Source: an uncultured Bacteroidales bacterium
Lineage (GTDB): Bacteria > Bacteroidota > Bacteroidia > Bacteroidales > UBA4417
Length of the DNA stretch: 36,936 nucleotides
Direction: 5' to 3'
Assembly (NCBI GenBank): GCA_903878265.1
Contig: CAIRHD010000264.1
Coordinates: 1 to 36,936 of the forward strand
The position numbers were made by a program, and so were the translations under genes. Each line of letters begins with the position of its first letter. Position 1 is the first letter of the stretch. The notes beneath the pieces are model-generated. The model did no database searches, was not told where the DNA came from, and worked only from the letters and a program-made list of their open reading frames with translations. Shown here in pieces: positions 1-36,936 of the stretch.

Positions 1-28
1 CAGAATCCCTCTATAATGTTCACATAAA

Positions 29-223
29 TTATCTTTGTGTTTCATAACCCCAAATATACCTCTTTTTGGGGAGTCTTTTGATAGGCCGTGTTTTCCCTGA
101 AAGGCTTTTTTCCTGAAAGGAAAAATGTAGTTTCTTGTTGTAAATTGTTGGCCTTTTGATGTACATTGCCGGCTTATTGATATGTATTGTAAGTTGCTTA
201 TGCGATATTATAATCCTCTTGAT
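29..223 (-). other. Possible short or decayed ORF with heptapeptide repeats
   Basis: On the minus strand an open frame runs from just after an in-frame TAA (224-226) to a TAA at 29-31. Its upstream half is made of 7-residue units such as PTIYNKK, PAMYIKR and LTIHINK. These are followed by a basic tail containing two QEKS/SGK-like segments and ending in YETQR. The first ATG in frame is at 164-166, giving about 45 residues. The same frame continues upstream of the TAA with more units, so this may be a remnant of a longer repetitive ORF or a chance frame through a 21-bp DNA repeat. I do not recognise a family. Confidence 0.25.
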
Positions 224-319
224 TTAGATTGTACGTTTCTTCATATATATTTTATACCTCGTGCTATGTGTTGTGAGTTTTTTGATTGGATTGGTGCGAA
301 ATTTACACGATATTGTTGC
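131..319 (-). repeat. Degenerate 21-bp tandem repeat, nine units
   Basis: Nine consecutive 21-bp units start at 131, 152, 173, 194, 215, 236, 257, 278 and 299. The best-conserved units (152, 173, 215, 278) share a core of the type TTGATnTAnATTGT on the plus strand. Read on the minus strand the period equals seven codons, with the pattern x-T-I-x-I-K-K/R. Units have diverged strongly but length is kept exactly. The rest of the gene-free stretch 1-492 shows a duplicated 9-mer CCTGAAAGG near 98 and 113 and nothing else I can name. Confidence 0.55.
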
Positions 320-492
320 TGGTTTAATTCCGGTTTGCAGGTTCACTATATTTAGTATTAAGTAGATACGCCTGATAATTAAAGGTTGGCTTGGAGTTTA
401 TGGATATTGGAATTGAAATATCTGTTGATTAATAGATAGAAAAAATCAACATCAATATATTTTAGGGTATTGTTGCTATTTAAAATTAGTTT

Positions 493-500
493 TAACTTTG
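493..500 (+). promoter_or_regulatory. Bacteroidota -7 box (TAACTTTG)
   Basis: TAACTTTG fits the Bacteroidota -7 consensus TAnnTTTG and lies 55 bp before the ATG at 555. TTG triplets at 470-475 are a poor -33 candidate at slightly short spacing. Confidence 0.45.
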
Positions 501-554
501 AAGTGCAAGTAAAAGAAACCGAAAACTTTGTTATTCCATTAAAACTTTAAAACA

Positions 555-1466
555 ATGCATGACCAACAGAGAAACAAACTGAAAATGTATATGCTGGTTA
601 AGGAATTTTTACTGGCATCGGAAGCTATTACTGACAACTGGGCGGCTTTTGCAGCCTTGTTTGCCAGTTTTACGGATTATATAACCGAGATTTTTGCCGT
701 GGCGGCGCAACAGGAAGAGGATAATACGGGGGTAACCAAAACAAAGGCACTGATTAAAACAGCCTTGATTGCTAAGATGCTGGAGATTTCGGAAAAGTGC
801 AGGGCTTATGCTTCCGTAAAGGATGATATGGAGTACCTGGGTTTGATAAAATTTATGAAAGGGGAATTGCAGAATGCAGCCGATGCGATGTTGATTACCA
901 AATCCAATACGCTACAAACCCATGTTGCGCCCAGAAGGGATGAGTTAGCGGTTTATAAACTTGAGGATAGCGAAATGAGTGAACTGCTGGCACTGAAAAA
1001 CCAGTTTGAGGCTATTTATACCCTACCGGAAAGCAACAAAAAAAAGGTTGCAAAGCTTACCGCAAGACTAAAGACCCTTTATAAAATGGCAGATACCGTG
1101 GTGATAAAGATGGATGCCCTTTTGTTGTTGAGCCGGGTGCAGTTGCCTGATTTTTATGAGGCATACAGGCGCAAGCGGATAATTGGGAAAAGGCCAACCC
1201 GCACCCGCGCCTTGCAACTGTGGGTGGTTGACGATGCTACGGGGTTGCCTGTTGCCAAGGCTAAGGTAACGGTAAGACATAAAGCTGGCACCAATTTGGT
1301 AAAGGTGGTGCGCAGCACCGGACCCAAAGGCGGAATGATAGTTGCAAGTATGGATGCCGCCGAATATGAATACGAGGTTATTTACGGCGGTTATTTGACC
1401 TCAACGGGTTCGTTTTTTGTAAACGATGGGGTGATGACGGATGTTGTTGTTAGATTGAAGAAGTGA
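555..1466 (+). CDS. Hypothetical protein, helical with C-terminal CarboxypepD_reg-like domain
   Basis: The 303-residue protein has no signal peptide. Residues 1-215 look predominantly alpha-helical, with many Leu, Ala, Lys and Glu. Residues about 220-303 resemble the beta-sandwich 'carboxypeptidase regulatory-like' fold: it begins with LQLWVVDDATGLPVAKAKV, goes on to a TGPKGG turn and ends in short alternating strands. Such modules are frequent in Bacteroidota proteins and often bind or scaffold other molecules. Function is unknown. The ATG at 555 follows a good -7 box and AT-rich leader. A hairpin terminator follows the stop, so it appears monocistronic. Confidence 0.75.
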   Translation: MHDQQRNKLKMYMLVKEFLLASEAITDNWAAFAALFASFTDYITEIFAVAAQQEEDNTGVTKTKALIKTALIAKMLEISEKCRAYASVKDDMEYLGLIKFMKGELQNAADAMLITKSNTLQTHVAPRRDELAVYKLEDSEMSELLALKNQFEAIYTLPESNKKKVAKLTARLKTLYKMADTVVIKMDALLLLSRVQLPDFYEAYRRKRIIGKRPTRTRALQLWVVDDATGLPVAKAKVTVRHKAGTNLVKVVRSTGPKGGMIVASMDAAEYEYEVIYGGYLTSTGSFFVNDGVMTDVVVRLKK

Positions 1467-1486
1467 GTAGTGAATAGTGATGGAAT

Positions 1487-1522
1487 AAAAAATCCCTGCT
1501 ACGGTGTGGCGGGGATTTTTTT
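1487..1522. terminator. Bidirectional hairpin terminator
   Basis: The arms AAAAAATCCCTGC and GCGGGGATTTTTT pair with one G-T mismatch around a 9-nt loop, with A-run on one side and T-run on the other. It sits between the convergent genes ending at 1466 (+) and 1583 (-) and could serve both. Confidence 0.75.
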
Positions 1523-1582
1523 GTGGTGTTTTGACTTTTAGTGGGAGACAAGTGCCACTGATTTAGCGTAGTAATGTTTTTA

Positions 1583-2422
1583 CTACCAAAAGGATATAAA
1601 ATCGTTTGATAAATAATCGACATTTTCATCACGAAACTTCGCTGGTATTTGTTTGGGCATGCTTGAAATTATTGAATTAATATATTTCATCAGCACTTCT
1701 GTGTTTTCAATTTCATACTTTGTACTAACCAATTTTACATCTCTAATATTCCCTGTTTTGTCAACTATGTATTCGATGTTTGCTGTAAATTTACTCAGAT
1801 TCAGTTCTGCTTTTGCTTTTTGAATATCAGGATTATTTTTTCTAAATTCTGACTCGGCATCATTTCCACCAGGAAACGATGGAGGGGTTTGAGTAAAAAA
1901 GAATACTTTACTACTATCCTCATATAACCTGTAGACTGCAACAATGTTAGATGATTTTGTCCGATTAAGGTCTGCATAGCATATCTGGGTTGTATTATTT
2001 TTATTTCTTTTATCATGAATATATGCGGTTTTGTAATTGGTATCTTTAGGACTCTCTATTATTTCCATAAACCGGGATTTCCTGTTTGTACTTCTTACAT
2101 AATTTCCATCGTAAAAAACGGTGTCGGACGCTATGCAAAATTTAGAATATAAATTACCTGCATCTTTATCAAGGTACAATTCTCGCAGGAAGAACATTTC
2201 ATTGCAAAAACTACAAGTGTCTTCTCTATAAAGTTTGGTAACTGCATGATTATATATACCATTTCTATCATTAGGAAATTGCATCATATAAAGAGAGAGC
2301 ATAGAATCCGCTATGGCATACTCCCCTTTCTGAAATTGATCTAAACCCATCTTAAATAAGTCCTGAGCTTTAATCATAAAGCATTGTGCGATAAACAGGA
2401 ATACAATAATTAGTCGTTTCAT
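1583..2422 (-). CDS. Secreted TonB C-terminal-like domain protein
   Basis: I take the start at 2422 (MKRLIIVFLFIAQCFMIKAQ), which gives a clean signal peptide with cleavage near KAQ. An upstream ATG at 2449 would add nine residues before it. The first third (GEYAIADSMLSLYMMQFPND) looks like a tetratricopeptide-type helical hairpin. Residues from about 185 (PPSFPGGNDAESEF) resemble the C-terminal domain of Bacteroidota TonB-family proteins: 'FPGG' motif, then I-E-Y-I-V-D-K-T-G-N-I and the central strand. There is no N-terminal membrane anchor, so it is not a classical TonB; a periplasmic protein using this fold is more likely. Role unknown. Confidence 0.7.
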   Translation of the reverse strand: MKRLIIVFLFIAQCFMIKAQDLFKMGLDQFQKGEYAIADSMLSLYMMQFPNDRNGIYNHAVTKLYREDTCSFCNEMFFLRELYLDKDAGNLYSKFCIASDTVFYDGNYVRSTNRKSRFMEIIESPKDTNYKTAYIHDKRNKNNTTQICYADLNRTKSSNIVAVYRLYEDSSKVFFFTQTPPSFPGGNDAESEFRKNNPDIQKAKAELNLSKFTANIEYIVDKTGNIRDVKLVSTKYEIENTEVLMKYINSIISSMPKQIPAKFRDENVDYLSNDFISFW

Positions 2423-2567
2423 GTAGATAATTTTATAAACATTGCCCAAAAAGTAGTTTCGTGTGGCAAATGTATTAATTATAACACTGCCAAATGCAAG
2501 AATTTGCTTGGTGGCCCGGATAAATCTGAAAAAAGAAATGACAGAATGGCGTGCGAACGGAGGTTGA

Positions 2568-3140
2568 TTAGTGTTGTTTTCGCCTTACCTCAATCCTTGC
2601 CTGCGACATCCTTTCCCTAAGGCCACCTTGCTGAAGGAAATCTTTTTCCAAGGTTTTTATCTGTCTGGAGAGCAAAAAGGAGGTTAAATTGACCAAGCCG
2701 ATCATTACATTGGCCGATACTTCCGGATCGGGGCTTTCTATGCCTTTTCGGTAGGTTTCAAACGTTGCATCGGGGGTGGTAAGCAGTTTTGTAAGGTGTG
2801 GATAATAAGCGTGTTCCTTAGACCAGATTTTTAACTTGCGGGTACGTAAAAAATCTTTGTAATCGGTTAATAGTTCTTCGAGCGAAGCCCGGGCAACATT
2901 GGTGAGTTTAATTTCCATTTCTTTGGAAGTGCCGGAAGCCATGCTGCCTTCAACAATGTTTTGCTTGCCCGAACGGGCAGCTTGCACCATTTGGTCGATG
3001 GTGCGGTCGTAAGGCCTGAAATATTTTTTGCAGAAATAGTAGGTGCCATCGTAAATAATTTCGGCTTTTTGGTAAGTTATCAAACGTTCGTAACCTCCAT
3101 GTTTGGGTATAAAGCCATCGGGGTTGTATTGCTTATCCAT
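2568..3140 (-). CDS. Four-helix-bundle suffix-domain protein (23S rRNA IVP-like superfamily)
   Basis: At 190 residues it is longer than the ~120-residue 23S rRNA intervening-sequence proteins and matches the longer 'four helix bundle suffix domain' group. It has an N-terminal HGGYERLITYQKAEIIYD segment, then the family core QMVQAARSGKQNIVEG, SGTSKEMEIKL and ASLEELLTDYKDFLRTR. An extra C-terminal helical stretch is rich in basic residues. These proteins are small, helical and often basic; their cellular role is not established, although relatives act as nucleic-acid-binding accessory proteins in diversity-generating retroelements. The ATG at 3140 is preceded by an AAAGGAAG-type ribosome site. 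A perfect palindrome lies 54 bp upstream. Confidence 0.85.
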   Translation of the reverse strand: MDKQYNPDGFIPKHGGYERLITYQKAEIIYDGTYYFCKKYFRPYDRTIDQMVQAARSGKQNIVEGSMASGTSKEMEIKLTNVARASLEELLTDYKDFLRTRKLKIWSKEHAYYPHLTKLLTTPDATFETYRKGIESPDPEVSANVMIGLVNLTSFLLSRQIKTLEKDFLQQGGLRERMSQARIEVRRKQH

Positions 3141-3193
3141 TGTTTGCTTCCTTTATACGTTGTTTTCTGTGGTTGTTTTGGTTGGACAGTTTT

Positions 3194-3238
3194 GACGGGT
3201 TCGACATCCTGTACTATGTCCACAAAGTCGAACCCGTC
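3194..3238. repeat. Perfect 12-bp inverted repeat, 21-nt loop
   Basis: GACGGGTTCGAC (3194-3205) and GTCGAACCCGTC (3227-3238) are exact reverse complements. The loop itself contains a smaller GGACAT/ATGTCC-like pairing. It lies upstream of the four-helix-bundle gene and has no T-run, so it is not a typical terminator. It could be an operator, a structured leader or a REP-like dispersed element. Confidence 0.7.
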
Positions 3239-3442
3239 TAACGAAAATGATGCGTAATGCGTTAGGGCAAAAATACATTTTTTAACTGCCGGTTTGTTAT
3301 CAATCTTGGTTTATCATAAAATGTTCGATCAGCGGATTATGATTTGATTTCAGCGATTAGTTTTTCCCTCTCACCGATTGCAGGATACATTGGTGTAACT
3401 TTAAAAAACATACTAACGTCATACACCCATAAACCCTTAAAA

Positions 3443-3898
3443 ATGAATTCTATGAAAACTAAAAGTGTAATTATCATCCTTCTCCTGACAGGTTTCGGGA
3501 TAAGATTGATGGCTGGTGGCGCAAACATCAGTTACGTTAAAACCGAAAACAAGGTTTATTTCGGCGAGGATATTAAAATGGGGCTGTTCAATACGAAAGT
3601 TTTTTCGCCCGATGGTTCTATTGCCCTGGTTCATAACCATGATATTGTTGGCTATATGCACGATTCAAAATTGGTAGAGTTAATGCCGCTTGTTGGCGAG
3701 AACAACGAAAACCTGGGATATGCAATGATGGAGTATGTAACATCGCGTTCGGGCTTGCGGCTGTACCGCTATTCCAGCCACGATCAGAAAACACCGCAAC
3801 ACTCATATTTCGTTTACAAAAACGGGAAATTACACTTGCGCATAACTCAGGAAAATGCACTTTCGACCTTGCCTTTTTTTGGAGTTAAAGTATTGTAA
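3443..3898 (+). CDS. Small secreted protein of unknown function
   Basis: The frame is open from 3344, but the probable start is ATG 3443 (or 3452, MKTKSVI). Either places a hydrophobic signal segment SVIIILLLTGFGIRLMAGG at the N-terminus. The mature part of about 125 residues is rich in beta-forming residues, ending LPFFGVKVL. I recognise no domain. Upstream DNA has no convincing -33/-7 pair. A very strong terminator follows, so the gene is likely transcribed alone. Confidence 0.6.
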   Translation: MNSMKTKSVIIILLLTGFGIRLMAGGANISYVKTENKVYFGEDIKMGLFNTKVFSPDGSIALVHNHDIVGYMHDSKLVELMPLVGENNENLGYAMMEYVTSRSGLRLYRYSSHDQKTPQHSYFVYKNGKLHLRITQENALSTLPFFGVKVL

Positions 3899-3931
3899 AA
3901 ACGAAAAGCAGAAGACAGGCTTAACTAATTG

Positions 3932-3972
3932 TGCTAAAGGTTCCAGCATACTGGTTGCTGGAACCTTTAGCA
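3932..3972 (+). terminator. Strong rho-independent terminator
   Basis: Perfect 17-bp arms (TGCTAAAGGTTCCAGCA at 3932-3948 and its complement at 3956-3972) enclose a 7-nt loop and are followed by TTTTAT. It closes the small secreted-protein gene. The remainder of the gap to 4233 shows no further gene or recognisable element. Confidence 0.9.
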
Positions 3973-4214
3973 TTTTATGACATACCACCTTTAAATAATA
4001 TTGCTGGCCACTAAGTGCCAAATATTTAGAATGCCTATTTTGCGTATAAACTTGATTTGCTATATTTTGCAAGGATATAGGCGTACATCTACCTACCAGT
4101 TTTAGATCAAGTCCTTTCCTAATGCATAATAAAACAATGGGCCGAGAAAAAAGCCTACAGAATGATGCTACCAATAAGGATTCTTGCTGTAACAGGGGTC
4201 TTAAAACCGAGATG

Positions 4215-4241
4215 TTGATAATCTATTTATAAGTACTTTTG
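4215..4241 (+). promoter_or_regulatory. Promoter of the LpxR-like gene
   Basis: TACTTTTG at 4234-4241 fits the TAnnTTTG -7 box, with a TTG at 4215-4217 as a possible -33 element at short spacing. Its position implies that transcription starts after the TTG at 4239 and supports the ATG at 4266 as the true start. Confidence 0.5.
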
Positions 4242-4265
4242 CATTTGGCATTAAGCGGCATATTT

Positions 4266-5750
4266 ATGAGGGCTTTTTTGATCGTTTTGGTATCGTTGGT
4301 ATTTTTTACCCGTTGCGGAAAGCAGCAGGTAAGCCAAGCCGATTTGCCAAAAGTTATTGCCCCAATAGAGATAAATTATGCTGCAGGTGTAATGATTTCA
4401 CCACAAAAAAAAGCTGCTAAAGCATCAAACTGTAACTTTAATTTCGCCGAAAAAATTCTTTCACCTCATCGTATCCCCGTGCTGGATACGGTAAGCAACC
4501 AAATGGTTTTCGTAAAATCCAATGGCGACAGGGTTAGTATTATTTTAGATAAATTGGTTGGCAAATATGACATAATCCTTTTCAACCCAAACAGCAATCC
4601 TGTTCCTCTGCGGATTGCTGACCTGCAAGGTGCTTTTGATCAAATATTTAACTTCAACAGCACTAACAATTTCAAATCAAAGGCCAAGAGTTCCATTCGC
4701 CAAACTCCAAAAATAGCAGAGGACACAATCTCACACAAAACTGTAAGTGAATTGCTTTTAAAGTTAAAAAACCGGCACAAGAAAATTATTTTTACAACTT
4801 TCGACACTTCGGCATCAAAACTTATTTTACGCAACATTCCCGAAATTGAATGGGTTGAACAAAAAATAGATACACGCAGGATTTTGAAATTCAGCTTCGA
4901 GAACGACCTGATAACTTATGCCAACACTGACCGCTATTTTACCAACGGCATTACATTCGATTTGCAGGCTGCATGGTTAAGCCGTTCACCAATCAATAAA
5001 CTGATGCTCCGCTACAACCACAAGGCAAATGTCACCTACAACCTGAGCATGGTGCAGGATATGTTTACGCCAACCGATACCCGTGTGGCACCTACCTTGC
5101 AAAACGACCGCCCGTATTCGTCGTACCTCTATTTTGGTTTTAGCAAAACCACAGCCGATCCAATCCGCAAGATTAAGATTATGAGCAAATTGGATGTAGG
5201 TTATATTGGCCCACATTCGCCAGGTTCGTATATGCAAACACTGGTACACAAATCCTTTCCTACCAACGATGTGCCTCTTGGATGGGAAACCCAAATCAAT
5301 ACCGATATTATTTTGAATTATTCAGTTCAGGCACAAAAAGCGGTGGTTAGCACGCAAAAACTTACAGTTTTGGCTAACTTTGGTACAAAAGCAGGGACTT
5401 TAAATACGTCAACATCTGCTGGGCTACAGCTTTTGGCAGGAAAATATGAACCTATTTTCGGACTGGCCGATAACGAAAAATGGCCCAAAACCGAATACTA
5501 CTTTTTCGCAAAAACAAACATCAGTTTTTTGGCCTATAATGCACTTCTCGAAGGCGGTATGTTTAACCACAACAATATTTTTGTCCTCTCCGGAAATCAA
5601 ATACAAAGGTTTGTGGGAAGTGCCGAAGCCGGTTTTCACCTCCACTACAAGGGGGTCGGGCTCGAATTGGCTCAACACTACCTATCTCCTGAATATAAAA
5701 GCGGATTATGGCATAAATGGGGAAGGATAAGTTTGTTTTTCAGAATTTAA
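4266..5750 (+). CDS. LpxR-like lipid A deacylase (DUF2219) with extra N-terminal domain, lipoprotein
   Basis: The start MRAFLIVLVSLVFFTRC gives a lipoprotein signal with Cys at residue 17. Residues ~18-200 form a domain I do not recognise. From about 208 the sequence matches the LpxR outer-membrane barrel: FSFENDLITYANTDRYFTNG holds the family's Asn-Asp pair and Thr. A later GYIGP..PG..MQTLVHKSF segment carries the conserved His (about residue 328). Alternating strands follow to a terminal aromatic FFRI, as in outer-membrane barrels. In Salmonella, LpxR removes the 3'-acyloxyacyl chain of lipid A in the outer membrane. Classical LpxR has about 300 mature residues and no such N-terminal domain, so the fusion and the lipid anchor are unusual. 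Confidence 0.8.
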   Translation: MRAFLIVLVSLVFFTRCGKQQVSQADLPKVIAPIEINYAAGVMISPQKKAAKASNCNFNFAEKILSPHRIPVLDTVSNQMVFVKSNGDRVSIILDKLVGKYDIILFNPNSNPVPLRIADLQGAFDQIFNFNSTNNFKSKAKSSIRQTPKIAEDTISHKTVSELLLKLKNRHKKIIFTTFDTSASKLILRNIPEIEWVEQKIDTRRILKFSFENDLITYANTDRYFTNGITFDLQAAWLSRSPINKLMLRYNHKANVTYNLSMVQDMFTPTDTRVAPTLQNDRPYSSYLYFGFSKTTADPIRKIKIMSKLDVGYIGPHSPGSYMQTLVHKSFPTNDVPLGWETQINTDIILNYSVQAQKAVVSTQKLTVLANFGTKAGTLNTSTSAGLQLLAGKYEPIFGLADNEKWPKTEYYFFAKTNISFLAYNALLEGGMFNHNNIFVLSGNQIQRFVGSAEAGFHLHYKGVGLELAQHYLSPEYKSGLWHKWGRISLFFRI

Positions 5751-5840
5751 TGCGGTAATGTGTTAATGTGATAATGTGTTAATGTGGCAATGCGATAATG
5801 TGTTTATGCGATAATGAGGCAATGTGATAATGTGTTAATT
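5747..5840 (+). repeat. 8-bp tandem repeat, about 11.7 copies
   Basis: Units of the form NNAATGTG (TTAATGTG, ATAATGTG, GCAATGTG, GTAATGTG, with a few TGCG/TGAG variants) run in exact 8-bp register from within the LpxR-like stop codon to just before the capA promoter. The copy-number-variable look and its place just before a promoter make it a candidate VNTR. Confidence 0.8.
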
Positions 5841-5845
5841 GTCTA

Positions 5846-5878
5846 TTGTTTATAAATTAATTTCAACCTTTACTTTTG
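5846..5878 (+). promoter_or_regulatory. Promoter of the CapA-family gene
   Basis: TTG at 5846-5848 and TACTTTTG at 5871-5878, spaced by 22 bp, fit the Bacteroidota -33/-7 pattern. The ATG lies 18 bp further on, so the leader is very short. Confidence 0.55.
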
Positions 5879-5896
5879 CTTCTGTATTTCTAAAAA

Positions 5897-7078
5897 ATGG
5901 CTTCAATAAATACTAAAACCACAACATTTCCTTTTTTCGCACCTCAAAGGCTATTGCGGATATTCGTGATATTTACAGTTGCTATTCTGCTGGCAACTCT
6001 ACCTTTTAAAATTTCGGAAAGCGCATCACAGGCTAAAACGCCAATCGCTACGCACGAAATCACCCTCATCTTCACCGGCGATATCATGCAACATTTGCCA
6101 CAGGTGGAAGCTGCTTGGAACAACGAATTGGACAAGTATAACTACGATTCGTGTTTTAAATACATTAACCCCTGGCTTTCGAATGCCGACTTTGCAATTG
6201 CCAATCTTGAAACCACCTTGGCAGGAAAACCTTATAGTGGTTACCCTGCTTTTAGCTCGCCCGATGAACTTGTAACCGGTTTGTTGAATGCTGGAATTGA
6301 TTTGGTAGGCACTGCCAACAACCATTGCTGCGACCGTGGCCGGGTTGGAATCGAACGCACAACATGCATTCTCGATAGCCTGGGAATGATGCACTTCGGA
6401 ACTTACAAAAATGCAGAATCATACAGCAAAACCAATCCATTGATTATTAATACCCGAGGTTTCAGGTTGGCTTTTACCAATTATACTTACGGGACTAACG
6501 GAATCCCTGTGCCAGAAAACAATGTGGTCTGCTTGATTGAAAAGGACAGGATGAAAGCGGATTTGTTAGCCGCGCACGATTCGGCAGTTGATTTTACGAT
6601 AGTATTTATACATTGGGGCGAGGAATACCAACGCGAACCCAATGCTTTTCAGAAAGATATTGCCGATTATCTTTTCGCAAACGGTGCCGATATAATTATT
6701 GGTTCGCACCCGCATGTGATACAACCGATGGAATGGCGCAAAGCCGACAGCCTGCATAAGGAACAAATAGTGGTTTGGTCGCTCGGAAATTATGTTTCTA
6801 ATCAACGAAAACGCTTTACTGATGGAGGAAGCATGTTTTCGGTTACATTGCAAAAAGAACAAGGGCACGCACACATAAAAGAGGCCGGATACCAGTTAAC
6901 ATGGGTACATAACCCAACAATTGAAGGAAGAAAGCAATATTTTATACTTCCAGCTGCACGTTTCGAGAACGATTCTGTTTTGTTAGATGCCCAATCGCGT
7001 ACTGACTTAAAGATTTTCCTAAGCGATTCGAGGGAGTTACTTGACGGGAATAATTTGAATATTAGGGAGATAAAGTAA
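5897..7078 (+). CDS. CapA-family protein (metallophosphoesterase fold)
   Basis: The 393-residue protein begins with a short cytoplasmic segment and one hydrophobic segment (RIFVIFTVAILLATLPF, about 21-37), so it is probably anchored or exported. The CapA domain follows: FTGDIMQ near 60, NLETTLAG near 112, GTANNHCCDRG near 138, FIHWGEEYQREP near 237, GSHPHVIQPMEW near 270 and WSLGNYVSNQ near 293. In Bacillus, CapA takes part in poly-gamma-glutamate synthesis or export. Bacteroidota homologues are widespread without capB/capC, and neither is seen here. The true substrate is therefore unknown, with a cell-envelope role most likely. Confidence 0.85.
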   Translation: MASINTKTTTFPFFAPQRLLRIFVIFTVAILLATLPFKISESASQAKTPIATHEITLIFTGDIMQHLPQVEAAWNNELDKYNYDSCFKYINPWLSNADFAIANLETTLAGKPYSGYPAFSSPDELVTGLLNAGIDLVGTANNHCCDRGRVGIERTTCILDSLGMMHFGTYKNAESYSKTNPLIINTRGFRLAFTNYTYGTNGIPVPENNVVCLIEKDRMKADLLAAHDSAVDFTIVFIHWGEEYQREPNAFQKDIADYLFANGADIIIGSHPHVIQPMEWRKADSLHKEQIVVWSLGNYVSNQRKRFTDGGSMFSVTLQKEQGHAHIKEAGYQLTWVHNPTIEGRKQYFILPAARFENDSVLLDAQSRTDLKIFLSDSRELLDGNNLNIREIK

Positions 7079-7568
7079 GTTCAGGTTCATCCTTGAGCAG
7101 ATTTTTTTGAGGAATTCAAGCTCATTGTAATATTAATAGGTAGTGTTCAAAATTTCTTTTTTTTAACCGCAATTAATATTTTTAGGATTTCGACATTCTA
7201 ATTTAGTACTATACTTGCTATCAATTTCTAAAGTGTTATTTTTTCAAAGTGTTTTTTATCAACACGTTACAAATACTAACAGCTGATAAGCAATTTTAAA
7301 ACTATAAAATCCAAGTTCGAAGTATGAAATATTTCAGCAAATGAATTCGTAAATTCGATATTATGTACACTATACCTGCGTACATAGTGTGTACTTTTGC
7401 GAAAAAATAAATAGCAACGGATAAGTTATCTCGTTTAATTTGAAGTGGGCCGCCCGCCTTGACTTTCAGGGTATATTTTTCCAATAAACTATTCAGTTTA
7501 TTGTTTGGAAATTATGCCATTTTGACTGCCGCACAAGTTTGCTATTTTAAAAATACAAAAAACACAAA
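7079..7568. other. Intergenic region before norC: regulatory DNA and leader
   Basis: No gene of convincing length is seen in these 490 bp. The first 240 bp are plain AT-rich DNA. The promoter and dyad occupy 7323-7399. The ~165-nt leader contains a GC-rich patch (GGGCCGCCCGCC at 7447-7458) and a 9-bp hairpin, CAATAAACT (7482-7490) with AGTTTATTG (7495-7503) around a 4-nt loop. This could affect leader folding. Confidence 0.5.
7323..7399 (+). promoter_or_regulatory. Promoter A: palindrome, 25-bp dyad and -7 box before norC
   Basis: The perfect dyad TATGTAC-N11-GTACATA spans 7362-7386, and the -7 box TACTTTTG begins six bases after it (7392-7399). The dyad takes the place where a -33 box would be, suggesting an activator-dependent promoter. 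A 12-bp palindrome TGAAATATTTCA lies at 7325-7336. Both elements recur at nearly the same spacing at 9677-9754. Confidence 0.75.
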
Positions 7569-8006
7569 ATGAGGTTAAATACAAAACGGTTTGTTTCCGG
7601 GGTACTAATTGTCTCTTTTTTTGTGTACTCGATAGTAATTTATACTGTTGGGACACGGATTGATAAGGGTGAAAAATACCTGACTATACAAGCAAAAAGA
7701 GGAAAACTGCTGTTTCAGAAAAAGAACTGTATTGCATGCCACCAACTATATGGGCTTGGGGGATTTATGGGACCCGATCTTACCAATACCATTTCAGCTT
7801 TGGGGAAAGGGCCATTATTCGCAAAAGCATTCCTGATGGCTGGTTCGGAACGGATGCCCAATTATCATCTAACCGAAACAGAAATCGCCGAGCTGATTGC
7901 ATTCCTTACCTATGCCGATAAAACCGGCGTTTCACCTGTAAAGAAATTTGAAATAAACTATGATGGAACTGTTAAATGGAAAGGAAAAGATGAAAAGGGA
8001 AATTAG
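7569..8006 (+). CDS. NorC-like membrane-anchored cytochrome c
   Basis: The 145-residue protein has one N-terminal membrane anchor (residues 9-28). A c-type heme domain follows: CIACH at 54-58, the following GLGGFMGPDLTN that is typical of NorC, and Met96 in SERMPNYH as likely sixth ligand. NorC passes electrons to the catalytic subunit NorB in cNOR-type enzymes at the periplasmic face. The neighbouring gene overlaps by 17 bp and encodes a NorB-like subunit, so the two proteins should form a complex. Length and layout are normal for NorC. Expression is probably under promoter A. Naming it norC is by homology; the reaction of this complex is uncertain because the large subunit is unusual. Confidence 0.82.
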   Translation: MRLNTKRFVSGVLIVSFFVYSIVIYTVGTRIDKGEKYLTIQAKRGKLLFQKKNCIACHQLYGLGGFMGPDLTNTISALGKGPLFAKAFLMAGSERMPNYHLTETEIAELIAFLTYADKTGVSPVKKFEINYDGTVKWKGKDEKGN

Positions 8007-9312
8007 TATTTACTTCATTTTATTTGCGATACTATCTTTGTTAGGAGGTGTAATGTTTGGTATCCTTGGCGCCTTTCAATTTTTAATGCCGGTTTTTTTC
8101 AATTGGATCCCATTTATTAAAAGCCGCCCACTGCACGTTTCGCTGGTAATTGCATGGATATTTTTAAGTTCCGTTGGAGGTATATATTACTATTTACCAA
8201 AGTATTGCAATGTAACTTTGTTTTCGGGCAAATTACAAAAAATCCACTTATGGATTTTTGTGATTACTGGTTTCGGGGTTATCATATCTTATTTAGTCGG
8301 CTATTTTGGCGGTAGGGAATACTGGGAATTCCCACCAATTTTGGCTATTCCTATCATAATTTCCTGGCTACTGTTCGGGATCAATTATTTCAAAACTGTC
8401 TTTACGAAAACCGAGCCCTGGCCAGTTTACCTTTGGATGTGGGGAACCGGGATTTTCTTTTTCCTGTTTACATATTTAGAATCCAATCTGTGGAACTTCC
8501 CGTATTTCAGGGATCATTTGGTGCGCGATATTACGGTGCAGTGGAAATCCAACGGTTCCTTGGTCGGTTCCTGGAATATGCTGATTTATGGGACTGCTAT
8601 TTTTTTGATGGTCCGCATCAGCAACGACGACAGCATTGCAAAAACAAGGCTCGCTTTTATAATGTACTTCCTTGGGTTGACAAACCTCATTTTTAATTGG
8701 GCACATCATATTTATATTGTTCCCAATGCCATTTGGGTGCGGTACATCGCTTATGGGATCAGCATGACCGAACTACTGATTTTAGGCAAAATAATATGGA
8801 ACTGGAAAAGGGATCTCACCAAGGCTTTAAGGGATTTTCATATTCTGGCCATCCGGTTCATTGTGGCTTCAGACGTCTGGATTCTATTAAATTTAACGCT
8901 TTCCATACTTTTATCAATACCAGCCATCAATATTTTTACTCATGGCACACACCTCACTGTTGCTCATGCCATGGGCAGTACAATAGGAATAAACACCATG
9001 ATTTTAATAGGTTCCTGTTTGTTTTTGATACCAGATATTACAAAAACTCAGTTCAACCTCAAACAAAGTTTTTCCATTTCCATAGGATTTTGGATAATGA
9101 ATATTATACTTCTCTTCTTTTGGGTAGCATTAATTTTCGCCGGATACCATAAAGGGTATATGGTTGTTGAAGACAAACTGGTGTTTCAGGTCATGATGGC
9201 TAAAATTCAACCGTATTTGGCTGTAGTTGCTTACACCGGTATCGGTATTTTTGCAGGAATACTGATGATTTTTGCTCCTGTATTAAAATTGATCAAAGAT
9301 TATATCCGGTAA
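7990..9312 (+). CDS. Divergent NorB-like heme-copper oxidoreductase subunit I
   Basis: I choose ATG 7990 (MKREISIYFILF), which overlaps norC by 17 bp; an ATG at 7960 adds ten polar residues. The 440-residue protein is a polytopic membrane protein. By hand alignment to Pseudomonas cNOR: His49 (RPLHVSLVIAW) matches low-spin heme ligand H60, GREYWEFP matches a conserved loop, His239-His240 (NWAHHIYIVP) match FeB ligands H258/H259, and THGTHLTVAHAMG matches the heme b3 region with His326 equal to H347. However, Met328 stands where H349 binds heme b, and no His or Glu occupies the H207/E211 positions (KSNGSLVGSWNML). It may be a distinct NO-reductase-like family with altered sites, or an electron-transfer relative. 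It shares the norC transcript. Confidence 0.75.
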   Translation: MKREISIYFILFAILSLLGGVMFGILGAFQFLMPVFFNWIPFIKSRPLHVSLVIAWIFLSSVGGIYYYLPKYCNVTLFSGKLQKIHLWIFVITGFGVIISYLVGYFGGREYWEFPPILAIPIIISWLLFGINYFKTVFTKTEPWPVYLWMWGTGIFFFLFTYLESNLWNFPYFRDHLVRDITVQWKSNGSLVGSWNMLIYGTAIFLMVRISNDDSIAKTRLAFIMYFLGLTNLIFNWAHHIYIVPNAIWVRYIAYGISMTELLILGKIIWNWKRDLTKALRDFHILAIRFIVASDVWILLNLTLSILLSIPAINIFTHGTHLTVAHAMGSTIGINTMILIGSCLFLIPDITKTQFNLKQSFSISIGFWIMNIILLFFWVALIFAGYHKGYMVVEDKLVFQVMMAKIQPYLAVVAYTGIGIFAGILMIFAPVLKLIKDYIR

Positions 9313-9676
9313 AAAGGCATTACCACTAAAAAAGGGATTTCACTTTCCTATTCAATACTTCTTTGAAAGCCCTACCTTTGGTTTTGGATTTTCTACTTCA
9401 CTTTTACCTTCTTGGCTTTGTGCGTAAACGCCATCTAAATTTTGGCTGTTTATGTGTTTGGCATTGCTACAAACAAATATTTTCGGATTTATCCACATCC
9501 TTTCCAGTTAATTTCCTGCCGTTTATACTTATAACTACTTCCGCATTAGTGTGATACTCAGACAATAAATAAGGTGGCAAATCTTCAACAGATGATGGTA
9601 TCTTCTTCTTTTAGTGCTAATTATAAAATCCTATTCATAGATAATTGATTGTTGCCGTTAAATTTGAAGGTCAGGA
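9313..9676. other. Intergenic region between norB and the ABC-ATPase operon
   Basis: No convincing gene. A 48-residue minus-strand frame (9352-9498, starting MWINPKIFVC and ending GLSKKY) has no family I know and no ribosome site that stands out. I see no strong terminator after norB, so some read-through into the next operon is possible. Confidence 0.4.
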
Positions 9677-9754
9677 TATGAAATAATTCAGGAATACGGT
9701 TCGCATATTGCATGTTTATGTACTGTTCATCTGCGTACATAATGTATATTTTTG
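9677..9754 (+). promoter_or_regulatory. Promoter B: same palindrome, dyad and -7 box as promoter A
   Basis: The dyad TATGTAC-N11-GTACATA is at 9717-9741 and the -7 box TATTTTTG at 9747-9754, six bases after the dyad exactly as in promoter A. The spacer's last bases (CTGC before GTACATA) are also shared. TGAAATAATTCA at 9679-9690 matches 11 of 12 bases of the upstream palindrome in A. The ATG of the ATPase is 22 bp downstream of the -7 box, so the leader is very short. Confidence 0.75.
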
Positions 9755-9775
9755 CACCAAAATAATTAATACGAA

Positions 9776-10573
9776 ATGGAAATCAGGAAAATTACAATTA
9801 TTGGAGGCAATGGAAAGGATGGCTCAAAGGAAGCTGTCGAACGCTTTGATCTGAAAATGGGTGATATTGTATCAATTGTCGGCCCAACAGGATGTGGAAA
9901 AACAACTTTGATAAACGATATTGAATTGTTTGCAAACAGGAATACACCATCAGGCCGACAGGTTTTGATCAATGACGAAGCTGTACCGGAGGACTTCTCC
10001 TTTGATCCTTCGAAACATCCAATTGCAATGATATCGCAACACACAAACTTTTTGAGTGATTTGCCCGTTGGCGAGTTTCTTACAATACATGCAACTGTTC
10101 GGGGTGCCGAAAATATAGATAAAATATTGCAGGAAACCCTTGATTTCGCAAATAAACTCACTGGAGAAGCAATCATCAAGGAAACAGCAATGACTGAATT
10201 GTCGGGCGGACAAACCCGCTCGCTCTTGATAGCGGATGCCGTTGTCATCGGCAACTCTCCCATTATTTTGCTCGACGAAATTGAAAATGCGGGAATTGAC
10301 CGAACCAAAGCATTGGAACTACTAAAAGGCTATGAGAAGATTTTTGTATTTGTTACCCATGATCCGTGCATCGCTTTGCTGTCCGATTTCAGGATAGTAT
10401 TGAAAAACGGAGCCATGCAACGACTGATTACTACAGGACAAGAAGAAAAATCAGCAGCTACCGAAATGAAAAAAATGGATGATATAATGTTGAGTTTCCG
10501 TAGTATTATCCGTGCCGGTGACGAAATTTCCGAAGATATCCTTAATGAAAAAATGAGTGTACTAACCTGTTAA
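9776..10573 (+). CDS. Orphan ABC-type ATPase
   Basis: All ABC motifs are present: Walker A GPTGCGKTT (36-44), Q-loop Gln88, signature LSGGQ (142-146), Walker B IILLDE (163-168) and H-loop His195. About 45 extra residues follow the NBD. The protein is soluble and no permease or binding protein is encoded nearby, so transport is not the obvious job. Soluble ABC ATPases such as SufC drive Fe-S assembly. The next three genes, nine to twelve bases apart, encode a GTPase, a cysteine desulfurase and an Fe-S protein, which points to nucleotide-driven metallocofactor assembly. It is first in the operon under promoter B. The ATPase call is firm; its role is inferred. Confidence 0.85.
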   Translation: MEIRKITIIGGNGKDGSKEAVERFDLKMGDIVSIVGPTGCGKTTLINDIELFANRNTPSGRQVLINDEAVPEDFSFDPSKHPIAMISQHTNFLSDLPVGEFLTIHATVRGAENIDKILQETLDFANKLTGEAIIKETAMTELSGGQTRSLLIADAVVIGNSPIILLDEIENAGIDRTKALELLKGYEKIFVFVTHDPCIALLSDFRIVLKNGAMQRLITTGQEEKSAATEMKKMDDIMLSFRSIIRAGDEISEDILNEKMSVLTC

Positions 10574-10582
10574 TAAGACGAA

Positions 10583-11284
10583 ATGAAACTAATAATTTTT
10601 GCCGGACCTCCTACTTGTGGAAAAACTACAGTTATCAGGCAAGTGATCAAACGCATGATTGCCAAGGAACTGAAACCATCCTACCTCAAAATCGACGTAC
10701 TGTTTGCCGATGAGGACGAAACAATTCACAAGGAATTCGGTATCCCAACAAAAAAAATCTATTCAGGCGAATTATGCCCTGATCATTGCAATGTTGTGGT
10801 ATTGGATGAAGCCGTTGAATGGGCTCAAAAATCCGGCTCAGATTTCTTATTTGTCGAAACCGCCGGACTTTGCCTGCGATGTTCGCCCTATGTGGAAAAT
10901 TCACTAGGAATTGTTGTACTCGAAGCTACCAGCGGTATGAACCTGCCACGCAAAATCGGTCCTATGCTAACATTGGCCGACATAAGTGTCATCACCAAAA
11001 TTGACCTTATTTCACAAGCGGAGCGCGAAGTTTTCAGGTATCGGGTTCTTGAGTCTGCCAAAGGCATTAGGGTTGTTGAAAGCAACGCATTGTATGGTAT
11101 CGGAATTGATCCGATTGTAACACAGATCATTAAAAGCCCTGAAGTTGAGTTCCCTATGTTCCTTCGTGGCAATCCGCCAGTTGGCACCTGTACTATTTGT
11201 GTAGGCAAAAAAGAAATCGGATCGAAAAACCATTTTGGCGTACTCCGAACCTTAGAACAGGAAATTTTTTATGTCGGGGAATAG
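10583..11284 (+). CDS. Cysteine-rich P-loop GTPase (HypB/CobW/UreG-like)
   Basis: The 233-residue protein starts with a Walker A, GPPTCGKTT (8-16), directly after the first strand. It has a Walker B-like LFVETAG (89-95) and a TKID (138-141) that serves as the G4 guanine-specificity motif in this SIMIBI-type group. Three cysteine pairs stand out: CPDHC (65-69), CLRC (97-100) and CTIC near 204-207, suggesting metal or Fe-S binding. HypB, UreG and CobW family GTPases deliver metals or gate cofactor insertion into enzymes. It starts nine bases after the ATPase stop and nine bases before the NifS gene, so it is surely cotranscribed. Target enzyme unknown; the NorB-like protein is one candidate by shared regulation only. 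Confidence 0.75.
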   Translation: MKLIIFAGPPTCGKTTVIRQVIKRMIAKELKPSYLKIDVLFADEDETIHKEFGIPTKKIYSGELCPDHCNVVVLDEAVEWAQKSGSDFLFVETAGLCLRCSPYVENSLGIVVLEATSGMNLPRKIGPMLTLADISVITKIDLISQAEREVFRYRVLESAKGIRVVESNALYGIGIDPIVTQIIKSPEVEFPMFLRGNPPVGTCTICVGKKEIGSKNHFGVLRTLEQEIFYVGE

Positions 11285-11293
11285 TTCGATTGG

Positions 11294-12457
11294 ATGAAGA
11301 ACAAGGGAATTTATTTCGACAATGCCGCTACAACACAGCTCGATACCAGAGTTTTGGATGCAATGATTCCGTATTTTATCGAAAATTATGGCAATGCATC
11401 AAGCATGCACGATTTTGGTTCGAAAGCAAAAGTCGCCCTCTTAAATTCGCGGAAAACCATTGCCGATGCAATACTGGCCTTGCCAGAGGAAATTATCTTC
11501 ACTTCATCAGGAACAGAAGCAAATAACCTGGCTTTAAAAGGGGTCGCGCTGGCGAATAGATCGAAAAGGAATCACATAATTGTTTCGTCAATCGAGCACG
11601 ATTGCATACTTAATACAAGCCACTTTCTCGAAGAAGAGGGATTCAGGGTCACCTACCTGCCGGTGGATTCCTCCGGGATTATTGACCCAAAACTTTTAGA
11701 GGATGCAATTAGGCCTGATACTTTACTAGCTTCAGTAATGCATGTGAACAACGAAATTGGAACCATTCAGCCACTGGAAGAGATAGGGGAAATCTGTCAT
11801 CAAAATGGTGTGCTTTTTCATTCGGATGCTTGCCAGTCGTTTGGAAAAATCCCAATCAATGTACTTTCCCAAAACATCGATTTGCTGACATTGAATGCGC
11901 ATAAAATGTATGGGCCAAAAGGTGTGGGTGCACTCTACATACGTAAAGGGACAAAAATCAATACTTTGTTGCATGGAGGTGGACAGGAATCAGGATTAAG
12001 ATCATCAACTGAGAACATTCCTGCCATTGCCGGATTTGCCAAATCCACTGAACTCTGTATAGAAGAAATGGCAACTGAAAGCAAAAGAATACAAGCAATG
12101 CGGGATTATTTGGCAGAATATCTGTTCGAAAACTATGCGGATATATACATAAACGGAAGCCAGGACCAAAGATTATACAACAACCTGAATTTCAGCATTC
12201 ATGGACTTGAAGGCGAAACCATCCGTTTGCTCCTGCTTTTAGACGAGATGGGGATTGCGGTTTCGGCTGGATCTGCATGTTCGTCAAACGATAAATCAAA
12301 TAACACATCTCATGTACTGAAAGCCATTGGATTGAACCAGTTCGAAGCCCGCGGAGCCGTGAGGGTTACTTTCGGCAGGTATAATACGATGGAAGAAGTA
12401 AAAAACTTCACCCAAGCCCTGGGAAGTGTTATAAGTCAATTAAAATCAATCTTCTAA
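11294..12457 (+). CDS. NifS/IscS-type cysteine desulfurase
   Basis: The protein has 387 residues, the normal family length. It begins with YFDNAATTQLD; His102 (SSIEHD) matches the residue that stacks on PLP; Lys204 (NAHKMYGPKG) is the PLP lysine. HGGGQESGLRSST contributes to the PLP site, and Cys329 in SAGSACSS is the persulfide cysteine on the flexible loop of class I (NifS/IscS) enzymes. It converts cysteine to alanine and passes sulfane sulfur to a scaffold or carrier. No iscU or nifU lies beside it; the following Fe-S protein may be the acceptor. Cysteine synthesis genes downstream could supply substrate. Confidence 0.92.
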   Translation: MKNKGIYFDNAATTQLDTRVLDAMIPYFIENYGNASSMHDFGSKAKVALLNSRKTIADAILALPEEIIFTSSGTEANNLALKGVALANRSKRNHIIVSSIEHDCILNTSHFLEEEGFRVTYLPVDSSGIIDPKLLEDAIRPDTLLASVMHVNNEIGTIQPLEEIGEICHQNGVLFHSDACQSFGKIPINVLSQNIDLLTLNAHKMYGPKGVGALYIRKGTKINTLLHGGGQESGLRSSTENIPAIAGFAKSTELCIEEMATESKRIQAMRDYLAEYLFENYADIYINGSQDQRLYNNLNFSIHGLEGETIRLLLLLDEMGIAVSAGSACSSNDKSNNTSHVLKAIGLNQFEARGAVRVTFGRYNTMEEVKNFTQALGSVISQLKSIF

Positions 12458-12469
12458 AAAAATAAAACA

Positions 12470-13156
12470 ATGGAAAGCCTACTTGAAACAACAACAATTG
12501 ACAAGCTGCCAAACCTAAATTGTGGCGGCTGCGGATACAAAACCTGCGTAGAATTTGCCAATGCAGTTGATTTGTCTGAAACTGAATTAAAAAAATGTAC
12601 CCATATTAAAAATGGGAGTGCAGTTGAAACAAACCACCAAAACTGCATGAATTGTGCTACCACAGAAAACTTGGGCACAAAATTAAAATGGCAGGATAGC
12701 CTGAAGCGTGAATTCGATTTTATCCTTGATGTTATAGAAGGCGATCCAGGTCCAAGGGAAACAATACTTCCGTACAACCCCGCATTAGTAAAAGACCTTG
12801 GAGTAAAACCTGGCGATGTAATGATTGGCCGCCCAATGGGTATGTCGTGCGGTTGCCCGATCACACACTGTGGTGTGGTAACCGATGTGGATGCGCGGAA
12901 TGGTGTGATAAAATGGTGCGTTACCGGACCACTAAGGCCACGGAATGAAGGTTTTATCGACATAGGCTATTATGTAGCCCAGGCTTACGACGGCATAATT
13001 AAAGAATCAAAAGTGCCGATTGAATTAGGGCGCAGGTATTGGTTTATGCCTCACCGCTGCATGCTGCAATGGCGACATAGCGGATTGATCAATGCTGTGA
13101 CCAAACAAAAGGATGGCAGTCTGAAAATACGCATCGAAGGCTTATTTATCGGTTAA
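12470..13156 (+). CDS. Cysteine-rich Fe-S binding protein
   Basis: The 228-residue protein opens with Cys18, Cys21, Cys26 and Cys43 in a CGGCGYKTC context, matching the 4Fe-4S domain seen at the N-terminus of RnfB and CODH/ACS gamma proteins. More cysteines follow: CMNC (59-62), CGCPITHC (127-134), Cys150 and Cys197. The domain from about 80 to 228 has a conserved look (GRPMGMSCGCPITHCGVV, then WCVTGPLRPRNEG) but I cannot name it. It starts twelve bases after the desulfurase stop. A role as scaffold, carrier or repair factor for Fe-S or another metal cluster fits the operon; direct electron transfer is the alternative. Confidence 0.75.
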   Translation: MESLLETTTIDKLPNLNCGGCGYKTCVEFANAVDLSETELKKCTHIKNGSAVETNHQNCMNCATTENLGTKLKWQDSLKREFDFILDVIEGDPGPRETILPYNPALVKDLGVKPGDVMIGRPMGMSCGCPITHCGVVTDVDARNGVIKWCVTGPLRPRNEGFIDIGYYVAQAYDGIIKESKVPIELGRRYWFMPHRCMLQWRHSGLINAVTKQKDGSLKIRIEGLFIG

Positions 13157-13312
13157 GGAAAACGTTCCTATAAAATGTAAGTGTTGGTCTTTGTTTAGAG
13201 CAAGATTATTAACGCTTCCGTCTTGGTATTTTCACCGATTCTTTGGCGTGAATCCGTAATCAATGCTTTTAAAGGTTGAAGATGCTGCTTGTCAATTGAA
13301 CAAAATTCCTGT

Positions 13313-13338
13313 TTATATGTTAAACAAGATACATATAA
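13313..13338. promoter_or_regulatory. Perfect dyad upstream of cysE
   Basis: TTATATGT-N10-ACATATAA is an exact 8-bp inverted repeat centred 38 bp before the ATG at 13364. It differs in spacing and outer bases from the 25-bp dyads of promoters A-C. No clear TAnnTTTG box accompanies it. It may be an operator for the cysteine-synthesis pair. Confidence 0.4.
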
Positions 13339-13363
13339 CATTAATATTCAGAATATTACAAAC

Positions 13364-14203
13364 ATGAGTGAAGTATCACAATTACCCAAAGAAATATACC
13401 GTAGTTATATCTGCGCACATGCCAATCTGCCTCCTGTTGAAAGCACACATCAGTTTGTGGATGAGCTTGTGATGTTTCTGTTCCCATTAAAGAGTAACCT
13501 TACTGTTTCTTTAAAATCTTTGCAAAAGGAACTTCGGCGTTTGAGGTTTCGGTTAAGCGAATTGCTTTATCCCTTGCATGGCGATTCGGAAAGCGAAGTT
13601 ACAGAGGCAGTAGATGCCTTTTTCAGCCGATTGCCCGAAGTGTATAAAATGTTGCTGGAAGATGCAAATGCTTTTCTCGAAAGCGATCCTTCCGCCCAAG
13701 GGATTGAAGAAATAATCATGTCTTTTCCAGGATTTTACGCTATTTCTGTTTACCGAATCGCCCACGAACTCCAGGTATTGAACATTCCTCTTTTGCCTAG
13801 GATTATGAGTGAATATATTCATGGGAAAACAGGTATCGACATCCATCCCGCCGCCTTGATTGGAAGAAATTTCTTTATTGATCATGGAACTGGGGTAGTG
13901 ATTGGCGAAACCACAGAAATCGGGAACAACGTAAAAATATATCAGGGAGTAACTTTGGGAGCAGTGTTTGTCGAGCGGGGGCTTCGCGACCAAAAAAGGC
14001 ATCCCAGCATACAGGATAATGTGATTATATATGCCGGAAGCACCATTTTAGGTGGAAAAACTGTAATTGGCCGCGGATCAATAATCGGAGGTAATGTTTG
14101 GCTTACTGAAAGCGTTGAACCCTTTTCGTTGGTTTATCATCAACCACAGATCGTTATCCGCGACAAAAAAGACTTTGTTGAACCAATAAACTATTATATC
14201 TAA
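13364..14203 (+). CDS. cysE: Serine O-acetyltransferase (CysE, EpsC type)
   Basis: The frame is open from a TTG at 13289, but ATG 13364 ([16 protein letters not shown]) is preferred because the 25 codons before it are AT-rich and contain a dyad. The N-terminal half is helical. The C-terminal half is the left-handed beta-helix of hexapeptide transferases: [33 protein letters not shown], then YQGVTLG and [15 protein letters not shown]. The DHG and GET motifs are those of serine acetyltransferases. It makes O-acetylserine from serine and acetyl-CoA. The next gene, overlapping by one base, encodes the enzyme that turns O-acetylserine into cysteine. Together they could feed the desulfurase upstream. 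Confidence 0.9.
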
Positions 14204-15126
14204 TGAAAGCAAATTCAATTTTACAAACCATAGGAAATACGCCTCATGTGCGTATCAACAAACTGTTCCCTTCGCAATATGAAGTGTGGATCAAACTGGA
14301 AAAAAGCAATCCCGGTGGAAGCATCAAGGACCGTATTGCACTTTCAATGATCGAAGAAGCCGAAAACCGTGGTGTCCTGAAACCAGGTTCGGTAATCATT
14401 GAACCCACATCCGGAAACACGGGTATTGGGTTGGCCATGGTGGCAGCAGTAAAAGGCTACAAAATAATTCTGGTAATGCCCGAATCCATGAGTGTTGAGA
14501 GACGCAAATTGATGTCGGTTTACGGGGCTGAATTTGTGCTCACGCCACGCGAAAAAGGGATGAAAGGAGCAATTGAAAAAGCTGCGGAGTTGGCATATAC
14601 GACAGCAGGTTCGTTTGTCCCTTCACAATTTGACAACCCGGCAAATCCGGCAATCCATTTCGATACAACAGCTAAAGAAATAGCTGCCGATTTCCCGGAA
14701 GGATTAGATTATTTGATTACTGGTGTTGGCACAGGTGGCCATATTTCGGGAGTAAGCAAGTATTTGAAATCCTTGTGGCCTAAGCTGCAAGTTTTTGCAG
14801 TCGAGCCAGAACTTTCACCTGTAATAAGCGGCGGATCACCAGGGCCACACCCTTTGCAGGGAATTGGGGCTGGATTTATCCCCAAAAACCTCAACACCAA
14901 ACTTATAGATGGAGTAATTCAGGTGTCGAAAGAGAATGCTTTCGATTTTGCCCGCAGGCTTGCTCTGGAAGAAGCTATTTTTGCCGGAATTTCAACAGGA
15001 GCATCCCTGGCGGCTGTAAATAAAAAACTGACCGAAATACCGGAAGGCTCCCGTATCCTTACCTTCAATTACGATACAGGTGAACGGTATTTGTCAATTG
15101 AGGGACTTTGGGAAAACTTTAGCTAA
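14203..15126 (+). CDS. cysK: Cysteine synthase (O-acetylserine sulfhydrylase)
   Basis: At 307 residues it has normal length. Lys42 in [13 protein letters not shown] is the PLP lysine; PTSGNTGIG (69-77) binds the substrate carboxylate; [10 protein letters not shown] binds the PLP phosphate; GISTGAS lies near the end. It uses sulfide and O-acetylserine to make cysteine. The layout fits CysK rather than the shorter-loop CysM, but I cannot exclude CysM. Its ATG overlaps the cysE stop in a TAATG junction, which implies translational coupling. A perfect hairpin follows the stop. Confidence 0.9.
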
Positions 15127-15160
15127 TCTATCCTTCGCACCATTAATCTATTTTATAGAT

Positions 15161-15198
15161 CACAGAAATCCACAACTATTCTCTTGTGGATTTCTGTG
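15161..15198 (+). terminator. Hairpin terminator after cysK
   Basis: Exact 15-bp arms CACAGAAATCCACAA and TTGTGGATTTCTGTG surround an 8-nt loop; a short run of T follows. It separates cysE-cysK from the ThiF-like gene 38 bp on, and may allow partial read-through since no clear promoter lies in the small remaining gap. Confidence 0.8.
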
Positions 15199-15235
15199 TT
15201 TCCAATGATTCCACAATTCATTATAAAAAAGAATC

Positions 15236-16297
15236 ATGGCCGAATTGTCACAAACTGAAAATGAACAATATAGCCGTCATATACGGCTACCAGAAATTGG
15301 TATCCAAGGCCAAAATAAAATAAAAGCAGCTAATGTGCTTGTTGTTGGAGCCGGCGGACTGGGCTGTTCGGTTTTGCAATACTTGTGTGCTGCTGGCATT
15401 GGTACAATTGGCATTCTCGATAACGATTGGATTGATTTATCAAACCTGCCCCGCCAATTGCTCTATAATAAGGACGACGTTGGAAAACCCAAAACTCAGG
15501 TTGCTAAAGAAAAACTCCTGACTAATAATCCTCAAATAAGAATAAAAACACACTTTCTCCGCTTGAATAGGGAAAATGTTCTTGATGTCTTTTTACCCTA
15601 CCAAATTATTGTTGATTGTACTGACAATTTTGCCACGCGCTACCTGATCAGTGATGCCTCGGTACTATCGAACAAGCCTGTTGTTTATGGTGCTGCTAAC
15701 AAATTTACCGGACAGGTTACCGTTTTGAATTATCGGAACGGACCATCATTACGATGTATATGCCCTACCCCACCGCACCCGCTTGAAGTTCCTTCCTGTT
15801 CACAAACCGGCGTTCTTGGGCCACTGGCCGGAATTATAGGAGCTATGCTGGCAACTGAGGTAATTAAAATATTGTTAGGAATGGAAAATGTCCTTTCAGG
15901 GAAATATTTTGTGTTTGACTCTGCTACCTATTCAACCCAGCTTATACCTTTCAACAGTGATCATGAGGCATCCAAAATCATTGAATTGGGAATTTATGAG
16001 GATTCTAGTTGTGACGAAATTATTGAGATACAAAAGATTACGATCAACGATTTAAAACTTATGGAAGCTGAAAATCCAGGTTTATTGCTTATTGATTTAC
16101 GTGATCCGGCTGAAAAAACAGATATTGGGCTTGATTGTGTATCTATTCCTTTTTATGATATCAGTCAGAATATCAATTTTTTAAAGGGGAATAAAACTAT
16201 TGTTTTTTATTGCCAATACGGCATAGCGAGTTCAAAAGTCATTAGCTATCTGAATAATGTCCACAATATGAGGAATTTGTATAATCTAATCCTTTAG
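15236..16297 (+). CDS. ThiF/MoeB/HesA-type E1-like enzyme with C-terminal rhodanese domain
   Basis: Residues 1-255 form an E1-like adenylating domain: RHIRLPEIG near the start, GAGGLG (38-43) for ATP, LDNDWIDLSNLPRQ, DCTDNFATR (127-135) and Cys188 in SCSQTGVLGP at the transthiolation position. Residues ~265-353 are a rhodanese-like domain with Cys326 in FYCQYGIASSK. Such proteins activate the C-terminus of a ubiquitin-like sulfur carrier (MoaD, ThiS) and hand sulfur to it. The usual zinc CxxC pairs look degraded: only Cys174/Cys176 and a lone Cys259 remain. No carrier gene is nearby. With the NifS-type gene upstream it could complete a sulfur relay, or it could serve molybdopterin or thiamine synthesis. 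Confidence 0.82.
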   Translation: MAELSQTENEQYSRHIRLPEIGIQGQNKIKAANVLVVGAGGLGCSVLQYLCAAGIGTIGILDNDWIDLSNLPRQLLYNKDDVGKPKTQVAKEKLLTNNPQIRIKTHFLRLNRENVLDVFLPYQIIVDCTDNFATRYLISDASVLSNKPVVYGAANKFTGQVTVLNYRNGPSLRCICPTPPHPLEVPSCSQTGVLGPLAGIIGAMLATEVIKILLGMENVLSGKYFVFDSATYSTQLIPFNSDHEASKIIELGIYEDSSCDEIIEIQKITINDLKLMEAENPGLLLIDLRDPAEKTDIGLDCVSIPFYDISQNINFLKGNKTIVFYCQYGIASSKVISYLNNVHNMRNLYNLIL

Positions 16298-16536
16298 AGG
16301 TTCGTATCATAAAACGATCCAAGAAAAATATTTAAATGTTTATCTATTGCCTTGAATATCTGCTATTTCTACCATTTAATTTTATTTTTATCCCCTTTTA
16401 ATGTTACTCACTTCCTGATTAATATAATACTTTATTGTTTATTCAAGCCTAAAATTGCCGTGTTTATTCACAACGAAATTCCCGAATTTCAGCCCAAGCC
16501 TGCCGAATACAGGTTGAACCTTGCCATATAAACATC
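16298..16536. other. Gene-free stretch after the ThiF-like gene
   Basis: No supported gene, repeat or strong terminator in these 239 bp. A 23-codon frame starting GTG at 16460 (VFIHNEIPEFQPKP) is too short to call. Confidence 0.4.
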
Positions 16537-16571
16537 TTGCGAATATAGTATTTTTAACATATATATCTTTG
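16537..16571 (+). promoter_or_regulatory. Promoter of the T9SS-type protein gene
   Basis: TTG at 16537-16539 and TATCTTTG at 16564-16571 fit the Bacteroidota -33/-7 pattern. Transcription would start after the first ATG of the open frame (16573) or right at it, supporting ATG 16669 as the real start with a leader of about 90 nt. Confidence 0.55.
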
Positions 16572-16668
16572 TATGGTTATTTTAATCCTTCCTAAATTAG
16601 AATGCTTAAAAGAACGAAAGCAATCAGGAAAAAGTTTCCGCTTCCAAACTAACCAACAAACACAAAAT

Positions 16669-18726
16669 ATGAAAAATCTTGACCATTCCATTCAAAAACC
16701 TGTCAGCTTTTCTAAGCCGCAATCATTAAGTAACTGGCTAATAATTACCATCTTAAGTTTTGCATCGTTTAATTCTTATTCTCAATGCTACTCCTATTAT
16801 GTTTCAGGGCTTACCATTGAAGAGAACTGGAAAACTACACCTACCGCAGGTCGGGGATATAAGCCTTACTGGTCGTTTACCGGTGTAGCTGGCCGTACAT
16901 ACAGTTTTTCGGATTGTTACGGCGAACCTGGGCAATACACCGAAGAAACCCACATTATGATTTTAGATAATACAATGCAGGTTATTGCTTACATCGACGA
17001 CAATACCTATTGCACCGGTAACAGCGCCTCGGGTGATTGGTTATGCCCGGCCAACGGCAATTACTACGTTGTGTTGGCACATTGGTGGTGCGATATGCTT
17101 CTGATTCCTCATGCGCTTACTCACAGGGTGCGGCTGGTCGCAAATTGGACTGGTGCAGTTTCAACTGATTGGAACAACGGTGATAATTGGAGCACCGGTC
17201 TTATACCCACAGCTCAAACTTATGTTATTATTCCATCACTTCCGGTAAACCAACCGCATATTACCAGCGGCACAGATTTACCAGCCTTATGTAAAGATCT
17301 TACAATCAGGGATGGCGCGGCCCTGACAGTAGAAACCGGCAAAGCCCTCACAGTAATCGGTAACCTAACCAACGAAGCCGGAATCAATGGGTTGGTAATT
17401 GAAAATTCAGGTTCACTTATGCACAACTCCAACGGGGTACAAGCAACAATCAAAAGAACTGTAAGCGGCAACAGTCAGTTGGATCAAAGTTGCTATCATC
17501 TTGTTTCGGTGCCACTTGCGCAAAGCTCAAACCCAACCGCAAATTTATTTAACGGATCTTACCTGTACTATCTTAACCCTAATGAAGCTAATGCGGGAAA
17601 TGGCTCAATTTATGGTGTTTGGGCCTCGGTAGGCGAAAACGCTGCCACACCACTACAAAGCAACAAGGGATACATGTTATACTATCCAAACAATGCCGGG
17701 CATACCTACACTTTCGAAGGTGAATTGAATAATGGCGAATTTGCCAGCAGCGTGGTGGGCCATGCCGGAAATTATACCTGGAACCTCATACCCAATCCAT
17801 ATCCTTCAACACTCGATTGGATTGGCGCAGGTTGGTCAAGAAGTGCCGGGGTTGGTGGTGCATATTACGTATGGTCGGCAACAGAGAAACAGTATTTATA
17901 TTGCAACATTGTAGGGCTTGGTACCACCACAAGGTATATACCTGTTGGTCAATCGGTAATGGTTGCAGTTTGGGATAATCCAGTTCCTTCAATTCTAGTA
18001 AATAACGATGCACGTTTGCACTACAACCAGGCCTTTAACAAATCATCCGAAAATTTCGAAAACCTTCTTAATATTAAAGCAAGTATAAATGGGCTTAAAG
18101 ATGAAGCTTTTGTATGGTTTAACGCCGAAGGCACTGCAGAGGTTGACCTAAAACAAGACGCACTAAAGCTTTTTGGGGCGGCTGAAGCACCTCAGCTATA
18201 CACTCTAAGTGGCGATACAAAACTTAGTATTAATGAGTTGCCTGTTCCTGAAAACCAAACCACATTAACGATGGCATTCGAAACACAAACGTCAGGAAAG
18301 GTAACTTTAAATACGTTTGGTAGTGAGAGTTTCGGATCAAATGTCAGTCTTTTTCTTAAAGATGAACTGGCCGGAAACACTATAAACCTGAAGGATCAGA
18401 ATACGTACACCTTCGAACACAATCCAGTGAATCAACCAAATAGGTTTAAGCTAATTTTCAATAGTACAACTGGAATAGATGATGAGTTTGGAGCAAAAGA
18501 CCGTATTTGGTTCTCCGAAAACCATCTCCATATCGCTGTTCACCAACCTACCAGCCAGCCAGCAACGATAGAAGTTTACAATGCTACAGGAAGGCAAATC
18601 CTGAAAAAGTCGGTTCTGCTTTCCAGCCAAACCAGCATGGATCTGAATGCCAGTGGGTTTGTGATTGCAAGGGTTACAGTTAACGGATCGGTTCTGGTGG
18701 CTAACGGCATATTAATGGAAAAATAA
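16669..18726 (+). CDS. Large secreted protein with T9SS-like C-terminal sorting domain
   Basis: Starting at MKNLDHSIQKP the protein has 685 residues, with an export signal LSNWLIITILSFASFNSYSQ ending in the S-Q cleavage site common in Bacteroidota. After a Cys- and Tyr-rich domain comes WTGAVSTDWNNGDNWSTG, a motif frequent in Bacteroidota adhesin-like proteins, followed by short beta repeats (LTIRDGAALTVETGKALTV). Later parts have mixed beta composition. The last ~75 residues (IEVYNATGRQILKKS, then FVIARVTVNG and a short basic end) fit a type A T9SS sorting domain. It is expected at the cell surface or secreted; ligand unknown. A small PID-CTERM-like gene follows. Confidence 0.75.
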   Translation: MKNLDHSIQKPVSFSKPQSLSNWLIITILSFASFNSYSQCYSYYVSGLTIEENWKTTPTAGRGYKPYWSFTGVAGRTYSFSDCYGEPGQYTEETHIMILDNTMQVIAYIDDNTYCTGNSASGDWLCPANGNYYVVLAHWWCDMLLIPHALTHRVRLVANWTGAVSTDWNNGDNWSTGLIPTAQTYVIIPSLPVNQPHITSGTDLPALCKDLTIRDGAALTVETGKALTVIGNLTNEAGINGLVIENSGSLMHNSNGVQATIKRTVSGNSQLDQSCYHLVSVPLAQSSNPTANLFNGSYLYYLNPNEANAGNGSIYGVWASVGENAATPLQSNKGYMLYYPNNAGHTYTFEGELNNGEFASSVVGHAGNYTWNLIPNPYPSTLDWIGAGWSRSAGVGGAYYVWSATEKQYLYCNIVGLGTTTRYIPVGQSVMVAVWDNPVPSILVNNDARLHYNQAFNKSSENFENLLNIKASINGLKDEAFVWFNAEGTAEVDLKQDALKLFGAAEAPQLYTLSGDTKLSINELPVPENQTTLTMAFETQTSGKVTLNTFGSESFGSNVSLFLKDELAGNTINLKDQNTYTFEHNPVNQPNRFKLIFNSTTGIDDEFGAKDRIWFSENHLHIAVHQPTSQPATIEVYNATGRQILKKSVLLSSQTSMDLNASGFVIARVTVNGSVLVANGILMEK

Positions 18727-18829
18727 TTTAGCCTGATTTTCCAAGCAGGAGTAAATCTTGTATAAATATCTTCGGCTAAGCCAAAAACAAGCCTGATATA
18801 ATATCAATCTTAAACCAAAAAACAACATC

Positions 18830-19054
18830 ATGAAAAAAATACTGATCATATTGAGCTTATTAGCTCTGGGATTTTCGAACCTTTTGGCACAAGGCCCGCC
18901 ACCAAACCCTCCGGGTGAAGCTAGCAATGGAGGCACAAATGGCCCGATTAGCGGAAGCGGTGCACCTATAGGGAATGGAATAGAAGTATTGTTGGTTCTG
19001 TCTGCCGGATTTGCGGCAAAAAAAACGTATGATTCAAAAAACAAAGAATTATAG
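18830..19054 (+). CDS. Small secreted protein with PID-CTERM-like tail
   Basis: The 74-residue protein has a signal peptide (MKKILIILSLLALGFSNLLAQ) and a Gly/Pro/Asn-rich linker. It ends with GAPIGNGIEVLLVLSAGFAAKK and a basic tail. That layout (API-x-x-G, hydrophobic helix with small residues, Lys-Lys) resembles the PID-CTERM putative sorting signal of Bacteroidota. The role of such miniproteins is not known. It lies 103 bp after the large secreted protein and might be cotranscribed with it. The assignment rests on pattern, not on a search. Confidence 0.65.
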   Translation: MKKILIILSLLALGFSNLLAQGPPPNPPGEASNGGTNGPISGSGAPIGNGIEVLLVLSAGFAAKKTYDSKNKEL

Positions 19055-19223
19055 TTTACATCTCAATATTATAAAGGGTCTTATTCCTTAAACAAGAAAA
19101 TTGATTTGTAACATTTTCTGAAAATGGTTTGGATGCTTGGCAGCAACAAATATTACATATTCCCGGTAACGGCTTTATCGTTCAACAATACTCATTTGGC
19201 AGAGTATTTAAATTTGCATATTT

Positions 19224-19257
19224 AAAACAATCCTGGGCTGCAACTCAGGATTGTTTT
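19224..19257. terminator. Bidirectional hairpin terminator
   Basis: Arms AAAACAATCCTG and CAGGATTGTTTT are exact complements around a 10-nt loop, with a long T-run on the plus strand and an A-rich left flank. It lies between the small secreted gene (+) and the convergent Crp/Fnr gene (-). Confidence 0.85.
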
Positions 19258-19317
19258 TTTTCTTTTGTTCTATTGGCTGGAAATTCCTATTGAAAATTTT
19301 CCCGACATGGTTGGTAC

Positions 19318-20019
19318 TTATCTCCCATACTTACTTATTTCAACAAGCTTTGTATAATTTGTGATTTCCAGTACTTTGCCTTCAAAAATGAGAATTCCTT
19401 CCTTTTGCATTTTTGAAATAGTTGTGATTACATTTTCGTGCGAACACGCCGCAAATTCAGATATTTCCTTTTTTGTAATCGAAATAGTAAACTTATGGCT
19501 TTTATAAACGTGGTCCGCAAGGTAAATTATAATGTCGGCAATTCGCCCATGAACTTGCTTGTGAGCAAGGCTGATAAAATTAAAAATAGCCGACTGGAAC
19601 ATTTCTGTTGATTCTTCAAACATCATAATGGCATATTTGCCACTATTGATAAGCAGTTTTTTCATTGCCTTGCTATCAATCAGGCATGCTTCACAATCCT
19701 CAAGGGCAATAAGTGAAAAAATGTTAGTTTCTTTAAAAAAAAGATTTGCCCCACCCAAAAGTATAGGGCCGGTAACAACTGTCAGAATTATATTTTTGCG
19801 CGATTCATTCTCGAAATTGAATTTTACAATCCCTTTGTGGAGATAAACAAGATTGGTAGCTTTTGTCCCTTGCTTCAGGATGGTTTCGCCTTTTCGATAA
19901 AATAGTTGATGTGACGTTCTTCGAATAAGTTCAAAATCTTCAGGAGCAATAAGTTTGCAACTTAAAGACCTGAATGAACATTCGTTGCAATCAAAACGAC
20001 TATGCCGGTTATCTGACAT
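19318..20019 (-). CDS. Crp/Fnr-family transcription regulator
   Basis: The protein has 233 residues. Residues 22-130 form the cyclic-nucleotide-binding-like beta barrel (YRKGETILKQGTKATNLVYLHKGIVKF). A long dimer helix follows (about 130-165). The C-terminal winged helix holds ITKKEISEFAACSHENVITTISKMQ, where the Glu of the recognition helix is kept but the flanking Arg residues of CRP/FNR are not. Cys11, Cys14 and Cys21 near the N-terminus could bind an Fe-S cluster as in Fnr-type sensors. It is divergent from the FAD gene; dyad C lies between them. It is the best resident candidate for the regulator of promoters A-C, but the dyad is wider than usual CRP/FNR sites. Confidence 0.88.
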   Translation of the reverse strand: MSDNRHSRFDCNECSFRSLSCKLIAPEDFELIRRTSHQLFYRKGETILKQGTKATNLVYLHKGIVKFNFENESRKNIILTVVTGPILLGGANLFFKETNIFSLIALEDCEACLIDSKAMKKLLINSGKYAIMMFEESTEMFQSAIFNFISLAHKQVHGRIADIIIYLADHVYKSHKFTISITKKEISEFAACSHENVITTISKMQKEGILIFEGKVLEITNYTKLVEISKYGR

Positions 20020-20087
20020 TTATAACAGAATTAATAAAATGTTGCATTAGGAATAATCATTAAAGTTGCTCCATCAGCTTCCGTCAA

Positions 20088-20095
20088 CAAATGTA
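20088..20095 (-). promoter_or_regulatory. Divergent -7 box of the Crp/Fnr gene, inside dyad C
   Basis: Read on the minus strand, TACATTTG matches TAnnTTTG and lies about 70 bp before the regulator's ATG. It overlaps the left half of the dyad (20090-20114), so a protein bound there would block this promoter. Confidence 0.45.
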
Positions 20096-20125
20096 CACAT
20101 GTTCCGCGTATAATTAGTATATTTG
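20090..20125 (+). promoter_or_regulatory. Promoter C: degenerate 25-bp dyad and -7 box before the FAD gene
   Basis: AATGTAC-N11-GTATAAT (20090-20114) has an intact left half and a degenerate right half compared with promoters A and B. The spacer again ends in GC before GTA. The -7 box TATATTTG (20118-20125) starts four bases after the dyad rather than six. Confidence 0.6.
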
Positions 20126-20205
20126 CAAAAAAATGCCATAATTCAAAATTTGATTTGTTGGATTGGCATGAGAAATACACATCAAAATCATAAAATATAC
20201 TGACA

Positions 20206-21588
20206 TTGAAAAGTATAGGTATAATAGGAGTAGGATTTTCAGGCACCATGCTTGCAGTTCATTTGATCCACAAATCAAAAGAAGCATTTAAAATCTGTTT
20301 AATCGATAAAAGCGATTCATTAAATCTGGGTGTAGCGTATAAGCCAAATTCGAAGTCGCAGATACTCAATGTGATTGCTTCAAAAATGAGTGCTTTTCCT
20401 GACAAACCTGACCATTTTCTGGATTGGACAATGCGAGGAAACGAGTTTAAAGAAAAGGACAAGAATCTTATAGCAAATTCGTTCCTTTCAAGGCAGCTAT
20501 ACGGAGAGTACCTAAAAGAAGTTTGGGCGGAAGCTGCCGAAATTGCAAAGCATAAAAATATTTCTGTTGAACTGATTGATGGCCATGTTGTTGACCTTGA
20601 AATAAACCATCAAACAATAACACTTACGCTTGATAGTGAAAAGAAAATTGCAGTCGGGAAATGTGTTATCGCTTCCGGAAATCATGAACCCGGTAATTTG
20701 AAAATTAAAAATCCCTCTTTTTATAGCAGCAAAAAGTACTTTCGTAATCCCTGGCTCCCTGAAGTTATAAGCCTTCCCGATAGCGGTGAACCAATCCTAA
20801 TAATAGGCAGTGGCCTTACCATGGTCGATACGGTACTTGGGTTGACGGAGCAAGGATTTAAGGGTGAAATATACTCAATATCACCCAATGGTTTGGATAT
20901 TCTTCCCCACCGGCATATTGGCCAAAAATATTCGGGCTTGACTGATGAGTTACCAGAAACAATCTCATTATACGATATGGTAAAACTTGTACACAAGCAT
21001 ATAAAATTGGTCAGTGAATATGGTTTTTCGGCTGAACCTGTAATTGATTCGATCCGTCCATGTACGGCACGAATCTGGAGAAATTTTTCGAAAAGCGAAA
21101 AGGCATTGTTTGTTTCAAGATTAAAGCATTTGTGGAACGTGGGCCGCCATAGGATTCCATTGCACATATTCAGTAAAATTCAACAACTAAAGGAAGATGG
21201 AAAATTACATTGTATTTCAGGCAAGATTATCAATTTCATTGAAACTGAAAAATGCTGTAAAGTCGAGTACTTGGATAATAGGGATGATTGTATAAAAACT
21301 ATTGAAGCATCTAGAATAATTAATTGCACAGGACCGGAAACCGACTTGATGAATGTTGAAAATAGCTTTTTGAAGAATTGCCTACTTAATGGTATTGTAA
21401 GTCAGGACAAATTAAAACTGGGCATCAGGACAAATATTGAAACATTTGAAGTAAAAAATTCGAAAAACGAAACTCAAAATAACCTTTTTACAATAGGTTC
21501 AAATCTGAGGGGTGAATTCTGGGAAAGTATTGCTGTGAATGAATTACGATCGCAGGCTGAAAGGCTTGCAGAGAAATTGATCGACTAG
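20206..21588 (+). CDS. FAD/NAD(P)-binding oxidoreductase
   Basis: The 460-residue protein starts at a TTG because the Rossmann strand begins at once: KSIGIIGVGFSGTMLAVHL. The acidic end of the second strand follows (CLIDKSD). A second nucleotide-binding motif, ILIIGSGLTMVDTVL, lies near 200. LGVAY and NCTGPETDL are typical of the NAD_binding_9-type (YdhS-like) flavoproteins. Substrate and electron partner are unknown. It is divergent from the Crp/Fnr gene and has the dyad-linked promoter C, so it probably belongs to the same regulon as the NorCB-like enzyme. A role in electron supply or in NO or oxygen response is possible but only inferred. Confidence 0.82.
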   Translation: MKSIGIIGVGFSGTMLAVHLIHKSKEAFKICLIDKSDSLNLGVAYKPNSKSQILNVIASKMSAFPDKPDHFLDWTMRGNEFKEKDKNLIANSFLSRQLYGEYLKEVWAEAAEIAKHKNISVELIDGHVVDLEINHQTITLTLDSEKKIAVGKCVIASGNHEPGNLKIKNPSFYSSKKYFRNPWLPEVISLPDSGEPILIIGSGLTMVDTVLGLTEQGFKGEIYSISPNGLDILPHRHIGQKYSGLTDELPETISLYDMVKLVHKHIKLVSEYGFSAEPVIDSIRPCTARIWRNFSKSEKALFVSRLKHLWNVGRHRIPLHIFSKIQQLKEDGKLHCISGKIINFIETEKCCKVEYLDNRDDCIKTIEASRIINCTGPETDLMNVENSFLKNCLLNGIVSQDKLKLGIRTNIETFEVKNSKNETQNNLFTIGSNLRGEFWESIAVNELRSQAERLAEKLID

Positions 21589-21610
21589 TGGGTACAACCG
21601 AAAAAATCCT

Positions 21611-21923
21611 TTATTCTGCCATCAAATCACGTAACGAAGTCTGTGCCAGCTTATCGTATGTATAATCCCGTATATCCTTAAACACTTTCCGCAAATTGCA
21701 TTTTGCTTCGTCCTTGCAAAATTCGCAGGGTTGGTAAGCTTTTTCCGAAACGCAGGGTACCAACGCAATCGGCCCCTCGAAATAGCGTACAATCTCCGAA
21801 AGCCAACTGCATCGCTTTTTGTCATAGGGTTATTATTTGATGAGCCACGAGGCCGTCAAGCTGTTTGTGATAATAGCGGAATATTGCAGCAACCTCAATC
21901 TAGTTATCTCCCTAAAATACACC
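21611..21923 (-). pseudogene. Decayed Rrf2-family regulator (C-terminal half only intact)
   Basis: On the minus strand 21829-21611 reads, without a stop, a typical Rrf2 C-terminal half. It has IVRYFEGPIALVPCVSEKAY, then PCEFCKDEAKC with three cysteines of the kind that can hold an Fe-S cluster, and ends in TSLRDLMAE. There is a TAA just before it and no start codon in frame. In 21830-21923 other frames show possible helix-turn-helix remnants (LLQYSAIITNSLTAS, and RPRGS in another frame) broken by stops. The hydrolase gene abuts at 21924, so the first ~60 residues are missing. Rrf2 members (IscR, NsrR, CymR) sense Fe-S status, NO or cysteine. No earlier annotation would show this by ORF length. 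Confidence 0.75.
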
Positions 21924-22721
21924 TTACGAAAAACACCTTATCGCAAAATGTTTCAAGGCATTCAAGGTAATAGCCGGAGCTTCGATGTAACCCATGTGTC
22001 CAACATTGTCGAGCAGCAGTATTTCGCTATGTGAAGGAATCACTGCCTGTTCAATTATTTGGTTATATGGCATTCGGCTGTCCTGTTTTCCAGCAATGAA
22101 TAAAATTGGGGTTTTTGTCAGCAACAAATATTGAAGTTGACTTGGGCGGTCGCGCATTCCCGAAATGGCTGCAATTATGGCTTCCGGCACCATTGAATCT
22201 GCCATATCCTGTAGCTTTTGTATTTCCCTTTTATAATTTGCAAGGTGTTTTTGGTCGAATAGATCGGGAATAAAATGCTTGATAAAACTGCCCTTATTTT
22301 GCTGTACCACTGCAATGGTGCGGCGGCGGATTTCCTTTGTTACATCGCTGTCGGCATTGGCGTGCGAATGAAAAAGCACAAGCCCTGTAACTTGTCCTTG
22401 ATTTTCGACAGCAAATTGCAAAGCCACATAACCACCCATCGAATGTCCTACAACCAAGGCATGTTCGATGTTTTCGGCATTTAGCACTGCTTTTACCACT
22501 TGCCCCATAAGTTGCATGCTATGGGTTTCGGCTATCATCCCGCTTTCGCCATGTCCGGGCAAATCGATGGCCACAACGGTAAAATCCTTTTGCAGGATAT
22601 CTTTAAAATCATCCCAAATCGCTTTTGATTCAAGAAATCCGTGCAACAGAACAATTGCAGGACCTTGGCCGATTTTATGGTAAAATATATTTTTGTTCTG
22701 GAAATGAATTGATTTTTTCAT
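21924..22721 (-). CDS. Alpha/beta-fold hydrolase
   Basis: The protein has 265 residues with the standard layout. The oxyanion segment is LLHGFLESKAIWDD (25-38), followed by DLPGHGESG. The nucleophile elbow GHSMGGY has Ser near 94. An Asp sits after FIAGKQD, and a catalytic His in NVGHMGYIEAP. There is no signal peptide. The substrate cannot be told; relatives are esterases, C-C hydrolases and lactonases. The start MKKSIHFQNKNIFYH fits the family N-terminus. It abuts the Rrf2 remnant on the same strand and may have replaced its 5' part. Confidence 0.85.
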   Translation of the reverse strand: MKKSIHFQNKNIFYHKIGQGPAIVLLHGFLESKAIWDDFKDILQKDFTVVAIDLPGHGESGMIAETHSMQLMGQVVKAVLNAENIEHALVVGHSMGGYVALQFAVENQGQVTGLVLFHSHANADSDVTKEIRRRTIAVVQQNKGSFIKHFIPDLFDQKHLANYKREIQKLQDMADSMVPEAIIAAISGMRDRPSQLQYLLLTKTPILFIAGKQDSRMPYNQIIEQAVIPSHSEILLLDNVGHMGYIEAPAITLNALKHFAIRCFS

Positions 22722-22805
22722 GATATTTTTTTCTGATGGCGTACAATTTGTTTTTCACGAAGGGAAAACGATTAGCTTTTGTTAACCGTATTTTTAGCTA
22801 TACTG

Positions 22806-23017
22806 CAAATGGGATAAAATCCGCGATTTATAATCACAAAAAGTGGACCACGGAGGCACGGATAACACGAAGAAAAGCACTGAGAATGAACTCCGTGAAC
22901 TTAGCAAAGCGATATCACGAACTCCTAAAAGAATAAGCAATTGTGAGTAAACTCTGTGAACTCCGTGCCTCCGTGGTAAAAATTTCAAATCTAAATGCGA
23001 CAATTTATCCCGTTTTG
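22806..23017. mobile_element. MITE-like nested inverted-repeat element
   Basis: Exact 16-bp arms ACCACGGAGGCACGGA (22847-22862) and its complement (22962-22977) enclose a ~100-bp centre carrying further CTCCGTGAACT-like copies. Outside them the flanks pair again: CAAATGGGATAAA...CGCGATTTA at the left and TAAATGCGAC...TTTATCCCGTTTTG at the right. The CACGGAGGCACGGA arm is a motif I know from dispersed non-coding repeats in many bacterial genomes. There is no transposase, so it would be non-autonomous. It fills most of the 379-bp gap between the hydrolase and the next gene. Confidence 0.65.
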
Positions 23018-23051
23018 AGTATAAAATAGTAATAATTGGTATAACTTTAAC

Positions 23052-23082
23052 AAAAAAGCTGCCCGAACAGGAACAGCTTTTT
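23052..23082 (-). terminator. Terminator of the Pro/Lys-rich protein gene
   Basis: AAAAAAGCTG and CAGCTTTTT pair around a loop. On the minus strand the hairpin lies 19 bp after the stop at 23101 and ends in a T-run; T-runs also follow on the plus strand. Confidence 0.75.
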
Positions 23083-23100
23083 GTTTTTTTACTAAAAATT

Positions 23101-23655
23101 TTATTTCTTATTTGGATCCGGTGTTGGTGCTTTCTCTGCTGAATTTTTGGGTGGTGTCGGCATTTTAAGAACGGTTTTGTTAGTAGGTGGTGCAGGTGGT
23201 GCATTTTTATCTACTGGTTTTCCGTTTGCATCCAAAAATATTGGGGCGGGTTTTGCAGTGCCTCCTGTGCTGTTGGTAGCCGGTTTTATAGGTGTAGGTT
23301 TTACTGGATTTACAATAGGTTGCACAGAATTTACAGTCGATTTTGTTGACGATTTCACTGCAGGTTTTGTTGCTGGAGCTGGATTGGTTTTCGGGTCGGT
23401 TTTTGCGCTTTTCCCAGTTTGCTCTTTGTAGCCACCTTTCTTGTATTCGTTGGCCCTTTTCTTTGCTTCGGCAGCTTGTTCGGGAGTTAAAGAATTGTAT
23501 TTCTTCTTCAGCTCAGCCTGATGGGCTTTGTTTTTTTCGAGGTTTTCCTGTTTCTGCTTGTCGGCAGCAATGCCGCTTGATTGAGCATTGACTTGTGTAC
23601 AATACAACAAAACAGTTAGAACCATTGTAGCAGCAAATAATGTTGAAATTTTCAT
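23101..23655 (-). CDS. Secreted low-complexity Pro/Thr/Lys-rich protein
   Basis: The 184-residue protein has a signal peptide (MKISTLFAATMVLTVLLYC, cleavage near VNAQ). A charged helical segment with NSLTPEQAAEAKKRANEY follows; the rest is a disordered tail of Pro, Thr, Lys and Asn with repeated KPxxxP and PKTNPAP patterns. A short globular-looking motif, PIFLDANGKPVDKNAPP, sits in the tail. I recognise no domain. The antisense frame is open and hydrophobic only because the codons are biased. A periplasmic linker or envelope-associated protein is plausible. Confidence 0.65.
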   Translation of the reverse strand: MKISTLFAATMVLTVLLYCTQVNAQSSGIAADKQKQENLEKNKAHQAELKKKYNSLTPEQAAEAKKRANEYKKGGYKEQTGKSAKTDPKTNPAPATKPAVKSSTKSTVNSVQPIVNPVKPTPIKPATNSTGGTAKPAPIFLDANGKPVDKNAPPAPPTNKTVLKMPTPPKNSAEKAPTPDPNKK

Positions 23656-23873
23656 TATTCTTGTTTTAAAAATTGTGTGATTAAGATTTTACAAAAATTG
23701 TACCAAAACAATTTAAAGCAGTCAAAAGAGGATTTGCACTTTGCAAAGGCTAAAGAATAAATGTCCAGATTTTGCAGTTTTTTTTCTTTATCCTGAAATA
23801 TCTGCTTTATTTTCAGTTTATGCGGCATGCATTTCCCATCTAAAAGCAATTGCGGAACTCTTATGTTTTATTG

Positions 23874-25058
23874 CTATTTGAATGGTTTATACCAAATTTG
23901 CGCCCCTTCGGAGGAAACCCTATTAAGAAAAATATAGCTTCCATCAGTATTCGAAAGGCCTGTAATGCAGTAATCGCCATTGCTCATTTCTACAATGCCA
24001 AAACCCTGATCGTCGCTTGCACCACCATACGTGGAAGTTGCCCCTAAAAGTCCTCCATTGGAATCGGTACGGATAAGATAAACATCCTGTGTGCCTTTGC
24101 TATCGGTAATACCGGTTATGGCAAAACCGCCGGTAGAAGTCTCGACCATAGAAGCACCATACTCATACCCAGTTCCACCGAAGATTTTAATTGGCCAAAG
24201 CTGGTTGCCGGCAGTATCGGTTTTTATGAGGAATACATCCTGGGTTGTCCCTTCCTGCAAGGTGCCACTTATAGCTAAAGCATTGTCCTTGGTAAGGATC
24301 AAAGAATAACCAATTCCGGTGTTATAGGTTTTTGTCCAAAGGCTATCGCCTTTTGCCGAAACTTTCATCAGGAACACTTTCCCACAGCAGGAACTATAGC
24401 CTCTTAACGAACCGGTAAGGAAATATCCTCCATCGGTAGCAGCAATAACACTGTATGCTGCATCATTGACTGTGTCGGAATTGGCATCGCTTTTTGTGCC
24501 ATACCGTTTTTCCCATAACAAAGCACCTGCATTGTTAAGCCTTACAAGGTACAGATCCCTGTCGGTATATGTTGAATTTTGAATGTATCCAGAAACCAAA
24601 TACCCGCTATCGGGATTGGCATGGCGCAATACGTTAAAGCCTTGCGAATAATACGAACCCCCGAATTTTCCGGAATTCACCAGTTTGCCGTTAGCATCGG
24701 TAATAACCACATACAACGCTGGGGAATTTGAAGATGACTTGTTGCTAAACCCCGCGGCGATAAACCCTCCGGTATTTGATTTGCCCACACTGTAGAACGC
24801 ATCGGAATAGGAACTTCCAAATTTCTTGGCCCACAGCGTATCGCCCGCCGAATTGGTTTTGATAAGAGCCGCATCATACCCACTTGAACTTGATGTATTA
24901 TAGCCGGCGATTATCAAATTTCCGTTATCATCGGCAATTGCAATGCTATTCCCGCTGCGTAAATATGCATCAGGAAGGGTTTCTGCTTTTTTGCATGATG
25001 ATACAATGCTTAAAAGGAATGTAGAAAAGAGAATGGTTTTAAAAAAGGTGATTTTCAT
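23874..25058 (-). CDS. Lipoprotein with beta-propeller-like repeats
   Basis: The 394-residue protein has a lipoprotein signal with lipobox LSIVSSC (Cys22). The mature part consists of about seven repeats of 45-55 residues. Each has a strand pattern like GGFIAAGFSN, GGYFLTGSLRG or GGFAITGITDS followed by DVYLIRTDSNG and LWxKxFGG. This is typical of the 'T9SS/delta-60 like' propeller repeats of Bacteroidota surface proteins. It should sit in the outer membrane or periplasm; no ligand can be named. It starts 42 bp after the S46 peptidase stop and is probably cotranscribed with it. Confidence 0.75.
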   Translation of the reverse strand: MKITFFKTILFSTFLLSIVSSCKKAETLPDAYLRSGNSIAIADDNGNLIIAGYNTSSSSGYDAALIKTNSAGDTLWAKKFGSSYSDAFYSVGKSNTGGFIAAGFSNKSSSNSPALYVVITDANGKLVNSGKFGGSYYSQGFNVLRHANPDSGYLVSGYIQNSTYTDRDLYLVRLNNAGALLWEKRYGTKSDANSDTVNDAAYSVIAATDGGYFLTGSLRGYSSCCGKVFLMKVSAKGDSLWTKTYNTGIGYSLILTKDNALAISGTLQEGTTQDVFLIKTDTAGNQLWPIKIFGGTGYEYGASMVETSTGGFAITGITDSKGTQDVYLIRTDSNGGLLGATSTYGGASDDQGFGIVEMSNGDYCITGLSNTDGSYIFLNRVSSEGAQIWYKPFK

Positions 25059-25100
25059 TTATAGTGTTTTAAGAAAAAGTGTTTAATTGTTTAATGCCAG

Positions 25101-27254
25101 TTAATTACGAATGTCGAGTTCATTGATGAGGTTGGTGGCACCTGCGTATTTTTCGATCACGAAAAGCACATAGCGTATATCCACACAGATTGTCCGTTGC
25201 AACTGTGGCTCAAAAGCGTAATTTCCACTCATGGCTTCCCAGTTTCCATCAAAGGCAAGCCCAGTAAGTTCGCCATCACCGTTAAGTACCGGGCTTCCTG
25301 AGTTTCCTCCGGTGATATCATTATTGGTAATAAAACCTACCACCATTTTGCCGTTTTCACCATAGCGCCCGTAATCTTTATCCTTGTAAAGTTGTTTGAG
25401 TTTCGCCGATACCGTGAATTCCATACTTGAAGGATCTTCTTTTGCCATTAGGCCATCGAGGGTTGTGATATAATCGAAATCAACAGCATCGGCAGGGCTG
25501 TAATCAAGTACTTTTCCGTAAGTAACACGCATGGTGCTGTTTGCATCGGGATAATAGTTTTTGTCGACCTGCATTTCACGCATTCCTTTTACAAACAAGC
25601 GGCGGCCTTTGGCAAGCATTTCATTTGAAGGTTTGACGATGCTGTCAATTTTTGCGGCATTTGCTGCAAAAGCTTCCTGCAATGGCCACATTGGATCTTT
25701 TTGCAATGTTTTCAGTTTTGGATTCACCAGAAAAAGATCGACTTTCGATTGGTTGCCAAATATCGTTTTGCTGAAAACCTCGTTGGCATAAGCATCAAAA
25801 CTTCCTTTGTTTTTGGAATGGATTTTTTCGAGGTAGGCTGGTTGCATTTGTTTTGGCACATCGTCGTAATAAAGCTGTAGCATGGCTGCCAGCATTTTAA
25901 CATCGGTTGCCATATTGTAGTTTTTAAAATACTGCTTTGATGCTTCTGAAGCCTGATCAGTATATTTGCGGATCAATTGCTTGTCGGGTGTTGGTTTGGC
26001 CAATTCTTCAGCCAACTTGTTGAAATTCCTCGAAAAGGCTACTATTTCGCAACCACGCACAATGGCTTCGGAATTGTACCGGACAGCAACCTCGTACTTG
26101 TTGATGGTTTCGTAAGCATTCGAAATATTGAGCAATGCATCACGGTATTTTACACTGCGATCCTTGTCGGCACTGAACCATTTGGCAAACTGCTCTTCAA
26201 TTTCCCGTTTCCTGTCGTAAACTCCTAAGCGTTTCAAACCTTTGTTCTGACCGATAAAAAATTTCCAATAATTGGCCGAACCAGCATATTTCGAAGCGTA
26301 CTTTATCCTTACTTCGGCATCGGCAGCCATATCTTCGCGGAGTATTTCCAGTTTTTTGGTACGGATTTTTACAACCATTGGGTTGTTTTTCTCCAATGCC
26401 CAATTAATGGTATAAGATGTAGCATAGCGGTCGGTAGAACCTGGATAGCCCATAATCATCTGAAAATCACCAATCTTTTTTTCTTTTATCGAAATAGGCA
26501 GAAATTGTTTTGCTTTCATTGGAACATTGTCGGCAGCATATTCGGCAGGCTTGTTCTCCTTGTTGGCATATACCCTGAAAACCGAAAAATCTCCCGTGTG
26601 CCTCGGCCACATCCAATTGTCGGTATCAGCACCAAATTTGCCGATTGACGAAGGTGGCGCACCCACAAGACGAACATCTTTATACACTTCGTATAAGAAA
26701 AGGTAATATTCGTTTCCATTAAAAAATGAAACGGTACGGGCATCGTTCTGTGTGCCTTTGGTGTTGGTGAATTCAATATTTTTAGAATTCTCCTTTATTT
26801 TGTCGAGCCTTTCGGATTCGGTCATATTATCCTTTACTCCTGCCAATACCGCCCCTGTTACATCCTGTATGCTTACAAGAAAACGTGCTGTTAGTCCGGG
26901 AGTTGGCAGTTCTTCCTCGTAGCGGGTTGCCCAAAAACCATCGCTCAAATAGTCGTGGTCAACGGTGCTATGCGATTGGATTGAGCCATACCCGCAATGG
27001 TGGTTTGTGAAAATCAAACCATTTGGCGAAACGATTTCGCCGGTGCAGCCACCACCGAACATGATAATGGCATCCTTAAGACTGGAGTGGTTGATGCTAT
27101 ATATTTCCTCGGCTGTAAGATGCAAGCCTTCTTTTTGCATATCCACGTAGTTCAGGCGCTGAATAAATAGAGGCAGCCACATACCTTCGTCGGCACGGCT
27201 TTGGGTTGAAATCACTGACAAAAGTAAAGCCAGTGCAATTGTGATTTTTTTCAT
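25101..27254 (-). CDS. S46-family dipeptidyl peptidase (DPP7-like)
   Basis: The 717-residue protein has a signal peptide (MKKITIALALLLSVISTQSRA) and the normal S46 length. The chymotrypsin-like triad is visible: His in TNHHCGYG (85/86), Asp in the DNWMWPRHTGD region and Ser652 in GGNSGSPV. The residue 18 after the Ser decides P1 preference: Arg in DPP11 (Asp/Glu), Gly in DPP7 (hydrophobic). Here it is Gly670 (AFDGNWE), so hydrophobic or broad P1 preference is expected. These periplasmic enzymes cut dipeptides from oligopeptides and serve amino-acid-fermenting Bacteroidota. The lipoprotein gene follows closely. Confidence 0.93.
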   Translation of the reverse strand: MKKITIALALLLSVISTQSRADEGMWLPLFIQRLNYVDMQKEGLHLTAEEIYSINHSSLKDAIIMFGGGCTGEIVSPNGLIFTNHHCGYGSIQSHSTVDHDYLSDGFWATRYEEELPTPGLTARFLVSIQDVTGAVLAGVKDNMTESERLDKIKENSKNIEFTNTKGTQNDARTVSFFNGNEYYLFLYEVYKDVRLVGAPPSSIGKFGADTDNWMWPRHTGDFSVFRVYANKENKPAEYAADNVPMKAKQFLPISIKEKKIGDFQMIMGYPGSTDRYATSYTINWALEKNNPMVVKIRTKKLEILREDMAADAEVRIKYASKYAGSANYWKFFIGQNKGLKRLGVYDRKREIEEQFAKWFSADKDRSVKYRDALLNISNAYETINKYEVAVRYNSEAIVRGCEIVAFSRNFNKLAEELAKPTPDKQLIRKYTDQASEASKQYFKNYNMATDVKMLAAMLQLYYDDVPKQMQPAYLEKIHSKNKGSFDAYANEVFSKTIFGNQSKVDLFLVNPKLKTLQKDPMWPLQEAFAANAAKIDSIVKPSNEMLAKGRRLFVKGMREMQVDKNYYPDANSTMRVTYGKVLDYSPADAVDFDYITTLDGLMAKEDPSSMEFTVSAKLKQLYKDKDYGRYGENGKMVVGFITNNDITGGNSGSPVLNGDGELTGLAFDGNWEAMSGNYAFEPQLQRTICVDIRYVLFVIEKYAGATNLINELDIRN

Positions 27255-27493
27255 ATCAGTTATAATTCGTTGTGATTATTTTTGTTGTGATTTATGTAGT
27301 AATATATGAGAGGGTAGGATGAATAGAGATGAAAGTGTTTGCGCAAAACCAATTCGCATTTAAAAAACTTTTGGCTTCTCAGATAATCAACTTTGATTTT
27401 GAATCCCAGTCTTCCTTGATAGTTTCTTTTAACTTCTTTCTGTTTTTTCTTGCTTTGGGGTTGAAATCCATTCAATTGCAAACAGAGTTTCGA

Positions 27494-28585
27494 TTAAACG
27501 AATTCCGCCCCTTTTTCGAGCCGCACTGCATCAACATATCCTCGGATGTTTTGTTCGTCGCTGCGCTTGCAAATCAGAATTATACCACTATCTTCAACCA
27601 CGATGCAGTCATCAATACCTTGAATCACAGCAACTGTGCCTGATGGTAAGTTTATAATGCTATTATGGGTATTGTAGGTGAGTGGTTTTGCACCGATAAT
27701 CGCGTTTCCGTTATCGTCTTTTTCCGAAGTATCGTAGAGCGAACCCCAGGTTCCCAAATCACTCCATCCAATATCGGCAGCCAAAACAAAAACATTATCG
27801 GCTTTTTCCATTATGCCATAATCGATAGAAATGCTTTTGCAAACCGTATATGCATTTTCGATATAGGCGGGTTCATTTTCGGTATAGTATTGATCGGCAC
27901 CATCTTTGAAAAGCGTGTTCAATTCGGGAAGATGCTGCTCGAAAGCACTCAGGATGCTTTTAATAGACCATATAAAAATACCGGCATTCCAGAGGAAATC
28001 ACCACTTTGAATAAACGAAACTGCCAACTCATGATGTGGCTTTTCAGTAAATGTTTTTACTTTACATACCCTGCAATCGGAATGTTGTGTATTGGAATCA
28101 TCGAATTGGATGTAGCCGTAGCCTGTATCTGGCCTACTTGGTGTAATTCCAAGGGTTAGCAGGCAGTTGTTTAGTTCGGCTGATTTTAATGCACAAAGCA
28201 AAGTTTGTGTAAAGACTTCTTCCTTCAAAATGATATGGTCCGAAGGTGCCACCACAATACAGGCATTCGGGTTGAGCTTGTTTATTTTATGTGTTGCGTA
28301 GGCAATGCATGGGGCCGTATTGCGCCTCATGGGTTCGCAAAGCACATGTTCGGGCACTATGGCTGGAAGCTGTTCCACCACCTGGTCGAAGTACTGGTGG
28401 TGAGTTACCACAAAAATATTTTCGGGCGGACAAATTGTGGTAAGCCTTCTAAAGGTCTGCTGGATAAGGGTTTCGCCAGTTCCTAAAATGTCGATAAATT
28501 GTTTTGGTCGCGAATTGCGGCTCAAGGGCCAAAAGCGGGCACCAACACCGCCAGCCATTATAACACAGTAATAATTCTTATTCAT
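27494..28585 (-). CDS. manC: Mannose-1-phosphate guanylyltransferase
   Basis: The 363-residue protein has the nucleotidyltransferase signature near its start (MAGGVGARFWPLSR, then PKQF). It continues with EPMRRNTAPCIAYA, PSDHII and FTEKP. The DIGWSDLGTW motif and a short left-handed-helix tail (NLPSGTVAVIQGIDDCIVV) follow. It makes GDP-mannose from mannose-1-phosphate and GTP for glycan synthesis. It lacks the extra isomerase domain of bifunctional enzymes, as is usual in Bacteroidota. It stands alone under its own promoter. Confidence 0.93.
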   Translation of the reverse strand: MNKNYYCVIMAGGVGARFWPLSRNSRPKQFIDILGTGETLIQQTFRRLTTICPPENIFVVTHHQYFDQVVEQLPAIVPEHVLCEPMRRNTAPCIAYATHKINKLNPNACIVVAPSDHIILKEEVFTQTLLCALKSAELNNCLLTLGITPSRPDTGYGYIQFDDSNTQHSDCRVCKVKTFTEKPHHELAVSFIQSGDFLWNAGIFIWSIKSILSAFEQHLPELNTLFKDGADQYYTENEPAYIENAYTVCKSISIDYGIMEKADNVFVLAADIGWSDLGTWGSLYDTSEKDDNGNAIIGAKPLTYNTHNSIINLPSGTVAVIQGIDDCIVVEDSGIILICKRSDEQNIRGYVDAVRLEKGAEFV

Positions 28586-28646
28586 GTGGTTGAGATTTTA
28601 GTATAACATTTTAATTTACAACAATTTGATGAAAACTTTACTTATG

Positions 28647-28654
28647 CAAAGGTA
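28647..28654 (-). promoter_or_regulatory. Promoter (-7 box) of manC
   Basis: On the minus strand TACCTTTG matches TAnnTTTG, 62 bp before the ATG. It is the right half of a small palindrome AAGGTA-N5-TACCTT. No convincing -33 box is seen at proper distance. Confidence 0.45.
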
Positions 28655-28852
28655 ATAAATACCTTATCAGATTTACATTATCCGGGTCAAAATTCCGTTT
28701 CGGTTTTATCCAAATATTAAAAATCGCAAAAGTCTAAAATTTTCGAGTACCATTTCTTATTTGCTTCCTCTCAGCAAAAACACTCAAACAATTTCCAAGT
28801 AAACAATTACAAGTCAATAACCATGAATCAACCATTTTCCATTAAGCATTAC

Positions 28853-29467
28853 CTATTGCCCCGCCACCTGTGCCGACCGTGAAACGAGATAATATTTACG
28901 GGTTTCGGGGCAAAAACACTTGTATCTGGTGCGGAGTTTTTCAATTTTTACAAATTTGCGGCCACTTAATAGCGTAAAACTGCTGTTTATTGGAATATCG
29001 TGTACAGTAACAATTTTCTTGCCTCCTTCTAACGATGCTAAAGTGTTGATAAGCTTGGTATCGCGATGAAATGTTGCCGGAGCATGTACAAAGTATCGAT
29101 GCAAATCCGCAGCAAGCAAAGCAGGGAAAACTTCCTGTTCGAAGTAAGGTTGAACTGTATTCCGGTAAGCATCCTTCCACTCGGTTCCGTGTGGTTTTAC
29201 TTTCCGGCCATAGCGTTTCATCACTTTTAAGTGTGCAAGTTCATGCAGAAAAACCAGCAGGAACGAGTAAGGTCCAAGGTCGGAATTAATATGTATTACT
29301 GGGATTGCGCCATTTCTTGCGCCCTTAAAGCTACCAAGCCTGGTTTGTCGTGGGGCGGTTATCCTGAAAACAAAATGATATTCGTGAAAAAGTGGCTCAG
29401 TAAGTTGGCGTGCTTGCTCCGGGAAGCGCAGAAGTACATCCGCTAACGCTTCAGGCTTGTACTGCAT
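28853..29467 (-). CDS. SprT-like zinc metallopeptidase-fold protein
   Basis: The 204-residue protein carries HELAHLK (His75, Glu76, His79) and, about 20 residues on, PHGTEWKDAYR with a third His, which is the SprT/Spartan zinc pattern. The N-terminal part (TAPRQTRLGSFKG) also matches SprT-like proteins. At the end, YKCFCPETRKYY keeps two Cys of what may be a zinc ribbon. SprT-like proteins are thought to process DNA-protein crosslinks or other substrates; the bacterial role is unclear. It is preceded by a small lipoprotein-like gene with a 17-bp overlap. Confidence 0.82.
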   Translation of the reverse strand: MQYKPEALADVLLRFPEQARQLTEPLFHEYHFVFRITAPRQTRLGSFKGARNGAIPVIHINSDLGPYSFLLVFLHELAHLKVMKRYGRKVKPHGTEWKDAYRNTVQPYFEQEVFPALLAADLHRYFVHAPATFHRDTKLINTLASLEGGKKIVTVHDIPINSSFTLLSGRKFVKIEKLRTRYKCFCPETRKYYLVSRSAQVAGQ

Positions 29468-29702
29468 ATTCAGGTTGCTGGTATAATTTTAGGCCAGGAG
29501 GGCTGTTGGGTTTTAGAAGGCATCCACATCGGTTGTGGCCTGTTGATGCTGGCGAACGGTGCCAATTGTTCCTTTGGCTGTTGTATCCGCTTGAAACACA
29601 TGCAGTAACAGTAAACAATAAGGCTACGGCTGCAACTAGAAATACCCGCAGGATTTGTGTTTTGAACAAAGTATTTGTTAAATTAATTGGTTTCATTTCC
29701 AT
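29451..29702 (-). CDS. Putative small lipoprotein
   Basis: From MEMKPINLTN the product has 83 residues, with a hydrophobic segment LRVFLVAAVALLFTVTAC that fits a lipoprotein signal (lipobox TVTAC). The mature part is short, basic and rich in Ser, Asn and Pro, with a CGC pair. Its end overlaps the SprT-like start by 17 bp, as in tightly packed operons. A plus-strand frame of similar length covers the same DNA, but the signal peptide and the overlap favour the minus strand. Confidence 0.5.
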   Translation of the reverse strand: MEMKPINLTNTLFKTQILRVFLVAAVALLFTVTACVSSGYNSQRNNWHRSPASTGHNRCGCLLKPNSPPGLKLYQQPEYAVQA

Positions 29703-29835
29703 AGTTCCGAAGGCATTAAAAACGCGCATTACCACTTGCAAATTCGCATTTTCCCACTAAGTTTGTTTATAAAAAACACATCAAAAGATGCTATTCTTAA
29801 AATTTACGCTAATTTAGCACTTATTATTGTACGAA

Positions 29836-30576
29836 ATGAAATTTTTATTCCACTTTGGGCGTTACCTCGGCTTATTGCGACAATCTTTTCAACGCCCTGA
29901 AAAGCAGTCAATTTACTTCCGGCAAATCCTGGTCGAGATGGACAAATTAGGTTTGGCATCGTTAGGAATCGTAGCAATCATATCGGTTTTTATGGGTGCT
30001 GTTGTAGCCATTCAAATGGCATTTAACATTGATACGCCACTAATCCCAAGATATACCATTGGTTTTGTAACCCGGCAAAGCGTTATTTTAGAGTTTTCGC
30101 CAACCATTATCAGCTTGATTTTGGCGGGTAAAGTAGGTTCGCGGATTGCTTCGGAATTGGGCACCATGCGTGTTACCGAACAGATTGACGCACTCGAAAT
30201 CATGGGAATCAACCCAGCCACGTTCCTTATACTTCCCAAAATTGTTGCATCCATGCTTATCAACCCTTTCCTTATCGGGATGAGCATGATACTGTCTATA
30301 GGCGGTGGATGGCTTGCGGGAGTTGCAACCGGACTTTTCCCATCAGCAGATTACATTTATGGGATCCAATCGTTTTTCCACATGTACGATATTTCGTATG
30401 CTTTTATCAAGACAGTGGTTTTTGCTTTTATTATTGCTTCAGTTTCTGCATACAATGGGTTTTATACTAAAGGTGGGGCACTCGAAGTCGGCGAAGCCAG
30501 TACTAATGGCGTAGTTTATAGCAGCATAGCAATTATTTTTGTAAACCTTATCCTTACACAAATCCTGCTGGCATGA
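29836..30576 (+). CDS. mlaE: MlaE-family ABC transporter permease
   Basis: I prefer ATG 29836 to the TTG at 29827. The protein has about 246 residues and five to six membrane segments. It contains the family motifs LASLGIVAIISVFMGAVVA, GKVGSRIASELGTMRVTEQ and IDALEIMGINP, then a C-terminal GALEVGEASTNGVVYSS. MlaE is the inner-membrane subunit of the Mla lipid transporter that keeps outer-membrane asymmetry. The MlaF ATPase gene overlaps by four bases (ATGA). The MCE protein MlaD is not in the window. In Bacteroidota these components are often scattered. Confidence 0.92.
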   Translation: MKFLFHFGRYLGLLRQSFQRPEKQSIYFRQILVEMDKLGLASLGIVAIISVFMGAVVAIQMAFNIDTPLIPRYTIGFVTRQSVILEFSPTIISLILAGKVGSRIASELGTMRVTEQIDALEIMGINPATFLILPKIVASMLINPFLIGMSMILSIGGGWLAGVATGLFPSADYIYGIQSFFHMYDISYAFIKTVVFAFIIASVSAYNGFYTKGGALEVGEASTNGVVYSSIAIIFVNLILTQILLA

Positions 30577-31337
30577 TAGAAGGCAATAATATAAGCAAGA
30601 GTTTTGGCGAGCGTTTGGTCCTCGACAATATTTCTGTTTGCATGGAAAAAGGGAAGACCAACCTTATTATAGGCCAAAGTGGGATGGGCAAAACGGTACT
30701 GCTCAAATGCCTTGTTGGATTGATAAAAGCCGATAAGGGACAGGTTTTTTATGATGGAAGGGCTTTTTCGAAAATGTCGTTTAACGAAATGAAAGAAATC
30801 CGGCAGGAGATAGGTATGCTTTTTCAAGGAGGCGCTTTGTTCGATTCGTTAACCGTTGAGCAAAATGTCATTTTCCCGCTTACCATGTTTACCGAACAAT
30901 CTATCGCCCAAAAACTCGAACGGGCCAACTTTTGCCTTTCGAGGGTTAATCTTACCAATGCCAACAAACTGTTCCCTTCGGAACTCAGCGGAGGAATGAA
31001 AAAACGGGTTGCCATCGCGCGTGCCATTTCCATGAACCCACGGTATCTTTTCTGCGATGAACCTAATTCGGGACTTGATCCTCAGACTGCACACCTTATC
31101 GACGAACTGATCAAAGAAATTACTTTGGAGTACGATATGACTACCGTTGTGGTAACACACGATATGAATTCGGTGCTCGAAATTGGCGAGAAAATATATT
31201 TCATTTATCAAGGAAAATTATGGTGGGAAGGCGACAAGAACAATATTCTTTACACCGATAATGCTGAACTACAAGAATTTGTGTTTACTTCTGAACTTAC
31301 CAAAAGGCTCAGGCCGGTAAAAGGGGTTGGGGGTTAG
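30573..31337 (+). CDS. mlaF: MlaF-family ABC transporter ATPase
   Basis: The 254-residue NBD has Walker A GQSGMGKT (34-41), Q-loop in FQGGALFDSLTV, signature LSGGMKKR, Walker B FCDEPNSGLDP and H-loop in VVTHDMNS. The FQGGALFDS and ELSGGM motifs mark the MlaF group. It powers phospholipid transport through MlaE. It is translationally coupled to mlaE by an ATGA overlap. Its final codons form a G-rich stretch that continues past the stop. Confidence 0.92.
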   Translation: MIEGNNISKSFGERLVLDNISVCMEKGKTNLIIGQSGMGKTVLLKCLVGLIKADKGQVFYDGRAFSKMSFNEMKEIRQEIGMLFQGGALFDSLTVEQNVIFPLTMFTEQSIAQKLERANFCLSRVNLTNANKLFPSELSGGMKKRVAIARAISMNPRYLFCDEPNSGLDPQTAHLIDELIKEITLEYDMTTVVVTHDMNSVLEIGEKIYFIYQGKLWWEGDKNNILYTDNAELQEFVFTSELTKRLRPVKGVGG

Positions 31338-31353
31338 GTTTTGGGGGTTAGGG
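31323..31353 (+). other. G-quadruplex-type sequence at the mlaF stop codon
   Basis: Four G-runs (4, 5, 5 and 3 G at 31323, 31329, 31343 and 31351) separated by 2, 9 and 3 bases span the last codons and stop of mlaF. A further GG lies in the longer loop. Part reads as repeats of GGGGGTTAGG. It is very G-rich against an AT-rich background. Confidence 0.5.
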
Positions 31354-31420
31354 ACAAATTTTATTTTACGCTTTTTCTCATTTTACATCTCTCTCTTCCC
31401 ACTTTTTATCTCAAAAAACA

Positions 31421-31957
31421 ATGGCTACAATCGACATAATCCTTGCTCTTTTCTTGTTATATTTTGCTTTCAGGGGATTTAGCAACGGCTTTATTGTTAG
31501 CATTGCCACATTGATTGGTTTGGTGCTTGGGTTTTATGCTGCTTCGCATTTTTCGGAATTTACTGCCAACTGGTTGAAGCGCGATTTGGGGTTGGAGAGC
31601 AGCAACATCAAGCTTATTGCTTATATTGTAACCTTTGCAATAGTGGCTGTGCTAATATTTTTGCTTGGCCGTTTCCTTACTGGTGTGGTTAAAACTGTTG
31701 GGTTGGGGATTGTAAACCGACTGGCCGGGGCTATTTTAGGCATTGCCAAAGGTGCGCTGATTGCCAGTTTTTTGTTTATGCTCATTTCCCGAATCGACCC
31801 ACAAGGCAGTCTGTTCTCTGCTGAGCACAAAAAAGGATCTGTTTTATATAAACCGGTTTCGCTGGTTGCACCGGCAACTATTCCACTGGTGAAAAAATAT
31901 ACTACTCAGGTTGAGGATTTTATACAGGACAAAGAACCTGAACCGAAACCCAAATAG
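31421..31957 (+). CDS. CvpA-family membrane protein
   Basis: The 178-residue protein starts MATIDIILALFLLYFAFRGFSNGF, the usual CvpA N-terminus. It has four predicted membrane segments and a cytoplasmic tail with DFIQDKEPEPKPK. In E. coli, CvpA is needed for colicin V export and has a wider envelope-stress role; its molecular function is not known. It lies 83 bp after mlaF and may be in the same operon, which fits an envelope theme. Confidence 0.85.
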   Translation: MATIDIILALFLLYFAFRGFSNGFIVSIATLIGLVLGFYAASHFSEFTANWLKRDLGLESSNIKLIAYIVTFAIVAVLIFLLGRFLTGVVKTVGLGIVNRLAGAILGIAKGALIASFLFMLISRIDPQGSLFSAEHKKGSVLYKPVSLVAPATIPLVKKYTTQVEDFIQDKEPEPKPK

Positions 31958-32073
31958 CCATACCATGGCAACACACTGTCAACTGGCACGAAAGCAGTTA
32001 CAGGTTGCAAAACTCCAAATTATATGCTTTTTCCAACAGAAGAAACGGGTAAGCTATCAAGTTTCCAGCAGCT

Positions 32074-32093
32074 TGCATCTAAAAAAAGATGCA
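32074..32093. other. Small hairpin in the gap after the CvpA gene
   Basis: TGCATCT and AGATGCA pair around six A. It lies in the 230-bp gap between convergent genes. No T-run follows on either strand, so a terminator role is uncertain. Nothing else in 31958-32187 can be named; a 57-codon frame from 31965 has no recognisable product. Confidence 0.35.
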
Positions 32094-32187
32094 CACCAAT
32101 CTGAAGATGCATATCAACAGTGGGCTACAAACCTCTGAAAACCACAGAAAACCACATGCTATATGCCTTGTGTGGCCTAAAATTCAA

Positions 32188-32871
32188 TTAGTCGTTGGAA
32201 AGTGCAATCGTATATTTGCCAGCTTCGATTATTTCAATAATAAACCGGCATTGTTTTCTCGAGTTGGCTACCAATATCGAATAACTGATTTCGCAATGAA
32301 GCGGACAAGTATATTGATTTACAACAATTTTCTTTCCGGATCGAACAATCTGCCCCGTTGAATTTTCTATTTTCAAATCACTTGGAGCAAACTCTGTAAA
32401 AGCACTGTAAATGGAGAAAATTACTTCATTATCATGTTCGCCAACCGATTCCTTTTTATTTATCTTGTAATCGGCAATCCCTGAAACAGAGGTAACTTTG
32501 TATGAAATGCCAGGGTCGGTGAGTCCTGCATATTCGCCATTTTTCCAATATCCTACCAACGATTGTTTTTCGCCGTTTAAGGTATATTCAAATTTTCCAT
32601 TGCCGTTTTTGAGGCCATTTTTCCAATATCCCTGGAAACTATCCCCGTTTTTAAATACATATTTCCCTTTCCCGTCAGGAAGCCCGTCTTTAAAAAATCC
32701 GGTATAGGTGTCCTCGCCGATTGATTTTCCTTTCCCGTTGGCTAAACCATTTTGACAATTTCCTGTGTATGATCCTGAAATTTTTTCGAGAAGCACTTTG
32801 CATGGTTCAGTTTGTGCAATCGTACTTTGTGCCAGAAATAAGGCAATGATAATTAAAGGTAGTTTTTTCAT
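32188..32871 (-). CDS. Secreted MORN-repeat protein
   Basis: The 227-residue protein has a signal peptide (MKKLPLIIIALFLAQSTIAQ). Three to four MORN repeats lie at about 33-115: SYTGNCQNGLANGKGK, TYTGFFKDGLPDGKGKY, SFQGYWKNGLKNGNGKF and a degenerate VGYWKNGEYAG. The C-terminal ~110 residues form an Ig-like or beta-rich domain with three Cys (YTCPLHCEISY, then QCRF). MORN repeats form extended beta sheets for binding. Bacteroidota have many such proteins of unknown role. Confidence 0.85.
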   Translation of the reverse strand: MKKLPLIIIALFLAQSTIAQTEPCKVLLEKISGSYTGNCQNGLANGKGKSIGEDTYTGFFKDGLPDGKGKYVFKNGDSFQGYWKNGLKNGNGKFEYTLNGEKQSLVGYWKNGEYAGLTDPGISYKVTSVSGIADYKINKKESVGEHDNEVIFSIYSAFTEFAPSDLKIENSTGQIVRSGKKIVVNQYTCPLHCEISYSILVANSRKQCRFIIEIIEAGKYTIALSND

Positions 32872-32897
32872 GTTAATTATTTATTAAGCGGGATATT

Positions 32898-32939
32898 GGT
32901 TGAGGTTGTAACAAGTGACGGATCGTGTGGGCGACGAAG
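32898..32939 (-). repeat. Direct repeat copy downstream of the GNAT gene
   Basis: The 26 bp at 32898-32923 match 33559-33584 at 21 of 26 positions. The sequence GGCGACGAAG follows at 32930; a near copy (GGCGACGAGG) follows the other repeat at 33663, about 80 bp further out. Confidence 0.5.
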
Positions 32940-32991
32940 CTATAATTAAGTTTTCAAAACTGCCTTTTTTTAGCCTTTCTTGTCGTCTGAA

Positions 32992-33522
32992 TTAGTAATT
33001 CAGCTTTAGTTTCATCATTATGTCGGTCTGTTCGTCATCTCCCAATTTGAATATGTGTTTTTCAAACTCTACAAAACCGTTTTTCTTATAAAAACTTATC
33101 GCTCTTGGATTTTCTTCCCAAACTCCCAACCAAACATAGTCTGCATTTTTCTGTCTGGCTATTTCGATTGCCTGGCCGTAAAGCAATTGCCCCACATTCT
33201 TTCCGTGAAATTCTCTTAAAACATAAATACGTTCAATTTCAAGAGCTTTGTCGTCTTGTAGTTCTGTTTGCGATTGTCCAAAATTCAGTTTTAAATAACC
33301 AATTACGTTGTCGTTAAGTGTAGCAATGTAAAATTCAGTGTTCTTGTCTTTAAGTTCAGCAGTTAGTTTTTCGAGAGAAAATCCTTCGTCTAAATATTTT
33401 GTCATATTCCCTTCATTATTTCCCGTCGAAAATGTTTCAAAGAAAGTTTGCCTGCTTATAGATTGCAGTTTGTTTATGTCGGATAAGGTAATTTTTTTAA
33501 TTTCGATTTTATCCATTTTCAT
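32992..33522 (-). CDS. GNAT-family N-acetyltransferase
   Basis: I choose the start at 33522 (MKMDKIEIKKITLSDINKLQ), the usual GNAT beginning. The open frame reaches back to 33618, but those 32 codons read through a repeat and resemble no GNAT. The protein has 176 residues. The fold's strands are visible (FYIATLNDNVIGYLKLNFG), as are the acetyl-CoA loop (EFHGKNVGQLLYGQAI) and the end strand ENPRAISFYKKNGFVEF. The substrate is unknown; spermidine, amino acids or antibiotics are all possible. The gene is bordered by direct repeats. Confidence 0.88.
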   Translation of the reverse strand: MKMDKIEIKKITLSDINKLQSISRQTFFETFSTGNNEGNMTKYLDEGFSLEKLTAELKDKNTEFYIATLNDNVIGYLKLNFGQSQTELQDDKALEIERIYVLREFHGKNVGQLLYGQAIEIARQKNADYVWLGVWEENPRAISFYKKNGFVEFEKHIFKLGDDEQTDIMMKLKLNY

Positions 33523-33558
33523 ATTATTTTTGTCAGTTGAAATACGGTTGCCACTCAC

Positions 33559-33584
33559 GGTTAAGGCTATATCAAGTGGCGGAT
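33559..33584 (-). repeat. Direct repeat copy upstream of the GNAT gene
   Basis: It matches 32898-32923 at 21 of 26 positions. GCCACT (33550-33555) and AGTGGC (33575-33580) form an inverted repeat across it. It is within the 5' leader of the GNAT gene. Confidence 0.5.
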
Positions 33585-33749
33585 ATTTTTTACTGAGCAT
33601 CAAGACACCGCTTTGCAAAGTTTCAAGGTACTTAGGTGGCTACCTACTCGAATTTATATGCTGGCGACGAGGTTTCAAATCACTCCAAAAACTGATATTG
33701 GGTACAGACAGCATTGATCTAAATTCAACATTTGTACTATTACTATCGG

Positions 33750-33783
33750 CAAATGTAGTATAATAGTGCCGCAGTTGAGGCAC
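33750..33783 (-). promoter_or_regulatory. Putative leftward promoter with an operator-like dyad
   Basis: On the minus strand TACATTTG (33757-33750) matches the -7 box TAnnTTTG. A dyad GTGCC-N8-GGCAC (33766-33783) lies just upstream, and an ACATTTG/CAAATGT inverted repeat spans 33729-33756. It would drive the GNAT gene with a leader of about 220 nt. Confidence 0.35.
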
Positions 33784-33784
33784 T

Positions 33785-33995
33785 TCTTTAACAAAATTAT
33801 TAAACTTTGAGTCCTCTTATATAAGTCTTATTTGCTACAACGACGCCACGACACTAAGAATTACAAAGCATTGTTAATTAATGATCTAAACTTAGAGCAA
33901 ATTAGAATCTTTGTGGCACTTCGGCAGGCTCTGTGTAGCACTTTGTGGCAAAAAAGACTTACCGGAGTAGATTCAACCTATTATGCCAAATTTCG
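33785..33995. other. Gene-free stretch with a degenerate dispersed repeat
   Basis: The whole interval 33523-33995 has no gene. Its right part ends in CTCTGTGTAGCACTTTGTGG, a motif of the same 'CACAAAGTG/CTCTGTG' type as dispersed non-coding repeats in many bacteria. The left counterpart (CGCCACGACACTAAGAATTAC near 33843) is badly degraded. Confidence 0.35.
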
Positions 33996-35900
33996 TTAAG
34001 GTCTCTTTTTGGACTTAAAAACGGCTGCGTTGTTATCAATAACAATCATATCCAGAGCATCAATCATGCCATCGCCGTTAATATCTTCCGCAATATACCC
34101 GTTACCCAAAGCACTAGCCTGGTTTGCGGCGGTTGCCATGTCGAGCCCATCCACATGCCCATCCTGGTTTACATCGCCGGCTATTATCAAAAAAACAGAT
34201 CCTTGCTGTTTCATATTGCTTCCGTAAGCATTAGTTATATTGTTTGAAAAACTGTAACTAATATTGCTTCCTGAGAATTGGACCGGGATTGCCGACCATG
34301 TTTCGATGCTGTTCCGGTGATGGATGGCTATATAATAACTGCCTGAGTAATTTCCAGGTACAGTTAGTGTGCAATTTCCGTTGGTTTGCAGATTCACATC
34401 GTTAAAACGCACTGCTTCCAGATATGGGGACGTGCTTTGATGGAGCGAAACCGCAACTTTATCGGCAATATCAGCCGGAAACTGATTTCCAATACCTGAT
34501 TTTGCTTTGTTCATTGTGCCTTGTTCGTTAATAAGTCCCTCAAGCAGGATGTTCATGCTTAGGGTTTTGGTAGCTGGAGAGGCAATGGTTATTGTATAAT
34601 CTTCGGTTTCGCCCCATTGAGCGGAAGAACATGCACCATTGGGTTGAAATGACAATAAATAGGCGCATCGCACACGCATCCTTTTTTGCCCTGATATCCC
34701 TTCTCCTGTTGGGACCTGGAATGAAAAAGTATAATCAAATTGTTTCGAAAACGTTGTGGTCATCAATTCGTTAACATCATCAAAATCATAATCATTGTTC
34801 CAGTCCACCCAAACAGCCAGGAATTCCGCATTCAGATTTCCCGTTTGTATATGCATGGGGTACGACAAACCTTGTTCAAGTGAGGTTGTATATTGTTCAG
34901 GAATATATCGCATGTAACTGTTACTATTTCCGTTGCAACCCGAAGATTGATTGGAGAGCGTGTTTAAGGAAACCCAATCAATATAATCCCCTCCATATTC
35001 ATTACAGCCTGAAGAACAGCTTGGTATGCAGAAAGAGATTAGATTGACAGATGTTGAATCCATGCTATAGCCATCGGACGTGCTGCCGGCAAAATTTGCA
35101 TGTATATCCGATATTAAGGAATGTGTTGACAAGCTGTAGCCATCATTGGTGCTTCCATTCAAATTGCAGGTATAGTTGGTCAGAAATTCTGTTGTACCTG
35201 CATGGTAGCCATCACCTGTACTGCCAGCTAAATTCGGTGTCAGCAAGGTCTGGAAGTTAAAATTTGACAAGGAGTATCCGTCAGCCAGGCTTCCGTTGAA
35301 GTTTGGGGAATAGGATGTGGCAAAAGACGCGGGTGCATTGGAGTATCCATCATTTGTTCCCCCTGCATATATTTCAACAGGTTGAATAGTTATGGAATAA
35401 TCTTCGGTTTCGCCATAAAAACCATTGGTGCAGGATGATAAACCTGACAGTGGCAAATCCCAACTGCAACGCACCCTCAAACGCCTTGTTCCTGTAACCC
35501 ATTCCTTATCGGGTATAATAGTATTTCCAGTCAACGAAAATTCCCGCGAAGCAGAACTTGAAATAAATTCATCAATATCTGCAAAGTCGCCATCGTTGTT
35601 ATAATCAATCCATATCCCGATATATTCAGGATAGCCGCCACTGCTTGTGACCGTATATTCAATTGTTTGACCTTGAATTACGATAGTTGAATAGTTGGAA
35701 GGTTGATATTGGATATAGCCATTCACATTCCCGTTGCAATTGGAAGTAAGGTTAGTAAGGCTGCCAAAAACAAAAGTGGAAATATAATCATCGCCACAGC
35801 CAACCGACATTGTTGGAGTACAATAGTTTGGTTGGGCGGAAGCAAATCCCGAAAAAAGCACCCAAACACATATTGCTAAAAACACAAAATGCTTTTTCAT
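33996..35900 (-). CDS. Surface protein: two GEVED domains, 23-residue repeats, dockerin-like end
   Basis: The 634-residue protein has a signal peptide (to about residue 22, FASAQ). GEVED domain 1 ends at YGETEDYSI (162-170) and GEVED domain 2 at WGETEDYTI (429-437). Between them lie five GSTxDGYS motifs at 180, 203, 226, 249 and 272, exactly 23 residues apart. A beta-rich domain follows. The end is dockerin-like, with two calcium loops starting at Asp576 (DVNQDGHVDGLD) and Asp606 (DINGDGMIDALD). No T9SS tail is seen after it; the end is KSKKRP. GEVED modules occur in secreted Bacteroidota proteins, probably as adhesion or binding units. The next gene upstream, 16 bp away, is likely in the same operon. 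Confidence 0.82.
   Translation of the reverse strand: MKKHFVFLAICVWVLFSGFASAQPNYCTPTMSVGCGDDYISTFVFGSLTNLTSNCNGNVNGYIQYQPSNYSTIVIQGQTIEYTVTSSGGYPEYIGIWIDYNNDGDFADIDEFISSSASREFSLTGNTIIPDKEWVTGTRRLRVRCSWDLPLSGLSSCTNGFYGETEDYSITIQPVEIYAGGTNDGYSNAPASFATSYSPNFNGSLADGYSLSNFNFQTLLTPNLAGSTGDGYHAGTTEFLTNYTCNLNGSTNDGYSLSTHSLISDIHANFAGSTSDGYSMDSTSVNLISFCIPSCSSGCNEYGGDYIDWVSLNTLSNQSSGCNGNSNSYMRYIPEQYTTSLEQGLSYPMHIQTGNLNAEFLAVWVDWNNDYDFDDVNELMTTTFSKQFDYTFSFQVPTGEGISGQKRMRVRCAYLLSFQPNGACSSAQWGETEDYTITIASPATKTLSMNILLEGLINEQGTMNKAKSGIGNQFPADIADKVAVSLHQSTSPYLEAVRFNDVNLQTNGNCTLTVPGNYSGSYYIAIHHRNSIETWSAIPVQFSGSNISYSFSNNITNAYGSNMKQQGSVFLIIAGDVNQDGHVDGLDMATAANQASALGNGYIAEDINGDGMIDALDMIVIDNNAAVFKSKKRP
35040..35363 (-). 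repeat. Five coding repeats of 69 bp (23 residues)
   Basis: The GSTxDGYS core recurs at exact 23-residue spacing inside the GEVED protein while the 15 linking residues vary. The DNA is conserved around the core only (CATCxx at the D-G-Y codons), so the repeat is old and under selection for spacing. Confidence 0.75.
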
Positions 35901-35915
35901 AGTCCGGAGATTTTA

Positions 35916-36936
35916 CTATTGGGCGGAACGACAGGCACGTATTCCATTAGGAGCACTCCTGTAAAGTGTAACAATCATTATATTTGCATTTGACCTGTCT
36001 GAAATACTGAGGACAGAAGCAGGAGTTGCGTACGACCCTCCCCTGAAACCCATTGCACTTTTAGCTGTTACACCTACAGTCCCACCATATACCGCATTTG
36101 CTCCAAAAAAGTTACCGTTGATCCCAGGCCAATAATCGGCATCAGCATCCCCAGCTGCTGTCAAGCTTCCATTACCATTTAAACCAGTATAAGTGTATCC
36201 TGGCATGGTGCCACAACAAACTGCTATTTCACTCAAGTTCCCACTCATTTCCATTACACCATAATAGGTGGCACCCGTTTCCTGCCGTGTATGGTTGGGT
36301 GAGGAGTAAGCAAAAATACCGCAACGGCCAGGTTTGTTCGCTACTGAATAAGCGGCATTTCCAATCCCTATCCCAAATGATGCAGGCGAAATGCTTTCAG
36401 TGGAAGTGCCTTCGTCCAGAAAAACATAAGGCCCATTGCTCCTTATGGATGTATTCCCCCAAGCATATTCCCCATTGATAGCTAAACGTGTCCCCCTGCA
36501 AGCTTTTTCATATTCCAATTCAGTCATGGGCCGCAAGCCAGCCCAGTCAGAATAAGCGGCCAAATCAGTATAACCAACCCAGTTTACAGGAATATTCTGA
36601 TTGTCGTTGGAGGAATCAAAATTGCCATCAGTCCATCCTTCGCAATAAAAAGTTATCGGACCTGTTGACGGAATGGTTGAATTGCAGCGTATTGAATTCC
36701 GTGGCGAATAATTTGCTGTTTGGGTCAAAACATAAACATTGGTAACGTTCGTGCCAGAAATATCTACAGCTATCCTTGATTGCTGCTGTTGACGTGTGAG
36801 CAGGTTCAGGAAATCGCGGTATTGCTCCTGGCTCATTTCGTATTTCATAATGTAATAGGCATTGTATCCTTTTGGGAAAGATGCTGGTATGGTATAAGTA
36901 CTGCCAGTGGCTTGCTCATTTTGCATTCCGCTACTG
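35916..36936 (-). CDS. Formylglycine-generating-enzyme-like (SUMF1) domain protein, 5' end outside the window
   Basis: The frame is open to the window edge; the ATG at 36926 is internal, because three more codons read through to the last base. The visible part shows the FGE/sulfatase-modifying fold: YYIMKYEMSQEQYRDFLN, PVNWVGYTDLAAYSDWAGLRPMTELEYEKACRG, YGVMEMSGNLSEI, then MGFRGGSYATP and a final GIRACRSAQ. The Cys pair of true FGE is not evident, so a structural or binding use of the fold is more likely, as in many secreted Bacteroidota proteins. It lies 16 bp before the GEVED protein, probably cotranscribed. Confidence 0.82.
   Translation of the reverse strand, partial: SSGMQNEQATGSTYTIPASFPKGYNAYYIMKYEMSQEQYRDFLNLLTRQQQQSRIAVDISGTNVTNVYVLTQTANYSPRNSIRCNSTIPSTGPITFYCEGWTDGNFDSSNDNQNIPVNWVGYTDLAAYSDWAGLRPMTELEYEKACRGTRLAINGEYAWGNTSIRSNGPYVFLDEGTSTESISPASFGIGIGNAAYSVANKPGRCGIFAYSSPNHTRQETGATYYGVMEMSGNLSEIAVCCGTMPGYTYTGLNGNGSLTAAGDADADYWPGINGNFFGANAVYGGTVGVTAKSAMGFRGGSYATPASVLSISDRSNANIMIVTLYRSAPNGIRACRSAQ

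Follow-up and report, generated by a model that had tools for sequence, protein, structure and literature searches.

A NorCB-like gene pair of Bacteroidota with altered non-heme metal and heme b ligand positions: a putative third lineage beside the known NorCB-type nitric oxide reductases

The window, by which we mean the whole 36,936-nt stretch of DNA analysed here, comes from a 5.8-Mb Bacteroidales genome and carries a two-gene operon in which a norC-like gene overlaps a norB-like gene by 17 nt (Table 1). The open reading frame and coordinates of the norB-like gene were confirmed, an alternative in-frame ATG being possible upstream at 7960, and its 440-aa product matches PF00115 above the cut-off, which assigns it the COX1 fold of the heme-copper oxidase superfamily. 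CxxCH and the axial Met (MP) of the NorC-like protein are invariant among its relatives (48/48), and a norC-like gene lies directly upstream of the norB-like gene at 43 of 45 loci, so that the operon contains the heme c subunit that characterizes cNOR. The nearest relatives of the NorB-like protein belong to Bacteroidales MAGs (77-84% identity; dN 0.10-0.16, with synonymous sites saturated); a pseudogene or an assembly error was ruled out by the open frame, the low dN and the identical replacements in 51 relatives.

Table 1 Positions in the window of the NorCB-like genes, of mapped residues of the NorB-like subunit and of the repeated motif
Feature	Position	Strand	Evidence or conservation
NorC-like subunit: N-terminal hydrophobic segment and c-type cytochrome domain	7569..8006	+	Cytochrom_C E 1.5e-8; NorC alignment
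NorB-like subunit, 440 aa	7990..9312	+	Pfam COX1 E 5.6e-32; cNOR fold Z 42-44
His49, heme b ligand position (cNOR H60)	8134..8136	+	50/50 in family
Gly189 at the FeB His207 position	8554..8556	+	51/51 Gly
Gly193, at the FeB Glu211 position or adjacent to it (Gly in CcoN too)	8566..8568	+	51/51 Gly
His239-His240, FeB His pair (cNOR H258/H259)	8704..8709	+	51/51
Glu261, cNOR Glu280 equivalent; candidate replacement metal ligand or proton relay	8770..8772	+	52/52
His326, heme b3 ligand position (cNOR H347)	8965..8967	+	51/51
Met328 at the second heme b ligand position (cNOR H349)	8971..8973	+	51/51 Met
ATGTAC-N11-GTACAT inverted repeat upstream of the norC-like gene, candidate operator	7363..7385	+	
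Second ATGTAC-N11-GTACAT copy, upstream of the ATPase/GTPase/NifS/FeS operon	9718..9740	+	

Relatives were gathered from one scan of GTDB species genomes (45 sequences) and from whole-genome searches (seven), and the resulting 52 family proteins come from Bacteroidota and a few Proteobacteria MAGs. Most carriers are MAGs, a culturable one being Pontibacter vulgaris NBU2972, and since two of the carriers (G001 and G062), whose family-bearing contigs have the same length, are probably one genome, there are about 42 distinct carrier genomes. Among evenly drawn genomes the family was found in 8 of 395 from the window's phylum, the window's own genome included; for the Proteobacteria at large there were, besides the query genome, only two weak matches (E ~1e-21) in a sample of 398 genomes from the phylum to which one Proteobacteria MAG carrier belongs, so that none of the 397 others gave a strong match. 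No viral relatives were found in viral_contigs, and the plasmids searched yielded only canonical NorB and CcoN at no more than ~26% identity. No NCBIfam model accepts the NorB-like protein, the best weak match being ccoN, and our search of the literature, which was incomplete, found no published description of the family, so an earlier description is possible.

Residues were mapped onto the cNOR of Pseudomonas aeruginosa (3o0r_B, sequence from a PDB search), and conservation was counted over 52 aligned family sequences wherever the column was present. The original prediction, made from the letters of the window by hand alignment, held that the FeB His pair, the heme b3 His and His49 are kept, that the His207 and Glu211 positions fall in KSNGSLVGSW with no His or Glu, and that the heme b ligand H349 has become Met; the map agrees with it throughout (H60=H49, H258/H259=H239/H240, H347=H326; H207=G189, E211=gap, E215=N196, E280=E261, H349=M328), and the altered ligands are genuine and do not vary within the family. 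The present analysis adds to that prediction the retained Glu280 equivalent, the significance of the NorC-like partner, the lack of norD and the NO and nos genes around relatives. In a profile-profile comparison with five cNORs (422 columns, 99.8%, E 7e-30) the HH pair, SxxE and AH(A/G)(M/H) motifs are in register, and in alignment with CcoN the TM VI stretches QWWYGHNAVG and QWKSNGSLVG pair without gaps, the CuB His falling on Gly189 as well. The possibility that a His or Glu is hidden at another place on TM VI was rejected, as none is conserved in the family under any alignment shift, and no His stands at the second heme b position.

Members of the heme-copper oxidase superfamily share six conserved His, of which two bind heme b, one heme b3 and three CuB/FeB (PMC3413370). 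Four of the six are kept here, the TM VI His being replaced by Gly and the second heme b His by Met; just two adjacent His remain of the cNOR FeB set (His207, His258, His259 and Glu211), and of the bis-His heme b ligands of cNOR (H60/H349) only the first has a His counterpart. The NorB-like protein has ten His, yet only His 49, 239, 240, 318, 321 and 326 never vary among family members; H318 is also found in cNOR and CcoN, and H321 stands in place of Gln/Asp, five residues ahead of the heme b3 His. The NOR-specific SxxE motif (S277/E280 in cNOR, S258/E261 here), whose Glu is absent in CcoN, is kept in every member, and K186 and N196 are likewise invariant (51/51 each).

An AlphaFold2 model of the NorB-like protein (pLDDT 87.9) is as similar to cNOR as to CcoN (tied at Z 42-44), so structure alone leaves the affiliation undecided. 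In the tree, rooted with CoxA as outgroup, CcoN branches next and the NorB-like family is sister to cNOR + (qNOR + NOD); it forms one clade with support of 100/99, separate from cNOR, and each other group forms one clade with starred support, in line with the distinct heme-copper branch originally proposed. On the evidence of this tree, which decides the affiliation, the family is best placed as a third lineage of the NorCB-type branch, outside cbb3; long branches may be meeting in the tree, so the branching order is less certain than the separateness of the family.

The family resembles cNOR (NorCB) in its two-subunit NorC/NorB layout, its fold (Z ~43), the heme b3 His, the FeB His pair, the Ser277 and Glu280 equivalents and Glu110/Glu113 (E135/E138 in cNOR), but differs in having Gly for His207, no Glu211, Asn at the Glu215 position, Met for heme b His349 and no NorD, with ~22% identity and a clade of its own. 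qNOR and NOD belong to the same superfamily branch, the FeB surroundings of NOD are altered too and qNOR is also independent of NorQD; the NorB-like family, however, lacks their fused N-terminal cytochrome-like domain, keeps a heme c partner, has other residues changed and lies outside the qNOR/NOD group. CcoN (cbb3, C-family) is alike in fold and in the QW...GxxxG stretch of TM VI but has a CuB His, a TM VII Tyr and a heme b His where the family has Gly, Leu and Met, and it is accompanied by CcoO/CcoP. Other heme-copper NO reductases outside cNOR and qNOR, some of them only proposed, are bNOR, eNOR, sNOR, gNOR and nNOR; these are reported to be relatives of B-family oxygen reductases (PMC11388526) and are therefore separate in principle from the NorB-like family, which lies on the C-family/cNOR side of the tree relative to the CoxA outgroup and is set apart from them by their descriptions.

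The insertion of FeB into cNOR requires NorQD, and cNOR made without NorQD is fully hemylated, has no FeB and is inactive, whereas qNOR needs neither protein (PMC9976466). Among the 43 carrier genomes, norD is present in five (G060, G061, G078, G274 and G378), exactly those that also encode a canonical cNOR (Fisher p 1e-6), and NorQ was not seen in the loci around the NorCB-like genes. Judged by the distribution of norD, the family and the machinery for FeB insertion do not go together, a pattern that fits either the lack of FeB or a self-assembling site.

Regulator genes of the Rrf2 or Crp families occur at 24 of the 45 loci (Rrf2 nearby in 14, Crp in 12). In one subclade the neighbouring genes encode ScdA/DUF542-hemerythrin, hemerythrin, DUF1858/DUF2249 and two multi-helix membrane proteins, a set that is convergent to a full nos operon at two loci (L139, L140); at two others (L141, L138) the order Rrf2, nadA, nadB, norC-like, norB-like is found near nosZ, and the nosZ operon is physically linked to the NorCB-like genes in four contexts (G080, G081, G082, G449). 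NosZ is encoded by 29 of 43 carriers and by 14 of 37 non-carrier controls (p 0.013), a modest enrichment in a statistic that ignores phylogeny; within the window's genus the counts are 5/7 carriers against 1/9 non-carriers (p 0.035). NirK above the cut-off is present in seven carriers and true NirS in two, both Proteobacteria MAGs, and in about 30 of the 43 carriers a search that systematically covered qNOR, cNOR and NOD gave no match to any of the three. Beside the window's own operon there is no Rrf2, Crp, nos or ScdA gene, and the same genome encodes a separate qNOR with all canonical ligands (G000:C149, L102), which adjoins an ScdA-type gene and is close to nosZ.

Other genes recur or stand out in these neighbourhoods. 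nadA-nadB (quinolinate synthase and aspartate oxidase) are repeatedly near the NorCB-like genes (L032, L034, L039, L040, L046, L099), at loci that sometimes include Rrf2 or Crp regulators. Two conserved membrane proteins with no family match, one of which has a HAHSHxAFxGW motif, accompany the family in nos-linked loci (L045:8275-9585 and L045:11356-12615). A 533-aa heme-copper subunit in G062 (L107:1862-3463), with WWGLDLIADG on TM VI and an Asp near the CuB His position, adjoins a 181-aa protein and an Rrf2 gene and could belong to one of the newer types of NOR.

The window holds two exact copies of the inverted repeat ATGTAC-N11-GTACAT against 0.10 expected, and no further exact copy of the repeat extended by NNTG was found in the genome; resembling sites precede the norC-like gene at two further loci (L006 and L007). 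The NorCB-like operon and the operon at 9776-13156 probably share a regulator, and the latter may be a metal or Fe-S assembly set under common control with the former. That second operon encodes an ABC-type ATPase, a CobW/HypB-like GTPase, a NifS-like cysteine desulfurase and an FeS-domain (PF04060) protein, and is followed by genes for serine acetyltransferase and cysteine synthase. Both copies of the repeat lie just upstream of Bacteroidota-type -7 elements (TAnnTTTG) ahead of their operons.

Taken together, the pairing of the two genes, the predicted fold, the residues that have changed and those that are invariant, the clade and the gene context, all read from sequence, suggest a third NorCB-type lineage that acts on NO at heme b3 and most likely reduces it to N2O, a reading to which we assign a probability of about 0.5. 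The NorC-like heme c would pass electrons to a heme b with predicted His49/Met328 ligation and thence to heme b3 (His326), where NO would be bound and most likely reduced to N2O. Since Met328 strictly replaces His349, a His/Met heme b is predicted, and such hemes generally have a higher potential than bis-His ones. The non-heme site, which retains His239 and His240 alone of the four cNOR ligands, may hold a metal through the two His and Glu261, as a 2-His-1-Glu site assembled without NorQD, or may hold no metal. In simulations of cNOR, water sits between FeB and Glu280 (PMC3431322); given this arrangement and the loss of His207 and Glu211, the obvious candidate for a third ligand bound directly to the metal is Glu261. 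Hemes and any metal would be bound differently from those of cNOR, and the reaction may differ as well.

NO is suggested as the substrate by ancestry and gene context, and N2O as the product mainly by the nos link and by the lack of another recognized NOR in about 30 of the 43 carriers. We propose tentatively that the family is a working NO reductase or NO-consuming respiratory enzyme without canonical FeB, using either a 2-His-1-Glu metal or a lone heme b3 together with a His/Met heme b, and that it may be the only NOR-like enzyme in many nosZ-carrying, nir-lacking Bacteroidota. For a NO-reducing third lineage we count the fold and homology to cNOR, the sister clade, the NorC-like partner, SxxE, the norD pattern, the regulators, the ScdA, hemerythrin and DUF1858 neighbours, the nosZ link and the roughly 30 carriers in which no qNOR, cNOR or NOD was matched; against it we count that FeB is held to be necessary in known NORs and that cNOR without FeB is inactive (PMC9976466), as well as the sparse surroundings of the window's operon, the qNOR next to nosZ in its genome, the modest size of the nosZ enrichment and the preponderance of MAGs among the carriers. 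Since the replacements are common to all known members and many of these stand beside NO-defence or nosZ genes, the family is probably an unstudied route of NO consumption.

An alternative interpretation, which we consider rather unlikely, is that the FeB site is metal-free and that a mononuclear heme b3 binds or scavenges NO, or oxidizes it with O2, in detoxification or sensing, the cytochrome merely resetting the heme. The loss of two FeB ligand positions, with an invariant Gly for the His, the absence of norD and the NO-defence neighbours are consistent with such a role, and the cavity left by Gly189 and Gly193 could suit a ligand rather than a metal; however, the strict invariance of His239, His240 and Glu261 is hard to explain without a bound metal, and the whole NorC-like electron-input subunit is retained.

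It is very improbable that the protein resembles NO dismutase as an enzyme, or works alongside it, in making or using O2. In one carrier (G465, L095:8027-12181) the family operon is divergent from, and 68 bp apart from, the gene for a 768-aa protein with the NOD signature (SHN and STLQ, that is HH to HN and SALE to STLQ; PMC3413370), and G274 contains a NOD-like fragment, but NOD is present in just one or two of the 43 carriers. The altered positions also differ, being the TM VI His and a heme b His here but the TM VII His and the Glu280 equivalent in NOD; a NOD is a fused qNOR-type protein with Asn for the TM VII His and Gln for the Glu280 equivalent, whereas the 440-aa protein keeps HH and Glu261. 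Its NorC-like heme c input is intact, while NODs seem unable to take external electrons (PMC3413370). As background to the G465 locus, a published survey of the genes around nod identified no clear system for O2 consumption next to it (PMC13386854).

We regard a redox or regulatory protein that only shuttles electrons, without catalysis, as similarly improbable: the heme c, heme b and heme b3 ligands are retained beside a degraded non-heme site, but Glu261, Ser258, Lys186, Asn196 and the two His, all of them around the putative active site, are strictly conserved, which argues against it. About as improbable is a cbb3-like oxygen reductase, to which the weak match of public models to CcoN and the tied structural scores point, but which is contradicted by an incomplete set of three CuB His, by the invariant Leu233 in place of the TM VII Tyr, by the lack of a recurrent adjoining CcoO/CcoP gene, by the placement of the family with NORs in the tree and by the separate cbb3 and/or aa3 genes that most of the carriers examined possess.

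Among the biological sources of N2O, NO reductases are a major one, and the non-heme iron of these enzymes is regarded as indispensable. A conserved lineage with the NorCB layout, and often with NO-related or nosZ genes around it, in which FeB ligands have been dropped and a heme b ligand swapped offers a natural experiment on the requirements of the binuclear centre. Since no NCBIfam model accepts the family, surveys may label many of its carriers 'Nos only' though they may handle NO, and the scoring of N2O-reducing Bacteroidota would change.
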